The notes under the pieces were generated by a model, which was given only the letters and a program-made list of their open reading frames with translations, did no database searches and was not told the DNA's origin. The translations under genes were made by a program, and so were the position numbers. 64,000 nucleotides of DNA from Natronomonas pharaonis DSM 2160 (lineage in GTDB: Archaea > Halobacteriota > Halobacteria > Halobacteriales > Haloarculaceae). Positions 1 through 64,000 of the stretch are shown here, piece by piece; within the stretch, counting starts at the first letter, position 1; the number at the start of each line of letters is the position of its first letter. The stretch lies in NCBI RefSeq assembly GCF_000026045.1, contig NC_007426.1, positions 1,054,001-1,118,000 of the forward strand, written 5' to 3'.

Positions 1-1029
1 TTCGTTTCGCGGGCGGACGTCGTCGACGACGCCCGTCTCGATGGCTCGCTGTGGCATACCGAACACCGCTGATGTTTCCTCGTCCTGTGCGACGACGCTG
101 CCGCCGGCGGCGCTGACGGATTCGACACCGTCGGCACCGTCTGCTCCCATCCCCGTCAGAATAGCTGCCGTTAGCGGGCCGTCGACCTGCTCGGCGGCCG
201 TCTGCAGCGTCACGTCGACGGCCGGTCGGACGTTGTTGACCGGCTCGTCTTCGGTGAGTGTCACCCGGAGCCGGCCGCCGCCGTAGCCTGACACTTCGAG
301 GTGGTAGCCACCCTGTGCGACGAGGGCCTCGCCGCCGCCGATACGCTCGCCGCCAGTCGCCTCGCTGACGCTGTATTCGCTGGCTCCGTCCAGCCGCTTT
401 GCGAACCGACCGGTAAACCCGTCCGGCATGTGCTGGACGACCAGTATTCGCAGGTCGGCATCCAGCGGCAGCTCGCTGAGCAGCTGTTCGACGACCGTCG
501 GTCCACCGGTCGACGAGCCGATAACGAGCGTCGGCTTGTCGACGTACTCCGACGCCGACCGGCTCGTAGTGGTCGATGTGGCCGTCGATGTCGTCCGTTC
601 CGCAGCAGCCTCAGTCGCCGAAACGTCGGCACCAGCGACGGAGCGAACTTTTTCGACAAGTTCATCCTGCTGTTGTTTAATGCCGACCGAGACTTCGCCG
701 CTGGGCTTTTTGAAGAAATCGACGGCACCTTCATCCATCGCCTCGAAGGTTAGCTCCGCACCGTCGTCGGCGTGTGCCGAAAGGACAAGCACCGGTGTCG
801 GACACTCGTCCATTATCCGGCCGGTCGCCTCGATGCCATCCATCCCCGGCATCTTCAGGTCCATCGTCACCACGTCCGGCTCGTGGGTTCGGACCGCTTC
901 GACACCGCTTTCGCCGTTGGAGGCTGTCGCGACGACAGTGATGCCGGCGTCGTCAAGCATATCGCTGATGACGGTCCGCATGAACTGCGAGTCATCGACG
1001 ACGACGGCTGCAATCCCGTTGTTGCTCAT
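1..1029 (-). CDS. cheB: Chemotaxis response regulator / protein-glutamate methylesterase CheB (3' end outside window)
   Basis: Reading the minus strand from the ATG at 1029 gives 343 codons with no stop, so the gene continues past the left edge. Residues 6-110 form a receiver domain with acidic D12/D13, a phosphoacceptor D57 in TMDLKMPGMDG and K107/K108. After a Ser/Thr/Ala-rich linker (about 130-165) comes the methylesterase domain with the triad S173 (GSSTGGP), H200 (VVQHMPDGF) and D297 (LTGMGADG). CheB demethylates and deamidates transducer glutamates and glutamines during adaptation in the cytoplasm. The length in view is nearly the full length of the family, so few residues are missing. 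A transducer gene lies divergently at 1385. The rest of a che cluster probably lies to the left, but it cannot be seen. Confidence 0.97.
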   Translation of the reverse strand, partial: MSNNGIAAVVVDDSQFMRTVISDMLDDAGITVVATASNGESGVEAVRTHEPDVVTMDLKMPGMDGIEATGRIMDECPTPVLVLSAHADDGAELTFEAMDEGAVDFFKKPSGEVSVGIKQQQDELVEKVRSVAGADVSATEAAAERTTSTATSTTTSRSASEYVDKPTLVIGSSTGGPTVVEQLLSELPLDADLRILVVQHMPDGFTGRFAKRLDGASEYSVSEATGGERIGGGEALVAQGGYHLEVSGYGGGRLRVTLTEDEPVNNVRPAVDVTLQTAAEQVDGPLTAAILTGMGADGADGVESVSAAGGSVVAQDEETSAVFGMPQRAIETGVVDDVRPRNE

Positions 1030-1384
1030 TGTTTCAGTGGCGCACTCCCCGGCCGACACAACGACTCATCACCGGCTGGCGGCCGACCGACCCGCCTGCC
1101 GTCTCCGCGGCAACGACGCGCTGACGCTACGCTCATATCAGAACGTTTCCTGCGACACATATCAATACTAGTCCGGACTCACTGCTCGTCATACAGCGAC
1201 GTACCCGAGAGAAAAACGCTCTTGTCGTCTTAAAAGACGTTTTAGCTGCTAAGGAGTCGTATAACGAAGGCGATGGGGGTATTCGGACAGCCACCGGTGT
1301 ATCCGTCGCTTCATGACATTCGACGGTGGTTTCGAGACGCAAAACGCACCGGGGCTACTTTTTATGACAGTACGAGCACCATCC
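1030..1384. other. Intergenic region between cheB and the transducer gene
   Basis: These 355 bp between divergent genes hold no convincing ORF. An AT-rich stretch at about 1215-1250 contains a hairpin with arms CGTCTT and AAGACG (1226-1239) followed by TTTT. A promoter-like element CTACTTTTTATG (about 1355-1366) lies some 25 nt before the transducer ATG at 1385, which favours that start and a leaderless mRNA. No clear TATA box lies 25 nt from cheB, so cheB may have a longer leader. Confidence 0.5.
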
Positions 1385-3811
1385 ATGAGCGTCCGGAGTG
1401 CGGCAGCCAGAATCGTCCCCGACAGAATACGGCAGAGCTATCTGCTCAAATTCGCCGTCGCTGTCGTCCTCGTGCTCGCAGTGACCCTCGGTGCTGGTAT
1501 CGTTATCCAGCAGGCTGTCGCTGACGACCTCGAAGACGACATCCACGACGAGATGGAGACGATAGCGATGCTCGAAGCCGACAAGATGGAGGCGTGGTTC
1601 GAAGAGCGTTCATCGTCGGCACGGGTACTCTCGGCAAACGACGACTTCGGAACAGAGGGTCCGGCCGGCAATGAAGCGCTTCTGACGGCGCTCGACCGGA
1701 CGCCAGCCGACGTCGAGTCGGTCCACGTTCTCGACCTCGACGCCGATGAGATAACCGATAGTACTGACCCCAACGCTGAAGGACAGGCTGTCTCCGAACG
1801 GATTCCGGAGTGGTGGGTCGAAGGGCAACATCCGACTGCGCTTGCGCCCTCCGAGGCAACGATGTCCGAAGATTACGAGGTCGGCGACACCGAGTACATC
1901 GCGTTCGTTAGCCCCCTCGGGGCGGACGAGGAAACTGGGCTCGGCTCTAATACTGTTCTCGCGCTCGAAGTCAACGCCGACGTGCGGGCCGAGACCTTCC
2001 AAGACCGAAACGAGGATATTCACATTCAGGCCACCGACTCCCGCGGGGTGGCCGAGTTCTACGTCGATGAAGACCGGATTTACGAACTCGAACCGGACGA
2101 TGAGCATCTGGAGCGGAGCCTCATCGGTATCACCAGAAGCTTCGAGGACGACGACACCGTCGTCGCCATGGCGGCTGTCGACGGGACTGACTGGGTGATC
2201 GTTGCCTCTGCGCCCCGGGCGGCTGTCTACGGACTCCACTCCAGTGTCATCACATATCTCTCCGTTCTCATCGGCATCTTCGCTGTCGGTCTCGTCGTCT
2301 TCAGCGTCGGGGTCGGCCGTGACATCACCGGCACGCTCCGGGACCTGACCGGCAAAGCAGAGCGGCTCGAAGCCGGTGACCTCGACGTCGACATCCGGAC
2401 CGGCCGGACCGACGAGTTCGGCGAGCTGTACGGCGCCTTCGATTCGATGCGTGGCTCGCTTCGGACCCGGCTCTCCGAGGTCGAAGACGCACAGGCCGAA
2501 GCCGAGGCCGCACAGCGGGAGGCGACACAGCTCAACGAGCATCTCGAAACGAAGGCCCGCGAGTACACAGAGACGATGGAGGCAGCCGCAGCGGGCGATT
2601 TGACCCGTGAGATGGACCCGGAAAGCGAAAGCGAGGCCATGCAAGAAATCGGCGAGACGTACAACGCGATGATGACCGACATCCGCGAAATCGTTCGACA
2701 GGTCCAGCGGTTCGCCGACGAACTGGAGGCGACTATCGAGGAAGTCGCCGTCGGCATCGAGGATGTCGAGGAGGCAAGCGAGGACGTAAGCGCGTCCGTC
2801 CAGTCGATTTCGGCCGGCACCGACGAACAGCTAACACGCGTTCGTAACGCATCCGACGAGCTTTCCGACCTGTCGGCGACGGTCGAGGAAATCGCCGCTT
2901 CCGCCGACAACGTCGCCGAAACCTCACAGCAGACCGCCGAACGCGGGGCCGACGGCAGAAAGCAGGCCGCGGAGGCGCTAGACGCCATCGAGGAAATCGA
3001 GACGACGATGGAAGAGGGAATCGAGCAGGTCGAATCGCTCGAAGCCCAGATAGCCGAAATCGACGACATCATCGAGGTTATCGACGACATCGCCCAAGAG
3101 ACGAACATCCTCGCGCTGAACGCCTCTATCGAAGCGGCCAACGCCGACGGCGACAGCGAGGGCTTCGCCGTCGTCGCCGACGAAGTGAAGTCGCTGGCCG
3201 AAAAGACCGCCGAATCCACCGCCGAAATCGCAGACCGCATCGAGTCCGTCGAGGAAACCACCGAGACCACCGTCGACCTGCTGTACGAGACTGGCGACCG
3301 CGTCGACAGCGGAACCGAGACCATCGAAGAGGCCGTTGCGTCGCTGGAAACAATCGTCGAACTCGTCGAGGAAGCCGACGAGGGGATGCAGTCGATTAAT
3401 CAGGCGACCGACGAACAGGCCCGCACGACCGAGGATGTCGTGACCGACATGGAGCGCGTCGAGGACATCTGTTCGGAGACGACGGACGACGCGACCGACG
3501 TCGCCTCGGCAGCCGAAGAGCAAACGGCAATTGTCTCGGAGGTAAGCGACGAACTCCGAGCCGTTTCCTCCGACGCTGCCGGACTCCGTTCGTTGGCCGA
3601 CGAGTTCGACACTGGCGTCGGGACGGCGGCGGTAGAAACGGCCGCCTCCACCACTGGGGACGATGCCGGACCGGACGACGATACCGAAGCCGACCCGGCG
3701 GTCGATGCCGGTGACGATGCTTCGGCCGCGGGCGATGCGGCTCCCGCCGCCGATGACGACTCGGCAGCCGCTGACGGCGGTTCCTCGCCCGACGCCGACG
3801 AGGAACGCTAA
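1385..3811 (+). CDS. Methyl-accepting chemotaxis (halobacterial) transducer protein
   Basis: About 808 residues from the ATG at 1385. In-frame ATGs exist at 1313 and 1364, but 1385 lies 25 nt after a TATA-like element and is followed by the basic segment that precedes the first membrane helix. Order: TM1 (about 18-42), an extracellular sensor region of about 240 residues (Cache-like in layout, family not proven), TM2 (about 287-309), HAMP region(s), then a long helical methyl-accepting domain whose hairpin tip carries ETNILALNASIEAANA near residue 570. The C-terminal 60 residues are an Asp/Ala-rich tail. It should pass a stimulus to CheA/CheW and be a substrate of the CheB encoded divergently. 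The ligand cannot be read from the sequence. Confidence 0.95.
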   Translation: MSVRSAAARIVPDRIRQSYLLKFAVAVVLVLAVTLGAGIVIQQAVADDLEDDIHDEMETIAMLEADKMEAWFEERSSSARVLSANDDFGTEGPAGNEALLTALDRTPADVESVHVLDLDADEITDSTDPNAEGQAVSERIPEWWVEGQHPTALAPSEATMSEDYEVGDTEYIAFVSPLGADEETGLGSNTVLALEVNADVRAETFQDRNEDIHIQATDSRGVAEFYVDEDRIYELEPDDEHLERSLIGITRSFEDDDTVVAMAAVDGTDWVIVASAPRAAVYGLHSSVITYLSVLIGIFAVGLVVFSVGVGRDITGTLRDLTGKAERLEAGDLDVDIRTGRTDEFGELYGAFDSMRGSLRTRLSEVEDAQAEAEAAQREATQLNEHLETKAREYTETMEAAAAGDLTREMDPESESEAMQEIGETYNAMMTDIREIVRQVQRFADELEATIEEVAVGIEDVEEASEDVSASVQSISAGTDEQLTRVRNASDELSDLSATVEEIAASADNVAETSQQTAERGADGRKQAAEALDAIEEIETTMEEGIEQVESLEAQIAEIDDIIEVIDDIAQETNILALNASIEAANADGDSEGFAVVADEVKSLAEKTAESTAEIADRIESVEETTETTVDLLYETGDRVDSGTETIEEAVASLETIVELVEEADEGMQSINQATDEQARTTEDVVTDMERVEDICSETTDDATDVASAAEEQTAIVSEVSDELRAVSSDAAGLRSLADEFDTGVGTAAVETAASTTGDDAGPDDDTEADPAVDAGDDASAAGDAAPAADDDSAAADGGSSPDADEER

Positions 3812-3876
3812 CGGCGGTCGGGCATCGACAGGCCCCGGTCGTAACTTATTGAACGCGTCGCGCCGAATCCGTTGGC

Positions 3877-5334
3877 ATGACCACGTTCGAAGCGGGCAAC
3901 ATCACGCTGCACAAGGTCCGCGAACACGTCTGGGAGATTCCCCCGGAGGACGGAATGCGGGTTCCTGCTCGCGTTTTTGCCAGCGAGCGGCTGCTGGAGG
4001 AGATTGCCGACGACAAGTCGCTCCAGCAGTTGAAGAACACGACCCACCTCCCCGGCATCGAAAAATACGCGATTTGTATGCCTGACGGCCATCAGGGCTA
4101 TGGCTTCCCGGTCGGCGGTGTCGCGGCAATCGACGCCGAAAACGGCTGTATCTCCCCGGGCGCGGTCGGCTACGACATCAACTGCGGCGTCCGGATGGTG
4201 AAGACGAACCTCACCTACGACGACGTCAGCGGCATGGAGGAAGAACTCGTCGAGGCGCTTTTCGATGCGGTCCCGACAGGGCTCGGCGGCGGCGGTATTG
4301 TCCAAGGCGACCGGGACACCGTCGACGCCGTCCTCGAACGGGGTGTCGACTGGGCTCGCGAGGAGGGCTACGCCGTCAAATCGGACCTCGAACACTGTGA
4401 GGACGAAGGCGTTCGCCCGGATGCCGACCCGTCGGCCGTCTCACAGAAGGCCAAGGACCGCGGCCGAAACCAACTCGGCTCGTTGGGCTCCGGTAACCAC
4501 TTCCTCGAGGTCCAGCGCGTCACCGATGTCTTCGACGCCGACATCGCCGATGCCTACGGCCTCGAAGCCGACCAGATTGTCATCCTCATCCACTGTGGCT
4601 CCCGTGGCCTCGGCCACCAGGTCTGCAACGACTACTTGCGCGACATCGAACAGGCCCACAGCGGGCTGCTCTCGAAGCTGCCTGACAAGGAGCTGGCGGC
4701 CGCCCCGGCCGGCTCACAGCTTGCTGAGGACTACTACGGCGCGATGTGTGCAGCCATCAACTTCGCGTGGGTCAACCGCCAGCTCATCACCCACCAGACT
4801 CGGACGGTCTTTGCCGATGTCTTCGGCGAGCCGTGGGAGGACCTCGGGATGGAGCTGCTCTACGATGTGGCCCACAACATCGCCAAAAAGGAGGTCCACG
4901 ACGTCGACGGCGAGGACAAGGAGCTGTACGTCCACCGGAAGGGGGCCACGCGGGCGTTCCCGGCCGGCCGTCCGGAAGTGCCGTCGGCGTATCGAGACGT
5001 CGGCCAGCCGGTCATCATCCCCGGCAGCATGGGTGCGGGGTCGTACGTGCTCTGCGGCGGCGAGCAGTCCCTCGACATTTCGTTCGGCTCGACCGCCCAC
5101 GGGGCCGGCCGGCTGATGAGCCGCACGCAGGCCAAAGACGAATTCTGGGGTGGCGACGTACAGGACGACCTCCGCGGCCAGGAGGTCTACGTCAAGGCCG
5201 AAAGCGGCGCGACAATCGCCGAGGAGGCCCCTGGCGTCTACAAGGACGTCGACGAGGTGGTCAGCGTTTCCGACGCGCTCGGCATCGGCGATAAGGTCGT
5301 CCGCGTCGCACCGGTCTGCAACATCAAAGGGTGA
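3877..5334 (+). CDS. rtcB: RtcB-family RNA-splicing ligase
   Basis: 485 residues, full length for RtcB. The enzyme joins RNA 2',3'-cyclic phosphate (or 3'-phosphate) ends to 5'-OH ends using GTP and Mn2+, and in archaea it seals tRNA exon halves. Visible signatures are D100 and C103 in YDINCGVRM (metal ligands), GSLGSGNHFLEVQ, IHCGSRGLGH, VAHNIAKKE, and H353 in HRKGATRAFPAG, the family's guanylylated histidine. No intein is present, unlike the Pyrococcus gene. A TATA-like TAACTTATTG at about 3843-3852 lies 25-30 nt before the ATG, which fits a leaderless mRNA. A perfect palindrome follows the gene at 5351-5372. Confidence 0.97.
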   Translation: MTTFEAGNITLHKVREHVWEIPPEDGMRVPARVFASERLLEEIADDKSLQQLKNTTHLPGIEKYAICMPDGHQGYGFPVGGVAAIDAENGCISPGAVGYDINCGVRMVKTNLTYDDVSGMEEELVEALFDAVPTGLGGGGIVQGDRDTVDAVLERGVDWAREEGYAVKSDLEHCEDEGVRPDADPSAVSQKAKDRGRNQLGSLGSGNHFLEVQRVTDVFDADIADAYGLEADQIVILIHCGSRGLGHQVCNDYLRDIEQAHSGLLSKLPDKELAAAPAGSQLAEDYYGAMCAAINFAWVNRQLITHQTRTVFADVFGEPWEDLGMELLYDVAHNIAKKEVHDVDGEDKELYVHRKGATRAFPAGRPEVPSAYRDVGQPVIIPGSMGAGSYVLCGGEQSLDISFGSTAHGAGRLMSRTQAKDEFWGGDVQDDLRGQEVYVKAESGATIAEEAPGVYKDVDEVVSVSDALGIGDKVVRVAPVCNIKG

Positions 5335-5350
5335 CCCCGGCCCCGCTCGC

Positions 5351-5372
5351 CCGTCAGACGACCGTCTGACGG
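5351..5372. promoter_or_regulatory. Perfect palindrome with 10-bp arms between rtcB and the HerA-like gene
   Basis: Arms CCGTCAGACG and CGTCTGACGG are separated by two bases. The element starts 16 bp after the rtcB stop codon and ends immediately before an ACTATG TATA-like sequence (about 5377-5382) that lies some 25 nt before the next ATG at 5407. It could be an operator for the downstream gene or an RNA hairpin ending rtcB. There is no T-run, which makes an intrinsic terminator less likely. Confidence 0.55.
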
Positions 5373-5406
5373 AGAACTATGTGGTGGCAGCGTCTGTCAC
5401 CCAACG

Positions 5407-7350
5407 ATGGGCGAGGAAACGATTACGGTCGGCGAGGTCAGCGCCGGCGACAGAGCGGGCGACGGCGTCGAACTACCAGTTGTCGACGTGCTGACCGGCC
5501 GGGCGTTCGTCACTGGCAAGAGCGGCAGCGGCAAGTCGAACTCGGCGAGCGTCATCTGCGAGAAGCTGTTGGACAGCGGCTACGGCATCCTCATCGTCGA
5601 TATCGACGGCGAGTACTACGGGCTCAAAGAGGAATACGAGATTCTCCACGTCGGGGCCGACGACGAGTGTGACCTCCGCGTTGGGGTCGAGCACGCCGAG
5701 AAAATAGCCGAGTTGGCCCTCGAACAGAACGTCCCCATTATCCTCGATGTCTCGTCGTTCCTCGATGAGTCCGAGGCCCGCGAGCTGCTTACCGAGGTGA
5801 CGAAACACCTCTTCGCCAAGGAAAAGAAGCTCAAGCAGCCGTTCTTGATGCTCGTCGAGGAGGTCCACGAGTACATCCCGGAGGGCGGCGGCGTCGACGA
5901 GTGCGGCCGGATGCTCATCAAGGTGAGCAAGCGGGGTCGAAAGCACGGCCTCGGGGTCGTCGGCATCAGCCAGCGGCCCGCGGACGTAAAAAAGGACTTC
6001 ATCACCCAGTGTGACTGGCTCGTCTGGCACCGGCTCACCTGGAACAACGACACGAAGGTCGTCGGTCGCATCCTCGGGTCCGACTACGCCGACGAAATCG
6101 AGGACATGGGCGACGGCGAATGCTTCCTGATGACCGACTGGGATGAGGATATCCGCCGCGTCCAGTTCGAGCGCAAGCGGACCTTCGATGCCGGCGCGAC
6201 CCCCGGTCTCGATGACTTCGAGCGACCGGAACTGAAAAGCGTCAGCGGCTCGCTCGTCGAGGAACTCGAAGAGATTACCGACGAGCAAAACCGGCGGGCC
6301 AACCGCATCGAAGAGCTCGAGCGGGAGCTCAAACAGAAGGAAGACCGGATTCAGGACCTCGAACGCCAGCTAGCCGACGCCCGCGACCTGAAACAGATGG
6401 CCGACCGCTTTTCGCGGGCGATGATGGAACAGGTAACGGGCCGGCCGCTGTCGGCCGCTCCCGGCCGTCAGAGCCAACTCGGCGAGGCGGCAGTCCGCCG
6501 TGACCCGCAGTTGGAGGCGGACCTCGACGCCGTCCGGAACGGCGACCGGGAGCCGACGGAAAGCCCGGTCCCGGACGCCGCCGCGGAGTGGGACGGCTCC
6601 GACCCCAATGTGAGCGAAGATTCCGAAGCGAATGCGGATGCCGATACCGACCCCCAGGACGGGCAGACAGGCGATAGCTCCGGCGGAACGATTATCGGAG
6701 CCGCCGAAGCAGCCGGTGCGTGGGATGAAGCAGCCGACGCGTCGCAAGGGAGCGACAACGGTGCCGATTCTGAAGCGGAGCCCCACCAAAACGGCACGGA
6801 ACCGCTGAACGACGATGCGGAACCGCTGAACGACGACACGGAGCCACTGAACAATGACCCGGAGCCGAACAGCGACGGCGGCTCAAAAACCCAGTCGTCC
6901 GACATGCGCGCCTCGGTACCTCCTTCGGACGACCCGCTCGTTGCCCGGCTCCGCCGCGAAATCGACGACCTCGACGACCGTACTCGGGAGATGCTTCGCC
7001 GATACCGCGACGCCGGGCCGCTGGAACCGACCGAGGCCCACCGGACCGCCGGCGGCTCCGGCGACCGCGGTCCGGCCTACGCCGCAAACCGAACCCTCCG
7101 CCAGCGCGGGCTGGTCGCCCATGTCGGCTGTGGCTACTACGATTATGCGTTGACAGCCCTCGTCGAATCGGAGTCGTCAGACCGGCTTTCGACGACGGGA
7201 CCGTCTGCGACGGCCGTTGCAAAACAGGTACAGAACGTCGAGGCGGCGTTTGTCGACGGCGTCTCCGTCGCCGACGACAGCGGCGACGCCGCTGAGACAG
7301 TCGACAAACCGGACGCGTCGGCGACAGCGTGGCCGACACAACAGCGATAA
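5407..7350 (+). CDS. HerA-like ATPase (DUF87) with long acidic linker and C-terminal domain
   Basis: 647 residues. The N-terminal 280 residues form a DUF87/HerA-FtsK-type P-loop ATPase: Walker A GKSGSGKSNS, ILIVDIDGEYYG, a Walker B-like region LMLVEEVHEYIP, and RGRKHGLGVVGISQRP. A coiled coil of about 70 residues follows (about 285-345), then an acidic low-complexity linker with 7-residue repeats of the type EPLNDDA (about residues 465-490). The C-terminal 110 residues form a folded domain, possibly winged-helix-like. HerA works with the nuclease NurA on double-strand ends, but no nurA is adjacent, so this may be a HerA paralogue with another partner. It follows rtcB in the same direction. 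Confidence 0.85.
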   Translation: MGEETITVGEVSAGDRAGDGVELPVVDVLTGRAFVTGKSGSGKSNSASVICEKLLDSGYGILIVDIDGEYYGLKEEYEILHVGADDECDLRVGVEHAEKIAELALEQNVPIILDVSSFLDESEARELLTEVTKHLFAKEKKLKQPFLMLVEEVHEYIPEGGGVDECGRMLIKVSKRGRKHGLGVVGISQRPADVKKDFITQCDWLVWHRLTWNNDTKVVGRILGSDYADEIEDMGDGECFLMTDWDEDIRRVQFERKRTFDAGATPGLDDFERPELKSVSGSLVEELEEITDEQNRRANRIEELERELKQKEDRIQDLERQLADARDLKQMADRFSRAMMEQVTGRPLSAAPGRQSQLGEAAVRRDPQLEADLDAVRNGDREPTESPVPDAAAEWDGSDPNVSEDSEANADADTDPQDGQTGDSSGGTIIGAAEAAGAWDEAADASQGSDNGADSEAEPHQNGTEPLNDDAEPLNDDTEPLNNDPEPNSDGGSKTQSSDMRASVPPSDDPLVARLRREIDDLDDRTREMLRRYRDAGPLEPTEAHRTAGGSGDRGPAYAANRTLRQRGLVAHVGCGYYDYALTALVESESSDRLSTTGPSATAVAKQVQNVEAAFVDGVSVADDSGDAAETVDKPDASATAWPTQQR

Positions 7351-7357
7351 CCGCCGG

Positions 7358-8005
7358 CTATTCTGCGATGGGTTCGACGAGGTCCCGCAACGCTGCCTTC
7401 GGGGCATCCGCCTTCGCGACGCCGGAGGCCAACAGCACTCCTTCGGCCCCGAGTTCTGCGGCAGCTTCGAGGTCGTCGCCGGTCGAGATGCCGGCCCCAC
7501 AGAGAACGTCCACGTCGCCGACCGCGTCGGCGGCCTCGACGGAGTCGGTGACGACTTCGGGGTCGGCCTGCGAAACCGGGGTTCCGGTGCCGATGAGCGC
7601 CGGCGGCTCGACAGCGACGGCGTCCGGCTCCAGCGCGGCCGCGGCGGCGATCTGTCGCGGATTGTTCGCACAGACGATACTCTCCAGTCCGACCCGCTCG
7701 GCGGCCCGGAGCCCGCCATCGATGTCAGCAAGGCGGAGGCGTTTTTCCGAGTGATTGAGCAGCGTTCCCTCGGCACCAGCCTCAGCCGCGGCCTCGGCGA
7801 GCGTCGAACCGGTATGGGAGCCGTGGTCAACGGCGTCGACGTGCTGGGCCCACGTCTCGACACCGGTTTCGGCGACGCGGCTGATGTCGGCGGCCTGTGG
7901 CGCGACGGCGATGCGAACGCCCGTCTCGTCTGCGACATCGGCGGCGGCCTCGGCGACGGCGACCGGGTCGCACGGATAGGCTTTCAGGTTGACTACGACG
8001 AACAT
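7358..8005 (-). CDS. tpiA: Triosephosphate isomerase, archaeal type
   Basis: 215 residues from the ATG at 8005, the usual length of the short archaeal enzyme. It interconverts dihydroxyacetone phosphate and glyceraldehyde 3-phosphate in the cytoplasm. K8 (VVNLKAY) and E133 ([11 protein letters not shown]) match the catalytic lysine and glutamate, and H85 in NHSEKR matches the catalytic histidine. LCGAGIST and LASGVAKA correspond to the C-terminal phosphate-binding loops. An upstream in-frame ATG at 8380 is rejected because the extra residues are not part of the fold and overlap the divergent lipoprotein gene. It ends 7 bp from the convergent HerA-like gene. Confidence 0.96.
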
Positions 8006-8109
8006 ACCCGGACCCGGTTCGGCCACGGAAAAATAGCTGTCTATCGTCGCCGCGTCGAAAACGCTGGCACGGTAGCAAAGTTTTTGGTCGACAGCGCGCC
8101 AGTTGCGAT

Positions 8110-8436
8110 ATGGTTTCTCGCAGGGGGGTACTCGCGGCGCTCGCCGTCGGGGCGAGCAGTTCGCTGGCCGGCTGTCATACGGGGGCGCTGGTCGAGGTAC
8201 AGGACATGAGCTGCGTTCGCAGTCGGACGGAGCCGGACACCTGCAACGTCCTCGTCGCCAACCACTGGGTGAGCGGTGAGTTCCGGGTGGTCGTTCAATC
8301 GGAGTCGCCCGACGGGACGGTTCACGGGGCGATACAGGAAGAGATACATCTGCGTGCCGGCGAAAGCCGCGAGCTAACACTCGACGGCGACCTCGGAGAC
8401 GGGACGCTGTTCCGGGCCTCTGTCGAACGGGCGTGA
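8110..8436 (+). CDS. Small predicted Tat lipoprotein
   Basis: 108 residues. The N-terminus has twin arginines (SRRGVLAAL), a short hydrophobic stretch and a lipobox LAGC ending at about residue 22, so the mature protein should be a lipid-anchored secreted protein of about 87 residues. The rest is beta-rich and ends in a short charged tail. I do not recognise a family. It is followed within 56 bp by another Tat lipoprotein gene in the same direction, so the two may share a surface function. A T-rich element near 8080-8087 could be its promoter. Confidence 0.75.
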
Positions 8437-8491
8437 GCCGCTTCGGACCGCAGTCGTGGGGTTCTTACCCGTATCGCCCTTCCAGTTCGAC

Positions 8492-9661
8492 ATGGACCGG
8501 CGGGTAACCCGACGCGGCGTGCTTGCAGCGGCCGGTATCGCGCTGGCCGGCTGTACCGACAACGGTGACGACCAACCCGTTCGGACGCCGCTCCCCGACG
8601 AGGAGCGGGAGCCGCTCTCGAACACGTGGCGGTCGCTTGGGAGGGACGACGGGAACACGGGTGCTGTCGCCGGTATCGCCGGGCCCTACATCGAAGTCGC
8701 CGCGGAGTGGCAGTTCGATGTCGGCGGCGCCGTTATCGGTGGTCCCGTATTTGACGAGAATACGCTGTATGCCGGCACCGCGGACGGCGAGGTCTACGCA
8801 CTCGATACGCACGTCGGTGCCGAGCGCTGGTCGTTTTCGGCGGACGGTCCCGTCTCAACGACACCGGTGGTCGACGACGGGCTGGTCGCTGTCGGCTCCA
8901 GTGACGGCCACATCTACGGCATTGACGCCGACGACGGCACGGAGCTGTGGCGGTTCGACACCGCCGTCCGCGTCGACAGCAGCCCGGCCATTGACGACCG
9001 ATACGTCTACGCCGGGTCAGTGTCCAACGCCGCTTACGCCATCGACCGGACCAACGGTGAACTCCACTGGCGGTTCGACGCTGACGGGTCGGTGCTCGCA
9101 AGCCCTGCGGTCGGCGACGAAACCGTCTACGTCGCCTCGACCGACCACAACGTCTACGCCATCGACCCTGACTCCGGCGAGGCGGACTGGCAGTTCACCA
9201 CCGGTGGCGAAATCAGCGTCGCACCGACCCTCGTTGGCGACCGACTCTACGTGGGCTCTCGCGACAGCAGTGTGTACGCCATCGACACCGGCTCCGGCGA
9301 GGGTCGGTGGTCGTTTGGTCTCGAAGCCGCCGTCGCCAGCAGTCCGGCGGTCCTCGGGGACCGACTCTTTGTCGGCGCAGCCGACCACAATCTCTACGCG
9401 CTCGGCATCGGCGACGACAGCCCCGAGGGGCTGTGGCGGTCGCCGACGCCGGGGGCCGCCGTTGGCAACCCCGCTGTGACTGACGACCACGTTTTCTTCG
9501 GCGGAAGAGACGGAGCGGTTCGGGCACTGCGTACCGACGGTGGCGACCGGAGCTGGGAACACGACGTCGACGGCGGGATACAGGGCGGTCCGGCACTCAC
9601 AGACCGGTGGCTCTACGTCGGCACCGACGCCGGTACTGTCTACGCGTTCCGCGCCGGCTAG
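8492..9661 (+). CDS. PQQ-like beta-propeller repeat lipoprotein
   Basis: 389 residues from the ATG at 8492. The upstream in-frame GTG at 8456 would add 12 residues before the signal. The signal has twin arginines (TRRGVLAAAG) and the lipobox LAGC. The mature part holds about eight blades of roughly 40 residues with recurring WSF or WRF, DDRLYVGS and VYAID(T)GSG motifs, as in BamB/PQQ-enzyme-like propellers. No dehydrogenase active site is evident, so it is better viewed as an outer-surface scaffold or binding protein. In archaea it cannot be part of a BAM complex. It follows the small lipoprotein gene. Confidence 0.88.
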   Translation: MDRRVTRRGVLAAAGIALAGCTDNGDDQPVRTPLPDEEREPLSNTWRSLGRDDGNTGAVAGIAGPYIEVAAEWQFDVGGAVIGGPVFDENTLYAGTADGEVYALDTHVGAERWSFSADGPVSTTPVVDDGLVAVGSSDGHIYGIDADDGTELWRFDTAVRVDSSPAIDDRYVYAGSVSNAAYAIDRTNGELHWRFDADGSVLASPAVGDETVYVASTDHNVYAIDPDSGEADWQFTTGGEISVAPTLVGDRLYVGSRDSSVYAIDTGSGEGRWSFGLEAAVASSPAVLGDRLFVGAADHNLYALGIGDDSPEGLWRSPTPGAAVGNPAVTDDHVFFGGRDGAVRALRTDGGDRSWEHDVDGGIQGGPALTDRWLYVGTDAGTVYAFRAG

Positions 9662-9663
9662 CG

Positions 9664-9683
9664 CGTCGGTTATAAGACCGACG
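9664..9683 (+). promoter_or_regulatory. Promoter with TATA box inside a perfect inverted repeat
   Basis: Arms CGTCGG and CCGACG flank TTATAAGA. The central TATA motif lies about 27 nt before the ATG at 9701, the expected spacing for a leaderless haloarchaeal gene. A protein binding the palindrome would cover the TATA box, so this looks like a repressor-type operator. The element begins just after the stop codon of the beta-propeller gene. Confidence 0.55.
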
Positions 9684-9700
9684 GGGCCGTAGCGCCGGCC

Positions 9701-10144
9701 ATGACTGATTGGCAGGATATGGTCGTCGGCGACCGGATGGCCGTCGACAGCGAGTTCGCCTCTCGGGTCGACGACTCACAGTTTACCAGACAGGAGTGGG
9801 GACTGATAATGACCGCGACGACGTTCGAGATACGGAACCCCGAAGACGAGACGGCGGCCACCATCGTTGCCGACACCTCCGAACTCGAAGGGATGATGCC
9901 GCAGATAGAGGAGGTGTCCCAGATGGACCCGATGAGCCAACAGGGCGGCGGCTCGGGCAGCGACGGCGGCGTCGTCGACTCGATTCTCGGCGCGCTCGGG
10001 CTCGGCGACGACGGCGACACCGACCAAGAGAAGGTCCAGGCCGCCGAGCGGCTTGTCGCCGCCTACGCCGACGAGCTACAGGCACACCTCGAAGCCGAAG
10101 GCCGGTGGGACGACGTCAGAGCCGCAGCAGCGGAAAACGAATAG
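9701..10144 (+). CDS. Conserved haloarchaeal protein (DUF5799-like)
   Basis: 147 residues. The first 65 residues look like a small beta-rich domain (EFTSRV...WGLIMTATTFEI type pattern), followed by a Gly/Ser/Asp-rich linker (about 83-112) and a C-terminal helix pair ending in acidic residues. No signal peptide or membrane segment is seen, so it is probably cytoplasmic. The layout resembles the haloarchaeal DUF5799 family, from memory only. The function is unknown. It is expressed from its own palindrome-associated promoter and converges on leuB, ending 9 bp from the leuB stop. Confidence 0.75.
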   Translation: MTDWQDMVVGDRMAVDSEFASRVDDSQFTRQEWGLIMTATTFEIRNPEDETAATIVADTSELEGMMPQIEEVSQMDPMSQQGGGSGSDGGVVDSILGALGLGDDGDTDQEKVQAAERLVAAYADELQAHLEAEGRWDDVRAAAAENE

Positions 10145-10153
10145 GACAGTCGT

Positions 10154-11131
10154 TTACAGTTCGTCGACGATAGCGGCGGTTACGTCCTCCGTCGAGGCGT
10201 CGCCACCGAGGTCCGGCGTCCGGGGACCGGATTCGAGTACCGACTCGACGGCGGAGCGAACGGTCGCCGCTTCCTCGCCGTAGCCGAGATGCTCAAGCAG
10301 CATCGCCCCCGACAGAATCGTCGCTGCGGGGTTGGCAACGCCCTCGCCGGCGATGTCGGGTGCGGAGCCGTGGACCGGCTCGAAAAGGGCGTTGTCCTCC
10401 CCGACGTTCGCACTCGGAAGCAGGCCGAGACCGCCGACGAGGCCGGCGGCCAGGTCGGACAGCATGTCACCGGCGAGGTTCGGGCAGATGACGACACCGT
10501 ACTCTTCCGGTCGAAGCAGCAGGTGCATCGCCAGCGCGTCCATCAGCGCTTCCTCGTAGTCGTGGCCGCCCGCTTCGGCGACCGCCGCGACGCTGTCGAG
10601 GAACTGGCCGTCGGTCGTCCGCATCACGTTGGCCTTGTGAGCGACGGTCACGTCGTCGTAGCCGTTTTCGTCGGCGTACTCGAAGCCGTATTCGGCTATC
10701 TTCTGGGAAGCGTCGTCGGTGATGACGCGAGTCAGCGTCGTCACGCCGTCGTCGATTTCTGACTCGATGCCCTTGTAGACGCCCTCGGTGTTCTCGCGGA
10801 TGAACACGAGGTCCGTCTCCGGGCGGAGCGCTTCGACGCCCGGGTAGGACCGTGCCGGCCGAACGTTTGCGAAGGAGCCGACGGCCTGCCGGAGCGGCAG
10901 GATGACATCGGCGGCCGTCTCGCCAGCCGCGCCGAAAAGCGTCGCGTCAGCCTCGGCAGCCCGCTCGTAGGTCTCGTCCGGCAGCGCCTCGCCGGTCTCG
11001 GCCTTCACGTGGTCGCCGGCTTCAGCCTCGACGAACTCGAAGTCAGCGACGGCATCGAGGACGGAAACGGCTGCGGGAACGACCTCCTTTCCGATGCCGT
11101 CACCCGGGACGACGAGGACGGTTTCAGTCAT
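10154..11131 (-). CDS. leuB: 3-isopropylmalate dehydrogenase
   Basis: 325 residues. It oxidises and decarboxylates 3-isopropylmalate to 2-oxoisocaproate with NAD+, the third leucine-specific step. Family signatures are [13 protein letters not shown] at the N-terminus, [16 protein letters not shown], the metal-binding NLAGDMLSD and [14 protein letters not shown]. The ATG overlaps the end of leuD by 8 bp, so translation is probably coupled. It is the last gene of the leftward ilv/leu operon and ends against the convergent gene at 10144. A homologous isocitrate dehydrogenase is unlikely given the length and the neighbours. Confidence 0.96.
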
Positions 11132-11768
11132 CGGCGTGGCCCTTCCGCGGTTCGGGGTCCTCGACGTACGGCAGCGATTCGGCGGTCGCCTCGATGGCCT
11201 CGGTGTTGGATTTCATCAGCGCTGTCGTGTCCCAGATGCCTTCGACGAGCGCCTTCCGTTGGGCGTCGTCGACAGTGACATCGACGGTCGTGTCGCCGTA
11301 GGTGACCGTCTCGGCTTCGACGTCGACCTCGATGTCGCCGTCGGGGTTGTCCTCGACCCAGTTCTGTAGCGCTTCGATGGTTTCGGTGTCGGCCGTCACC
11401 GTCGGCACACCGAGTGCGAGGCAGTTTCCGGCGAAGATTTCGGCGAATGACTCGCCGATGATGGCGTCGATACCCCAGCGGACAAGCGCCTGCGGGGCGT
11501 GCTCGCGGGAGGAGCCACAGCCGAAGTTCGCGTTGACCACCATGACGTTGGCGTCCTGATACTGGTCTTCGTTGAACGGGTGGTCTTTCTCGTTGTCTTC
11601 CTCGTCGAACCGCTGGTCGAAGAAGGCGAACTCACCGAGGCCGTCGAAGGTGACGACCTTCATAAACCGCGCGGGGATTATCTGGTCGGTGTCGATGTCG
11701 TTGCCCCGGACGGGAATGCCGCTGCCATCGACGTGCTTGACGCTCGGAATCTCGGTTTCGTCGGCCAT
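11124..11768 (-). CDS. leuD: 3-isopropylmalate dehydratase small subunit
   Basis: 214 residues, slightly long for archaeal LeuD and typical of the bacterial type. With LeuC it isomerises 2-isopropylmalate to 3-isopropylmalate. Signatures are [16 protein letters not shown] near the N-terminus, [15 protein letters not shown] and [17 protein letters not shown]. The ATG overlaps the leuC stop by one base (TAATG arrangement) and the 3' end overlaps leuB by 8 bp, so the operon is tightly coupled. FDQRFDE followed by [10 protein letters not shown] looks like a family insertion. Confidence 0.96.
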
Positions 11769-13192
11769 TATGCCTCCACCTCCGCTTTCGGGAGTTCACG
11801 CACGTCCGTTACCTCGCCGGTCACGGCCGCGGCGGCGACCATCTCGGGGCTCATCAGGACGGTACGGCCGTCCTTCGAGCCTTGCCGACCGACGAAGTTC
11901 CGGTTCGAAGAGGACGCACAGGCCTCATCGCCGACCAGCTGGTCGTCGTTCATCCCGAGACACATCGAACAGCCGGCCTCACGCCAGTCGAAGCCGGCCT
12001 CCTTGAACACCGAATCGAGGCCTTCGTCCTCGGCAGCGGCCTTGACGCGCTGGCTGCCGGGAACGACCATCGCGCGGACGGAGTCGTGGACCTCGCGGCC
12101 CTTGATAATCTCCGCCGCCGAGCGCAGGTCGGGCAGCCGGGCGTTCGTACAGGAGCCGAGGAAGGCGACATCGATGTTGTAGCCCGCCATCGTCTCGCCG
12201 GGCTCGACGCCCATGTGGTCCTGTGCCCGCCGGGCGGTATCCTGCTTGTCTGCCGGCAGGTCTTCGGGGGCCGGGATTTCCTCGGTGATACCGATGCCCT
12301 GTCCGGGCGTGGTGCCCCACGTGACGACCGGTTCGATTTCCGAGCCGTCGATGGTGACGACGTCGTCGTATTCGGCGTCGGGGTCGGACCGAACCGACTC
12401 CCAGTAGGGCTTTAGCTCCTCGAACCGCTCGGGGTCGTCCGCGAAGGCGTCGGTCTCGCGGAGCCACTCGTAGGTGGTCTCGTCGGGGTTGACATAGCCC
12501 GCACGAGCGCCGCCCTCGATGGACATGTTACAGATGGACATGCGTCCTTCCATGCCGAGGTTTTCGATGGCTTCGCCGGCGTACTCGTAGACGTAACCGA
12601 CCCCGCCGTCGGTGCCGAGCCGGCGGATGATGGTGAGGATGATGTCCTTGGCGGTGACGCCCTCGCCGAGTTCGCCGGTGACCTCGATTTTCCGGACGTC
12701 CTTTTTCTCCATGGCAATCGTCTGTGTCGCCAGCACGTCCCGAATCTGGGAGGTGCCGATGCCGAACGCCAGCGCGCCGAAGGCCCCGTGTGTCGAGGTG
12801 TGGCTGTCGCCACAGACGATGGTCTTGCCGGGCTGGGTAAGCCCCTGCTCCGGGCCGATGACGTGGACGATACCCTGGTTGCCGGTGGTGGGGTCGTCAA
12901 GCGTAATCCCGGCCTCGCGGACGTTTTCCTCCAGTTCCGCCATCATCTCTTCGGCGGCCTCGTTGTCGAGCGGCCGCGACTGGTCGGCCGTCGGCACGAT
13001 GTGGTCGACAGTCGCATGCGTCAGGTCCGGACGGGCGACCTCGATGTCGCGCTCCCGGAGCATCCCGAACGCCTGCGGGCTTGTGACCTCGTGGATGAGG
13101 TGGAGGCCGACAAACAGTTGGTCCTGTCCGTTCGGCAGGGTGGTCACCTTGTGGTTCTCCCAGACCTTGTCGTATAGCGTGCCCTCGCTCAT
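11768..13192 (-). CDS. leuC: 3-isopropylmalate dehydratase large subunit
   Basis: 474 residues, the bacterial-type length. Aconitase-superfamily subunit that carries the [4Fe-4S] cluster. [19 protein letters not shown] is the substrate-binding region. The cluster cysteines lie in [11 protein letters not shown] and [12 protein letters not shown]. It pairs with LeuD, encoded next in the operon. The ATG overlaps the stop codon of the 80-aa gene upstream by 4 bp (ATGA). The genuine leucine enzyme is supported by its position within leu/ilv genes rather than by sequence alone. Confidence 0.96.
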
Positions 13193-13431
13193 CGGTTCGT
13201 GCCACGGTCGTAGGCGCGCTGTGCGCCCTCGCTTCCTTCCGGCGGCGTGTGGCGTACGTCCGCCAGCGTCTCCGCGTCGGCGGCGTCGGCTGTGCCACCG
13301 TCGGCGGCGACGGTCTTTCCGCGGCTATACGTCTGTGTGTCGCCGAACACCCGCCCCGTATAGGGGTTGGTGTGGCTCATCTCGCCCAGCGTTTCGGCGT
13401 CGTCTGTCGTTGGTTCAGTGTTTTCTGTCAT
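13189..13431 (-). CDS. 80-residue protein of unknown function within the ilv/leu operon
   Basis: 80 residues from the ATG at 13431, 8 bp after the ilvC stop, and its stop overlaps leuC by 4 bp, so it is co-translated with the operon. The protein contains two copies of one motif, roughly DAETL-x4-HT-x-P-x2-G followed by a Tyr-x-Arg-Gly element: copy 1 at residues 11-38 (HTNPYTG, YSRG) and copy 2 at residues 52-77 (HTPPEG, YDRG). No enzyme fold or membrane segment is visible. I do not know a function. Its position suggests an accessory or regulatory partner of KARI or the dehydratase. Confidence 0.8.
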
Positions 13432-13439
13432 TGGTCTGT

Positions 13440-14435
13440 TTAGTCGTCGCCCCACGCGAACAGCGCGCGCAGGTCCTCGCCGACCGCTTCGATGTCGTGG
13501 TTCTTTTCGGCGGCCCGGAGCTGCTTGTAGCTCGGGCGGCCGGCCTGGTTCTCCGAAATCCACTCGCGGGCGAAGGTACCGTTCTGGACCTCTTCGAGGA
13601 CCTCCTCCATCTTTTCGCGAGCGTGGTCGTCGACGATTCGGTCGCCACGCGTCAGGCCGCCGTATTCGGCGGTGTCGGAGACTGAATCCCACATCTCGCT
13701 GTTGCCGCCCTCGTACATGAGGTCGACAATCAGCTTCAGTTCGTTGAGACATTCGAAGTAGGCCATCTCCGGGGAGTAGCCCGCATCGACGAGCGTCTCA
13801 TAGCCCGTTTTGACAAGCGAGGTGACGCCGCCACAGAGGACAGCCTGCTCGCCGAACAGGTCGGTTTCGGTCTCCTCGCGGAACGTCGTCTCGACGACGC
13901 CGGCCCGCGTACAGCCGATGGCCTTCGCGTAGGCGAGTCCGAGGTCGTGGGCCTCGCCGCTCGGGTCCTGATAGACCGCCAGCAGACCGGGGGTTCCCTC
14001 GTCGTTTTCGTAGTTGCGGCGCACCAGATGCCCCGGCGACTTCGGTGCGACCATCGTGACGTTGACGTCCTCGCTGGGTTCGATTTGTCCGTAGTGGATG
14101 TTGAACCCGTGGGCGAACTGCAGCGTGTCGCCCGGCTGGAGAACGTCCTCGATTTGCTCGTAGACGGCTGGCTGGACCGTATCCGGAACCAGCACGCTCA
14201 CGAGGTCGGCCTGCTCGGCGGCTCCTCGCGGCGTCGCGACGTCGAGGCCGTCCGCTTCGGCGGCCGACCGCGAGGACGAATCCTCGCGAAGTCCAACGAC
14301 CACGTCAACGCCCGAGTCGTCGAGGTTCTGGGCGTGGGCGTGGCCTTGGCTGCCGTAACCGAGAACAGCTACGGTCTTGTCGTCGAGTACGGTGCTTTCT
14401 GCGTCGTCGTCGTAGTAGATAGTTGCGTCAGTCAT
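13440..14435 (-). CDS. ilvC: Ketol-acid reductoisomerase (class I)
   Basis: 331 residues, the length of class I enzymes. It isomerises and reduces acetolactate or acetohydroxybutyrate for valine and isoleucine, with Mg2+ and NADPH. The Rossmann motif is [14 protein letters not shown]. The following loop [11 protein letters not shown] carries serines typical of NADPH-preferring enzymes. Later come [10 protein letters not shown], the metal-ligand region [12 protein letters not shown] and [16 protein letters not shown]. The ATG overlaps the end of ilvN by 4 bp. Confidence 0.97.
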
Positions 14436-15064
14436 GTATGTTTCTCGTCAACACGTGCGGTCTCTTCAGCGCCGCGTGCCAGCGCGGCCTGGCCGGTTCT
14501 GGCGATTTCTCGGATATCGAACTGCTCGTAGGCGTCGATGGCGTCGTCGATTTTGCCTTCGTCGCCGGTTATCTGGACCGTGATGGTCTGTGGCCCGGCG
14601 TCCAACGTCTCGCCGTCGTACATCTCCGTGATAGCCTGTACCTTGTCCGGCTCGTCGCCGTCGACTTTCAGGATGACGAGTTCGCGTGCGACCGGGTCGT
14701 TGTCCAGTTCCCGAACGTGAACGACCGGCAGCACCTTCTGGAGCTGCTTTTTTATCTGGTCGATGCCGGGGTCCGGCTCCTCGACAACGAGGGTAATTCG
14801 AGAATACCCCTCGTTTTGCGTCGGGCCGACGGTCAGCGACTCGATGTTGAACTGCCGGCGGTGGAAGAGCCCGGACACCCGCGCGAGGACGCCCGGTTCG
14901 TTTTTCACGTACGCCGAGATGATGGTTCGCCGCGGTTCGTGTTCGGCTGCAACCTCGGGGTCGATGCGGATGCCCTGCTCGTTGCGCCGGCCGACTGGTC
15001 GCTGCCGCTCGCTGGGCTCCGGCCCCTCCAGCCCGTTGCGGCGTTCGTCCTGTCGGCGGCTCAT
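14432..15064 (-). CDS. ilvN: Acetolactate synthase small (regulatory) subunit
   Basis: 210 residues from the ATG at 15064, which overlaps the ilvB stop codon. A longer reading frame back to 15277 lies inside ilvB and is rejected. After a 45-residue charged N-terminal extension comes an ACT domain ([20 protein letters not shown], then [23 protein letters not shown]), followed by the usual C-terminal region. The subunit activates IlvB and should give feedback inhibition by valine. The N-terminal extension, rich in Arg, Glu and Gln, is longer than in bacterial IlvN/IlvH. Confidence 0.95.
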
Positions 15065-16806
15065 AGCTGGTCCTCCGAGAGGGCGAACAGTCCGTTGTCC
15101 CCGCCGCTCGGCACCATCGGGTAGACGTTCTCTTCGGGGTCGATGTGGACGTCGACAACCGACGGGCCGTCGTGGTCCAGCGACTCCTGAATCACGTCGT
15201 CGGCTTCCTCGTAGGTGTCGATGCGGAACCCGCGAGCGCCGAACGCCTCGGCGAGCGTGTCGAACTCCGGAATCCACGGGTATTCCGAGGCCATGTGGCG
15301 CTCACCGAAGAAGGCGTCTTGCCACTGGCGGACCATCCCGATAGCGGCGTTGTTCAGCACGACGAACGTGACATCGAGGTCCTCACGCACCGCGACCGAA
15401 AGCTCCTGGCACGTCATCAGGAAGGAGCCGTCGCCGTCGAAGCAGACGACATCCTTCTCGGGAGCGGCCAGTTTCGCGCCGATGGCCGCCGGCACGCCGT
15501 AGCCCATCGTCCCGAGGCCGTGGGAGGAAACCCACGTGCGGGGCTCCTTGTAGGTCCAGTACTGGCAGGCCCACATCTGGTGTTGGCCGACGCCGGTGGT
15601 GACGATGGTATCGTCGTCGGTAAACTCGTCGTAGCGCTCGACGACGTACTGCGGCTTGACCGGGTCGTCGCCGGGCGCGGCGTAATCCATTGGGTACTCG
15701 GTCTTCCATTCTTGGCACTGCTTTCGCCACTGGTCGGCGGCTGGCGACCGGTTCATCGCGGTCGCCAGCTGCTTTGTCACCGCCTTGGCGTCACCGATGA
15801 GCGGGTAGTCGGCCTCGACGTTCTTCGAGACTTCCGCGGGGTCGATTTCGACGTGGATGACCTCGGCATCGGGGGCGAATGACTCAAGCCCGCCGGTCAG
15901 CCGGTCGTCGAATCGCGTCCCGACCGCCAGCATGCAGTCGGTCATCGTGATGGCCATGTTGGCGTAGCCGGTCCCGTGCATCCCCGCCATCTCCAGCGAG
16001 AGCTCGTGGTCCTCGGGGAAGCAGCCGATGCCCGGCATCGTCGTCACGACCGGAATCTCGTGTTCGATTGCGAACTCCCGCAGTTCCTCGCTGGCTTCGG
16101 CTTTGATAACGCCGCCGCCGGCGAGGATGAGCGGTTTGTCGGCCGCAGCGAGTACATCGGCCGCCTCGGAAACGGCTTCGGGGTCGGCCGTCTCCGGCGG
16201 CTCGTAGGTGTCCGGAAGCTCCGGCGCGCCGGGGTCTTCGGTGGCGTCGCCCTTCGTGACATCCTTCGGCAGGTCGACAAGCGTCGGCCCCTGCCGGCCA
16301 CGATTTGCCAGCGCGAAGGCGGTTCCGACGTCCGTCCCGACCGCCTCCGAATCGTCGGCAAAGACGTTGGCTTTCGTTATCGGGCCGGTGACGCCGATGG
16401 TGTCGGTCTCCTGGAAGGCGTCGTTCCCGACGAAGTCGGTCGGCACCTGCCCGGTCAGCGCCAACATCGGGTCGGAGTCCATGTTGGCGTCGGCGATGCC
16501 GGTCACGAGGTTGGTCGCGCCCGGCCCCGAGGTCGCCATGCAGACGCCCGGCTCGCCGCTGACGATGCCGTAGGCGTCGGCAGCGTGGGCCGCCCCCTGC
16601 TCGTGTGCCATCGTGATGTGGCGCATCTCCGAGTGATAGAGGGCGTCGTAGACGGGCATGATGGCTCCGCCCTGCACGCCGAAGAGGTGTTCGACGCCGG
16701 CGTTTTCCAGCGCCCGCACGACCGCGTCGGCGCCGGTCTCGATGTCGTCAGCGCCGGCGGCTGTCTCCGTCTCTGCCTGTGGTTTGTGTGTCTGTTCGCC
16801 GCTCAT
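15061..16806 (-). CDS. ilvB: Acetolactate synthase large (catalytic) subunit
   Basis: 581 residues. ThDP-dependent enzyme making acetolactate or acetohydroxybutyrate, the first common step of valine and isoleucine synthesis. Signatures are the N-terminal HLFGVQGGAIMPVYDAL, the catalytic glutamate in HEQGAAHAADAYG, ATSGPGATNLVTG, and the ThDP motif GDGSFLMTCQEL with NNAAIGMVRQWQ. It starts the tight ilvBNC-x-leuCDB run. Upstream lie 313 bp containing a promoter, a 25-codon branched-chain-rich ORF and a hairpin, which suggests control by attenuation. Confidence 0.97.
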   Translation of the reverse strand: MSGEQTHKPQAETETAAGADDIETGADAVVRALENAGVEHLFGVQGGAIMPVYDALYHSEMRHITMAHEQGAAHAADAYGIVSGEPGVCMATSGPGATNLVTGIADANMDSDPMLALTGQVPTDFVGNDAFQETDTIGVTGPITKANVFADDSEAVGTDVGTAFALANRGRQGPTLVDLPKDVTKGDATEDPGAPELPDTYEPPETADPEAVSEAADVLAAADKPLILAGGGVIKAEASEELREFAIEHEIPVVTTMPGIGCFPEDHELSLEMAGMHGTGYANMAITMTDCMLAVGTRFDDRLTGGLESFAPDAEVIHVEIDPAEVSKNVEADYPLIGDAKAVTKQLATAMNRSPAADQWRKQCQEWKTEYPMDYAAPGDDPVKPQYVVERYDEFTDDDTIVTTGVGQHQMWACQYWTYKEPRTWVSSHGLGTMGYGVPAAIGAKLAAPEKDVVCFDGDGSFLMTCQELSVAVREDLDVTFVVLNNAAIGMVRQWQDAFFGERHMASEYPWIPEFDTLAEAFGARGFRIDTYEEADDVIQESLDHDGPSVVDVHIDPEENVYPMVPSGGDNGLFALSEDQL

Positions 16807-16913
16807 CGGGAACCACCCGTGCGATACCGTCGGTTGGTGTCTCGTGTGTACATTGTCCTGTCTGTGAAGCGTTCTGAAATCGGTGCGAACCGCGATTGGA
16901 AAAGTAGGTGATG

Positions 16914-16931
16914 AGGGGCTATACTGCCCCT
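16914..16931 (-). promoter_or_regulatory. GC hairpin overlapping the stop codon of the putative ilv leader ORF
   Basis: On the minus strand AGGGGC and GCCCCT form a 6-bp stem with a 6-base loop. The leader ORF's last codons and its TAG (16919-16921) lie in the stem-loop, so a ribosome near the end of the leader would melt it. Eleven nucleotides further on lies TTTT (16903-16900), then a smaller hairpin (arms CGGT and ACCG, 16881-16892). The arrangement resembles an attenuator, although the T-run is not adjacent to the stem. Confidence 0.5.
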
Positions 16932-16996
16932 ACAATACCGGCCGCGATGCTGGCCGTGACCGCGAGCGTCCGAACGCCAGCTATCGCGTCGGCCAT
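16919..16996 (-). CDS. Putative 25-residue branched-chain-rich leader peptide of the ilvB operon
   Basis: The ATG at 16996 opens 25 codons ending in TAG, beginning MADAIAGVRTLAV and ending IVGAV. Eight residues are branched-chain (4 Val, 3 Ile, 1 Leu) and most of the rest are Ala or Gly. The ATG lies about 3 nt after the start site predicted from the TATA box at 17022-17029, so it would be the first codon of a leaderless mRNA. ilvB follows 112 nt downstream of the stop. By analogy with ilv leaders in bacteria it could sense charged Ile, Val or Leu tRNA. The alternative is a tiny membrane peptide, or chance. Confidence 0.5.
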   Translation of the reverse strand: MADAIAGVRTLAVTASIAAGIVGAV

Positions 16997-17021
16997 GACA
17001 GTCGGCTATGCGTCGTCGACT

Positions 17022-17029
17022 ATCATAAA
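17022..17029 (-). promoter_or_regulatory. Predicted TATA box of the ilvB operon
   Basis: Minus-strand TTTATGAT, preceded by GGAATA, in an otherwise GC-rich stretch. Spacing of about 26 nt places the start site near 16999, three bases before the leader ATG at 16996. That leaves a transcribed leader of about 190 nt before ilvB. The leuA stop lies 90 bp upstream, so leuA can be transcribed separately. Confidence 0.55.
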
Positions 17030-17119
17030 TATTCCGCGTTGTTTCGCCCGGTGTCGCGGCTGGCCGCATGCCGTGTACCGGCCGCTGTTCCGGGGGGCAG
17101 GCGTCCGCAGCGGGCATCC

Positions 17120-18331
17120 CTAGATGCGAACCTCCTCGCGCTCGATGCCCACCTCGCGGGCGAACTCCTTGAGCCGCTCGAAGGTGACCTGCTCTTTCTG
17201 TGCGCCGTGGTCTTTGACCATGCGGGTCACCTCGCGGACCTCCGCGTCACTCGGCTTGAAACCGGCGTCTTCCAGCCGCTCGCGAACCGAGTGGGTGCCG
17301 GTGTGTTTGCCCAACACCAGCTCGCGGGTCGCACCGACCATCTCGGGCGTCATGACGCCGGGTTCGAAGGTGTCGGCGTTCTCGATGACGCCGGCGGCGT
17401 GGATGCCCGATTCGTGGGAGAAGGCGTTGTTCCCCACCACGGGCTTGTTCGCCGGCACCGGGATGTCGCTTTTCTCCTCGACGACGCGGGCCAGTTCTGT
17501 GATGCGTTCGGTCTTGATGCCCGTGTCGACATCGTACAGCGACTCCAGCGCCATGACGACCTCTTCGTAGGCCGCGTTGCCGGCGCGTTCGCCGATACCG
17601 TTGACCGACACCTGCGCCTGTGCGGCGCCCGCTTCGTAGCCGGACAGGGCGTTGGCCGCTGCCAGCCCGAAGTCGTCGTGGGTGTGGACGTCGACGTTGG
17701 CGTCCGTATGCGAAACGACGGTCTCGACCATATCGTAGAACCGCCGGGGCGTCGCGACCCCACAGGTGTCGGGAATGTTTATCCAGTCCGTCCCGGCATC
17801 GGAGACGGCCTCGATGACGTCGATCAGGAACGATTCATCCGTCCGCGTCGCGTCCATCGGCGAGTACATGCAGGTTACGCCGGCGTCTTTGACGCGCTCG
17901 ACGGCCTCTACGGAGCGTTCGAGCGCCTCTTGACGAGTAGCGTGCATCGAATCCTGCAGCTGAACGTCGCTGGTAGACGCGAACACGTGTACCATCTCGA
18001 CGCCGGAGTCCAACGCGGCGTCGATGTCCTTCTCTACGACGCGGGCAAGCCCGCACACCGTAGAGGATGTCGCGTCGGCGATGTCCTGTACGGCCTCGAA
18101 CTCCGCCTCGGAGTTCACCGGGAAGCCGGCCTCGATGACATGGGTGCCCATGTCGTCGAGGATAGCCGCTATCTCGCGTTTGTCCTCGTAGCTGAACGAG
18201 GTTCGCGGGGACTGTTCGCCGTCGCGCAGGGTCGTATCGAAAATCCGGGCCTCACTTATCTCTGAGGTACTATCTAGAGTGCCCTGGAAGAACTCGATCC
18301 GCCGCCGAAGGCGACGTATCCTCGTGCTGTG
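17120..18331 (-). CDS. leuA: 2-isopropylmalate synthase family protein (short form) with an unclear start
   Basis: The open frame from 18331 to the stop at 17120 gives up to 403 residues. Acetyl-CoA plus 2-oxoisovalerate gives 2-isopropylmalate. The catalytic N-terminus RIFDTTLRDGEQSPRTSFS, the metal ligands in HTHDDFGLAAANAL and the NGIGERAGNAA motif are all present. The first ATG in this frame is at 18151, after the catalytic TLRDGEQ motif, and there is no ATG, GTG or TTG between it and an in-frame TGA at 18334-18332. FFQGTL-type N-terminal sequence is coded further upstream. So the gene uses a rare start, frameshifts from the ATG at 18335, or is damaged. The C-terminal leucine-sensing domain of long LeuA proteins is absent. 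Citramalate synthase activity is an alternative. Confidence 0.85.
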   Translation of the reverse strand, partial: HSTRIRRLRRRIEFFQGTLDSTSEISEARIFDTTLRDGEQSPRTSFSYEDKREIAAILDDMGTHVIEAGFPVNSEAEFEAVQDIADATSSTVCGLARVVEKDIDAALDSGVEMVHVFASTSDVQLQDSMHATRQEALERSVEAVERVKDAGVTCMYSPMDATRTDESFLIDVIEAVSDAGTDWINIPDTCGVATPRRFYDMVETVVSHTDANVDVHTHDDFGLAAANALSGYEAGAAQAQVSVNGIGERAGNAAYEEVVMALESLYDVDTGIKTERITELARVVEEKSDIPVPANKPVVGNNAFSHESGIHAAGVIENADTFEPGVMTPEMVGATRELVLGKHTGTHSVRERLEDAGFKPSDAEVREVTRMVKDHGAQKEQVTFERLKEFAREVGIEREEVRI

Positions 18332-18335
18332 TCAT
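18270..18335 (-). CDS. Out-of-frame 21-codon ORF at the 5' end of the leuA transcript
   Basis: The ATG at 18335 is positioned for leaderless initiation from the TATA box at 18362-18369. It opens a 21-codon frame starting MTQHEDTSPSAADRVL and ending at TAG (18272-18270). The frame overlaps the first 60 nt of the leuA coding frame and is offset by one base. It has only one Val and one Leu, so it is not a classic branched-chain leader. It may be the true leuA start followed by a +1 shift, the result of a one-base change, or a regulatory uORF. Confidence 0.4.
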   Translation of the reverse strand: MTQHEDTSPSAADRVLPGHSR

Positions 18336-18361
18336 TGCAAGTGAGTCAAGGGCACTCGTGG

Positions 18362-18369
18362 TATTTAAA
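18362..18369 (-). promoter_or_regulatory. Predicted TATA box of leuA
   Basis: Minus-strand TTTAAATA within TAAATTTAAATAC, a strong haloarchaeal TATA match. The expected start site is near 18340, five bases before the ATG at 18335. This argues that translation is meant to begin at 18335, although that ATG is out of frame with leuA. Confidence 0.65.
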
Positions 18370-18529
18370 TTTACCCCATCACTCGACCCCATCTCGGATA
18401 GGTCTCATACGGCCTTCCGTGGGGCTACAGACACTGAAAAGCGCGAAACCGTTGCTACGGTCCCGCAAGCGGTGGGGCAGTCGATGACCGACGACGCCGG
18501 AAACCTGCTATAATTTCTCCCTATATAGT

Positions 18530-18641
18530 GGATATAAACATTTGCCGCCGCAGCGCGCGGCCCGAAGTTGACGGACATCCACCGTCGGTCGGCTATCCTT
18601 TCCGACGGGGACACACCGAACCGGGGGCGTTAACAGCCCCC
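18530..18641 (+). promoter_or_regulatory. Promoter and structured leader of the carbonic-anhydrase-like gene
   Basis: GTGGATATAAACA at about 18528-18540 is a good TATA box, with another AT-rich element CTATATAG just upstream. The predicted start near 18560 leaves a leader of about 97 nt before the ATG at 18658, unusual where most genes look leaderless. The leader holds two perfect hairpins: arms CCGTCGG (18582-18588) and CCGACGG (18602-18608), and arms GGGGGC (18623-18628) and GCCCCC (18636-18641) around GTTAACA. The rest of the 18370-18527 gap shows no ORF I can support. Confidence 0.5.
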
Positions 18642-18657
18642 GCACCGAGTGACCGCT

Positions 18658-19191
18658 ATGCTTCGGAGCTTCGACGGTATGGAACCGACGGTTCACGAGG
18701 ACGCCTACGTCGACCCTGCGGCGGTCGTCATCGGTGACGTAACAATCGAAAAGGACGCGAGCGTCTGGCCGAACGTCACGCTCCGTGGCGACCACGGGGA
18801 AATCATCCTCCGGGAGGGAGCCAACGTGCAGGACAACGCCGTGCTCCACGAGGGGACCGAAATCGGCCCGTACGCGACTGTCGGTCACACCGCTATCGTC
18901 CACAGCGCGGCCGTCGAGCGCCGGGCACTCGTCGGCATGAGTGCAACCGTTCTGGACGGCTCCGTGGTCGGCGAACGGGCCATGGTCGGCGCTAACAGCC
19001 TCGTTACAGAGGGGACCGACATCGAGCCGGAGACGCTGTACGCCGGGACGCCGGCGGAGAAACTCAAGGATGTCGAGGAGTCACCGTGGGCCTACGCGGG
19101 CGACCGCTATGTCGAGCTGTCCAGAGAGCACATCGAATCCTCGGAGGTCCTCGACGACGACTATTCGGGGTCGGCACCGACGGACGGCTAG
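18658..19191 (+). CDS. Gamma-carbonic-anhydrase-like hexapeptide-repeat protein
   Basis: 177 residues from the ATG at 18658 (a GTG nine bases upstream is in frame). Left-handed beta-helix built of hexapeptide repeats ([23 protein letters not shown]), with H64, H77 and H82. The H-x4-H spacing matches the zinc ligands of the Methanosarcina Cam enzyme. The family (YrdA/CaiE/Cam-like) binds zinc and forms trimers. Carbonic anhydrase activity is possible but unproven, because many members lack the acidic loop of Cam, and I see no such loop here. It overlaps the convergent thiC by 4 bp at the stop codons. Confidence 0.85.
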
Positions 19192-20621
19192 TCGTCGGCA
19201 GCCACGTCGTCTTCAGCGACGGGACAGGGAATGTCGTCCAGCTTTTCCGCCCGATGGACCCCTGTCGGCGGCCGGTTGACCGCGGCGGCAGCGGAGCTAT
19301 CGAGGTCGGTCCTCGATTCGAGGCCATCCATTCCGTCACCGGCCTCGCGGGCGTCTTGGTCGATACGCATCGAACAGAACTCGACGCCACACATCGAGCA
19401 GAAACGGGCCTCCTTGTAGTTGTCTTCCGGGAGGGTCTGGTCGTGGTAGTTCCGCGCCCGACCGGGGTCGAGCGCGAGTTCGAACTGCCGCCGCCAGTCG
19501 AACGCATACCGGGCCTCGGAGACGGCATCGTCCCAGTCGCGTGCGCCCGGCCGGCCGTTGGCGACATCGGCCGAGTGGGCGGCGATTCGATAGGCGGCCA
19601 ACCCGTCGCGGACGTCCTCGGCGTCCGGCAGCCCGAGGTGTTCTTTCGGCGTCACATAACAGAGCATCGCCGCGCCGGCGCGTGCGGCCTCGGTCGCGCC
19701 GATGGCGCTTGTGATGTGGTCGTAGCCGGGCGCGACATCTGTCACCAGCGGCCCGAGCACATAGAAGGGCGCACCATCGCAGACGTCCTGCTGGCGCTCG
19801 ACGTTGTCGGCGATTTCGTCCATCGGGACGTGTCCCGGTCCCTCGACCATCACCTGCACGCCGTGGTCCCATGCTCGGCGGGTAAGCTCTCCCAGCGTGT
19901 CCAGTTCGGCGAACTGCGCCGCATCGGACGCATCGGCCAGCGACCCGGGTCGCAGCCCGTCGCCGAGACTAACGGTGACGTCGTAGGCGGCCAGAATCTC
20001 ACAGAGGTCGTCGAAGCGCTCGTAGAGGGGGTTTTGCTCGCCGTGTTCCTCCATCCATCGTGCGAGGATCGACCCGCCGCGGGAGACGATGCCGGTCGTC
20101 CGGCCGTCGGTCAGCGGAAGGTGTTCTGCGAGAACGCCGGCGTGCAGGGTCATGTAATCGACTCCCTGCTCGGCCTGCTTTTCGACAACGTCGAGCAGCA
20201 ACTCGGGGGTCAGGTCGCTCGCGTCGTCGACGCGGGTGACCGCCTCGTAGATCGGGACGGTACCCACCGGCACCGGCGAGTAAGCAATGTTCTCGGTGCG
20301 GATGGTGTCGAGGTCGCCGCCGGTCGACAGGTCCATCACCGTATCCGCGCCGTAGTGGACTGCTGTATGAAGTTTCTGCAGCTCCGCTTCGGGGCCGCTT
20401 GCCGGCTCGCTGTTGCCGATGTTGGCGTTGACCTTCGTGGCGAACTCCCGGCCGATTATCATCGGGTCGAGCGCGTCGTGGCCGTGGTTGGCGGGGATGA
20501 CCGCCTGTCCGTCGGCGACCTGTTGCCGCACGAATTCGGCGTCGCGGTTTTCCCGTTCTGCGACCCGCTCCATCGCGTCGGTGACGGTGCCGCCGCGGGC
20601 GTGCTGTAGTTGCGTCGTCAT
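19188..20621 (-). CDS. thiC: Phosphomethylpyrimidine synthase ThiC
   Basis: 477 residues from the ATG at 20621. A radical-SAM enzyme that rearranges 5-aminoimidazole ribotide into the HMP-P pyrimidine of thiamine. Signatures are NANIGNS, the VMDLSTGGD segment, [21 protein letters not shown] and the C-terminal cluster motif [11 protein letters not shown] (CxxCx4C). The reading frame extends upstream to 20777, but the extra residues overlap the neighbouring gene's promoter, and a TATA box (TTTTATTAG, 20651-20643) sits 26 nt before 20621. No TPP riboswitch is visible. thiL lies elsewhere in this window at 54700. Confidence 0.97.
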
Positions 20622-20642
20622 CAACAATCTAGTAATACAACC

Positions 20643-20651
20643 AGCTAATAA
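20643..20651 (-). promoter_or_regulatory. Predicted TATA box of thiC
   Basis: Minus-strand TTTTATTAG centred about 26 nt upstream of the ATG at 20621, consistent with a leaderless thiC mRNA. That leaves no room for a 5' riboswitch. Confidence 0.55.
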
Positions 20652-20748
20652 AACTACTGCCGGGTCCTCCGGCCGTGGTCGCTTCGAGTGGGATTGAGCG
20701 AACGGAAGACCGAAATGTCCCCGGTCGAAATGGGAGGCAAGTCGACAC

Positions 20749-22404
20749 ATGAATGAAGGAATCCCCGAACAGCTCATCCGCCGGCTGAGCGACGCCTCGC
20801 GGCTCGTGCCGCTGGCGTTGCTCGCCGTGGTCGCGGCCGTAATCTACGTCTGGCGGCCGCTGTTTCACGGCCTCATCTACCGCGTCGCCTACAGCCCCTC
20901 CCTGCTCATCCTCGTCGGCACGACGGTTGTCGCCGGCATCGCGCTGGTCTTTTGGCCGCGCATGGGCGAAGACCCGCTCGAATCGGCGGTGACGAAGTGG
21001 TCGATTCTCGGCACCATTGTCGTCGCCGCACTGGTGCTTTCGGTCGCCTACTCGATTCCCGCCGGCATGGCCGAAGAGCGCTCTCTCGCCCAAGACGCGA
21101 CAGCCGACGCGGAGGCGGTCACGGATTTCCCGACCGTCAACGAGGAGAACCCGCGAATCGTCCCGGAGGCTGTCGCTAACGTCCAGACGAAAGGGAGTGT
21201 CTCCTACCGGCAGCACGAACTCGGTGCCAGCGACATCGCCCGCACGGAGGATGGCCGGCTGGCGTGGTCCTATCCCATACAGCCCGGCCCCTTCCAGGTC
21301 CGTCTCTCCGGCCACCAGCGGGGCGTGCTGCTTTCGGACATGACGGCGATGGAGGACCGTGAGATGCAGGCCTTCGACGAACACGAGTTCGCTCGTGGAC
21401 AAGCGATGCTGTTCCACCGGAGCGCAGACTGGGGGCTGAAGAAATCCGACTACTGGGCTCAGTACCGCGACGACCCCGTCGAGTTCGTCCACGACGGCGA
21501 GGCCTACATGGCCTTCCCGAAGACGGGCCACGAATGGCGGCTGACGCCGGTGCCGCATACGGTTCCCGTCTGGGAAGGCGTCGCCTTGGTCCATCAGGAT
21601 GGTACCATCGAGCACTTCGATGCCGACGAGGCGGCCGACTCCGAGGTGCTGGACGGCCAGCGGCTCTACCCGATTTACAACGCCCAACGCGAGGCCGAAT
21701 CGCTCCGGTTCCGCAACGGCATTGTCAACCAGTTGCCGATTGTCGGCACCTTCGAGGGAGTCATCGAGCCGGCCGGACTACCGTCCGGCGCGGGCAACGA
21801 GCAGCCCTTTACCATCGACCTCGAAGGCGAGGAGATGGCCTACGTGATGGCGATGGAACCGTACGGGCAGGACACCCGCGGCCTCGATGAGGTGTGGTTC
21901 TTCAACGCCGAGACCGGTGAGACAGTCTACTACGAGACCGGCGGTGACACCCTGCTCGGTCCGGAACGGGCGACAGACATTGTTCGCGCTGAGGACACCC
22001 GGACCGACTGGGACACCGCTGGCTCCGACGGCGAGTTCCGCGCCGTCGAGCCTGTCCCCGTCGTCGTCGACGAGGAGCTGTGGTGGCACAGCAAGGTCGT
22101 TCCGACCGACAACAGCGACGTGACCCGAAACGTCTTCGTCTCCGCACACAGCGGCGCGGCCGTCGAACTCCACGACACTGAAGCTGTCATCGACTTCATT
22201 GAGGGCGAAGATGTCGAGGACATCGACGAGGCCGAGGAAGTCGGCGAAGTCGGTACTGAGCCGGCCGACGAGGAGGAAGACATCGCCTACTACGTCGTCA
22301 TCACCGACGAGGCCGGCGAAGAGGTCGACCGCATCCCCGTCGCGGCCGGCGAGGAGGTCACCATCGTCGACGACACTGACGACGAAGCCACCGCAGGCGA
22401 CTGA
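20749..22404 (+). CDS. Large membrane protein of unknown function
   Basis: 551 residues. Three predicted transmembrane helices lie in the first 110 residues (about 18-38, 47-67 and 86-106). A soluble region of about 430 residues follows, probably extracellular, rich in Glu/Asp and with beta-type patterning, including [20 protein letters not shown], a [17 protein letters not shown] element and a late [10 protein letters not shown] element. The last 80 residues are highly acidic and contain [20 protein letters not shown] do not recognise a family. The repeated query-like beta segments resemble haloarchaeal conserved membrane proteins. It is divergent from thiC. Confidence 0.85.
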
Positions 22405-22500
22405 CGCTGTCGGTCGTCGGACCGGCTGCCGTTTTACTTCTCGGAGCAGTAGACCCTGAGCCCGAAACAGCCGACGGCTCGCCCACCGAGCCGTTTCCGC

Positions 22501-22519
22501 ACAGATTATAAACATCTGT
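22501..22519 (+). promoter_or_regulatory. Promoter with TATA box inside a perfect inverted repeat
   Basis: Arms ACAGAT and ATCTGT enclose TATAAAC. The TATA centre is about 25 nt before the thiolase ATG at 22535, as expected for a leaderless gene. The layout equals that at 9664-9683 but the arm sequence differs, which suggests a different regulator. Confidence 0.6.
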
Positions 22520-22534
22520 TCCGTTCGTTGCCGT

Positions 22535-23701
22535 ATGTCACGAGCAGCCGTCGTCGGCGCCGGCATGACGAAGTTCGGCGTCCACGAGTCACCGATGCAG
22601 GAGCTTTTCGCCGACGCCGCCTTCGAGGCCCTCGACGACGCGGGCATCGAGGCCGGCGAAATCGAAGCCCTGTACTTCGGCAACGCGATGGGCGGACAGA
22701 CGGAAAACGAGACGCATCTCGGCCCCAAGATGGCAACTCACATCGGAATGGCCGGCACCCCTGTCCAGCGGTTCGAGGACGCCTGTGCCACCTCCGCCAA
22801 CGCGTTTAAAAACGCCGTCCAGGCCGTCGAGGCGGGCGTCCACGACGCCGTCCTCGTCGGCGGTGTCGAGCGCTGTACTCCCGAGACGGGCAAGGACACC
22901 CCAGAGATGACCCGCATCTTCGGGTCGGCTTCCCACCGGCAGTACGAGCAGCCATCGGGGCTTACCTTCCCCGGTGTCTTCGCGCTGCTAACGAAGCGGC
23001 ACATGCACGAACACGGGACAACCGAAGAACAGCTCGCCCACGTCGCGGTCAAGAACCACGGCAACGGCGCGCTGAACCCGAACGCGCACTTCGGCAAGGA
23101 GACGACCGTCGAGGAAGCGCTTGACGGTCCTATCGTCGCAGACCCGTTCCGGCTGATGGACTGCTGTCCGTTCTCCGACGGTGCGAGCGCTGTCGTCGTC
23201 GTTTCCGACGACCTCGCCGACTCCTATGACGCCCCCGTTGACGTGACAGGCGTCGGCCACGCGACCGATGTCGTTCCCATCGGCGACAAGCGCGAAATCG
23301 GCGTCACGCAGGCCGCCCGCGACGCGGCCGCGGAAGCGTACGAACAAGCCGGCATCGACGCGGACGCTGTCGACTTCGCGGAAGTCCACGACTGCTTTAC
23401 CGGTGCGGAAATCCTCGCCAGCGAGGCGCTCGGCCTCATCGAAGACGGCGAGGGTGGCGTCGCCGCCGAGGAGGGCCGTACCGCCCGCGACGGTGACATC
23501 CCAATCAATCCCTCTGGTGGTCTGAAGGCCAAGGGCCACCCCATCGGTGCGACCGGAACGGCACAGATAGTCGAGCTGACAAAGCACCTCCGCGGCGAGG
23601 CGGGCGAACGACAGCTCGACGCCGCCGACTGCGGCGTCGCACACAACCTCGGCGGCGACTCAGCGACAACCGTCGTCAGCGTCATGGAGGCACGACAATG
23701 A
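22535..23701 (+). CDS. Thiolase-family acetyl-CoA C-acyltransferase (catalytic subunit of a thiolase/DUF35 pair)
   Basis: 388 residues. The nucleophile is C84 in EDACATSANAF. The catalytic His is in GGLKAKGHPIGATG, and a further conserved AHNLGG lies at the end. Archaeal thiolases of this type form a complex with a small DUF35 OB-fold protein, and such a gene follows with a 4-bp ATGA overlap. In haloarchaea related pairs act as beta-ketothiolases or acetoacetyl-CoA thiolases. The direction (synthesis for isoprenoids or PHA, or breakdown) cannot be read here. The gene has its own palindrome-associated promoter. Confidence 0.93.
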   Translation: MSRAAVVGAGMTKFGVHESPMQELFADAAFEALDDAGIEAGEIEALYFGNAMGGQTENETHLGPKMATHIGMAGTPVQRFEDACATSANAFKNAVQAVEAGVHDAVLVGGVERCTPETGKDTPEMTRIFGSASHRQYEQPSGLTFPGVFALLTKRHMHEHGTTEEQLAHVAVKNHGNGALNPNAHFGKETTVEEALDGPIVADPFRLMDCCPFSDGASAVVVVSDDLADSYDAPVDVTGVGHATDVVPIGDKREIGVTQAARDAAAEAYEQAGIDADAVDFAEVHDCFTGAEILASEALGLIEDGEGGVAAEEGRTARDGDIPINPSGGLKAKGHPIGATGTAQIVELTKHLRGEAGERQLDAADCGVAHNLGGDSATTVVSVMEARQ

Positions 23702-24063
23702 GCGACCTGACACACAACGAGTGGGTATCGGCGGTCAAAGACGGCGAACTGCTCGGCCAGACCTGCCCCGACTGTGGGGCGACACACGGCACGCCGAAGG
23801 CTGCCTGTCCGCATTGTGGCTCACGGGACCTCGAAACAGTTGCCCTTCCGACTGAAGGCACCGTCTACACCGAGACGACCATCAACGTCCCGCCCATCAA
23901 CATCGACGAGCGCGGCTATCAGGTCGCGGTCGTCGCGGTCGGTGAGGCCCGCGTGATGGGACGGCTGGTCGAGGAGGATGTCGACATCGGCGACAGTGTC
24001 GCCGTCGCTGGCTACGATGAGGACGACACCGGAAACGTGACGCCGCGGTTCGAGGCCGTCTAG
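23698..24063 (+). CDS. DUF35 zinc-ribbon/OB-fold partner of the thiolase
   Basis: 121 residues. N-terminal rubredoxin-like zinc ribbon (CPDCGATHGTPKAACPHCG), then an OB-fold domain (GTVYTETTINVPP...GDSVAVAGYD). In archaeal thiolase and HMG-CoA synthase complexes the DUF35 protein holds the CoA pantetheine arm and bridges the enzymes. Co-translation with the thiolase by a 4-bp overlap supports the same role. The stop codon overlaps that of the convergent zinc-ribbon gene by 4 bp. Confidence 0.92.
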   Translation: MSDLTHNEWVSAVKDGELLGQTCPDCGATHGTPKAACPHCGSRDLETVALPTEGTVYTETTINVPPINIDERGYQVAVVAVGEARVMGRLVEEDVDIGDSVAVAGYDEDDTGNVTPRFEAV

Positions 24064-24335
24064 CTTCCCGGCTGTTCCGCTGCCGGACGTTTATTGTCAG
24101 GTGTGCCGCCGCCTGAAAGGTCGGAGACACAGCGGCGGCAGTATCGGAAGCCGGGGGCGTTCGGCGTCCCGCAGGTCGGACAGGTCACCTGGTCCGGAGG
24201 CTCGTCGGCGCTGTCCGTCGGGGCGGCTGTTGCTTCGGCCTTTCTGTTCCCCTTACGGTACAGATACACGGCGATAACGATGTGTACCGCGACGAACAGA
24301 ACGGTTGCCGCTACTAGCCAGCCGAACCCCTCCAT
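24060..24335 (-). CDS. Small membrane-anchored zinc-ribbon protein
   Basis: 91 residues. One N-terminal transmembrane helix (about 5-25, GWLVAATVLFVAVHIVIAVYLY), a charged linker, then a four-cysteine zinc ribbon (CPTCGTPNAPGFRYCRRC) and a Gly/Pro-rich tail. The topology suggests a cytoplasmic ribbon after a single anchor. The family resembles widespread haloarchaeal DUF7577-like zinc ribbons (from memory). It is downstream of tfb, in the same direction, and has a 21-bp palindrome over its promoter. Function unknown. Confidence 0.8.
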   Translation of the reverse strand: MEGFGWLVAATVLFVAVHIVIAVYLYRKGNRKAEATAAPTDSADEPPDQVTCPTCGTPNAPGFRYCRRCVSDLSGGGTPDNKRPAAEQPGS

Positions 24336-24345
24336 CTCACCCTAG

Positions 24346-24366
24346 ATATAGTGTGTCACACTATAT
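24346..24366 (-). promoter_or_regulatory. 21-bp perfect palindrome over the promoter of the zinc-ribbon gene
   Basis: Arms ATATAGTGTG and CACACTATAT are separated by one base. On the minus strand the outer arm includes the TATA box (TTATATAG, 24368-24361), 26-30 nt from the ATG at 24335, so the palindrome spans TATA box to start site. It also lies 20 bp after the tfb stop. It could be an operator, or an AT-rich transcript end of tfb. Confidence 0.65.
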
Positions 24367-24385
24367 AATTCTTGCAGCGAGCCCT

Positions 24386-25354
24386 TCAGGCCGACCCGGA
24401 TTCCTGTTCGGCTTCGAGCAGTTCGTGGTAGCGGTTCCGGATGGTCACTTCGGAAATATCTGCGACCTCGCTGACCTCCTTCTGTGTGACCTTCTCGTTG
24501 CAGAGCAGCGAGGCGGCGTAGACAGCGGCCGCAGCGAGGCCGACCGGCGACTTGCCGGAGACGACGCCTGCTTCCTGCGCGTTGTCGAGCAGTTGTCGCG
24601 CCCGCCGTTCGGCTTCGTCGCTCAACTCGATGTCGCTGGCAAAGCGCGGGACGTAACTTTTCGGGTCGGCAGGCTGGATTTCGAGGCCGAGTTCGCGGAC
24701 GACATAGCGGTAGGTGCGAGCGATTTCGCTTTTTTCGACGCGGGAGACTTTTGCGACCTCATCGAGGCTTCGCGGCGTCCGTGCCTGCTTTGCGGCGGCA
24801 TACAGCGAGGCGGTTGCGACGCCTTCGATGGAGCGTCCGGGGAGTAGGTCTTCGTCGAGCGCGCGGCGGTAGATGACCGAGGCGGTTTCGCGGACGTTTT
24901 CGGGGAGGCCGAGCGCCGAGGCCATGCGTTCGATTTCGCCGAGGGCCTGTTTGAGGTTGCGTTCTTTGGAGTCGCGGGTGCGGAACCGCTCGTTCCAGGT
25001 GCGGAGTCGCTGCATTTTCTGGCGTTGGCGGCTCGACAGGGAGTTGCCGTAGGCGTCTTTGTCCTGCCAGCCGATGTTCGTCGAGAGCCCCTCGTCGTGC
25101 ATCATCTTCGTCGTGGGGGCACCGACACGCGATTTTTCGTCCTTTTCGGCGCTGTCGAAGGCACGCCATTCGGGACCGCGGTCGATTTCGTCTTCCTCGA
25201 CGACGAGGCCACAGTCGGCACAGACGGTTTCACCGTGCTCGGTATCCGCCTGCAGCCGGCCATCACACTCCGGACAGGTGAGGTCGTCCTCGTCTTCCGA
25301 GGTTGATTCATTCTCGTCGGTTCGCTGATACTGCCGTACAGTGGTGTCAGTCAT
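24386..25354 (-). CDS. tfb: Transcription initiation factor TFB (first copy)
   Basis: 322 residues. Archaeal TFIIB that recruits RNA polymerase to TBP-DNA. Order: acidic N-terminus, zinc ribbon (CPECDGRLQ...CADCG at about 26-49), B-finger region, and two cyclin-like repeats (about 125-215 and 220-310) ending in a helix-turn-helix DISEVTIRNRYHELLEAE that reads the BRE. A TATA-like AGAATTTAAG at about 25415-25424 gives a leader of about 40 nt. A second tfb in the opposite orientation lies at 37531, and the two share a 95-bp identical tract. Haloarchaea use many TFBs to build regulons. Confidence 0.97.
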   Translation of the reverse strand: MTDTTVRQYQRTDENESTSEDEDDLTCPECDGRLQADTEHGETVCADCGLVVEEDEIDRGPEWRAFDSAEKDEKSRVGAPTTKMMHDEGLSTNIGWQDKDAYGNSLSSRQRQKMQRLRTWNERFRTRDSKERNLKQALGEIERMASALGLPENVRETASVIYRRALDEDLLPGRSIEGVATASLYAAAKQARTPRSLDEVAKVSRVEKSEIARTYRYVVRELGLEIQPADPKSYVPRFASDIELSDEAERRARQLLDNAQEAGVVSGKSPVGLAAAAVYAASLLCNEKVTQKEVSEVADISEVTIRNRYHELLEAEQESGSA

Positions 25355-25484
25355 TGTCGGTGTGAGACAGCGGGTGCTGGGGGTTCGCTTCCTCTAATCT
25401 ATTGTCGTTCCAGCGACTTAAATTCTGTGGCCGGCGAAGCGGCAGATTCGCCCTGACTGCCGATATGTAAACGGGGCTGTAATT

Positions 25485-25497
25485 GACAACAGTTGTC
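25485..25497. promoter_or_regulatory. Perfect palindrome upstream of the SDR gene
   Basis: Arms GACAAC and GTTGTC around one A, 61-73 bp upstream of the SDR ATG at 25558, in the AT-rich divergent region shared with tfb. A possible SDR TATA box is CGCTTATTCG at about 25520-25529. The position is typical of an activator or repressor site upstream of the TATA box. Confidence 0.45.
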
Positions 25498-25557
25498 TAG
25501 TGACGAGTTCACAATTTCCGAACGCTTATTCGGTGGCGGTCGGATACGGCGGACACA

Positions 25558-26334
25558 ATGGACCTCGGACTCGACGGACGGACCGCCCTCGTCACGGGGG
25601 GCGGCGGGCGTATCGGAGGCGAAGACTGTCGTATCCTCGCTGCGGAGGGCGCGGAGGTTGTCGCCCTTGACGTGAATCTCGGTGCCGCTGAGAACGTCGT
25701 CGAGGAGATCGAAGCCGACGGCGGCACCGCCCACGCCGTGGAGTGTGACCTGACCGACCGGGCGGATGTCGAAGACACGATCGCGGCGCTGGAAGCCGAG
25801 ACTGGCGGCATCGACGTTCTCGTGAACAACGCCGGGATGGTCGACGCCAGAGACCGGATCGAGGAGTTCGACGACGAGATATGGGACCGCGACATCTCGG
25901 TCAACCTCACCGGGGCGTACAACGTCACACGGGCGGTGTATCCCAATATGAAAGAGCGGGGCTGGGGTCGCATTATCAATATGTCCTCGATGGCCGGCTG
26001 GCAGGGGGGCTTCGGGCAGGCCTCCTACGCCGCAACGAAGGCCGCTCTCATCGGATTCGGCAAGACGCTTGCGCTCGAGGGAGCACAGCACGGCGTTACA
26101 TCGAATATCATCGCTCCGAGCATCGTTGTCGGCCAACTGGCCGACCTTCCGATCGACCAGCTTGAGACGGTTGACGAACACTTCGCCCGCATTGCGAAGG
26201 CGACGCCGATGCGCCGGCTCGGCACCGAAGCCGACGTCGCAAACCTCGTTGCGTACCTCGCCTCCGAGCAGGCCGACTACATCACCGGACAGGTGGTCGG
26301 CGTCACCGGCGGCATCGACCTCTTTAGTTTCTGA
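25558..26334 (+). CDS. Short-chain dehydrogenase/reductase
   Basis: 258 residues, a classical SDR. The glycine-rich motif TGGGGRIGG (13-21), D38 at the end of beta-2 (prefers NAD(H)), NNAG (90-93), and catalytic S144, Y157 and K161 in SSMAGWQGGFGQASYAATK. The C-terminal substrate loop does not identify a substrate. FabG-like or acyl-CoA-linked 3-hydroxyacyl dehydrogenase activity is plausible, given the thiolase nearby and the APH-family gene that follows. It lies 141 bp before that gene, with an inverted-repeat pair between them. Confidence 0.92.
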   Translation: MDLGLDGRTALVTGGGGRIGGEDCRILAAEGAEVVALDVNLGAAENVVEEIEADGGTAHAVECDLTDRADVEDTIAALEAETGGIDVLVNNAGMVDARDRIEEFDDEIWDRDISVNLTGAYNVTRAVYPNMKERGWGRIINMSSMAGWQGGFGQASYAATKAALIGFGKTLALEGAQHGVTSNIIAPSIVVGQLADLPIDQLETVDEHFARIAKATPMRRLGTEADVANLVAYLASEQADYITGQVVGVTGGIDLFSF

Positions 26335-26357
26335 ACCGGCCGCTCCGGATGCTCAGA

Positions 26358-26451
26358 AACATTGTAAGCATGATTTCCGCAAACTGCCCCGTGGCTCTCC
26401 GGTTCCCGGCAGATATTTGGGGGCGGACGTTCCAATGTGGCTTACAATGTT
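26358..26451. promoter_or_regulatory. Pair of 12-bp inverted repeats between the SDR and APH-family genes
   Basis: AACATTGTAAGC at 26358-26369 and its exact reverse complement GCTTACAATGTT at 26440-26451, with 70 bp between. The right copy lies 25-36 bp before the ATG at 26476, where a TATA box should be. The left copy begins 24 bp after the SDR stop. Two matching sites this far apart fit a looping or cooperative repressor. The intervening sequence also carries CAATGTGG, a partial third match. Confidence 0.6.
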
Positions 26452-26475
26452 AGTGAAATTCGGTGGTGAGTGTCG

Positions 26476-27558
26476 ATGACTGACACTGACCCCGAGTATT
26501 TCGAGCGCATCGTCGACGAGGAGGCGCTCCGGGCGTATCTAACGGATGCGCTCGGGCCGGCCGACGGCTTCGATGTCCGCCACCACCAGGAGGGACACTC
26601 CAACGAGACGCTGTTTGTCACGTGGGGTGACCGGGAGTTGGTTATCCGACGCCCCCCGCCGGGCGACACGGCCGAAAACGCCCACGACGTGCTCCGGGAG
26701 TATCGGGTCGTCGACGCGCTGCAGGACACGGATGTCCGTGTGCCGACGACAGTAGTGGCCTGTGATGACCACTCGGTCATCGGTAGCGACTTCTATGCGA
26801 TGGAAAAAGAGGCAGGCGACGTGCTCCGCGACGCCGAGCCAGACCGGTTTGCCAACCCGGCGGCCCGCGAACAGATCGGCTACGAGCTTGTCGACCGCCT
26901 CGTCGAGATTCACGAGGTTGATTACGAGGCAGTTGGCCTCGAAGAGGGCGATTTCGGCTATCCACCGGGCTTTACCGAGCGACAGGTCCGCCGTTGGTCC
27001 GAGCAGCTGACGTGGGCCTTCGAGGTCACGTCCGACGAGCGAGAAGTCAACGAGCTCTACGACGTGATGGAGTGGCTCTACGATAATGTCCCCGGCGACG
27101 ACGAGTATCCGAACACGCTGGTCCACGGCGACTACAAGCTCGACAACGTGATGTTCGCGCCGAAGGACGAGCCGGAAATCGCCGCCATCTTCGACTGGGA
27201 GATGGCGACGCTCGGTGACCCATTCACCGACCTTGGTTGGATGCTCTCCTACTGGCGGCAGCCGAAAGACCCCGAGCCGCCGACGCCGTCGCTGACACAG
27301 ACCTTTATGACCGAAGACGGCTACCCCACCCGCCGCGAACTCGTCGACCGCTACGAGCAACAGACGGGCTTCGAGTTCGACAATTGGCGGTTCTACTGGG
27401 TGCTTGCGACCTACAAGCTGGCCGGGCTCGGCGAGATGTTCTTCCGGCGGTATCTGGAAGGCAACTCCGCCGACCCGATGTACCCCAAGATGGAACACGG
27501 CGTCCCCGCGCTGGCCGAGCAGGCGCTGGACATCATCGACGGCGAAATGACGCTGTAG
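26476..27558 (+). CDS. APH-family phosphotransferase, ACAD10/11 kinase-like
   Basis: 360 residues from the ATG at 26476 (a GTG two codons upstream is in frame). Kinase-like fold with an ATP-binding start (GHSNETLFVTWGDRELVIRRPP), Brenner-type HGDYKLDNVMF and the metal-binding IFDWEMATLGDPFTDLGW. These match the aminoglycoside-phosphotransferase-like family that includes the N-terminal kinase of ACAD10/11, which phosphorylates 4-hydroxy fatty acyl groups for breakdown. Drug resistance is unlikely. The SDR upstream supports acyl metabolism. Confidence 0.9.
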   Translation: MTDTDPEYFERIVDEEALRAYLTDALGPADGFDVRHHQEGHSNETLFVTWGDRELVIRRPPPGDTAENAHDVLREYRVVDALQDTDVRVPTTVVACDDHSVIGSDFYAMEKEAGDVLRDAEPDRFANPAAREQIGYELVDRLVEIHEVDYEAVGLEEGDFGYPPGFTERQVRRWSEQLTWAFEVTSDEREVNELYDVMEWLYDNVPGDDEYPNTLVHGDYKLDNVMFAPKDEPEIAAIFDWEMATLGDPFTDLGWMLSYWRQPKDPEPPTPSLTQTFMTEDGYPTRRELVDRYEQQTGFEFDNWRFYWVLATYKLAGLGEMFFRRYLEGNSADPMYPKMEHGVPALAEQALDIIDGEMTL

Positions 27559-27634
27559 GCGACCGGCAGCATTTGCCGGGTTGTCGATAAACAATCATTA
27601 CATTAAAGACCATGCAGGATGTTCGTCGAAACAG

Positions 27635-27778
27635 ATGACCCGCGACGAGACGGCTCCGATGGTCCCGATAATGCCGGCAGACGACCGTACAGACGACACT
27701 ATCCGTGCCGACGGCGGCCGGCGGAAACGCTACGACCGCGAAGAAGTACTCGCACCGCTCGTCGCGGACCTCCGGTAA
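27635..27778 (+). CDS. Possible 47-residue small protein
   Basis: The ATG at 27635 opens 47 codons: an acidic N-terminal half, then RRKRYDREEVLAPLVADLR, which looks like a basic-to-amphipathic helix. A weak AT-rich element TTACATTAAAG at about 27598-27608 lies some 30 nt upstream. The frame can be extended to 27581. I know no family. It sits between the APH-family gene and a convergent FKBP gene. The coherent C-terminal helix and the position favour a real gene, but chance is possible. Confidence 0.4.
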   Translation: MTRDETAPMVPIMPADDRTDDTIRADGGRRKRYDREEVLAPLVADLR

Positions 27779-27796
27779 CTCCGGCTGCTTTTCCGA

Positions 27797-28267
27797 TTAG
27801 TTGACGTCGACGATTTCGACATCGAAGGTGAGCGTCTCGCCAGCCAGTTCGGGGTTGAAATCGACTCGAACGACGTCGTCGCTGACGTCGGTGACCTCAC
27901 CGTGCTGTCCGTTTTGTGCCTCCAGATACGCGCCCTCTTCGGGGAGCTGTCCGCCGAGCATCTCCTGTAGCTCCTCGGTGTCGAACGTCTGAACGCGTTC
28001 TTCGGACCACTCGCCGTACCCCTTCTCCGGCGGGATTTCCAGCGTCGTTTCCGCGCCGGCCTCAAGGCCGATAAGTCCCTCTTCCATCCCCTCGATGACT
28101 TCCTGTGCGCCGACATCGACTGTCAGCGGGCTGTACTCGCGGTCCGGCTGCGCATCCGCCAGCCCTTCCTCTTCGGCAACGTCCTCGCGGGACGTATCAA
28201 AGACCGTTCCGTCGTCGAGTCGCCCGGTGTACTCCAGCGTCACCGCATCGCCAGTAGCTATCGTCAT
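27797..28267 (-). CDS. FKBP-type peptidyl-prolyl isomerase (SlyD-like)
   Basis: 156 residues from the ATG at 28267. An upstream in-frame ATG at 28312 lacks support because the FKBP core begins exactly at MTIATGDAVTLEYTGRL. The FKBP domain is split by an insert-in-flap domain, as in SlyD and archaeal FKBPs: YTGRLDDGTVFDTS, VIEGMEEGLIGL, then IPPEKGYGEWSEERVQTF. It should catalyse Xaa-Pro cis-trans isomerisation and act as a chaperone in the cytoplasm. The histidine-rich tail of bacterial SlyD is absent. Confidence 0.95.
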   Translation of the reverse strand: MTIATGDAVTLEYTGRLDDGTVFDTSREDVAEEEGLADAQPDREYSPLTVDVGAQEVIEGMEEGLIGLEAGAETTLEIPPEKGYGEWSEERVQTFDTEELQEMLGGQLPEEGAYLEAQNGQHGEVTDVSDDVVRVDFNPELAGETLTFDVEIVDVN

Positions 28268-28382
28268 ACTGTACCGAATGTCCCGACAGTGAAAAGCCAT
28301 TGTATCCCACACGACACGGCTCGGTGCCCTCTCGTCGCCGGAACCGTCGGCTTATTTTATCCGTCGGGCCGTCGGCTGGGAT

Positions 28383-30029
28383 ATGCCTCTGCCCGCCGCC
28401 GTCTGGTATCCGGTGCTCGCGGCCGCGCTTGCTGTCTCTCTCGCCGCCGTCTACTATCTTTCACAGCCAGCCGGCCGGTGGGGCCAACTCGTCCGCAAGC
28501 GGCTGCTCTTGGGGCTGCCGTGGGGGACGCTGCTGGCCGTCGGTGGCGTCCTCGCGTTCTATCTGCTCGCACAGGACGGCCTCGCGAATCCGAACGCCCC
28601 CGTTCAGATTCCGTTCCGCGCCTACGGATACACCTACCCGCTCGGCGTGCTGACTGCCGGCTTCGCACACGCGAGCCTCGGCCATCTGGTCGGTAATCTC
28701 ATCGGCACGCTCGTTTTCGGCTCGCTCGCCGAATACGCGTGGAGCCATTTTCCGACTGAGCGTGGCTCGACATCGTTTTCATCGCTCCGGATGAATCCTT
28801 TCGCGAGAATCGCTGCGTTCGCGGCCGCCGTCTTTGCGTTCGGCATCGTCTCGGCGGCGTTCGGGCTTGGACCGGTCATCGGCTTTTCCGGGGTCGTCTT
28901 TGCCTTCGTCGGTTTCGCTCTCGTCCGGTTTCCGCTCGCGACCGCCGTTGCCACCCTGACGACCGGTGTCGTCTCACAGCTCTACAACGCCGTCCGTTCG
29001 CCGGAGAGCGTCCACGTCGCAAGCGAAACGTTTTCCCAGCCGTGGTGGGCCGGTATCTCGCTGCAGGGACACTTACTTGGCCTGCTTGCAGGTGCCGTCT
29101 TCGGAGCGGCCCTGCTGTATCGCCGTGGCGTGCGGCCGAACCCGACCCACATCTGGCTTGCCGCCCTCGTCTTTGCGGTCGACCGCGGACTCTGGGCGGT
29201 GTATCTCCCGGAGGGTCCGGAGACGTTCCGGCTTTTCCGCGCGCTCGGACTGGCTGCCGTGTTCTGTATCGCCGCCCTCGTTGCCGGGGCGGCGGTTGCG
29301 ACCCCTCGTGACCTACTCTCCCGCATCGACCTGTCTCGACGTGAGGCGGCCTACGGACTGTTGATAGCCGCCTTGCTGGCCGTCGCCCTCGTCGCCGTCC
29401 CGCTGAATCTCTACACGATTGACGACCCCGATGCGGGACTCGACGCCGACAGCGGAATCGAAGTCGAAGACTACACGGTCTATTACGCAGAGGACGTCGA
29501 AAACCAGTTCGTGCCGGCGATACCGGTTCCGGGCGACGGGAACGTGACCGCCGACCGCATCGAGGCCAGCGGCATCATCATCGTCTCCGCGGAGCGGGAT
29601 ATCTGGTGGCAGGAGGTCTCGAAAAGCCGTCTCGCATCCAACGGTGAGGCCACGCTCCGGCTCGGGAGCCTGACGTGGAACGAGGATGTCCACGTTACCC
29701 GACCGACGTGGCGGGTTGCCGGCACCGAATCCAGCTACCTCGTCGAAGCACAGGCGGAGACGGCCGACGAGCGGTCGGTGCTGTTCCAGTCGCCGCCGGC
29801 ACAGGCCGACGCCCGGCTTGACGGCCGGAACGTCTCTGTCGCACCGGCCGACAGCGGCTTCGAACTTCGGGTCACACGCGACAATGAGACGCTCGGAACG
29901 GCTGCCGTGCCGGCCGACGGCGAATCGGTGACTGCCGGCGGCGTACAGTTCGAGCGCGACGACCGGTCGCTGTTCGCCGAGCGCGGCGACACGCGGCTCC
30001 GAATCGCACAGCGGGCCGACCGCTCCTAG
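28383..30029 (+). CDS. Rhomboid-family intramembrane protease with extracellular C-terminal domain
   Basis: 548 residues. About eight predicted membrane helices lie in residues 1-345. The rhomboid core shows HLVGN (H101, N105), the nucleophile S169 in GFSG and the general base H230 in LQGHLLGLLAG, a Ser-His dyad within membrane helices. After the last helix, residues 350-548 form a beta-rich acidic domain, probably extracellular, with no family I recognise. A TATA box CTTATTTTATC at about 28350 fits a leaderless start at 28383. Substrates are unknown. Confidence 0.9.
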   Translation: MPLPAAVWYPVLAAALAVSLAAVYYLSQPAGRWGQLVRKRLLLGLPWGTLLAVGGVLAFYLLAQDGLANPNAPVQIPFRAYGYTYPLGVLTAGFAHASLGHLVGNLIGTLVFGSLAEYAWSHFPTERGSTSFSSLRMNPFARIAAFAAAVFAFGIVSAAFGLGPVIGFSGVVFAFVGFALVRFPLATAVATLTTGVVSQLYNAVRSPESVHVASETFSQPWWAGISLQGHLLGLLAGAVFGAALLYRRGVRPNPTHIWLAALVFAVDRGLWAVYLPEGPETFRLFRALGLAAVFCIAALVAGAAVATPRDLLSRIDLSRREAAYGLLIAALLAVALVAVPLNLYTIDDPDAGLDADSGIEVEDYTVYYAEDVENQFVPAIPVPGDGNVTADRIEASGIIIVSAERDIWWQEVSKSRLASNGEATLRLGSLTWNEDVHVTRPTWRVAGTESSYLVEAQAETADERSVLFQSPPAQADARLDGRNVSVAPADSGFELRVTRDNETLGTAAVPADGESVTAGGVQFERDDRSLFAERGDTRLRIAQRADRS

Positions 30030-31348
30030 GAGCCGTGTTTTTCGGTGTAATCCGACGGCTGCCTGACGTAGGTGTAGTCGACGTCGTGTTTTTCGGTGTC
30101 TTTCGCCATGTCCTCCTTGATGCGTTCGAGCACCGAAGAGGCGATTGTCCGCGTCTCGGCCGAGCAGTCCGCGTCGCGGCTCATCGACCGGAGCTTCGAT
30201 TCGAGCTTCTCGCCTTCGAACTGTCGTAGGTACGCCGCCGCCATCTCGGTCGCGGCGCGGTCGGGCGTCCGCAGCGAGTCGGCAAGCCAGCAGTGAACCT
30301 CCTCGTCGTCGAGCGTCCCGGCGATTTCGCCGAGCAGCCACACCGCGTGGCGTTTTACCGTCTGGCTTTCGCGGCTCGTGCCCTCGCCGTCGTCGGCGAC
30401 GATGTTGGACAGCAGCCGCGCCAAGTCGACGAGCTCCTCGTGGTTTCGTTCCTTGATGAGATAGTCTCTGACCGTGTCCGGTTCGACGGGGCGCGAGGAC
30501 GTATACAGGAGAATGAGCGACACCATCGCCCGCCGTCGGACGGTTTCGGAGCGGTCATCGAGCGCTCCGACGAGCACGACCGCCGATTGCCGTCGGTCGA
30601 GCCGGTGGAGCTGTTCGACGGTGAGCCGCCGGAGCCGGTTCTCCGTTGCCTGCGCGAGCGGCAACATTGCTTCTAGTGCCTCTTCGGTCCCGATATTTGC
30701 GAGAGCCGTCGCCGCCGCCCGTCGGACCATCGGGTCGTCCGTCTCAAGCGCTTGCCGGACCGGCTCGACAGCAGCCGCGTCGCCAACGTTCCCGTAGGCT
30801 TCGAGTGCTCGCGCCTGAACGCGTCTGTCGGAGTCGGTGAAGGCGGCTTCGAGTTCGTCGGCGACCCGCTCGTCGGCGCGTGTCGCCATCGCTGCGGCGG
30901 CGACCAACCGGAACTGGGGGACGTCCGAGCCGAGCCAGCGCCGGAAGAACGCCCCCGGCGTTTCGGAACCGCGGGTCCGGACGGCCTCTGCCAGCCGGGT
31001 CGCGAGCCGGTCGATGTGCTCGCTCCCGTACCGGTAGAGCGCATCGATGGCCTCCCCGCGCACCTCTTCGCTGTCGTCTCGGAGGACCGCTCCCATCAAC
31101 TCGTCGAGTGCCTGCTCGACTTCGTCGCCGTCCGACGATGTCGAGATGCGGCCGAGCGCGTTCGCCGCCGCTTGTCTAACTGTGGGCGTGTCGCCACCCC
31201 GTAACAGCCGACATAGCTCCGGGATGTCGCTGCTGTCGACAGGCGGTTCGAGCACCGAGTACGCGAGCCCGTCATCGTCGGCAGAAAACGTCGAGTCTTC
31301 GAGTCTATCCAGCCACGTTCCGTCCGCGTCAGTATCCTCTGAGGTCAT
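30026..31348 (-). CDS. HEAT/PBS-repeat protein
   Basis: 440 residues from the ATG at 31348. The upstream frame to 31498 is rejected because the added sequence is arginine-rich and crosses the divergent promoter. About ten helical repeats of 30-40 residues contain motifs such as VRQAAANALGRIS, VQARALEAYGNVGD, VRRAAATALANIG and VKRHAVWLLGEIAG. No lyase active site of phycobilin (CpcE) proteins is expected in an archaeon. The repeats suggest a protein-binding scaffold. The C-terminal tail is polar. It is divergent from a zinc-finger gene at 31551 and overlaps the rhomboid stop by 4 bp. Confidence 0.85.
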   Translation of the reverse strand: MTSEDTDADGTWLDRLEDSTFSADDDGLAYSVLEPPVDSSDIPELCRLLRGGDTPTVRQAAANALGRISTSSDGDEVEQALDELMGAVLRDDSEEVRGEAIDALYRYGSEHIDRLATRLAEAVRTRGSETPGAFFRRWLGSDVPQFRLVAAAAMATRADERVADELEAAFTDSDRRVQARALEAYGNVGDAAAVEPVRQALETDDPMVRRAAATALANIGTEEALEAMLPLAQATENRLRRLTVEQLHRLDRRQSAVVLVGALDDRSETVRRRAMVSLILLYTSSRPVEPDTVRDYLIKERNHEELVDLARLLSNIVADDGEGTSRESQTVKRHAVWLLGEIAGTLDDEEVHCWLADSLRTPDRAATEMAAAYLRQFEGEKLESKLRSMSRDADCSAETRTIASSVLERIKEDMAKDTEKHDVDYTYVRQPSDYTEKHGS

Positions 31349-31527
31349 TCGGAGCGCTCCCCGGTCGCACTGGCCGTCGTCCGCGACCGCTCCCGTATCG
31401 GCGTCTGCACCCGCGAGCGTACGACGGACCGGACAATCAAGGTTACGCCGTTGTGGGGCCACTGGCGGCTGTCGTTTGCCTTTCGGCCGCCGAAACAATC
31501 GGAGCGATTAAACGACAGAGCGGAGAC

Positions 31528-31545
31528 GGGTCCACAAGGGTCCAC
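31528..31545 (+). repeat. Tandem GGGTCCAC repeats at the start of the zinc-finger gene transcript
   Basis: GGGTCCAC occurs at 31528-31535 and 31538-31545, ten bp apart, about one helical turn. A TATA-like GCGATTAAACG at about 31504-31514 predicts a start site near 31536, so the repeats straddle it, just before the ATG at 31551. A dimeric regulator bound there would block initiation. Confidence 0.4.
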
Positions 31546-31550
31546 TAAGG

Positions 31551-32375
31551 ATGGTATATCGATGGGACTGCCGCCACTGTGCGTTCTCGGCCTGGTCGAA
31601 CAGCGACGAACGGCTGCGGAAGAACGCCGGTGCGCACCTGTTCGACCACCACTCGTCGAAGCTTTCGAAGGCCGACTTCAGAGTCGCCTGGGACTGTCCG
31701 TACTGTGATGCGGGCGAGACTGCCCACGACAAGGGCGCCGCCGCACAGGCGTTCAAAGACCATCTCGACTGGCACGCCGGAAACAGCATCGAGTCGAACG
31801 CCCACCTTGCCGACGAGGTCGAAAACAGCGGCAACGTCCTCGTACAGACAGCCGCCGACAGCGCCGCAGCAGACAGTGCTCGCCTGCAGTTTACCGCACG
31901 TAGCGACCTGTCGATAATCGTCACCAAGAGCCCGAAAGAGCGGCTCCGGCTGCTTCACGACCGATTCAACGGCTGGCCCGACCGGACCGTCGTCATGACC
32001 ACCAAGCGCCGCCCGCTTGCCGGGGCGTTTGATATCGATCTCTCGGATGCCCCTGTCGAAGTCGTCGAACTCGACCGCCGACTCGGACCGAGCCAACTCG
32101 GTGAGACGATCTCCCGCGTCATCGACGCCCACCACACCCCCGACCAGCGCCTCGCCGTCGGGTTCGACATCCTCTATGACATCGTTAGCTCCTTCGACCT
32201 CCAGACGACGCACGATTTCGTCAGTATGCTCTCTTCGCGGCTCTCGGAGGCCGACGCCCTCTGGCATATTTACGCGGAGCCGCGGCCGCAGCTTTCGACC
32301 GCACTGAACGTTCTCGAAGAGTACATCGACCTGACCGTCGAGACGGAGTCGGGCGTCTTCGTCGTCAACGGCTGA
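31551..32375 (+). CDS. Zinc-finger plus HTR-like (DUF7504-type) protein
   Basis: 274 residues. The first 80 residues hold two C2H2-like modules: CRHCAFSAW with a late HLFDHH, and CPYCDAGETAH with a late HLDWH. Residues about 95-274 form an alpha/beta domain like the haloarchaeal HTR-like proteins, a RecA/KaiC-shaped fold without a visible Walker A motif (SDLSIIVTKSPKERLRLL start, VVELDRRLGPSQLGE, AVGFDILYDIVSSFD). The family label is from memory. It may be a signalling or DNA-associated protein. It is divergent from the HEAT-repeat gene. Confidence 0.75.
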   Translation: MVYRWDCRHCAFSAWSNSDERLRKNAGAHLFDHHSSKLSKADFRVAWDCPYCDAGETAHDKGAAAQAFKDHLDWHAGNSIESNAHLADEVENSGNVLVQTAADSAAADSARLQFTARSDLSIIVTKSPKERLRLLHDRFNGWPDRTVVMTTKRRPLAGAFDIDLSDAPVEVVELDRRLGPSQLGETISRVIDAHHTPDQRLAVGFDILYDIVSSFDLQTTHDFVSMLSSRLSEADALWHIYAEPRPQLSTALNVLEEYIDLTVETESGVFVVNG

Positions 32376-32411
32376 TGCCGCTGGGTCGGGTGGCTCCTGA
32401 CGCGGACGCGG

Positions 32412-33050
32412 TCACCACTCGATACGGAACACTTCGGTGTCGATAGTGCTAGACTGCTCGGTGTGGTGGTCGAACTGCCGAGGGATATCGAACTCCGCGG
32501 CGAAGGCGTGGGTCACCTCGCCAGCGTTGTCGTCGGCGAACGCCTCGACGAACGACTCGCTGCCGGCGTTGTGGACGGAGTAGGAGACAGCGGCGACATC
32601 GGCTGCCGTCTCCAAGAACGCGCGGTCTGCCCCCTCGTTTCCGGACTGTGCGCCGAACGGCGGGTTCATCAGCACCGTGGTTGGGTCCGGCGGCGAGACG
32701 GGCAGTTGGGTCGCATCGGCGCGAAGCCACGCCACGTCGGTCATCGCACCGACGCGTTGCTCGTTTTCCAGCGCGGTCGAAAGCGGGTCGGCGTCGATAT
32801 CGACGCCGACGACGCGCTCCGGCCCCCGGAGGGCGGCACCGAGGGCCAACATGCCGGTTCCACAGCCCAAATCGAGCACCGTCCGGTCCACGATGTCGCC
32901 TTGTAGGTCCGCGACGTGGACGATATGCGCCGCCAGGTCCGGCGGCGTGTGGTACTGCTCGAGCGGAGCAGTCGGGTCCTCAAACCCGGCCACGACCGCC
33001 AGTTCCTGTGCCAGCCGTCGCCGTGTCGCCCCCGTGTTCCCGTCGGTCAT
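32412..33050 (-). CDS. METTL5-like class I SAM-dependent methyltransferase
   Basis: 212 residues from the ATG at 33050. The frame extends to 33248 but would overlap the divergent gene. SAM motif VLDLGCGTGMLALGAAL, then DIDADPL and the N6-adenine-type catalytic motif MNPPFGAQSGNEGAD. Small archaeal proteins of this type are homologues of METTL5, which methylates an adenine in small-subunit rRNA. YSVHNAGSESFVE and a late HTEQSSTIDTEVFRIEW are typical. The target is probably rRNA, by inference. Confidence 0.92.
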   Translation of the reverse strand: MTDGNTGATRRRLAQELAVVAGFEDPTAPLEQYHTPPDLAAHIVHVADLQGDIVDRTVLDLGCGTGMLALGAALRGPERVVGVDIDADPLSTALENEQRVGAMTDVAWLRADATQLPVSPPDPTTVLMNPPFGAQSGNEGADRAFLETAADVAAVSYSVHNAGSESFVEAFADDNAGEVTHAFAAEFDIPRQFDHHTEQSSTIDTEVFRIEW

Positions 33051-33177
33051 CGGTCGGAAATACTTGCCAGATATCCATATAGCTTTGTGTATTTCTGATA
33101 GTAATTCACCGGTCTGGAGGCGGCGCTGGCGAACCGGTCCCGCCACGTTCAATAGCCGCCCCCACAACCGGGGAAGT

Positions 33178-34344
33178 ATGACACGTTCCGTGTGGCTCAA
33201 AGCCGACGATGCAGTCGGCGACTGGGAGGCGCGCAAGCGCCGTATCACCGCCGGGCTTGAGGCCGGCGTTGACTGGGTACTCGTCGACGAACGCGATGTC
33301 AGCCGCGTCCGCGAACTCGGACAGGTGAACGTCGCCGCCTTCGCCGGCGATGATGTTCATGTGATGGACGCCGAGGAACAGCCGGATGCCGAGCCGGACG
33401 CCGTCATCGTCGGCAAGGAGGGAGAAGGCGATGGGACTGTCGACCTCCCCTCCGACTTCTCCGGGTCCGCCGACCTGACGACGCTCCGCCGGGCCGAGGC
33501 CCCGGCCGGCGCGTACGTCCGGATTCTGGACCAAGATTACGAGTCCTTCGCCGAAACCGCTGCCGTGGATGCCGACTACACGATTGTTATCGGCGACGAC
33601 TGGCAGATTATTCCGTTGGAGAACCTCATCGCTCGCATCGGCGACGAGACCGACCTCATCGCTGGCGTCCAGACCGCCGAAGAAGCCGAAACCGCCTTCG
33701 AAACGCTTGAGCTGGGTGCCGACGCCGTTCTGCTCGACACCGACAACCCCGATGAGATTCGGGCGACCGTCGAAGCCCGCGATGCGACCGAACGCGAGAC
33801 ACTCGACCTTCAGCGGGCGACCGTCACTGAAATCGAAGAAACCGGCTCCGCAGACCGTGTCTGTGTTGATACCGCCTCGATGCTCGAACACGACGAGGGG
33901 ATGCTCGTCGGCTCGATGAGCCGCGGACTGTTCTTCGTCCATGCGGAAACGGCGGATTCACCGTACGTCGCCAGCCGCCCGTTCCGCGTCAACGCCGGGG
34001 CCGTCCACGCGTACGTCCGGACGCCCGACGGCGGCACGAAATACCTCGCGGAACTTTCCTCCGGAGACGAGGTCCAAGTCGTCGACACCGACGGCAACAC
34101 CCGCGAGGCCATCGTCGGCCGCGCCAAGATAGAGAAACGGCCGATGTTCCGCATCGAAGCCGAACTGGAAAACGGCGACCGCATCGAGACCCTGCTGCAG
34201 AACGCCGAGACCATCAAGGTCGCTACCGACGAGGGTCGCCGGTCGGTAACTGAACTTGAAGCCGGTGACGAGCTCCTGATTTATTACGAAGACGTGGCTC
34301 GCCACTTCGGCGAAGCCGTCGAAGAGTCGATTATCGAAAAGTAG
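33178..34344 (+). CDS. 3-dehydroquinate synthase II
   Basis: 388 residues from the ATG at 33178, the usual size. An archaeal enzyme that makes 3-dehydroquinate from 2-amino-3,7-dideoxy-D-threo-hept-6-ulosonate with NAD+, replacing classical AroB. Typical features are MTRSVWLKADD at the start, the middle segment VCVDTASMLEHDEGMLVGS, NAGAVHAYVRTPDGGTKYLAEL and the C-terminal GDELLIYYEDVARHFG. Frames opening upstream at 32677 overlap the methyltransferase and are rejected. Its stop abuts that of the convergent aroD with no gap. Confidence 0.96.
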   Translation: MTRSVWLKADDAVGDWEARKRRITAGLEAGVDWVLVDERDVSRVRELGQVNVAAFAGDDVHVMDAEEQPDAEPDAVIVGKEGEGDGTVDLPSDFSGSADLTTLRRAEAPAGAYVRILDQDYESFAETAAVDADYTIVIGDDWQIIPLENLIARIGDETDLIAGVQTAEEAETAFETLELGADAVLLDTDNPDEIRATVEARDATERETLDLQRATVTEIEETGSADRVCVDTASMLEHDEGMLVGSMSRGLFFVHAETADSPYVASRPFRVNAGAVHAYVRTPDGGTKYLAELSSGDEVQVVDTDGNTREAIVGRAKIEKRPMFRIEAELENGDRIETLLQNAETIKVATDEGRRSVTELEAGDELLIYYEDVARHFGEAVEESIIEK

Positions 34345-35022
34345 CTACGCGAGCGACGACACGAGTTCCCGAAGCGTCGCGAGGTCGTACTGCCCGGGGG
34401 CGGTCGCCTCAGCGGGGTCGACCGGCGCGTAGCCGATTTGTGACCCGTACACCGGCGCGACCGCGCGGGTGTGGCTCCCGGCTTCTCCCATCGCCATCGT
34501 TGCCACCGTCGTCCCCTTTTGTGTCGCCTCGTGGGTCGCTGCCAAGACATCGAGCGCGTCGCTTCTGTCCGTCGCTGTCACGGCGAGCTTTGCGACATCC
34601 CCGTATGTGCCGGCTCGCTCTAGCAGGTCGACAAGCGTCGACCGTGCCGGCGTCGCCTCGAAATCGTGCGTCGAGACGACGACCGAGGCGTCGTTGCCGT
34701 GGGCGTGGTCAGCCAACGACCGTGCTGCAGCGTTGTCTTCGAGCGCCGCCAGTTCGATGTCAACTGCGCCCACGGCGTCGTGTTCGACGGCGGCTTCCAG
34801 TGCCGGGAGTCGGCCCTCGTCGTCTGCCTCGCCGCCCTCCCACGTCGGCCGGTTTGTCACCAAGAGGGGCAGTTCGCCGTCGTAGCTGCCGAGCGCCGAG
34901 CGGGGCTCCGCCGCGAGGTCCATCCGGAACTCCACACAGTCGGCGTGCTCGCGGGCTGCCGGCTCGTCACCGAGGTCAGCCGTCGCGGCCGCGAGGGTGA
35001 ACGTCTCGAAAGGAATCGCCAT
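34345..35022 (-). CDS. aroD: 3-dehydroquinate dehydratase, type I
   Basis: 225 residues. Converts 3-dehydroquinate to 3-dehydroshikimate by a Schiff-base mechanism. The catalytic His is in VVVSTHDFEATP, the Schiff-base Lys in DVAKLAVTA, and GEAGSHTRAVAPVYGSQIGYAP is the C-terminal substrate-binding region. It acts directly after the dehydroquinate synthase encoded opposite. The stop codons of the two genes abut (TAGCTA), so the pair is convergent with zero spacing. The ATG at 35022 is the first in the frame. Confidence 0.95.
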   Translation of the reverse strand: MAIPFETFTLAAATADLGDEPAAREHADCVEFRMDLAAEPRSALGSYDGELPLLVTNRPTWEGGEADDEGRLPALEAAVEHDAVGAVDIELAALEDNAAARSLADHAHGNDASVVVSTHDFEATPARSTLVDLLERAGTYGDVAKLAVTATDRSDALDVLAATHEATQKGTTVATMAMGEAGSHTRAVAPVYGSQIGYAPVDPAEATAPGQYDLATLRELVSSLA

Positions 35023-35088
35023 AGCCGGGGTGTGTAGCCCACCGGTGAAAGCCTCACCGGTCGCCGCAGTCGCTGTGTCTCGGCCGAT

Positions 35089-35469
35089 TCAGGCCCGCCC
35101 GATAAACCGGGCCTGTGCGGTCGTCCGGTTGCTCCCGTAATCAGTAACCTGTACCCGTATCGTGTCGCCGACCGAGAGCGCGCCGCTGCCGCCGGGGTCG
35201 GGGATGTCGCGGACGAACGTCTGGAGGCCGTTGATGGTCCCGCGGACCTCCGGCGGTACGCGGTCGTATTGGGTTTCCTTCACCACCAGTTCGTAGGTTT
35301 TGCCCTTCTCGGCAGCCTCCTCCGGCGGGCGCTGCTGGGCCTCCCGGTGGGCAGCGTCTCGTTTTTTCTGCGCCGCCGTCTTCGGCGTTCTGCTTCGCCG
35401 GAACAGTCCCAAGAGCATGACGAAGACGACCAGGGCGACGACACCACCGATGACCAGCGATTGCACCAT
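35089..35469 (-). CDS. Membrane-anchored TRAM-domain protein
   Basis: 126 residues from the ATG at 35469. The frame extends to 35565, but the predicted transmembrane helix starts right after 35469 (MVQSLVIGGVVALVVFVML). A basic Lys/Arg/Glu linker (about 25-50) precedes a TRAM-like beta barrel (GKTYELVVKETQYDRV...GDTIRVQVTDYGSNRTTAQARFIG). TRAM domains bind RNA in tRNA-modifying enzymes and in small haloarchaeal proteins. The anchor suggests an RNA-binding role at the membrane, which is an inference. Function unknown. Confidence 0.85.
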   Translation of the reverse strand: MVQSLVIGGVVALVVFVMLLGLFRRSRTPKTAAQKKRDAAHREAQQRPPEEAAEKGKTYELVVKETQYDRVPPEVRGTINGLQTFVRDIPDPGGSGALSVGDTIRVQVTDYGSNRTTAQARFIGRA

Positions 35470-35570
35470 CGACCGGCCGTTCGCGGGGGGCGTTGAAATC
35501 GGTTGTGCCCGCACCGCAGGTCGGCGCGCAGACAGAAGGTTGATACGCGGCGCTGCCGGACACACGGCCG

Positions 35571-37379
35571 ATGACAGACCGGGAGGTAAGCGTCGTTTTG
35601 CCCGCCTACAACGAGGCGGACACTATCGAGCGGACGGTCAACGTGACGCTCGAGACGCTTTCGTCGTTCCTCCCGGCCGACAGCTTCGAGGTGCTGGTCG
35701 CCGAGGACGGTTGCGACGACCGCACGCCCGACATTGCCAGCCGGATGGCCGATGCAGACGACCGGGTTCGACACTTCCACAGCGACGAGCGGCTTGGCCG
35801 CGGTGGCGCACTTGAACGGGCCTTCGAGGCCAGCGACGGCGAGGTGCTCGTCTACTTCGATACGGACCTGGCGACTGACATGCGCCACCTCGAAGCCCTC
35901 GTCGAGTCAGTCCGGACTGAAGGCTACGACATCGCGACTGGCTCCCGTCGGATGCCGGGCAAGCGCCAGCGGCGCGAGCCCGAACGCGGCATCGCCTCAA
36001 CGGGCTACAATGCGCTCGTGCGGCTGTTCCTTCGGTCGCCGCTGTACGACCACCAGTGCGGGTTCAAAGCCTTCGACCGTGACGCGCTGCTTGCTCTCGC
36101 CGACGACATCGAGGACAACCACTGGTTTTGGGATACGGAACTGCTGGTTCGGGCCCAGCGAGCCGGCTACGACATCAAGGAGTTCCCGGTCGATTGGGAG
36201 CCGAAAGGCGACACGAAGGTCGACCTCGCCCGGGATGTCTTCGGGATGGGAAGCCAGATTCTCCGGCTGTGGTGGCAACTGAGCGTCAGGCCACGCATCG
36301 ACCGCCGGACGACGACGGTTCTCGGGACACTGCTGGTTGTCCTCGCCGTTTTCTGGCTGTCGCAGTATCTGGACCCGACAGCGGTACTCGATGCTATCCG
36401 CGATGCCGACCCGGCACTTTTGGCCGCGGCGACCGGGCTCTATGTCCTCTCGTGGCCCGTTCGTGGCGTTCGCTACCGTGACATTCTCTCCGCGCTCGGC
36501 TACCGCGAGCGGGTGGGATTTCTCACCGGCGCGATATTCATCAGCCAGACGGGGAACCTGATATTCCCGGCCCGTGCCGGCGACGCCGTCCGTGCCTACA
36601 TCGTCAAGGCGAGACGCGATATCCCGTATCCGTCGGGGTTTGCCTCACTGGCTATCGAGCGTGTCTTCGATTTGTTGACGATTACCGCTCTCGCCGGCGT
36701 GACACTGCTCGGCCTTGCTGCCGCTGGTGTCGATGTGGCCGCTCTTCGAACGGCCGACGCAGGGGGTGGCACCGCCGAGAGCGGCCGGACCGCTGTCTTT
36801 GCCGCCGGTGCTGTCGGTGCGGCTGCGCTTGTGGCCGTCGCTGGCATCATCGCCACCGCCCGCACCGAACGGAACTTCGTTCGAGGCGTCCTCGGCCGTC
36901 TCGGCGGCGACTCCTACGTTGACCGCGTTGTCGCTATTATCGAACGGTTCGCCGCTGATGTCCAGACGGTCGCCGAGCGCCCGTGGACGTTTCTCGTTGT
37001 CGCCGCAGCGAGCGTACTGGTGTGGGCAATCGACATCGTGACCGCCATCATCGTCTTTGCGGCCTTCGGCATCGAGTTGCCGCTGTGGCTTCTGGTCTCG
37101 GTCGGGTTCTTCGCGGTCAGTGTCGGCAATCTCGCGAAGGTACTGCCGCTTTCGCCCGGCGGTATCGGCCTCTATGAAGGGGCTTTCACCCTCATCGTCG
37201 TCGCCCTTACCCCGGTCGCGTGGCCGGTGGCGCTTGCGGCCGCCATCGTCGACCACGCAATCAAAAACGCTGTCACGGTCATCGGCGGCGTGGGCTCGGC
37301 GGTCTTTTTCAACGTCTCGCTGACGACCGCCGTCGAAGAGTCCTACGATGTCGATGCTGACGCGCCGGTACAGGAGTGA
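35571..37379 (+). CDS. Glycosyltransferase family 2 fused to a flippase-like membrane domain (AglD-like)
   Basis: 602 residues. The N-terminal 240 residues are a GT-A glycosyltransferase (VVLPAYNEADTIERTV, VLVAEDGCDD, DTD in VYFDTDLATD, and DHQCGFKAFDRDAL), like dolichol-phosphate-sugar enzymes. About eight predicted membrane helices follow (about 250-590), of the lysylphosphatidylglycerol-synthase/UPF0104 type, containing FPARAGDAVRAY and LPLSPGGIGLYEGAF. The fusion matches Haloferax AglD, which adds the last mannose of the S-layer N-glycan. It does not prove the same sugar here. Confidence 0.92.
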   Translation: MTDREVSVVLPAYNEADTIERTVNVTLETLSSFLPADSFEVLVAEDGCDDRTPDIASRMADADDRVRHFHSDERLGRGGALERAFEASDGEVLVYFDTDLATDMRHLEALVESVRTEGYDIATGSRRMPGKRQRREPERGIASTGYNALVRLFLRSPLYDHQCGFKAFDRDALLALADDIEDNHWFWDTELLVRAQRAGYDIKEFPVDWEPKGDTKVDLARDVFGMGSQILRLWWQLSVRPRIDRRTTTVLGTLLVVLAVFWLSQYLDPTAVLDAIRDADPALLAAATGLYVLSWPVRGVRYRDILSALGYRERVGFLTGAIFISQTGNLIFPARAGDAVRAYIVKARRDIPYPSGFASLAIERVFDLLTITALAGVTLLGLAAAGVDVAALRTADAGGGTAESGRTAVFAAGAVGAAALVAVAGIIATARTERNFVRGVLGRLGGDSYVDRVVAIIERFAADVQTVAERPWTFLVVAAASVLVWAIDIVTAIIVFAAFGIELPLWLLVSVGFFAVSVGNLAKVLPLSPGGIGLYEGAFTLIVVALTPVAWPVALAAAIVDHAIKNAVTVIGGVGSAVFFNVSLTTAVEESYDVDADAPVQE

Positions 37380-37437
37380 GTAGCCCGACACCTGTCGCCG
37401 CCGGAAACAGGAGTCTCGCTGTCGAAAATACCGAAGT

Positions 37438-37446
37438 GTTTAAATG
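37438..37446 (+). promoter_or_regulatory. Predicted TATA box of the second tfb
   Basis: GTGTTTAAATGC is a strong TATA element 85-93 nt before the ATG at 37531, giving a leader of about 65 nt. That is longer than most genes here and similar in kind to the first tfb (about 40 nt). The leader is not AT-rich and no hairpin is evident. Confidence 0.55.
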
Positions 37447-37530
37447 CCTTTCGGCCCTCTTTCTGGTACTGATAGCTGACCGGGTTCTTTTGGGGCGTTT
37501 CCCTACCTGGTAGCTCCCGCCACGTTAGCA

Positions 37531-38490
37531 ATGAGCGAACATATCCGAACACGAACGACCGAGACGGAAACGGAAGACGAACGAGCTGAGACGTCTGGCT
37601 GTCCCGAGTGCGGCGGCAAACTGGCTGCCGACACCGAGCACGGCGAAACCGTCTGCCGGGACTGCGGCCTCGTCGTCGAGGAAGACGAAATCGACCGCGG
37701 TCCCGAATGGCGTGCCTTCGACAGCGCCGAAAAGGACGAAAAATCGCGTGTCGGTGCCCCGACCACCAACATGATGCACGACAAGGGGCTCTCGACGAAC
37801 ATCGACTGGCGCGACCAAGACGCCTACGGCAACTCGCTTGACTCCCGGCAGCGCCAGAAGATGCAGCGACTCCGCAAGTGGAACGAGCGGTTCCGCACCC
37901 GCGACTCCAAAGAACGCAACCTCAAGCAAGCCCTCGGCGAAATCGACCGCATGGCCTCCGCGCTCGGGCTTCCCGATAACGTCCGCGAAACCGCCTCGGT
38001 CATCTACCGCCGCGCGCTCGACGAGAACCTGCTCCCCGGACGCTCCATCGAAGGCGTCTCAACGGCTTCCGTCTACGCCGCCGCCAGACAGGCCGGCGTC
38101 CCGCGGAGTCTCGATGAGGTCGCAGGCGTCTCCCGTGTCGAGAAAAGCGAAATCGCCCGCACGTACCGCTACGTCGTCCGCGAGCTTGGCCTCGAAGTCC
38201 AACCCGCCGACCCCGAAAGCTACGTCCCGCGCTTTGCCAGCGAACTCGAACTCTCCGAGGAGGCGGAAAACCGCGCCCGACAGCTCCTCCAGAACGCCAA
38301 AGAGCAGGGCGTCCACTCCGGCAAGTCGCCGGTCGGCCTTGCCGCAGCCGCCGTCTACGCCGCTTCGCTGCTGACAAACGAAAAGACGACGCAGGCGGCC
38401 GTCTCCGAGGTTGCGGATATCTCCGAGGTCACCATCCGGAACCGCTATCACGAACTGCTCGAAGCCGAACAGGACCTCGCGTTCGCCTGA
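37531..38490 (+). CDS. tfb: Transcription initiation factor TFB (second copy)
   Basis: 319 residues, same architecture as the TFB at 24386: zinc ribbon (CPECGGKLA...CRDCG), B-finger and two cyclin repeats ending in an HTH (DISEVTIRNRYHELLEAEQD). The two proteins are estimated at roughly 85 percent identical, with differences in the acidic N-terminus, the linker and parts of repeat 2 (for example RTP versus GVP before RSLDEVA). The 95-bp stretch 37666-37760 is identical to 25116-25210 reversed, including third positions. It is followed four bases later by a TTG-started gene in the same direction. Confidence 0.97.
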   Translation: MSEHIRTRTTETETEDERAETSGCPECGGKLAADTEHGETVCRDCGLVVEEDEIDRGPEWRAFDSAEKDEKSRVGAPTTNMMHDKGLSTNIDWRDQDAYGNSLDSRQRQKMQRLRKWNERFRTRDSKERNLKQALGEIDRMASALGLPDNVRETASVIYRRALDENLLPGRSIEGVSTASVYAAARQAGVPRSLDEVAGVSRVEKSEIARTYRYVVRELGLEVQPADPESYVPRFASELELSEEAENRARQLLQNAKEQGVHSGKSPVGLAAAAVYAASLLTNEKTTQAAVSEVADISEVTIRNRYHELLEAEQDLAFA

Positions 38491-38493
38491 GGC

Positions 38494-39453
38494 TTGCGGG
38501 AGTTCGCTTTCGAACTCGCGGTCGCGGCATCGCTGGAGGCGGCAACGGACGGGTTGGTCGCCAGACAACTCGGCACCCGCGACCGCATTGTCGACCTCGT
38601 CGAAATCGAGCCCGGGCCGGATTTCTCCGAGCGAACCAGCCTCACTGCAGAGCCGATTCCACCGCTAGCAATCGAGAGCGCCGTCGGCGTTGGGACCGCC
38701 CGCGACCCAGTGGAGGCAATCGATACAGACCCCGACCACGCCCGTTCCGTCGCTGACCAAGCCATCGAGGCCGGATTCTTTACCGCCGAGCGCCGCGGCA
38801 GCCGTCGGCACGTCCGGCAGACGGCTCGCTACCCCGACTGGTTCGCCGGCCTCCACGCCTACGAGAACAAACCCGACCTCGACCGGCCCGGCGACCTCGA
38901 ACGCCAGCTCCGGAAGGACGTCTCGCTTGCGCTTTTTGACACCGTTACGCTCGTTACCGACTCGTATGTGACCGGCGCGCATCGAAACCGCATCCCCGAG
39001 GTGGTCGGTATTGTTCGTTTTGACGCCGAGCACGGCGAGACGACCGTCATCCGTGACGCCGAACCGTTGTCTACAGAAACAACGGGAATCGCCATCGGCG
39101 AGCGTTCTCCGGCCCGAGTAGACATCGAGCCCATCCCGTCCGAACGGAAGACAGCCCTTCGGCTACGCCTTGCGGAGCGCGCCTACGGGAAAGGCTGGCG
39201 GCCCGACGGCCTGCCTCCCTGCACGCAAGCCGACGCTCGTGGGCCACCGTTTGCGTCCGACGATGCGCTTCCGTACTGCCAGTGGAAGGGGCGGTTCGTG
39301 CATCCGACCCGGGAGTGTGGCCCCGACTGTGGAGGCCACGAGGCCGCCGAGCCGCCGCCGGCCGATATCGACGCCGTCCGTGCTGAAAAGACGCCGTGGG
39401 AGCCGGACCCACCCGGTGCGGGACGGACACAGACCAGCCTCGACGACTTCTAA
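38494..39453 (+). CDS. DUF5787-like protein with PD-x8-ENK and C-terminal PIP-box-like motifs
   Basis: 319 residues starting with TTG at 38494, 3 bp after the tfb stop. No better in-frame start lies near, and the conserved-looking N-terminus MREFAFELAV supports it. An alpha/beta region carries P114-D115-x8-E124-N125-K126 (YPDWFAGLHAYENK), the spacing of PD-(D/E)XK nucleases, followed by QLRKDVSLALFDTVTLVTD. Later come four cysteines (about residues 248-290, CTQAD, CQWKG, CGPDCGG). The last residues QTSLDDF match the PCNA-interacting consensus. It is therefore a candidate nuclease-fold protein, an untested inference. The DUF5787 label is from memory. Confidence 0.7.
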   Translation: MREFAFELAVAASLEAATDGLVARQLGTRDRIVDLVEIEPGPDFSERTSLTAEPIPPLAIESAVGVGTARDPVEAIDTDPDHARSVADQAIEAGFFTAERRGSRRHVRQTARYPDWFAGLHAYENKPDLDRPGDLERQLRKDVSLALFDTVTLVTDSYVTGAHRNRIPEVVGIVRFDAEHGETTVIRDAEPLSTETTGIAIGERSPARVDIEPIPSERKTALRLRLAERAYGKGWRPDGLPPCTQADARGPPFASDDALPYCQWKGRFVHPTRECGPDCGGHEAAEPPPADIDAVRAEKTPWEPDPPGAGRTQTSLDDF

Positions 39454-40274
39454 AGCTCGAAGCGCTCGCCGTCGACGGCCATGTCGTCGTCGAACGCCTC
39501 GTCGGCCGGGATGTAGTGTGAGAGGTGCACGAGCCGGTAGTCGTCGGCGTCGAGGTCGTCGGCGAGTCGGCGTGCCCCCTCGACGGTCATGTGCTTAGTG
39601 CCGAACGTCCGGTACGTGCCGTCGGCATCGGCGTGGTCGCCGCCGGCAGGGTGGTACTCACAGTACGCTGCAGGGACGATGCCGTCGGCGAAAAACAGGT
39701 CCGGGTTACGGAGCACGTCGCGGGAGGCGTCGTCGATGGCGTAGTTGCTGTCGCCGGACAGTGCGAGTGTCGCTCCGGTTTCGGGGTCCTCGATGTGTAG
39801 CCCATAACAGACCAGCGGCGGGTGCTCCACCGGCACGAGCGTCACCTCGAAGCCGCAGGTTTCGAACGGCTCGAACGGCGACCGAGGTTCGACGGTGATG
39901 GCGTCGAGGTAATCGTATTTGTCGCCGACGGTCTCGGCGACGCTTTCGCCGGTTGCTGGGTCGACCTCATCGGCCGCAAAGACGGGCACGTCTTCGAGCA
40001 GTCGATAGGCGTTCCCGAGGCCGTCGAGGTGGTCGAAGTGGATATGGCTGATGACGATAGCGTCGGGGAGGTCGACATCGTTCGATAGGAACTGCGAACG
40101 GAAATCCGGGCTGGCGTCGACGAGCAGCGACTCGCCGGTGCGGTCGTTGTGGACGTGGACGGAAAACCGCGACCGCTCGACGCCGCGTTCGCGGGCGCGC
40201 TGGCAGGTCTCACACTTGCAACTCGGCGTCGGCGTCCCGGTCGTATCGCCGGTGCCGAGCAGCGTGACCTCCAT
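39450..40274 (-). CDS. PhnP-like metallo-beta-lactamase-fold hydrolase
   Basis: 274 residues. The metal site HIHFDHLDGL (HxHxDH) is near residue 78, with GDSNYA and a late HLSHYIP. A CKCETC-x2-A-x5-G segment near the N-terminus (residues about 19-24) matches the zinc-knuckle-like start of PhnP phosphodiesterases, which act on cyclic ribose phosphates. The substrate here is unknown. It is co-directional with the AAA ATPase gene and overlaps it by one base (TGATG), and its stop overlaps the convergent DUF5787 gene by 4 bp. Confidence 0.85.
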   Translation of the reverse strand: MEVTLLGTGDTTGTPTPSCKCETCQRARERGVERSRFSVHVHNDRTGESLLVDASPDFRSQFLSNDVDLPDAIVISHIHFDHLDGLGNAYRLLEDVPVFAADEVDPATGESVAETVGDKYDYLDAITVEPRSPFEPFETCGFEVTLVPVEHPPLVCYGLHIEDPETGATLALSGDSNYAIDDASRDVLRNPDLFFADGIVPAAYCEYHPAGGDHADADGTYRTFGTKHMTVEGARRLADDLDADDYRLVHLSHYIPADEAFDDDMAVDGERFEL

Positions 40275-41602
40275 CAGTGGTCGTGGTCGTGGTCGTGGTC
40301 GTGGCCGTCCGACCCATCGGCGATGAGCGCGTCGGCGTCGCCTTCTATCATGTCCATGTTCTTGAGGTTGTCACGCTCCTCGAAGCCTTCGATGGCCTCG
40401 AGGAGGTCATCCTGTGTCAGCGTGGTCCGTTCCTCGGTCAGCGCATCAAGGACAGCCTCACGCAACACGAGCCGGAGGTCGCTGCCGGTCAGCCCCTCGG
40501 TTGCCTCGGCGAGCGCTTCGGGGTCGAAGTCGTCGACGTCCATCCGGCGGGTGACGATGCGGAGGATGTCGGCCCGCATGTCACGGTCCGGCTTGGGGAA
40601 GTTGACAATCTCGTCGAACCGACGCCATGCGGCCGCATCGAGCTGGTCGGGGTGGTTCGTCGCCCCGATAAGTAGCACATCGTCCTGAATCAGCGAGATT
40701 TCGTCGATGCTTTTCAGGAGCGTGTTCACCGCACGTTTGATGGCGGCGTGTTCGTCCGACGAGCGGGTCTTGGCGACGAAGTCGAACTCGTCCATAAAGA
40801 GGATGCACGGCGAGAGCCGTTTTGCGACCTCGAACGTCTTGTCGACGTTCTTGGCCGTCTCGCCGAGATACTGGCTGGTAATCATCGAGAGCTTGACCTC
40901 GACGAAGGGCAAATCGAGGTCCTGTGCCAGCGCGCGGGCGACCGAGGTCTTGCCGGTGCCGGGCGGGCCGACAAAGAGGAGCTTTCCGATTTCTCGGAGC
41001 CCGATTTCGGCCAGATAATCGCGGTGTTCGATGGCCTTGACGATTTTGTGAATCTCGTTTTCTTGGTCGGTCGTCAACACGAGGTCATCCAACGTCGTCT
41101 CAATCTCCTCGGGGGCACGAATCTCGACGAGGTCAAGCATTTCCTCTTCGTCCTCGTCGAACATCTCCTCCAGCAGCGAGTCTATCCAGACCCGGTCGGC
41201 GTGAATCGGTCGGTTCTTCGACCGCGCCGTCTCGTAGTCGACCTCAGCGTCGACTTGGTCGCCAAAGGCGTGGGCGAGGGTGGGATTGTCGCGCAGCGCT
41301 TCTACGGAAACCCGCTCGAGGAACCACGATTCGGCCATCTCGCGGTCGGTGAACTCGATTTTACCTGAGAAGTCATCTCGGTCGGTGAACATGAGCCCGG
41401 AGATGGCTTCCCATGGGCGGTCGACGCCGGTCGCGGCGGCCGCAGTGTTCGTCGTGGTCGTCAGCGGCCGCTCGACCTCGCCGTCCTCCCAGAAGACGCG
41501 CCGATAGCGGGGCGGGAGGTCCCGCTCGTCGAGGTCACGGTTGTCCGTATAGATGGCCGCAGTCAGCAGAAACTCAACGACGTCCAGTTCGGGGCTGCTC
41601 AT
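40274..41602 (-). CDS. AAA ATPase with histidine/aspartate-rich tail
   Basis: 442 residues. A 190-residue N-terminal region, rich in Glu/Asp, that I do not recognise, then an AAA+ module: Walker A GPPGTGKTS (about 224), Walker B CILFMDEFD, sensor 1 GATNHPDQLDAAAWRRFDE, and a C-terminal helical lid (RADILRIVTRRM, GLTGSDLRLVLREAV). The last nine residues alternate His and Asp (HDHDHDHDH), encoded by a tandem DNA repeat, and may bind metal. The layout is like CDC48/proteasome-type AAA proteins, but with one ATPase domain. It starts the pair with the PhnP-like gene. Confidence 0.88.
   Translation of the reverse strand: MSSPELDVVEFLLTAAIYTDNRDLDERDLPPRYRRVFWEDGEVERPLTTTTNTAAAATGVDRPWEAISGLMFTDRDDFSGKIEFTDREMAESWFLERVSVEALRDNPTLAHAFGDQVDAEVDYETARSKNRPIHADRVWIDSLLEEMFDEDEEEMLDLVEIRAPEEIETTLDDLVLTTDQENEIHKIVKAIEHRDYLAEIGLREIGKLLFVGPPGTGKTSVARALAQDLDLPFVEVKLSMITSQYLGETAKNVDKTFEVAKRLSPCILFMDEFDFVAKTRSSDEHAAIKRAVNTLLKSIDEISLIQDDVLLIGATNHPDQLDAAAWRRFDEIVNFPKPDRDMRADILRIVTRRMDVDDFDPEALAEATEGLTGSDLRLVLREAVLDALTEERTTLTQDDLLEAIEGFEERDNLKNMDMIEGDADALIADGSDGHDHDHDHDH
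40277..40307. repeat. Tandem hexamer coding repeat in the AAA ATPase tail
   Basis: CGTGGT is repeated about five times just inside the stop codon, encoding the alternating His-Asp tail on the minus strand. Such tracts slip easily, so the tail length may vary between strains or between sequencing runs. Confidence 0.75.
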
Positions 41603-41603
41603 T

Positions 41604-41657
41604 CCCCCAAACCTTGCCTCGCTGGGGGTATAAGCCCGTCGGAAGCTATCTTCCGAC
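41604..41657. promoter_or_regulatory. Divergent promoter region with two perfect inverted repeats (AAA ATPase / RNase Z)
   Basis: CCCCCA (41604-41609) and TGGGGG (41623-41628) flank the region just after the AAA ATPase TATA box (minus-strand CTTATACC at about 41634-41627), which fits a leaderless ATPase mRNA starting at 41602. A second repeat has arms GTCGGAAG (41638-41645) and CTTCCGAC (41650-41657). The RNase Z TATA-like GGTTTACCC (about 41704-41712) lies 25 nt before its ATG. The repeats may be operators for one or both genes. Confidence 0.5.
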
Positions 41658-41734
41658 CGGCAGTGAACTGTGTTTTGCCGCCCCCGCCGACCGACATCGA
41701 AGTCGGTTTACCCGCGTCGCCGCTGTGTTCGGAT

Positions 41735-42661
41735 ATGTCCCTTCGCGTGACCTTTCTCGGAACCAGCGGTGCCGTGCCGACGACCCGGCGGAACACGAGC
41801 GCAGTCTTTCTCCGCCGCGAGGGCGACCGGATGCTGTTCGACTGTGGCGAGGGGACACAGCGACAGATGATGCGGTTCGGGACCGGCTTTGCGGTCTCGA
41901 AGGCATTTATTACCCATCTGCACGGCGACCACATCCTCGGCCTCCCCGGCCTCCTGCAGACGATGGATTTCAACGACCGCGAGGAGCCGCTGTCGGTGTA
42001 CGTTCCGAGCGGCAAACAGGCAGAGCTCCGGGACCTCATCGACACGGCCGCCGGAGCGCCGTCGTTTCCGGTGCATGTCAACGGCGTCTCCGACGGACAG
42101 GTCGTCGTCGATGCTGACGACTACGAAATCAGAGCCTTCGAGACCGACCACGACGCCCGGTCGCTCGGGTACGCGCTCATTGAAGCCAGCCGAAAGGGGC
42201 GCTTCGACCGCGAACGGGCCGAAGAACTGGGCGTTCCGGTCGGCCCGAAATTCCAGCAGCTCCACGCCGGCGAGGCCGTCGAACTCGAAGACGGAACCGT
42301 CGTCGAACCGGAGCAGGTCGTCGGCGACCCACGCCCCGGCCGCCGTGTCGTCTACACCGGCGATACGAGACCCACAGACCGGACCGTGACGGTCGCCGAG
42401 AACGCCGACCTGCTGATACACGATGCGACCTTCGCCACCGACAACGCCGACCGAGCGGCCCGGACTGCCCACTCGACGGCCGCCGAAGCCGCCGACATCG
42501 CCAGCCGAGCGGACGCCCGGCGGCTCGCGCTGGTTCACATCTCCTCGCGGTACGCCGGCGACCCCTCCCCCATTGAACGGGAAGCCGACGACGCCTTCGG
42601 TGGCGAGGCGTTCGTTCCGGAGGACGGCGACACCGTCGATATCCCGTTCCCGGACGAGTGA
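41735..42661 (+). CDS. rnz: Ribonuclease Z (tRNA 3' endonuclease)
   Basis: 308 residues from the ATG at 41735, just after the TATA box. Cleaves the 3' trailer of pre-tRNA. Signatures are TFLGTSGAVPT near the N-terminus, THLHGDHILGLPGL (metal His/Asp set), the flexible arm with Glu/Arg/Phe (SRKGRFDRERAEELGVPVGPKF), VVYTGDTRPTD and HISSRY. The upstream in-frame ATG at 41663 is rejected because residues before MSLRVTFLG do not belong to the fold. A second MBL-fold gene lies 1.5 kb away on the other side of the AAA gene. Confidence 0.96.
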   Translation: MSLRVTFLGTSGAVPTTRRNTSAVFLRREGDRMLFDCGEGTQRQMMRFGTGFAVSKAFITHLHGDHILGLPGLLQTMDFNDREEPLSVYVPSGKQAELRDLIDTAAGAPSFPVHVNGVSDGQVVVDADDYEIRAFETDHDARSLGYALIEASRKGRFDRERAEELGVPVGPKFQQLHAGEAVELEDGTVVEPEQVVGDPRPGRRVVYTGDTRPTDRTVTVAENADLLIHDATFATDNADRAARTAHSTAAEAADIASRADARRLALVHISSRYAGDPSPIEREADDAFGGEAFVPEDGDTVDIPFPDE

Positions 42662-42682
42662 CCGGCCAGCCAGCGGGGCCGA

Positions 42683-43138
42683 CTACGCGTCCGGATTCCG
42701 CCGGCGGGTCATCCCAAGCGCCGTCCACTCGATGACCTCCTCGTCGTCCTGATTGTAGCCTCGCAGCCGCGTTTTGATGTGGCCCATCCCCGGCCGACTC
42801 TCGGAGGGTCGCTTGTCGACGATTTCGACCTCGATTCGGATTTCGTCGCCGGGATAGACCGGCTGCTTCCACCGGAGGTTGTCGATACCGCGGGCACCCA
42901 TCGACGTCTCGGCATCGAGGAACTCATCGACAAAGAGCCGCATACACGCCGAGGCGGTGTGCCAGCCCGACGCCGCCAGCGAGCCGAAAATCGACTCCTC
43001 GGCCGCCTCTTGGTCCAGATGGAACGGCTGGGGGTCGTATTTTTCCGCGAACTCCGTGATTTCGTCTTCGGTTATCTCATAGCGGCCGTCGAGTTCGTAC
43101 ATCTCGCCGACCTCAACGTCCTCGAAGTATCGTGCCAT
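42683..43138 (-). CDS. MaoC-like (R)-specific enoyl-CoA hydratase family protein
   Basis: 151 residues from the ATG at 43138. Hot-dog fold with the MaoC signature ([32 protein letters not shown]), where the Asp and His are the catalytic pair. It should hydrate enoyl-CoA or a related acyl-CoA in fatty-acid or PHA metabolism. The frame extends to 43531 but would overlap hisB. Thiolases in this window may belong to the same pathway. The exact substrate is unknown. Confidence 0.93.
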
Positions 43139-43215
43139 TGGTCCCCGCTCGTCGTCGCCGAATAAAAAGCCCTCCGTCCCGGCACCAGCGGCCGCGACCC
43201 AAATCAGCCGCCTGC

Positions 43216-43238
43216 GCGGGGGGGCAACCGGCCCCCGC
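43216..43238. promoter_or_regulatory. GC-rich inverted repeat upstream of hisB
   Basis: Arms GCGGGGG and CCCCCGC separated by nine bases, ending 4-5 bp before the hisB TATA-like ACTTAACC (about 43244-43251), which lies 25 nt before the ATG. The layout resembles the palindrome before the HerA-like gene at 5351. It could be a regulatory site for histidine biosynthesis. Confidence 0.4.
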
Positions 43239-43271
43239 AACCGACTTAACCGAGCGCACAAAGGTGCCGAC

Positions 43272-43859
43272 ATGACAGACCGGACGGCGGCCGCGACCCG
43301 CGAAACGGCCGAGACAGAAATCGAGGTCACGCTCGACCTCGACGGCGACGGCGAGAGCACCGTCGACACCGGCATTGGCTTCTTCGACCACATGCTCGAA
43401 GCGTTCGCCAAGCATGGCCTCTTCGACCTCACGGTCCGCTGTGACGGCGACCTCGACATTGACGACCACCACACGGTCGAGGACATCGGTATCGTCCTCG
43501 GGGAGTGTCTGGCCGACGCCCTCGGGGACAAGCGCGGTATCGTTCGCTATGCCGACCGAGCGGTTCCGCTCGATGAAGCCGTCGCCGATGTCGTCGTCGA
43601 TGTTTCCGGCCGTCCTCGGTTCTATTTCGACGGCGCGTTCTCACAGCCCTATATCGGTGAGTTCACAAGCGACATGGCCCGGCATTTCGCCGAATCGCTG
43701 GCGCTGAACGCGGGGCTGACGCTGCATCTCTCCATTGAGGGGGAGAACGCCCACCACGAGGTCGAGGCGCTTTTCAAGGCGCTTGCGCGGTCGCTTGACG
43801 ACGCCACACGCGTCGACGACCGACGAAGCGATACGCCGAGCACGAAAGGAGAGCTGTAG
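43272..43859 (+). CDS. hisB: Imidazoleglycerol-phosphate dehydratase
   Basis: 195 residues, the monofunctional archaeal type without the phosphatase domain. Removes water from imidazoleglycerol phosphate in histidine synthesis and binds Mn2+. Signatures are [35 protein letters not shown] (HHTVED metal motif), [14 protein letters not shown] and [24 protein letters not shown]-like element (ACTTAACC) lies 25 nt before the ATG. No other his genes are adjacent, which is common in haloarchaea. Confidence 0.97.
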
Positions 43860-43894
43860 GAACAGCGAAACGAGAAACGGCGAATCCGGAGGTT

Positions 43895-45049
43895 CTACCG
43901 GAGCTCGAACTCGATAGCCGCGCCCTGGCCGAAGCCGACACACTCGGTCGCGAGGCCGAGTTCAGCGTCGTCGCGCTTGCGCATCTCGTGGATGAGCGTC
44001 ACCGGTAGCCGCGCGCCGGTCGCGCCGAGCGGGTGGCCGATGGCGATGGCACCGCCGTTGACGTTGAAGATTTCATCGTCGAAGCCGAGCTGCTCCTGAC
44101 AGTAGACGGTCTGGGAGGCAAAGGCCTCGTTGAGTTCGACGAGGTCGTAGTCGTCGGCGCTCGTCCCCGAGCGCTCGAAGAGGTTCTCACAGGCCGGGAT
44201 GGGGCCGATGCCCATAACCTCCGGCTCGACGCCGGCAACGGCGTTGTTGCCGATTTCGGCGAGAATCTCGAAGCCCTGCTCTTCGGCGAAGGCCTCGCTT
44301 GTGACAAGCAGCGCCGACGCGCCGTCGGTCGTCTGGGACGCGTTGCCCGGCGTGACCGACCCGTCGGCCTTGAACACCGTCGGCAGTCCGGAGAGCTTCT
44401 CGGCGGTCGTGCCCGGCCGAAGCCCCTCGTCTTCCTCGACGAGCACTTCGTTGCCCTCGTCGTCGTGGCCCTCAATGGGGACGATTTCGTCGTCGAAGCG
44501 GCCTTCCTCGGTCGCCTCGACGGCTCGCTGCTGGGACCGAGCGGCGTACTCGTCCTGTGTCTCACGGCTGACATCGTAGCGCTCGGCGACTTCTTCGGCG
44601 GTCATTCCCATCTGCAGCGCCGCGATGTTGTGGTGGTCGTTGAGGCCGGGGTGGACCTTGTTGTTCTCGCCCATCTTGACCATCGACATCGACTCGACGC
44701 CGCCAGCGATGATGCAGTCGCGCTGGCCGGCGCGGATGGCGTCGGCGGCGTTGATGACGGCCTCCGCGGAGGATGCACACCAGCGGTTGATGGTCGTCGC
44801 CGGCGTATCCTCACCGAGTTCGCTCATCAGCGCGATGACGCGGGCCATGTTGTTGCCCTGCTCTTCGCGCTGCTGGGCACAGCCCCACTTGAGGTCGTCG
44901 ACGTCCTCGCCGGTCAGGCCGGTCTCGTCGAGAATCTGATCGATGAGCGGAACGGAGAGGTCTTCGGGCCGAACGTCCGCGAAGACACCGTCTTCCTTTC
45001 CGAACGGGGTGCGATACGCCTTAACCACGACTGGCGTGTTGTCACTCAT
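43895..45049 (-). CDS. Acetyl-CoA acetyltransferase / thiolase
   Basis: 384 residues from the ATG at 45049 (a GTG four codons upstream is in frame). Classical biosynthetic or degradative thiolase: nucleophile C91 in NRWCASSAEAV, a C-terminal GHPLGATGARL and ECVGFGQGAA (second catalytic Cys and His). There is no partner DUF35 gene next to it, unlike the thiolase at 22535, so it is probably a beta-oxidation or acetoacetyl-CoA enzyme. A TATA-like GCTTTAAC (about 45089-45082) fits the start. Confidence 0.93.
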   Translation of the reverse strand: MSDNTPVVVKAYRTPFGKEDGVFADVRPEDLSVPLIDQILDETGLTGEDVDDLKWGCAQQREEQGNNMARVIALMSELGEDTPATTINRWCASSAEAVINAADAIRAGQRDCIIAGGVESMSMVKMGENNKVHPGLNDHHNIAALQMGMTAEEVAERYDVSRETQDEYAARSQQRAVEATEEGRFDDEIVPIEGHDDEGNEVLVEEDEGLRPGTTAEKLSGLPTVFKADGSVTPGNASQTTDGASALLVTSEAFAEEQGFEILAEIGNNAVAGVEPEVMGIGPIPACENLFERSGTSADDYDLVELNEAFASQTVYCQEQLGFDDEIFNVNGGAIAIGHPLGATGARLPVTLIHEMRKRDDAELGLATECVGFGQGAAIEFELR

Positions 45050-45197
45050 ACACTCCCCCATTATCCCCCCACCACGTTAAAGCTACTACTCGGGCAGATA
45101 CCTCACGTAAAAGGTTTGCCCAGAATCAGTTTCAAATGTTAATAAACTGAACGAGAGTGCCTACGTTCACAGAGGTGCGGCCGCTCTGCCCCCGCGC

Positions 45198-47000
45198 TCA
45201 GGCGAGGAAGACGTGGCGGGGTCGGTCGGCGAGGACCTCCCGGCCGTACTCGACGGTCTCCCGGAAGGCATCAGAGCGGAAAAAGGCCATCGCCGCCTCC
45301 TTGTCGCGCCATTGGCTGGCGATGAACATGTCGTTTTCGTCGTCCTCGTTGACCATAAGCTGGGTTTCGAGGTGTCCATCCATGTCGGCGAGCAGCCCGC
45401 CGACCTCATCGAAGGTCTCGACGAAGTCCTCGCGGTAGTCGGGCTTGACAGTGTAAAACATCCCCATCGTCCCGAAGCCGCTCTCCTCGTCCTCGCCGGC
45501 GCGGGCGACGATGTCGGGCAGGTCCGAGAGATGTTCGGCGGCTGTGTCGGCGGCGTCTTTCTCGTCCCACAGCGAGACGACCGCCGTCCGGTCGCCGCCG
45601 ACCTCGGCGTCGTAGACAGCGGACTTGATGTGGGTATCGTAGCGCTCGAAGTGCTCCGCGAGAGCGCCAAGCTCGTCGCGTAGCTCGTCGGGGTCGGCCT
45701 CCGAGTACAGCACCAGTGCGTAGACATCCTCGCCGTGTGGTTGCCCGGCGTAGATGTCAGCGTCAGCCAGCTCGCCGCGAATCTCGTCGTCTTCGTCGGT
45801 GCCGTGGGTTGCGGCGTCGCCGCTCCCATCGAGTGGCGCGCCGACACCTTCGGCGGCCCCCGGCAGGTCGCCGAGGAAGCCCGACGCGGTGGTGGCCGCC
45901 CGCTCGTTTTTCCACAGCGAAATGGCGGCCGTTTCGCCGCCTTCGGCACGGACCGTCGTCATGACGTGGGTGTCGTAGTGGTCGAAGTTCTCTCGGAGCC
46001 CGTCGACCTCGTCGGATACGGCCTCGGCGTCGGCGCTGGATTCGAAACAGAGTGCGTAGCCGGCTGCCGGATACTCCTCGAGGTCAACGCCGAACCGACC
46101 CAAGCGGCTTTCGAGGTCCTCGGCGGCTATCTCGTCGTGGGACGGGTCGGTCGACGGGCGGCCACCGCTGCTTTCGGAGCTGGTCTGGCTGTCCGCGCCG
46201 CCGTGGCCAGTCTCGCTCGTCAGCGGCTCCGCTGCAAAGAGTGAGGACAGCTCCGACGGCTCGAACTGCTGGCCGATGTAGAAGGGGCCGAACTCCGCGA
46301 ACTTCGAGGATGAGGGGTCAAACCGCATCTCATAGAGGAGGTCCTTGATATCCGTCGGGTCGTCCGCAAAGAGCGTGATACCCCACTCGTAGTCGTCGAA
46401 ACCGATGCTGCCGGCGATTATCTGGGAGACCTTGTCGGCATACTGCCGGCCGACATCGCCGTGGTTCGACATATACTCCCGCCGCTCGTCGAAGGGCAGG
46501 TCATACCAGTTGTGGTCGGGACCGCGACGTTTGCTCATCGGGTAGAAGCAGACGTGGTCGGCGTCGGGCAGCTCCGGATAGATGCGCTGTTTCATGTAGT
46601 TGCGCATCCCCTCGTCTTCGAGGTCGTCGAGGCCGTCGGTCAGCTCCTCGTGCATGTAGCCGGAAACTTCCGTCACCGAGACGTACGAACTCGACTGCTC
46701 GGTGAACTCCGCCAACGCCGTCGACTCGAAGCGACGTTCCGCGTGGTCGAGGTGGTCGAGCGTCGGCCGCAGGTGCAGTACCATGAAATCGGCCTTATGG
46801 CCGAGAATCGAGAAGACCGCCGACGCGCCCTCCTCCGCGTCTTTGAGGTCGACGTGTGCCTGCAGATAGTCAGTACCGGTCTCAAGCGCGCGTTCGCGCT
46901 CTCGGTCGGGCGCATCGCGCCACGCGTCCCAGTCGATAGAGCGGAAGTCGTGGAGAATATACCAGCCTTCTTCGGTGCCCGGTGGTTGGCGTTGTGGCAT
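45198..47000 (-). CDS. pitA: PitA: chlorite-dismutase/HemQ-like protein fused to ABM domains
   Basis: 600 residues from the ATG at 47000 (a GTG two codons upstream is in frame). The first 240 residues resemble chlorite dismutase/HemQ (GWYILHDFRSIDW, MSKRRGPDHNWYDLPFDERR, FDDYEWGITLFADDPTDIKDLLYEMRFD). A polar linker follows, then two copies of a module of about 68 residues (YALCFESSADAE...FLGDL, about 312-385; YALVLYSEADPD...HLSDL, about 426-500), then an antibiotic-biosynthesis-monooxygenase domain (about 510-600). The layout matches haloarchaeal PitA, a heme protein studied in Haloferax. Its exact reaction is not settled. Confidence 0.9.
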   Translation of the reverse strand: MPQRQPPGTEEGWYILHDFRSIDWDAWRDAPDRERERALETGTDYLQAHVDLKDAEEGASAVFSILGHKADFMVLHLRPTLDHLDHAERRFESTALAEFTEQSSSYVSVTEVSGYMHEELTDGLDDLEDEGMRNYMKQRIYPELPDADHVCFYPMSKRRGPDHNWYDLPFDERREYMSNHGDVGRQYADKVSQIIAGSIGFDDYEWGITLFADDPTDIKDLLYEMRFDPSSSKFAEFGPFYIGQQFEPSELSSLFAAEPLTSETGHGGADSQTSSESSGGRPSTDPSHDEIAAEDLESRLGRFGVDLEEYPAAGYALCFESSADAEAVSDEVDGLRENFDHYDTHVMTTVRAEGGETAAISLWKNERAATTASGFLGDLPGAAEGVGAPLDGSGDAATHGTDEDDEIRGELADADIYAGQPHGEDVYALVLYSEADPDELRDELGALAEHFERYDTHIKSAVYDAEVGGDRTAVVSLWDEKDAADTAAEHLSDLPDIVARAGEDEESGFGTMGMFYTVKPDYREDFVETFDEVGGLLADMDGHLETQLMVNEDDENDMFIASQWRDKEAAMAFFRSDAFRETVEYGREVLADRPRHVFLA

Positions 47001-47108
47001 AGCCACTCGTTGGGCCGCCCGAGTAATGGGGTTTTGTGTTTTCTCTCATCCAGCGGGATACAGCCGTCAAAACAAGAATATAGGATTAGAGGGCCGTATA
47101 AATTCTCT

Positions 47109-47136
47109 AAACGTCTCTGAAAACGTCATTAAACGT
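47109..47136 (+). repeat. Three AAACGT direct repeats upstream of the small-membrane-protein gene
   Basis: AAACGT occurs at 47109-47114, 47121-47126 and 47131-47136, with periods of 12 and 10 bp, in an AT-rich patch within a GC-rich genome. The TATA box GCGTTTATAT (about 47200-47209) of the gene at 47249 lies about 65-75 bp further on. Repeats in one helical phase suggest a regulator array. The rest of the 47001-47248 gap holds no ORF I can support. Confidence 0.45.
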
Positions 47137-47248
47137 TGGCGGGATGCGCAAAATCCCGACCATCGGCGTAAACGGCGCTGAACTGGACCGAAGGCTCTGG
47201 CGTTTATATGGGGTTGGGGATCCGTAGTGGAACGTGAGGAGAGCATTC

Positions 47249-47500
47249 ATGTCCAGCGCAACCCCGCCCCGCTCGACCGTCCATAGCCCTGAACTGCAGA
47301 CAGCCCTCTCGGCACTCGGCCGACAGCTCGCCGCCGTCGTCCGGGCGGCCGCCTTCTGGCTTGCGGCGCTGCTGCCGCTTGCCGTCCTCGCGGCGCTCGT
47401 CGTCGGCTCGCTCACGCAGTCGCCGGCGCTGCTCGCCGGTGTGTTGACGCTCAACGTCGTCTGTGCGGTCGTCGGCCACGGCCACTCCCCCGAACAATGA
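47249..47500 (+). CDS. Small membrane protein of unknown function
   Basis: 83 residues from the ATG at 47249. A GGAG sequence (about 47237-47240) precedes the start and a GCGTTTATAT box lies about 45 nt upstream, so this gene has a short leader with a ribosome-binding-site-like sequence. Two predicted transmembrane helices (about 33-53 and 58-78, rich in Ala, Leu and Val) follow a polar N-terminus. No family known. A DUF7123-like gene starts 20 bp downstream, so the two probably form an operon. Confidence 0.7.
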   Translation: MSSATPPRSTVHSPELQTALSALGRQLAAVVRAAAFWLAALLPLAVLAALVVGSLTQSPALLAGVLTLNVVCAVVGHGHSPEQ

Positions 47501-47519
47501 CTACGTCCCCGCTCCACCA

Positions 47520-47804
47520 ATGAACACGCACGCTAAATCACCCTCCACGACGACCCCGAACCGGCCGTCCGAGTCGCCCTACCGCTCCCACGCGGCCAAG
47601 CGCCTCGCGCAATACCTCCGTACTGAACTCGAACGCGCCGACGAGGCGCTCTATGTCACCGGCGACCGTATCGCCGACGATGTCGGCCTCCCCCCGTTGG
47701 AGGTCGAGCGGCTCCTCAGACAGCTCTCCGACCGAGTTCCGGGATTGTCAATCCGGACCGACCCCAGCGGCTCGCGGACGGTCTGGCGCGTCAGCCGACC
47801 CTGA
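47520..47804 (+). CDS. Small DUF7123-like protein (first copy)
   Basis: 94 residues from the ATG at 47520. The N-terminal 20 residues are Ser/Thr/Pro-rich. The rest resembles the protein at 53130: an N-terminal helix (RSHAAKRLAQYLRTELE), a VTGDRIADDVGLPPLEVERLLRQL element and an ending SRTVWRVSRP (compare TTWRVSRP). The alternation of helices fits a small winged-helix-like fold, possibly DNA-binding. The family label is from memory. The gene follows a small membrane protein gene and an AT-rich repeat region. Confidence 0.75.
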   Translation: MNTHAKSPSTTTPNRPSESPYRSHAAKRLAQYLRTELERADEALYVTGDRIADDVGLPPLEVERLLRQLSDRVPGLSIRTDPSGSRTVWRVSRP

Positions 47805-47845
47805 ACTGGTTTCTGCGTGCTCTCCCGCGTTCTGTCGGCCGCCTA

Positions 47846-49621
47846 TCAGCCGAGCAGCCACGGGATAAAGAGCAGCCCCAGCAGGCTCAGTATCATCACC
47901 AGACTGACCGCGGTTGTTACTGCGCCCGCGAGCGCGGGACTCGCCTCGCCGGGGAGTCGAGCCAACACCGCTTCGGTGCTGGACCGCAGTATGTGCCCGC
48001 CATCGAGCGGGTACGACGGGATGCAGTTGAAGATGCCGAGGTTGATGTTGACCCAGCCAGTCCAGAACAGCACGTTGACGAGCGCAAAGACGATGCCGGC
48101 TCCGAGTGGGCCGGAGACGTCGTAGAAGTTGGTAATTTCTCCGTTGAAGCCAGCGAAATTGTAGCCGACCGTCGGGTCGATGATGTTCATGAAGGGCAAC
48201 ACCAGCGCGCCGAACGTCTGCGAGACGAACGTCGCCACCGGATTCTCACCGAGACCGTCCCCGCCAAGCATCTCGTGGTACTGTTCTGCGGGGTAGGTGT
48301 CGATGCCGAAGTCGTCGAAGACGAAGCCGCTGATGCCGGCTTGGATGCCGCCGACGCCGAGGAATCCGTGGTCGCCGTCCGAATGGGCCGACAGCGTCAC
48401 CTCGTAGGTATGCCGATCGCCGCTCCATGGGTCGCCGTCCTCGTCGTGGAAGGCGACGACTTCGACGGTTTCGCCCGGTTCCGTCTCGGCTAACACGTCC
48501 GACAGCGCCTCGTGGGTCGGGGTCTGCTCGCCGCCGATGCTGTGGATTACCATCGGCGTATCCGGTGCGCCGGCCGCACCGAGCGGCTCGTCGTCGGGGA
48601 CCGTGCTGACGAAGGTACCGACCGGAATGTCGACAGGGTCGGACTCATCTTTGAGCCCGAGTTCGATTCTCTCGGTGCCCTCGATGGCTGTAGCGAGCGC
48701 TGACTCCGTGTAGACGGCGTCACCGTCGACGGTTGCTACGACCGCACCCTGTTCTATCGGTCCGTCCCTGACCGCGTGTGTGACGATGAGTTCGCGCTGG
48801 ACATCGACCGGCGCGGCGTCTTTCCGCTCGACGGTCACTTCGCGGTCGGCGTCCGACAGTGCGGCGTCGAACTCGGAGACGTTCTCGACCCCCTGTCCGT
48901 TGACGGCGGTCAGCACGTCCCCACGGTCGAGGTCGGCGTCGTCCGCCGCCGAGCCGGGAAGCACGCCGCCGACGGCAACCCCCGGTGCGACGCTGATGAA
49001 ACTGGCGACCATCCAGAACGCGAGGGCGAAACAGACCGCTGTCACGAGGAAGTTGTTCGTGACGCCGGCGGCGAACATCCGTGTCTTGCCGCCACGGTCG
49101 GCAGCGTCTTGGCTTTCCTCGTCAGGCTGGACGAACGCGCCGAGCGGGATAAACGCGAAAAGCGCCACGCCCATCGACTCGATGTCGATGTCTTCGACCC
49201 GACACAGCAAGCCGTGGCCCCCCTCGTGGACGACGAGGCCGACGAGCAGCCCGATGACAATATCGATAGCTGCCGCCCACGGAAGGAACTGGTTGACGCC
49301 GGGAATGACGAGAGCGTCCTGTGGGCGGACGAAGCCGGTCGCCTGTGGCTCGACCAGCGCGCCGATTGCGGAGGCCAGCACGGCGAGGAACGACCCGACC
49401 ATGATGACAAGCGCAATGCCGACACCGAAGTTCCCCCACGCCCGCCAGAGCCGTTTCGGGGTGGCGAGCCAATCGAGGAAGGCCCTGCCACGTTTCGTGT
49501 GTACCGTCAACAGCGGCCCGGACACCGAGACCGCGTCAGGCAGCACGCCCCTCGATTTGAGGGCCATCGCCACGGATGTATAAAGTAGAATGCCGACAAG
49601 CACCCAAAGCAGCGTACTCAT
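47846..49621 (-). CDS. Site-2-protease-type (M50) membrane metalloprotease with PDZ domains
   Basis: 591 residues. About seven predicted membrane helices. The zinc motif HEGGH lies in GLVVHEGGHGLLC, and the second motif is the LDGG near the C-terminus (NCIPSYPLDGGHILR). Between them lie one or two PDZ-like domains (GGVLPGSAADDADLDRGD, VNGQGVENVSEFD, and a second region around GFLGVGGIQAG). It cuts substrates within the membrane. Substrates are unknown. A second, shorter M50 protein without a PDZ domain lies at 53503. Confidence 0.93.
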   Translation of the reverse strand: MSTLLWVLVGILLYTSVAMALKSRGVLPDAVSVSGPLLTVHTKRGRAFLDWLATPKRLWRAWGNFGVGIALVIMVGSFLAVLASAIGALVEPQATGFVRPQDALVIPGVNQFLPWAAAIDIVIGLLVGLVVHEGGHGLLCRVEDIDIESMGVALFAFIPLGAFVQPDEESQDAADRGGKTRMFAAGVTNNFLVTAVCFALAFWMVASFISVAPGVAVGGVLPGSAADDADLDRGDVLTAVNGQGVENVSEFDAALSDADREVTVERKDAAPVDVQRELIVTHAVRDGPIEQGAVVATVDGDAVYTESALATAIEGTERIELGLKDESDPVDIPVGTFVSTVPDDEPLGAAGAPDTPMVIHSIGGEQTPTHEALSDVLAETEPGETVEVVAFHDEDGDPWSGDRHTYEVTLSAHSDGDHGFLGVGGIQAGISGFVFDDFGIDTYPAEQYHEMLGGDGLGENPVATFVSQTFGALVLPFMNIIDPTVGYNFAGFNGEITNFYDVSGPLGAGIVFALVNVLFWTGWVNINLGIFNCIPSYPLDGGHILRSSTEAVLARLPGEASPALAGAVTTAVSLVMILSLLGLLFIPWLLG

Positions 49622-49683
49622 TGTCAGTTACACAGGGGTCGGTACTGAAAAGTCGTTCCGTCGGCGGTAGGTCGTTGCCGGTA

Positions 49684-51321
49684 TTACCCCTCACGCCGCA
49701 GCCGCTCGACGACGAAGGTTTCGTCCATCGCCGAAAGCAGCGGCCCCAGTCGCGGCCCCTCCGATTCGTCGAGGAACAGCCGATATCCGGCCGAAAAGAG
49801 GTCCCCAACGTCAACGTCGTTGCGCTTTGCAGTCTCGTAAATCTCACCTTGGAGCGTTTCGTCGTCCGGTGACTCGGTCTCGACGAACGCCGCCAACTCG
49901 TCGAGTGCTGCCGCGGTCTCGGCATCGAAATCGACGGCTGGGAGCGTCTCCGCGAGCCGGTAGTTGAACTCGTTGTCGGTCCGGACCGCCCACGCGCGGG
50001 CCTTTTCAACCCGTTCGAGCGCCCGCTCGATCTGGTCGTCGGTCGCATCGTCGGGGATGTGGCCCGAGCGCTGTGCCATCTGGAGCCGAAGGTCGCGGTC
50101 GTCGGTCATCCCGAGCACCGCTGCGAACGTGTATGGAATCCGAACCGGCTGTCTCTCCGGGAGTTCATCGACAACCATCGGATACGCGCGGTCGGCACGG
50201 GCGCGCTCGTCGTCCTCGACCGACTCATCGCCGAAATACCCCGCCTCAAAGCGGTCGAACTCGTCGACGAAGCGGTCGAGGTTCGAGACATCGAAGTCGC
50301 GCTGCTTTTTCGGGTTCTTCGTGAAGAAATACCGGAGGACGGCCGGCTCGAGCAGCTCCAGTACCTCATCGACAGTGATGATGTTGCCGGCTGACGACGA
50401 CAGCGCGTCGCCGTTGAGGGTAAACCACTCATAGACCATCGGCACCGGCGGTTCGGTATCGAAGACCTCCCGCGAGACCGCTTTTCCGGACGGCCACGAC
50501 CCCTCGGCGTGGTCTTTGCCGAACGGTTCGAAATCGACGCCGAGAACACGCCACTGTGCAGGCCACTCGAAGCGCCACGGAAGCTTCCCCGCTCTGAATG
50601 TGGCCCGGCCTTCGTGGCCGCAGCCCTCGATGACATCGTCGCCGGCCTCGACATCCGAACAAACGTAGCCAACCGTCCCGTCATCGAGGTCGATGTCGGT
50701 GACTGTCTCGGTCAGGAGCCCACACTCGGCACACTGCGGGAAGAAGGGAACGTACTCGTCGTCGACCTTGTCTTGGAACTCACTGAGCACCTCACGTGCG
50801 GTGTCCCGGTTTGCGAGCGCGTCTTCGACGGCGGCATCGAAGTCGCCGCCGGCATAGAGTTCGGTGTTCGACACGAGGTCGATGGGAACACCGATTGCCT
50901 CCGCCGACCGGCGGAGCAGTTCGGTGAAGTGCGCCCCGTAGGAGTCACAGCAGCCGAAAGGGTCCGGGATGTCCGTGTAGGGACGGCCGAGGTTCCGGCC
51001 GAGCGCGCCGGCGTCGACCTCCCCGAGACCGACGACGTTCCAATCGAGGTCCGCGAGCTTCCGCGGCAGTTTCCGGAGGCGGTCCTTGTCGTCGGTCGTG
51101 AACACCTGTCGGACCTCGTAGCCGCGTTCCCGAAGCGCCTCCGCGACGAAGTAGCCGCGCATAATCTCGTTGAAGTGGCCGAGATGTGGTACGCCGGACG
51201 GCGAGACACCGCCCTTGATAGTCACCGGTTCGTCCGGGTCGCGGGCCTCGACTTCGTCAGCGGCAGCATCCGCCCAGAACGGCCGCTTTTCGCCGGTGCC
51301 GAGGTCATAGAGGTCACTCAT
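49684..51321 (-). CDS. lysS: Lysyl-tRNA synthetase, class I
   Basis: 545 residues from the ATG at 51321. The reading frame extends to 51492, but that part is the pyrH overlap. A class I enzyme, unlike the class II LysRS of most bacteria. HIGH-like HLGHFNE (near residue 48), zinc-binding CAECGLL and CSDVEAGDDVIEGCGHEG, and the KMSKS-equivalent LSSSAGN. It charges tRNA-Lys. Its start overlaps the stop of pyrH by 8 bp, so the two are probably translationally coupled. Confidence 0.97.
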   Translation of the reverse strand: MSDLYDLGTGEKRPFWADAAADEVEARDPDEPVTIKGGVSPSGVPHLGHFNEIMRGYFVAEALRERGYEVRQVFTTDDKDRLRKLPRKLADLDWNVVGLGEVDAGALGRNLGRPYTDIPDPFGCCDSYGAHFTELLRRSAEAIGVPIDLVSNTELYAGGDFDAAVEDALANRDTAREVLSEFQDKVDDEYVPFFPQCAECGLLTETVTDIDLDDGTVGYVCSDVEAGDDVIEGCGHEGRATFRAGKLPWRFEWPAQWRVLGVDFEPFGKDHAEGSWPSGKAVSREVFDTEPPVPMVYEWFTLNGDALSSSAGNIITVDEVLELLEPAVLRYFFTKNPKKQRDFDVSNLDRFVDEFDRFEAGYFGDESVEDDERARADRAYPMVVDELPERQPVRIPYTFAAVLGMTDDRDLRLQMAQRSGHIPDDATDDQIERALERVEKARAWAVRTDNEFNYRLAETLPAVDFDAETAAALDELAAFVETESPDDETLQGEIYETAKRNDVDVGDLFSAGYRLFLDESEGPRLGPLLSAMDETFVVERLRREG

Positions 51322-51997
51322 TGGGAAGGACCTCCGTCCCGACGGGGTCGCCGTCGACGGCGTCAGCGATGCGCTCCGGCGCGGTGCCATCCAGGACGAT
51401 GGCCCGAAGCCCGGAGCGTTCGATGACTTTGGCGGCCAGCAAATCAACCGGTGCGTTCGACCCGGCCGTCGTCTCGATAGAGGAGATGACATCGACGAGT
51501 TTGCTCGCCTCGAGGCGGTCGAACCGTTCTGCGGACGGGTCTTCGTTCGGGTCGGCGGAAAAGACGCCCGGGACGCTGGTGGCGTAAATCAGCAGGTCAG
51601 CTTCGACCATCTCGGCCAGCATTGCGGCGACGGCGTCGGTCGTGTGGCCTGGGACCGTCCCGCCCATTACTGCGACTTCGCCGCGCCGCATCGAAGCGCG
51701 GGCGTCCTCGTGGGACTCGGCCGGCTCCGGGATGGCGGAGCTGTTCAGTGCGGTAACAAGCAGCCGGGCGTTCAGCCGTGTCACGTCGATGCCGAGGGCA
51801 TCAAGGTCGTACTCGGTGGCCCCGAGGTCGCGGGCGGAGTCGATGTACTGGCGGGCGACGTCGCCGCCCCCGACCACCGCCGCCACCTCGTGGCCGTCCG
51901 CGACAAGACTGTCGATAGCGTCGGCGTGAGCCTCGACCCGACCGGCTTCGAGGTCGGGTGCGAGGACGCTCCCGCCGATAGAAACGATAATCCTCAT
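51314..51997 (-). CDS. pyrH: UMP kinase, archaeal type
   Basis: 227 residues. Phosphorylates UMP to UDP with ATP. Amino-acid-kinase fold: VSIGGSVLAPDLEAGRVEAHA at the start, VVGGGDVARQYIDSARDLGA, VMGGTVPGHTTDAVAAMLAE and a late NAPVDLLAAKVIERSGLRA. It is shorter than bacterial PyrH, as in other archaea, and lacks a GTP-site loop I can identify. It is the first gene of a pair with lysS, overlapping it by 8 bp. Divergent from moaE, 83 bp away. Confidence 0.96.
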   Translation of the reverse strand: MRIIVSIGGSVLAPDLEAGRVEAHADAIDSLVADGHEVAAVVGGGDVARQYIDSARDLGATEYDLDALGIDVTRLNARLLVTALNSSAIPEPAESHEDARASMRRGEVAVMGGTVPGHTTDAVAAMLAEMVEADLLIYATSVPGVFSADPNEDPSAERFDRLEASKLVDVISSIETTAGSNAPVDLLAAKVIERSGLRAIVLDGTAPERIADAVDGDPVGTEVLPNE

Positions 51998-52080
51998 TAC
52001 GTTCAGGTTGCCCTGTGCCGGTCTTAAGGATTGTCAAGCGCTCCGACACCTACAAGCGGCCGCGGACGAACTACACCGGT

Positions 52081-52869
52081 ATGTACACGACCGTAGTTGT
52101 CGGCTCCGACGCCGATGCGGCGGCGGAGCGGCTCGTCTCGACACTCGATGGGCGGGTTGGCGTTGTCCGCGAGGCGGCCGACCCGGCCGACGGTAGCACG
52201 GCTGTCGGCGCGACGACCTACACGCTCGGTGACGGCTGGCGGGCCGACGGTGGCGACCTCTCCGTTGACGGGGCGCTGGACCGGCTTGCGCCCGACCACG
52301 ATTACGCCCTCGTCGTCGGCGTCGACGGTGTCCGCGGGCCGACAGTCGTCGCTGGAGACTACGACGACGACCCGGAGAACCTGCTCGCAGCGGCCGAACG
52401 CGCCGCCGACCTCGATGCCGAACAGATACAGGATGGTCTCCAAGAGACCGAACCGTACGAGACGCTGGAGTCGCTCGTCGCAGCGGTCAAGCGCTCACCG
52501 GACGCCGACTACGCCGGCGCGATTGCGACGTTCACCGGCCGCGTCCGTGCCAAAGAGGACGCAGACGACGAGCGGACGCGGTTTCTGGAGTTCGAAAAGT
52601 ACGACGCCGTCGCCGACGAGCGGATGGACACCATCGCTACCGAACTGGAACAGCGCGACGGCGTCTTCGAGGTTCTTCTCCACCACCGAACCGGCCGCGT
52701 CCCCGACGGCGAAGACATCGTCTTCGTCGTCGTCCTTGCCGGGCACCGGGACGAGGCCTTCCGGACAGTCGAGGATGGCATCAACCGGCTGAAAGACGAG
52801 GTGCCGCTGTTCAAAAAGGAGGTCACCGAAGCGGAGACATTCTGGGTCCACGAACGCGACGACCGGTAG
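52081..52869 (+). CDS. moaE: MoaE-type molybdopterin synthase catalytic subunit with an N-terminal MobB-like remnant
   Basis: 263 residues from the ATG at 52081 (the frame also opens at 52015). The C-terminal 140 residues are MoaE (GAIATFTGRVRAK, LEFEKYDAVADERM, HRTGRVPDGEDIVFVVV, GINRLKDEVPLFKKE with the catalytic lysines). The N-terminal 115 residues have the beta-alpha shape of MobB, but the Walker A motif usual for MobB is missing (VVVGSDADAAAERLV). MoaE transfers sulfur from MoaD thiocarboxylate to cyclic pyranopterin. The N-terminal part probably no longer binds GTP. MobB fusion is from memory. Confidence 0.9.
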   Translation: MYTTVVVGSDADAAAERLVSTLDGRVGVVREAADPADGSTAVGATTYTLGDGWRADGGDLSVDGALDRLAPDHDYALVVGVDGVRGPTVVAGDYDDDPENLLAAAERAADLDAEQIQDGLQETEPYETLESLVAAVKRSPDADYAGAIATFTGRVRAKEDADDERTRFLEFEKYDAVADERMDTIATELEQRDGVFEVLLHHRTGRVPDGEDIVFVVVLAGHRDEAFRTVEDGINRLKDEVPLFKKEVTEAETFWVHERDDR

Positions 52870-53129
52870 CCCCAAGCAACCGAAACAGGGCAATTTTCTC
52901 CGTATCCCAGCTTTACTCCGCGAGAATTGAGAAGTATTATATGTTGTATGGTTCAAAGCATTTTTACAGAATAAAAGCTTCTCAGAGCTTTGTAAAATTT
53001 CTAAGAGTTCCTAAAAGAGTTCTAAAAAGCACTCAAAACCACTAGCTCACACGAATCGTTCCGAAGGCATCCGAAGCTTCCTTCCTTTATATACTCTCTC
53101 GGGGGGAAGGGGGTAGTGAGGTGTCAGAT
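52870..53129 (+). other. AT-rich intergenic region with direct repeats before the second DUF7123-like gene
   Basis: About 200 bp (52900-53100) are strikingly AT-rich for this genome. Three imperfect repeats lie at 53001-53034: CTAAGAGTTC, CTAAAAGAGTTC and TCTAAAAAGCACTC, 10-12 bp apart. Two TCCGAAG copies follow near 53060-53080, then CTTTATATAC (about 53083-53092), a good TATA box. A leader of about 17 nt with GGTG precedes the ATG at 53130. No ORF. The AT-rich triple repeat resembles the one before the first copy at 47109. Confidence 0.55.
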
Positions 53130-53369
53130 ATGAGCGCAACAACGGAACCCTCCGCCGACAGCAAGGAAACGCGCCTTCGCCGCTACCTCCGCAACCGCGC
53201 CGAAGAAGGGGAGGTCTACATCAAAAGCAAGTTCATTGCGGACGATGTCGACCTCTCGCCGAAGGAAATCGGTGCGCTGATGGTGAAACTGCGGGATTCA
53301 GCGGCCGACATCGAAATCGAAAAGTGGTCGTACACCTCCGCGACCACGTGGCGCGTGTCCCGGCCGTAG
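53130..53369 (+). CDS. Small DUF7123-like protein (second copy)
   Basis: 79 residues from the ATG at 53130 (a GTG three codons upstream is in frame). N-terminal charged segment, then RLRRYLRNRAEEGEVYIKSKFIADDVDLSPKEIGALM, an HTH-like pattern, and the ending TTWRVSRP. It shares overall shape and the WRVSRP end with the protein at 47520. The short basic and acidic composition suggests a small nucleic-acid-binding or regulatory protein. Function unknown. The gene stands alone with its own AT-rich promoter region. Confidence 0.8.
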   Translation: MSATTEPSADSKETRLRRYLRNRAEEGEVYIKSKFIADDVDLSPKEIGALMVKLRDSAADIEIEKWSYTSATTWRVSRP

Positions 53370-53502
53370 ACTGACACCGACTCGCCGCCCTGTCGAGTTC
53401 GGTTTCTGTTCGTCCCCCGGTCAAGCGGCCGAACCGCTGCCGGAGCAATAGACCGTACCGCTGTCAAGAGATTTATTTCCGTCAGACACTACCGGACTAG
53501 CG

Positions 53503-54669
53503 ATGGATACCGACCAGTCGGTAGCGGGCGACGGACCGTCGCCGGAATCGCTGCTGCCGGCGTTCCGGACGACCGACGTCGAGCGTCGCGACGACGGGTC
53601 AATAGTCTACTACGGCCGTCCGCAGATGGATTCGGACAGCCTCGAACGGCACGTCTGGCCACAGTTCCGCGACCACGGCTACGAGGTCCGGTTCGATGTC
53701 GTCGTCGACAGCACGCCGGACCCGATAACCGGCGTCGAGGTCGGCCAGCGTCGACAGGCGCTTGTCGCCGAGCCACGGCGTGTCGGCGTCGACGGGGTCC
53801 CGTGGACGAACGTCGTAATGTTCGTCGCGACGGTGCTGACGACGCTATACGCCGGCACCATCTGGTATTACCAGCCCGTCGGCGGACCGCTTGACCTCCT
53901 TGCTGGCTGGCCTTTCGCGGCTGCCGTCCTCGGGGTGCTTGCGGTCCACGAACTGGGCCATTATGCGCTTTCTCGCTACCACGACGTACAGGCGAGCCTC
54001 CCGTATTTCATCCCTGTACCGACGTTTATCGGGACGTTCGGAGCCGTCATCAGCATGAAGGGTCGTATCCCCGACCGGGAGGCGCTGTTCGACATCGGCG
54101 TCTCCGGTCCTCTCGCTGGCCTCGTCGCTGCCGTCGCAGTCGCCGTCGTCGGGTTGCATCTCGACCCCGTCGAGGTTCCACAGCGGGTGCTCGAGGCCGA
54201 GGAAGCCGTCGAAATCGAGCTTGGCTATCCGCCACTACTTGAGTTTCTCGCGTGGGCGACCGGCCAGCAACTCACCTACGAAGACCCGACTGTCGTCGCC
54301 AACCCGGTCATTTTCGGCGCGTGGGTCGGCCTCTTTGTCACGTTCCTCAACCTCATCCCCGTCGGCCAGCTCGATGGCGGCCACGTCGTCCGCTCGATGT
54401 TCGGCGAGCGGGCCGAATCAGTCGCCGCTGTCGTCCCGGTCGGTCTCTTCGGGCTCGCCGCCTATCTGTTCATCAGCGGCACGAGTTCTAATGCGTCGGT
54501 CCTCTGGGCGTTCTGGGGGCTTATCGCGCTCGTGCTGTCGTATGTCGGCCACGCCGAGCCGGTCTTCGACGAACCGCTCGGGACGCCCCGGATGGCCGTC
54601 GGCGCGATTACGTTCGTCCTCGGCGTGCTCTGTTTTACCCCCGTCCCGATAGAGCTGGTCGGGGCGTAG
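53503..54669 (+). CDS. Site-2-protease-type (M50) membrane metalloprotease, short form
   Basis: 388 residues. A cytosolic N-terminal domain of about 100 residues (RRDDGSIVYYGRPQM), then about six membrane helices. The zinc motif HELGH (AVHELGHYALSR, near 149) and LDGGHVVRS in LIPVGQLDGGHVV are the M50 active-site pair. SMKGRIPDREALFDIGVSGPLAG is the usual second loop. No PDZ domain. It resembles the CBS-less S2P relatives of archaea. Targets unknown. Confidence 0.94.
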   Translation: MDTDQSVAGDGPSPESLLPAFRTTDVERRDDGSIVYYGRPQMDSDSLERHVWPQFRDHGYEVRFDVVVDSTPDPITGVEVGQRRQALVAEPRRVGVDGVPWTNVVMFVATVLTTLYAGTIWYYQPVGGPLDLLAGWPFAAAVLGVLAVHELGHYALSRYHDVQASLPYFIPVPTFIGTFGAVISMKGRIPDREALFDIGVSGPLAGLVAAVAVAVVGLHLDPVEVPQRVLEAEEAVEIELGYPPLLEFLAWATGQQLTYEDPTVVANPVIFGAWVGLFVTFLNLIPVGQLDGGHVVRSMFGERAESVAAVVPVGLFGLAAYLFISGTSSNASVLWAFWGLIALVLSYVGHAEPVFDEPLGTPRMAVGAITFVLGVLCFTPVPIELVGA

Positions 54670-54699
54670 GGACCCACGCTCTTGTCCGCAGTGGTCTCC

Positions 54700-55569
54700 T
54701 CAGTGCGTGTATCCCCTGTCCGGAAGCGCTTCGCCGTCCATCGTAACCCCGGATTCGGTGACGGTGCCGACCCGCGTCAGTGCAACCGGTGATGCCTCAG
54801 CCGCGGCGTCGACCGCTGTCTCCGGCATCGTCGCGACGAGTTCGAAGTCCTCGCCGAAGTGGACAGCGAGTTCGCGTCTGTCGCTCGGACCATCAGCCAC
54901 CTCCTCGACGGCCGGCGCAACCGGTATCGCGTCCGCCTCGATGGCGAACCCACAGCCGCTTGCTGCCGCGAGCTGGTGAAGCGACCGGGCGAGGCCGTCG
55001 CTGGAGTCCATCATCGCCGTCGCGTGGGGAGCTACCCCCCGCCCGGCTGCGACACGCGGCTCGAATCGGAACAGCTCGTTTCCGCGCTCAGTGTCGCCGG
55101 CTTCGAACCGTCGGAGGGCCGCAGCACTCCGGCCGAGCGTTCCGGTTACACAGACGGCATCTCCGGGGGACGCTCCCGACCGATAGACAGGCGCGTCCGT
55201 TTGCCCGAACGCCGTCGTCGCGACAGTGAACTCCTCGTGGCCGTCGAGGTCGCCGCCGACGTACTCGGCGTCGACCGCCTCGCAGACATCGAGACAGCCC
55301 TCGATGAACGCCGCTATTTCGTCCGCATCGAACTGGGGAGCACCGTAGACGGCAACCGCCGCCGTCGCTTCGGCTCCCATCGCTGCAACGTCCGAGAGTG
55401 ACGCACCGACGCTCCGCCAGCCGGCCGTATACCGGCTCGTGCCGTCGGGAAAGTCGGTCGTCTCGTGGAGCATGTCGGTCGTCACAACGAGGTCGTCGAC
55501 GACCGCACAGTCGTCGCCCGCCGCAGCAACGCGGTCGCCGACAAGCGAGAGTGCCGCCCGTTCATCCAT
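54700..55569 (-). CDS. thiL: Thiamine-monophosphate kinase
   Basis: 289 residues. Phosphorylates thiamine phosphate to thiamine diphosphate. The PurM/ThiL fold shows DDCAVVDDLVVTTDMLHETTDFP, GWRSVGASLSDVAAMGA, VGGDLDGHEEFTVATTAFG and ALMDSSDGL-like MMDSSDGLARSLHQLA with late HFGEDFELV. The DSSDG and GED residues bind Mg2+/ATP. thiC lies at 19188 in this window but in a separate transcription unit. The start ATG at 55569 is the first of the frame. Confidence 0.95.
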   Translation of the reverse strand: MDERAALSLVGDRVAAAGDDCAVVDDLVVTTDMLHETTDFPDGTSRYTAGWRSVGASLSDVAAMGAEATAAVAVYGAPQFDADEIAAFIEGCLDVCEAVDAEYVGGDLDGHEEFTVATTAFGQTDAPVYRSGASPGDAVCVTGTLGRSAAALRRFEAGDTERGNELFRFEPRVAAGRGVAPHATAMMDSSDGLARSLHQLAAASGCGFAIEADAIPVAPAVEEVADGPSDRRELAVHFGEDFELVATMPETAVDAAAEASPVALTRVGTVTESGVTMDGEALPDRGYTH

Positions 55570-55703
55570 ATCGGCCGGTCGCCCCGAGTGTCAATAGGCC
55601 CATCGGTGCCGCTGTCTCCCACGGCAGTGTCCGACGCAGATGGCGGTCCAGCGGCCGGGGAAGACCAACAGCGTTAAACACGGCCGACGGGAACCGGGAC
55701 GTA

Positions 55704-56159
55704 ATGACGACACTCTACGACGTACCCGCTGAAGACCTCATCGAGGCGGTCGCCGACGAGCTCGAAGACGAACTCGAAGCCCCCGAGTGGCTCGCCTACT
55801 CGAAGACCGGCACCGGCCGCGAACTCCCGCCCGAACAGGACGACTTCTGGAGCCGCCGTGCCGCCAGCCTTCTCCGCAAGGTCGCCGTCGACGGCCCCGT
55901 CGGCGTCGAGCGACTCCGAACGGCCTACGGCAACTCCGAAAACGGTTCGACGCGCTACCGCGTCCGACCCAAGCACAAGCAGGACGGCTCCGGTAACGTC
56001 ATCCGGACCGCCCTCCAGCAGCTCGAAGACGCCGGCTACATCGAAACCGCCGAGGGTCGCGGCCGGACCATCACCGGTGACGGGCGTGCGCTCCTCGACG
56101 AGACCGCGGAAGACGTTCTCGAATCGCTCGACCGCCCCGAACTCGAACGCTACGCCTGA
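55704..56159 (+). CDS. Ribosomal protein S19e
   Basis: 151 residues from the ATG at 55704. A small-subunit protein found in archaea and eukaryotes. Typical features are MTTLYDVPAEDLIEAVA at the start, PEQDDFWSRRAASLLRKVAVDGPVGV (WxxRxAs pattern), NGSTRYRVRPKHKQDGSGNVIR and ALQQLEDAGYIE. TATA-like GCGTTAAACA (about 55671-55680) lies 25 nt before the ATG, so the mRNA is leaderless. A longer frame from 55398 runs through thiL and is rejected. Confidence 0.97.
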   Translation: MTTLYDVPAEDLIEAVADELEDELEAPEWLAYSKTGTGRELPPEQDDFWSRRAASLLRKVAVDGPVGVERLRTAYGNSENGSTRYRVRPKHKQDGSGNVIRTALQQLEDAGYIETAEGRGRTITGDGRALLDETAEDVLESLDRPELERYA

Positions 56160-56286
56160 AGTTTCGGTCTGAACGCTTCTCTGTTGCTGCGACACTACCC
56201 GTAAGCCACTGCTGTTGTGCGGGAGGGCTCCCCGTGTCCGCCGTAGACCAGAAAGATTCTAATCCCGCCTCTGCAGTAGCCGAACG

Positions 56287-58074
56287 ATGAACCTTCGCGA
56301 CCGGACCGTACAGGCCGTCGTCGGACTGACGGTCGTCGCCGTCATCCTCCGGACGGTATCGCTCGGTTCGCGGGTCGCCCACTGGGACGAGGGGCGGGTC
56401 GCCTACTGGGTCCTCGAATACGGCGACACCGGCGTGCTCTTTTATCGCCCAATCGTCCACGGGCCGCTGCTGAAACTCGTTAATGCGCCGCTTTTCGAGT
56501 TGCTCGGCGCGACCGATTTCGCTATGCGGTTGTTTCCCGCCCTTGTCGGTGCGCTGTTGCCGCTTTCGGCACTGCTCTTTCGCCACCGACTCCGCGATTC
56601 GGCAGTCGTCTCCCTTGCGCTCTTGCTCGCGCTCAACCCCGTCTTGCTCTACTACTCGCGATTCATGCGTAATGACATCTTGGTCGCTGCGTTCTCGTTT
56701 CTGGCCTTCGCGTGTCTTGTGCGTGCTATCGACTTCGACGATGGTCGTTACCTCATTGTGGCGGCAGGTGCGCTGGCGCTCGGGTTTGGCGCGAAGGAGA
56801 ACGCCCTCGCCTACGTGTTCGCATTCGTCGGTGCTGCGGGGCTGCTGTTCGGCCATCGCCTCGTCTTCGGCTACCTCGACGGCCGGTCGCCGGCAACGGT
56901 GGCTGTCCAGTACCTCCGATGGGGATACGATGGGCTGCGACGCCACATTCGCTCGGTGGTCGCAAGCGTCGTGACGTTCCTGCTGTTGATAACGTACATC
57001 CACGCCCCCCGAGGCGAACTTCCGTCGCAGGGGCTGTACTACGCTTCCTGTACCGACTACGACCCGTACTTCGATGTCGCGACCGCCCCGACCCTTGGCG
57101 AGGCTGCCACGAACCCCCTGTTATTGCCGCGGCTGGTGTGGTTTTCGGTCGGTTCGACGGCCGAACTCTACGCCTGCCAGTGGATAACGCCCCGGACGGA
57201 TGACCCGAACCCGCTCTTGGAGTTCATCCACGAGATGGGGCTGATAACGCTCGAATCCTCGACGACGCTCGCCGTCCTCGCCCTCGCCGGGTTCGGGCTG
57301 GCGGTTTTCCGCGCCCGCCCCCCGGACGACCTCGTCTCCTTTACGTTCTACTGGGGGGCTGCCTCGATGGTCGGGTATCCGTTCATTACCGACATCGGCG
57401 GCGCGTCGTGGCTCGTCGTCCACATCGTCCTGCCGCTCGCCGTTCCTGCCGCGGTCGCACTCGGGGCGCTCTGCGAGACAGGCATTGAGGCAACCCGGGA
57501 CGGCGACACGGCGAGTGCCGCCCTTGCTGTGGCGCTTGTGGTCGTCCTTGTCGGGTCGATGGCGTGGACCGGCTACGCGACAAGCGCCGTCAACACCACC
57601 GACGATGACAACCCGCTCGTCCAGTACGCACAGCCGTCCAACGACCTCCGGCAGTCGCTCGATGAGATGTCACGGCTGGCCGAGGACAACAAAGCCGGGC
57701 CGGATGTCATCGTCTACGGACAGGAGCTTTCGGACCCGACGCCTGATGCGGAACTCGACCGTCGGCCGGCGTGTGTCGACTGGTTTGAGACGCTGCCGCT
57801 GGCGTGGTATTTCGAGGCCGACGACATAACCGTCGCGTGTGCGCCCATCGAAGGCGACCTCTCGTCGGCGCTCGAAACCCACGACCCGCCGGTCGTCATT
57901 GCCCACGAGGACGACCGCCTCGGCGTCGACAACCGGGTCGACGACCGCTACGAGGACCGAACCGTGATGATGCGGACGACGGATACGCCGTTCGTCTACT
58001 ACGTCGACGCCGAGCGGCTCGACGGGACCGAACAACAACCTTCTATTCAGTCGCCCGCACAACCCCGGACATGA
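56287..58074 (+). CDS. Polytopic membrane protein of the Agl23/ArnT-like type
   Basis: 595 residues, about twelve predicted transmembrane helices. The N-terminus has the glycosyltransferase-39-like pattern DEGRVAYWVLEYGDTGVLFYRPIVHGPLLKLV, with an acidic residue after TM1 (HWDEG), and NDILVAAF. The C-terminal 150 residues form an extracellular-type domain. The layout fits the haloarchaeal 'flippase activity-associated protein' (Agl23/TIGR03663) group, involved in glycan assembly by analogy. The label is from memory. Its stop overlaps purK by 4 bp (ATGA), so it is co-transcribed with purK. Confidence 0.88.
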   Translation: MNLRDRTVQAVVGLTVVAVILRTVSLGSRVAHWDEGRVAYWVLEYGDTGVLFYRPIVHGPLLKLVNAPLFELLGATDFAMRLFPALVGALLPLSALLFRHRLRDSAVVSLALLLALNPVLLYYSRFMRNDILVAAFSFLAFACLVRAIDFDDGRYLIVAAGALALGFGAKENALAYVFAFVGAAGLLFGHRLVFGYLDGRSPATVAVQYLRWGYDGLRRHIRSVVASVVTFLLLITYIHAPRGELPSQGLYYASCTDYDPYFDVATAPTLGEAATNPLLLPRLVWFSVGSTAELYACQWITPRTDDPNPLLEFIHEMGLITLESSTTLAVLALAGFGLAVFRARPPDDLVSFTFYWGAASMVGYPFITDIGGASWLVVHIVLPLAVPAAVALGALCETGIEATRDGDTASAALAVALVVVLVGSMAWTGYATSAVNTTDDDNPLVQYAQPSNDLRQSLDEMSRLAEDNKAGPDVIVYGQELSDPTPDAELDRRPACVDWFETLPLAWYFEADDITVACAPIEGDLSSALETHDPPVVIAHEDDRLGVDNRVDDRYEDRTVMMRTTDTPFVYYVDAERLDGTEQQPSIQSPAQPRT

Positions 58075-59225
58075 GACATCAGACCCCGGCAGCGACCGTC
58101 GGCGTCGTCGGCGGCGGCCAGCTCGGACGAATGATGGGCGAGGCCGCCGGTCCGCTCGGTGTTGAGCTGGTGGTCTCGGACCCGACGCCGGACTGTCCGG
58201 CCGCGCCGGTCGTCCGCGACCAGATTGTCGCCGACTTCGACGACTACGACGCCATCCACGAACTCGCCGAACGGGCTGACGTGTTGACGTTCGAAATCGA
58301 ACTTGCCGACCCCGACGAGATGGCGGCGGTCAGCGAGGCCACCGACACGCCGGTCCATCCGACCCCGGAGACGCTGCGAACGATTCAGGACAAGCTCGTC
58401 CAGAACCGCGCGCTCGATGACGCCGGGATTCCGATTCCGGCCTACCGGCAGGTCGATAGCGTGGCTGACCTCAGGGCGGCCGGCGAAGCGCTCGGCTGGC
58501 CGCTGATGCTCAAGGCCCGCGAAGGCGGCTACGACGGCCGCGGCAACCGCCCCGTCGAGGGGCCCGAGGAAGCACCCCAGGCCTTCGAAGCCGTCGGCGG
58601 GGCCGCGCTGGCAGAGGAGCTCATCGACTTCGAGCGGGAGCTTGCGGTCATGGGCGTCCGCGGCGCGGACGAAACCTGTGCCTATCCGGTCACCGAGACC
58701 GTCCACGAAGCGGAGATTCTCCGTGAGCTTGTCGCCCCGGCCCGCGTCGATGACGCCGTCCGTGAGCGTGCCCGCGAGGTCGCCTTCGACGTGCTGGAGA
58801 TGCTCGATGGTCGCGGCGTCTTCGGTATCGAGCTGTTCGAAACCGCCGACGGCGGCATTCTAGTCAACGAAATCGCGCCTCGCCCGCACAACTCCGGCCA
58901 CTGGACCATCGAAGGAGCGGGGTGTTCGCAGTTCGAACAGCACGTCCGTGCGGTGCTCGGCTGGCCGCTCGGCTCCGCCGAGGCCCGCAGCCCTGCCGTG
59001 ACGCGGAATATCCTCGGCGACGTCGACCAGCCGGAGGCTGCGTCGCTCGCCGGCACCGGCGAAGTGCTGTCGACTCCTTCCGCGTCGCTCCACTGGTACG
59101 GCAAGCGGGAGGTCCGGCCGCTTCGGAAGATGGGCCACGTGACGGCCACTGATGCGGACGCCAACCGCGGCGACCTGTTACAAACCGCCCGCGAACTCGA
59201 CGACGCGCTAACGTTCGAAACGTAG
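58071..59225 (+). CDS. purK: 5-(carboxyamino)imidazole ribonucleotide synthase
   Basis: 384 residues from the ATG at 58071. An ATP-grasp enzyme that makes N5-CAIR from AIR, bicarbonate and ATP for purine synthesis. Signatures are GGGQLGRMMGEAAGPLGVE, LKAREGGYDGRGN, AEELIDFERELAV, FETADGGILVNEIAPRPHNSGHWT and a late GWPLGSAEARSP. Longer frames from 57804 overlap the membrane protein gene. Tandem terminator-like hairpins follow the stop, then a NosL-like gene and purE, the next enzyme. Confidence 0.97.
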   Translation: MRHQTPAATVGVVGGGQLGRMMGEAAGPLGVELVVSDPTPDCPAAPVVRDQIVADFDDYDAIHELAERADVLTFEIELADPDEMAAVSEATDTPVHPTPETLRTIQDKLVQNRALDDAGIPIPAYRQVDSVADLRAAGEALGWPLMLKAREGGYDGRGNRPVEGPEEAPQAFEAVGGAALAEELIDFERELAVMGVRGADETCAYPVTETVHEAEILRELVAPARVDDAVRERAREVAFDVLEMLDGRGVFGIELFETADGGILVNEIAPRPHNSGHWTIEGAGCSQFEQHVRAVLGWPLGSAEARSPAVTRNILGDVDQPEAASLAGTGEVLSTPSASLHWYGKREVRPLRKMGHVTATDADANRGDLLQTARELDDALTFET

Positions 59226-59230
59226 GACGG

Positions 59231-59279
59231 CGAGGCTTTCGCCTCGAATTTTCCGTACCCCCTCGATAGAGGGGTTTTT
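59231..59279 (+). terminator. Two tandem hairpins with T-tracts after purK
   Basis: The first hairpin has arms CGAGGC and GCCTCG with loop TTTC (59231-59246), followed by AATTTT. The second has arms CCCCTC and GAGGGG with loop GATA (59259-59274), followed by TTTTT. Both stems are perfect. They lie within 60 bp of the purK stop codon and before the nosL-like gene at 59306. Stem-T-tract pairs like these are intrinsic terminators in archaea. The last T-tract may also serve as the TATA region of the next gene. Confidence 0.75.
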
Positions 59280-59305
59280 GCGGCTCCCACCCGAACTGCG
59301 TACCG

Positions 59306-59914
59306 ATGCAACAGCGGCTATCAGACAGCCGGCGTCGGCGGACGGTACTGGCAGCCATCGGTGCGGGAGCAGCGGGACTTGCGGGTTGTCTGGACGGCGG
59401 CTCCAGCAACGACCCCGAAGACGATGCTTCGCCCGAAGTGTCCGACCAGTCATTTCCCGACCACCCGGTGACGGAGCCGCGTGACCCACCTGAAGGTCGC
59501 CGCTGTGACGGTCCCTGCGGGATGGTGGCTGCGGAGTATCCCGACTGGAACGCACAGGTTGCACACGCCGACGGGCAGGGTGCGTTCTTCGACACGCCCG
59601 GCTGTCTGGTCGCCTACTACCAGCACCACACCTTCTATGACGGGCCACCAGCAGAGATTGAGGGCGTCTGGGTCCGGGACTTCGAGACGACGGAACTGCT
59701 TGACGCCGCTGAGGCGTACTTCGTGCTCGACACCGACGACGGCCGACACGCGGAGCCGATGGGGTCGAACCCGAAGCCCTTCGCCGACCGCGACGACGCT
59801 GTTTCCTACGTCGAGTCCTATCAGGACCTCACGACCGACGACATCGTCGGCCTCGACGAGTTCGGCCCCGAAGAGGCACACGTCTACCGCGACTATCCGC
59901 TCGACGAGGCCTGA
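59306..59914 (+). CDS. NosL-like Tat lipoprotein (copper-binding candidate)
   Basis: 202 residues. Twin arginines (RRRRTVLAAIG) and a lipobox LAGC at about residue 29. Mature part: RRCDGPCGMVAAEYPDW, DTPGCLVAYYQHHTFYDG and a late AEPMGSNPKPFADRDDAVSY, which match NosL, a copper chaperone for nitrous oxide reductase. No other nos gene is nearby, and a lone NosL-like lipoprotein may deliver copper to other enzymes. It lies between purK and purE, interrupting the usual pair. Confidence 0.85.
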   Translation: MQQRLSDSRRRRTVLAAIGAGAAGLAGCLDGGSSNDPEDDASPEVSDQSFPDHPVTEPRDPPEGRRCDGPCGMVAAEYPDWNAQVAHADGQGAFFDTPGCLVAYYQHHTFYDGPPAEIEGVWVRDFETTELLDAAEAYFVLDTDDGRHAEPMGSNPKPFADRDDAVSYVESYQDLTTDDIVGLDEFGPEEAHVYRDYPLDEA

Positions 59915-59988
59915 GGACGGCCTGAGACCGTAGGCCCCTGCCGATGTGGACCACAACGTCCAAGCGCCACCGGCGCGGTGGACCTCGT

Positions 59989-60609
59989 ATGACACGTTCC
60001 GAGGAAGTGGCGGCGCTTATCGACCTGTTCGAAGCCGAAGCCGAGCGGGACCGCTCCGATGCGGAGACGCCCGATATCGGCATCGTCATGGGGTCGGATT
60101 CGGACCTCGATACGATGTATGGGGCCTACGAGGCGCTGACGGAACTCGGCTTCGAGGAGGTGACCGACTACGACGACCCGCCGGAGAGCCGGTTTACCTT
60201 CGAGACGTTCGTCGTCTCGGCCCACCGGACGCCGGAGCTGATGTACGCCTACGGCGAGACGGCCCGCGACCGCGGCCTCGATGTCATCATCGCCGGCGCG
60301 GGCGGTAAGTCGGCTGACCTCCCGAACATGACCGCCTCGATAGCGTACCCGCTTCCGGTCGTCGGCGTTCCGGTCCACGAAAAGTCAGTCAGTTCGGTCA
60401 TTGGAATGCCGACCGGCGCGCCGATAGTCGCTGTCGACGCCGGCAAGTCGTTCAACGCTGCGCTGTCGGCCGTCCAGATGCTTGCCCGCGGCCACCCGGA
60501 ACTCGAAGCCAGACTCGAAGCGTATCACGATGACCTGCAGGACAACGTCGGTGCGGTCTCGAAGCGGCTCCACGAACAAGGCACCGACCGGTTCCGCGAG
60601 TCCCGGTGA
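59989..60609 (+). CDS. purE: N5-carboxyaminoimidazole ribonucleotide mutase
   Basis: 206 residues from the ATG at 59989 (an in-frame ATG at 59944 would add 15 basic residues). Moves the carboxylate of N5-CAIR to give CAIR, the step after PurK. Signatures are GIVMGSDSDLDTMYGAY, FVVSAHRTPELMYAYGE, IIAGAGGKSADLPNM and VPVHEKSVSSVIGMPTGAPI. A short N-terminal helix extension (about 35 residues) precedes the core. It is separated from purK by the NosL-like gene. Confidence 0.97.
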   Translation: MTRSEEVAALIDLFEAEAERDRSDAETPDIGIVMGSDSDLDTMYGAYEALTELGFEEVTDYDDPPESRFTFETFVVSAHRTPELMYAYGETARDRGLDVIIAGAGGKSADLPNMTASIAYPLPVVGVPVHEKSVSSVIGMPTGAPIVAVDAGKSFNAALSAVQMLARGHPELEARLEAYHDDLQDNVGAVSKRLHEQGTDRFRESR

Positions 60610-60681
60610 GCGGGTAGCACGGCCCGGCGTTCGACCATCTCATCGACGGTTGGTGGCCGACTCAACAACCCTTATGTAGCA

Positions 60682-60694
60682 GACTTCCGAAGTC
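60682..60694 (+). promoter_or_regulatory. Perfect 13-bp palindrome in the nuo operon promoter
   Basis: Arms GACTTC and GAAGTC with one C between. A TATA-like CCTTATGTAG (about 60670-60679) lies just upstream and predicts a start near 60701, about 12 nt before the nuoA ATG. The palindrome is therefore between TATA box and start site, where a bound regulator would block initiation. Confidence 0.5.
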
Positions 60695-60712
60695 ACGTAC
60701 GATACAGACCGT

Positions 60713-61117
60713 ATGAGTGATCCATGGATCGCCGTCGGAGCGCTGGCGGTCGTCGGGCTCGCGATTCCGCTTTCGATGATTGTCATCTCGAGCCTGCTTC
60801 GCCCCAGCGTCCCCGAGCAGGGTAAAAGCGCCACCTACGAGTCCGGCGAAATCCCGACGGGGGATACGCGCATCCAGTTCAACATCCAGTACTATATGGT
60901 CGCGCTGCTGTTTCTCGTCTTCGACGTTGAGACAGCGCTCATCTTCCCGTGGGCGCTGATATACAGCGACGCGGTCGCCGAATTCGGCCTCGTTCGGGTG
61001 TTGGTACCGATGCTCGTGTTCCTCGCTATCCTCATCATCGGACTCGGGTGGGCGTGGCGGAACGGTGCCGTTCGCTGGGTTAGAAGCGAACGCGCGGAAA
61101 TCAAGACTGAACTATGA
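60713..61117 (+). CDS. nuoA: NADH-dehydrogenase-like complex I subunit A
   Basis: 134 residues. Three predicted membrane helices, with the family motif YESGEIPTGDTRIQFNIQYYMVALLFLVFDVETALIFPWA in its conserved positions (the motif residues are at about 42-80). Part of the membrane arm next to the quinone site. The ATGA overlap with nuoB and the tight run that follows (A, B, CD, H) show the operon. The electron donor module (NuoEFG) is absent from haloarchaeal complexes as far as known and is not seen here. Confidence 0.95.
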   Translation: MSDPWIAVGALAVVGLAIPLSMIVISSLLRPSVPEQGKSATYESGEIPTGDTRIQFNIQYYMVALLFLVFDVETALIFPWALIYSDAVAEFGLVRVLVPMLVFLAILIIGLGWAWRNGAVRWVRSERAEIKTEL

Positions 61118-61797
61118 GCAGCGAAAAACTCCACGATACGACTTCGACGCAACAGGCCCGGATGGGTGACGGCGTCGACGACCGGTTCAACTCCAAACTC
61201 CGGGAGGCGTTCGGCTCGACGCCGTTCATCCTCACGAAGTTCGACAAGTTCATGAACTGGGTGCGGGGCAACTCGATGTTCATGCTGCAGTTCGGTATCG
61301 CTTGCTGCAGCATCGAGATGATTCACACCTACGCCATCAAACACGACCTCGACCGGTTCGGGGCGGGGGTCCCCCGGGCGTCGCCGCGGCAGGCGGACGT
61401 TATCATCGTTCCCGGGACCATCGTCTCGAAGTTCGCCCCGCGGATGAAGCGTGTCTACGACCAGATGCCCGAACCGAAGTTCGTCGTCGGGATGGGTTCG
61501 TGTACGATTTCGGGCGGTCCCTTCCAGGAGGGGTACAACGTCATCAAGGGGGCCGAAGAGGTCATCCCCGTCGATATCCACGTTCCTGGCTGCCCCCCTC
61601 GGCCGGAGGCGCTCATCTACGGCATCGCCAAGCTTCAAGAGCGCATCCGAAACGGCGAAACCTCTCCCGTGACGGTCAAGCCTTACGAACTGGAGGAGTT
61701 CGGCGACCTCGAACGGGACGAACTGGTACAGCACCTCGCAGACCAAATCGACGAGGAGGACCTTGTCATGCGGTACAACTGGGCTGATTCGCCATGA
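61114..61797 (+). CDS. nuoB: Complex I subunit B (N2 iron-sulfur subunit)
   Basis: 227 residues. Binds the terminal [4Fe-4S] cluster N2. Cysteines lie in GIACCSIEM, the GSCTIS segment and HVPGCPPRPEAL. RASPRQADVIIVPGTIV is the usual loop. An N-terminal polar extension of about 50 residues precedes the fold. It overlaps both nuoA and nuoCD by 4 bp. Confidence 0.96.
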   Translation: MSSEKLHDTTSTQQARMGDGVDDRFNSKLREAFGSTPFILTKFDKFMNWVRGNSMFMLQFGIACCSIEMIHTYAIKHDLDRFGAGVPRASPRQADVIIVPGTIVSKFAPRMKRVYDQMPEPKFVVGMGSCTISGGPFQEGYNVIKGAEEVIPVDIHVPGCPPRPEALIYGIAKLQERIRNGETSPVTVKPYELEEFGDLERDELVQHLADQIDEEDLVMRYNWADSP

Positions 61798-63464
61798 GCC
61801 TGCAGGAGCCAGCCTCCGACATCGGAGAGACGGCCGACGGCGAGGTCGACTACGCCGAACTCGAAGCGCTGCTCGGCGAGCACGTCATCGACCGGGAAGA
61901 GCACGTCAACGCGCCCGCGTTCGTCGTCCGTCCCGACGAGGTTCAGGATGTGCTGTTCGCGCTGCGCGACGAGGCGGGCTTCGACTATCTCTCGAACGTC
62001 ACCGCACAGGAGTACGAGGACCGCTACGAGTCAATCTACCACCTGAAAAAATACGATGACCCGACACAGGAGGTCGGCGTCGTTGTCCCGGCAGCCAAGG
62101 GCGAGCCGGTAAGCCAGACCGCCGAGCCGGTCTACCGTACCGCCGACTGGCACGAGCGTGAGGCCTACGACCTCGTCGGCATCGAGTACGAGGGCCACCC
62201 CGATATGCGGCGGATTCTCCTGCCGGAGACATGGCAGGGCCACCCACTCGGGCTGGATTACGACCCCGAAAAGCCGCAGGTCGTCCCCTTCCGCGAGCAC
62301 AAAAACCCGCTCCAGCCGGACGAACACAGCGCCGAATCCGACACGATGTTGCTCAACGTCGGGCCACACCACCCGGCGACACACGGCGTGCTTCACGTAA
62401 AAGCGGTCCTCGACGGCGAGCAGATCGCCGACGTGGAACCGGACATCGGGTATCTCCACCGCTGTGAGGAGCAGATGTGCCAGCAGTCGACGTATCGGCA
62501 CCAGATAATGCCGTACCCCGACCGCTGGGACTACGTCTCCGCCGGTATCCTCAACGAGTGGGCCTACGCCCGCGCCGCCGAGGACATGGCGGATATCGAG
62601 GTTCCGGAGTACGCACAGGTCATCCGGACGATGTCGGCGGAGCTGTGCCGCATCGCGAGCCACATGCTCGCGCTGGGGACCTTCGCGCTGGACGTCTTCG
62701 GCGACTTCACCGCGGTCTTCCAGTATGCCTTCCGGGACCGCGAGGTCGTCCAGAACATCCTGGAGGACCTGACCGGCCAGCGGCTCATGTTCAACTACCT
62801 CCGGCTCGGCGGCGTCGCGTGGGACGTTCCTGAGCCGCGCGAGGCGTTCTTCGAGAAGATTCGGGACTTCCTCGACGACCTGCCGGAAAAGACCAAGGAG
62901 TACCACAACCTTATCACGTCCAACGAAATCTTCCAGGCACGCTGTGTCAACACCGGCGAGCTGCCGCCGGCGGTCGCAAAGCAGTACGGTGCGACCGGGC
63001 CGGTCGCCCGCGGCTCCGGCATCGACATCGACCTGCGTCGGGACGACCCGTACGGCTACTACGAGGAACTCGACTGGGATGTCGTTACCGAGGATGGCTG
63101 TGACAACTACAGCCGAGTACTCGTCCGGATGCGCGAAGTCGAGGAGTCGGCAAAGATTATCGAGCAGTGTGTCGACCTGCTGGAGGAGTGGCCGGAGGAC
63201 GACCGGGAGATTCAGTCGAACGTCCCCCGGACGCTCAAGCCGGACCCTGACACCGAAGTCTACCGCGGCGTCGAGGCCGCCAAGGGCGAACTCGGCATCT
63301 ACATGCGCGCCGACGGCACGGACAAGCCTGCGCGGTTCAAGATACGGAGCCCGTGCTTCTGTAACCTGCACACGCTGCGTGAGATGACCGAAGGCGAGTA
63401 CATTCCGGACCTCATCGCATCGCTCGGGAGTCTCGACATCGTCCTCGGGGAGGTGGACCGATAA
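61794..63464 (+). CDS. nuoCD: Complex I fused subunits C and D
   Basis: 556 residues. Residues 1-165 are NuoC-like (DWHEREAYDLVGIEYEGHPDMRRILLP). Residues 175-556 are NuoD (GPHHPATHGVL, HRCEEQMCQQSTYRH, and a C-terminal SPCFCNLHTLREM with the quinone-facing residues). The C-D fusion occurs in some bacteria and in haloarchaea. It binds quinone with NuoB. The ATG overlaps nuoB by 4 bp and the stop overlaps nuoH by one base. Confidence 0.96.
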   Translation: MSLQEPASDIGETADGEVDYAELEALLGEHVIDREEHVNAPAFVVRPDEVQDVLFALRDEAGFDYLSNVTAQEYEDRYESIYHLKKYDDPTQEVGVVVPAAKGEPVSQTAEPVYRTADWHEREAYDLVGIEYEGHPDMRRILLPETWQGHPLGLDYDPEKPQVVPFREHKNPLQPDEHSAESDTMLLNVGPHHPATHGVLHVKAVLDGEQIADVEPDIGYLHRCEEQMCQQSTYRHQIMPYPDRWDYVSAGILNEWAYARAAEDMADIEVPEYAQVIRTMSAELCRIASHMLALGTFALDVFGDFTAVFQYAFRDREVVQNILEDLTGQRLMFNYLRLGGVAWDVPEPREAFFEKIRDFLDDLPEKTKEYHNLITSNEIFQARCVNTGELPPAVAKQYGATGPVARGSGIDIDLRRDDPYGYYEELDWDVVTEDGCDNYSRVLVRMREVEESAKIIEQCVDLLEEWPEDDREIQSNVPRTLKPDPDTEVYRGVEAAKGELGIYMRADGTDKPARFKIRSPCFCNLHTLREMTEGEYIPDLIASLGSLDIVLGEVDR

Positions 63465-64000
63465 TGCTGCAGGGCGCGCCGCTGCCGGAACGGCTCGCGG
63501 AACTGCTCGGGCTCGGTCCCGGCCCCGGGAGCACTGCTCTCGCGGCGCTTCTCGGTGCCGCAATCGTTGGGACACTGATGATGACGATGACTGCCGTTGC
63601 CGGCCCGTGGGCAAAGCGAAAGGTGACGGCAGCGTTCACCGACCGGTATGCGGTCAACCGGCTCGGCCCGTTCGGCATCATTATCATCGTTGCCGATGCG
63701 GTGCGGCTGCTCTCAAAGGAGCTTATCGTTCCTGACGGCGTTGACCGACCGACGTGGGACCTCGCGCCCATCGTGCTGGCCTTTTCGGCGCTTTTGGGCT
63801 TCGCCGTTATCCCGATGGGAAGCGGTATCCATCTGGCTGACCCCGAAGTCGGGCTCGTCTACGTCTTTGCCATCGCCTCGATTGCCTCGCTGGGGCTCGT
63901 GATGGCCGGCTACGCCTCGAACAACAAGTACTCGCTTCTCGGCGGGCTGCGGGCGGTCGCCCAGAACCTCGCCTACGAGATTCCGCTGGTGCTCATCGCT
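63464..64000 (+). CDS. nuoH: Complex I membrane subunit H (3' end outside window)
   Basis: 179 codons are visible from the ATG at 63464 and the frame is open at the right edge. The start overlaps the nuoCD stop by one base (TAATG). The visible part has a polar N-terminus, TM1 (about 28-48) and further helices. RLGPFGIIIIVADAVRLLSKE and IPMGSG lie in the quinone-pocket region, and a late NNKYSLLGGLRAVAQNLAYEIPL loop is characteristic of NuoH. It anchors the quinone-binding module to the membrane arm. Confidence 0.95.
   Translation, partial: MLQGAPLPERLAELLGLGPGPGSTALAALLGAAIVGTLMMTMTAVAGPWAKRKVTAAFTDRYAVNRLGPFGIIIIVADAVRLLSKELIVPDGVDRPTWDLAPIVLAFSALLGFAVIPMGSGIHLADPEVGLVYVFAIASIASLGLVMAGYASNNKYSLLGGLRAVAQNLAYEIPLVLIA

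Follow-up and report, generated by a model that had tools for sequence, protein, structure and literature searches.

The leuA-ilvB gap of Natronomonas pharaonis DSM 2160 carries a leader ahead of the ilvB operon, and the fixed elements of this leader, which is kept across the class Halobacteria, are a terminal branched-chain codon, the rare valine codon GTA and a GC hairpin. Its short, leaderless open reading frame, uORF1, is probably translated and carries putative regulatory codons for branched-chain amino acids as well as a hairpin around the stop codon; ribosome-mediated control of ilvB is likely. It is proposed here, with somewhat more confidence than doubt, that this translated, attenuator-like leader ties expression of the ilvB operon to the decoding of valine and isoleucine codons.

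Organization of the locus

The minus strand of the window (the whole stretch of 64,000 nt that was analyzed) has leuA, a gap of 313 nt, ilvB, ilvN, ilvC, a small ORF, leuC, leuD and leuB, in this order. The features of the gap and of its two flanking genes are as follows:

17120..18290, minus strand: leuA frame (2-isopropylmalate/citramalate synthase type), with the Pfam domains HMGL-like and HCS_D2 and without LeuA_dimer; it has no in-frame start codon (no in-frame ATG/GTG before DTTLRDGE)
16803..17117, minus strand: orfX, 104 codons, a bridge from leuA to ilvB in frame -1 relative to uORF1, with a TGA that overlaps the ilvB ATG (ATGA)
17022..17029, minus strand: TATA box of the internal promoter within the gap, TTTATGAT
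16919..16996, minus strand: uORF1, 25 codons plus TAG, predicted to be leaderless, MADAIAGVRTLAVTASIAAGIVGAV followed by the stop
16931..16936, minus strand: ATT GTA (Ile-Val), putative control codons in the terminal part of uORF1
16914..16931, minus strand: GC hairpin AGGGGC-AGTATA-GCCCCT, with the uORF1 stop at the end of the loop
16894..16913, minus strand: C/U/A-rich, G-poor tract directly 3' of the hairpin, a possible termination-factor or ribosome-free landing zone
16803..16853, minus strand: uORF2, the segment of orfX that begins with the last ATG of this frame, MYTRDTNRRYRTGGSR followed by the stop
15061..16806, minus strand: ilvB, acetolactate synthase large subunit, with TPP-enzyme Pfam domains, the first gene under the leader

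The small ORF between ilvC and leuC (13189-13438, minus strand) is acidic. A second leader of the uORF1-hairpin type (MRQLDTDSHTAPASGGAVGARLIVGV and a stop) was found in genome G138 (L138/L105), where it precedes a small ORF resembling this small protein of the window.

Internal promoter and uORF1

The internal promoter has the pattern gGAAnnnTTAT, with TTAT exactly at -32 relative to the uORF1 ATG in 73/89 genomes. With this fixed spacing, transcription is predicted to begin no more than a few bases from the uORF1 ATG and to give a leaderless mRNA. A TATA box together with the ATG and a stop in frame was present in 25/25 further ilvB loci, an independent set from which one palindrome-derived artefact on the reverse strand was excluded; the reference genomes are related by descent, and neither this count nor those over 90 genomes given below are numbers of independent events.

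In the window, uORF1 extends from the ATG at 16996 to the TAG at 16921-16919 and has 4 Val, 3 Ile and 1 Leu codons; the TATA box, the start and the 25-codon ORF are all in the sequence as the original prediction had described them. The stop codon varies among genomes (TAG, TAA or TGA), always in frame, and in nearly all of them it lies no more than 27 nt from GTA. The body of uORF1 is unconserved, with a flat divergence of about 0.17 at each of the three codon positions compared with 0.093/0.039/0.327 in ilvB, and purifying selection on the uORF1 peptide, which had been named beforehand as a check, was not seen by codon-position divergence. The Val/Ile richness of uORF1 is therefore incidental, and the flat divergence speaks against a functional peptide; it was not counted against a leader role because only the end codons are fixed.

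Distribution of the leader

Used as a DNA query, the leader was located in 19/20 Natronomonas genomes, and the alignment of this genus keeps the TATA box, the uORF1 start, its end (..IVGA(V)-stop), the hairpin and the stretch just before ilvB. Among 80 haloarchaeal ilvB loci from many genera, the uORF was found in nearly all of those that include the upstream region; as a rule it has about 17-32 codons, and its consensus end is ATT GTA GGG GCN (NNN) stop CCCC, corresponding to (I)-Ile-Val-Gly-Ala-(x)-stop. In the pattern search, the leader motif was present in 278/292 Halobacteria genomes (71/77 genera); the reversed pattern, used as a control, gave few matches. Conservation of the ORF, on which the original prediction had staked itself, is thus borne out in the genus and in the class.

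All 14 genomes missed by the pattern carry ilvB, and nine of them have a variant leader in which GTA is always kept and Ile is replaced in some by Val or Leu (VVGAR, VVVGAV, LVGAL, VVVGAA). The stem of one variant (L145) is changed in a compensatory manner to GGGCC/GGCCC. The remaining five include three deep-branching genomes without the leader, a truncated one and one with a different leader (G139, L150). In the wider phylum outside Halobacteria, the pattern gives scattered matches at what appears to be background level; a single one with an in-frame stop was read (G305), and it is the hairpin-plus-T-run terminator of another gene. In Halobacteria, a short leader ORF is evolutionarily kept between a promoter and a biosynthetic operon, ahead of the common Ile/Val pathway gene.

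Control codons

In the window, uORF1 ends with Ile-Val(GTA)-Gly-Ala-Val-stop inside the GC hairpin. GTA is kept in every genome in which the leader was found; the in-frame pattern of the class search sets GTA (or GTG) beforehand, and the invariance is drawn from the nine variants outside the strict pattern, which were read free of this constraint. The codon before GTA is Ile, or else Val, Leu or Met (Met in L097). In ten genes of the window, GTA makes up 4.5% of the valine codons and ATT 17% of the isoleucine codons. The leader has terminal codons for end-product amino acids (Ile/Val/Leu plus the fixed GTA), though few of them: the original prediction held that the many Val/Ile codons mattered, and only the last one or two are kept, with GTA fixed.

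Hairpin and downstream tract

The hairpin around the stop codon has a perfect stem of 6 bp in the window and forms in 123/123 sequences; 112 of them have the stop within the hairpin, and 11 have it a short distance further on. The loop measures between 3 and 7 nt across these sequences, which fits an RNA hairpin better than a fixed DNA operator with constant half-site spacing. The region 16900-16936 folds better than shuffled sequences (z -2.95), and 16807-16913, where a second small hairpin before ilvB had been predicted, folds worse than shuffles (z +1.5). A TTTT lies about 11 nt past the stem in the window; a T-run or U-tract after the hairpin is not conserved across the genomes compared, and an intrinsic terminator at this position was rejected. 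The RNA directly after the hairpin is poor in G, which across genomes makes up 6% of the 10 nt nearest to the stem and 13% of the 10 nt that follow. Of the attenuation-like leader as originally conceived, the conserved short ORF, the branched-chain end codons and the hairpin at the stop have held up, the latter being perfect, better than shuffles and kept class-wide; the T-run terminator and the second hairpin have not.

No alternative antiterminator fold was conserved in Natronomonas (RNAalifold covariation about 0), and the classical three-hairpin scheme is thus not supported. RNAalifold also proposed that the end of uORF1 pairs over a long range with the CGGTATCG motif close to ilvB, but this pairing was without covariation. 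Known RNA families (T-box, riboswitch, curated leaders) were rejected, as 16700-17200 had no Rfam match at E<=1.

A second reading frame across the gap

The original prediction had overlooked that the whole leuA-ilvB gap is also open as orfX, whose end overlaps the ilvB start. The orfX frame is open in 89/90 genomes, with 1 stop in 10,230 codons compared with 211 expected from a Markov model, and the other two frames of the gap have 241 and 375 stops across the same 90 genomes. In about 86/90 genomes the orfX ATG follows the leuA stop at a distance of -1 to +4 nt, and the overlap of the orfX TGA with the ilvB start (ATGA/GTGA) is found in 78/90, several others having a distance of -8 or -1. 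Overlaps and short spacings of this kind are typical of translational coupling (PMC12548453). The sole exception to the open frame is L088 (Natronomonas sp. CBA1123, a draft), where an extra C in a C-run, which is probably an assembly error, disrupts both uORF1 and orfX.

Divergence in orfX is flat over the codon positions (about 0.17 each), the peptide is unconstrained, and no Pfam or NCBIfam match was found, so that orfX was rejected as a real protein for lack of both a family match and codon-level selection. From this pattern, orfX appears to be kept open for being translated and not for its product. Its 3' part, uORF2, is strongly conserved in Natronomonas and positioned for coupling to ilvB; the NRRYR motif of uORF2 was seen in this genus and not generally elsewhere. 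Frameshifting between the frames was also considered and rejected: there is no canonical -1 slip site for a shift from uORF1 into orfX or ilvB, and the +1 frame from uORF1 to ilvB is closed in many genomes.

The leuA start and the LeuA_dimer domain

A further short ORF is located at the other end of leuA:

18270..18335, minus strand: leaderless 21-codon ORF at the leuA start, MTQHEDTSPSAADRVLPGHSR followed by the stop, with a candidate +1 shift site GTT CTT C at 18293-18287

Most of the 88 haloarchaea compared lack an ATG/GTG in the leuA frame shortly upstream of the catalytic DTTLRDGE motif. A leaderless ATG behind the leuA TATA box opens an ORF of 17-25 codons (..DRVLPGH..stop) in another frame, and leuA resumes in +1 after an almost invariant CGA GTT CTT C. 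The site GTTCTTC[AC][AG]GG and its phase are present in 81/88 genomes, and divergence is nearly flat upstream of the site and follows the leuA frame downstream. This makes a class-wide +1 programmed frameshift at Val-Leu codons near the leuA start a candidate, of which no report was found in the literature.

The genome with a different leader (L150) has ilvB preceded by a leuA-type leader ORF (MPHIEGTSVVPADRVLPRAA and a stop) with leuA not directly after it, and the stop of this ORF sits in a hairpin (GAGCCG-CCTGA-CGGCTC). From this arrangement, the leuA 5' ORF may be able to serve as a leader alone. The three deep-branching genomes (L152-L154; G040, G299 and G233) have a longer LeuA, with leuA near ilvB and no leader. 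LeuA of L154 contains the allosteric leucine-sensing LeuA_dimer domain (PF08502, E=1.7e-30), which the window LeuA lacks, and leader-bearing lineages appear to have lost this domain, the Pfam check on their side covering the window LeuA.

Proposed mechanism and alternative explanations

In the proposed mechanism, the internal promoter would give a leaderless mRNA that opens directly with the uORF1 start codon, and a ribosome on uORF1 would meet Ile/Val codons ending in the rare GTA just ahead of the stop-bearing hairpin. With ample charged Val-/Ile-tRNA, the ribosome would finish and depart, the hairpin would close and the G-poor, ribosome-free RNA past it would lead to an early stop of RNA polymerase, most likely via FttA/aCPSF1. 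When Val or Ile is scarce, a stalled ribosome would occupy the 5' arm, no hairpin would form and transcription would continue into ilvB. Ribosomes on mRNA started at leuA would read orfX across the hairpin as far as the ATGA overlap and would thereby evade the switch, the frame and the overlap underlying this step being directly visible in the sequence. FttA/aCPSF1 is favored as the terminator because no U-tract is conserved, and its involvement is inferred from general archaeal biology (PMC12548453, PMC8448881). Part of the hairpin would be occupied whether the ribosome sits on the Ile/Val codons or on the stop, and the anatomy therefore leaves the direction of control unfixed.

A more complete version can be offered only tentatively: a class-wide archaeal attenuator with one RNA used in two frames, where ribosomes from the internal promoter would test Val/Ile at GTA before the stop-in-hairpin, leading to FttA termination, and leuA-derived ribosomes on orfX would override it. 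Such an attenuator would replace the lost leucine-feedback domain of LeuA and may pair with the +1 frameshift at the leuA Val-Leu codons.

The main rival is a purely translational version with reinitiation at ilvB, possible though short of probable, in which the place of the ribosome on uORF1 and the hairpin would set access or reinitiation at the orfX/uORF2 start and hence at ilvB through the ATGA coupling, without early termination. The ATGA/GTGA overlap in most genomes, the conserved ATG near ilvB in Natronomonas, the unconserved U-tract and the documented termination-reinitiation in Haloferax (PMC12548453) all agree with it; the last orfX ATG, however, is missing or elsewhere in several genomes, and no conserved structure sequesters the ilvB start. 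The inverted repeat could also make the palindrome GTAGGGGC..GCCCCTAC a target, in DNA or RNA, of a regulatory protein, with the uORF as a by-product of the internal promoter, and nucleotide conservation of TTGTAGGGG does exceed that of the peptide. This is unlikely, as the loop of 3-7 nt differs from a fixed dimer operator, the in-frame stop is kept through three stop types, and GTA is kept where the stem becomes GGGCC/GGCCC or CGGGCC.

Conservation limited to the residues next to the stop codon would also suit a nascent-peptide sensor, where a C-terminal (I/V/L)-V-G-A/V would stall the ribosome on a free branched-chain amino acid, like TnaC; however, the codon GTA itself is fixed, beyond valine, and no upstream tunnel residues are conserved, making this quite improbable. 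That uORF1 is a functional micropeptide, or orfX a functional protein, would explain the long-term maintenance of both frames and is very improbable given the flat codon-position divergence in both, compared with ilvB, and the lack of a family match for orfX. Nothing beyond the single sequence would speak for a chance ORF and hairpin in a GC-rich gap, a reading refuted by the class-wide conservation and retained with practically no weight. The translated, attenuator-like leader stays the favored reading.

Comparison with known systems

Ribosome-mediated attenuation is a textbook form of bacterial control, and the E. coli ilvL/ivbL attenuators have a leader ORF rich in Ile/Val/Leu with many tandem control codons and an intrinsic terminator. 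The haloarchaeal leader shares with them the branched-chain leader ORF before the same pathway genes; however, it has only one or two control codons. In the Rho-dependent tnaC/mgtL type, the position of the ribosome on a short ORF decides the access of the factor to unstructured RNA, and a factor-dependent logic of this kind fits the G-poor tract past the haloarchaeal hairpin. To our knowledge archaea have no Rho, and by analogy FttA/aCPSF1 would take its part in the haloarchaeal leader.

The nearest described relative in logic is the ilvBNC attenuator of Corynebacterium glutamicum, which has the leader peptide MTIIRLVVVTARRLP and the control codons CUU and GUA (PMC11857589). Both have a short branched-chain-codon leader ORF (before ilvBNC in C. 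glutamicum), a GUA codon, fixed in haloarchaea, and a GC-rich hairpin. However, C. glutamicum has three overlapping hairpins (terminator, antiterminator and anti-antiterminator), whereas the haloarchaeal leader has one, which encloses the stop codon, and has no conserved alternative fold or U-tract, a predicted leaderless mRNA and the overlapping bridge frame from leuA. The two belong to different domains of life, with no sign of homology.

The haloarchaeal leader is not a leader-peptide attenuator in the strict sense, because a mutually exclusive terminator/antiterminator pair was looked for and not found: one hairpin only is conserved, and in place of an intrinsic terminator with a U-tract there is the unconserved TTTT. 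Among haloarchaea, the available part of a report on Haloferax volcanii describes 16 uORF cases in long 5'-UTRs, including pheS and trpS (PMC4983044), which share with the present leader short ORFs before amino-acid-related genes in a haloarchaeon; in that part, the list is without ilvB and no attenuation mechanism is proposed. The main texts of the literature searched had no TSS or ribosome data on Haloferax ilvB.

Implications

According to PMC8448881, which shows aCPSF1 near promoters, no target of archaeal transcription control other than recruitment was known. No archaeal attenuator was found in the open-access literature, a scope that leaves many subscription journals outside. If the proposal is true, archaea too control amino-acid operons by ribosome position. 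The leader would make two questions testable in genetically tractable halophiles, namely whether the coupling of transcription to translation in archaea is tight enough to allow attenuation and whether FttA takes on the work of Rho. The two-frame design of uORF1 and orfX, if true, would be a new way for one attenuator to depend on which promoter has fired.
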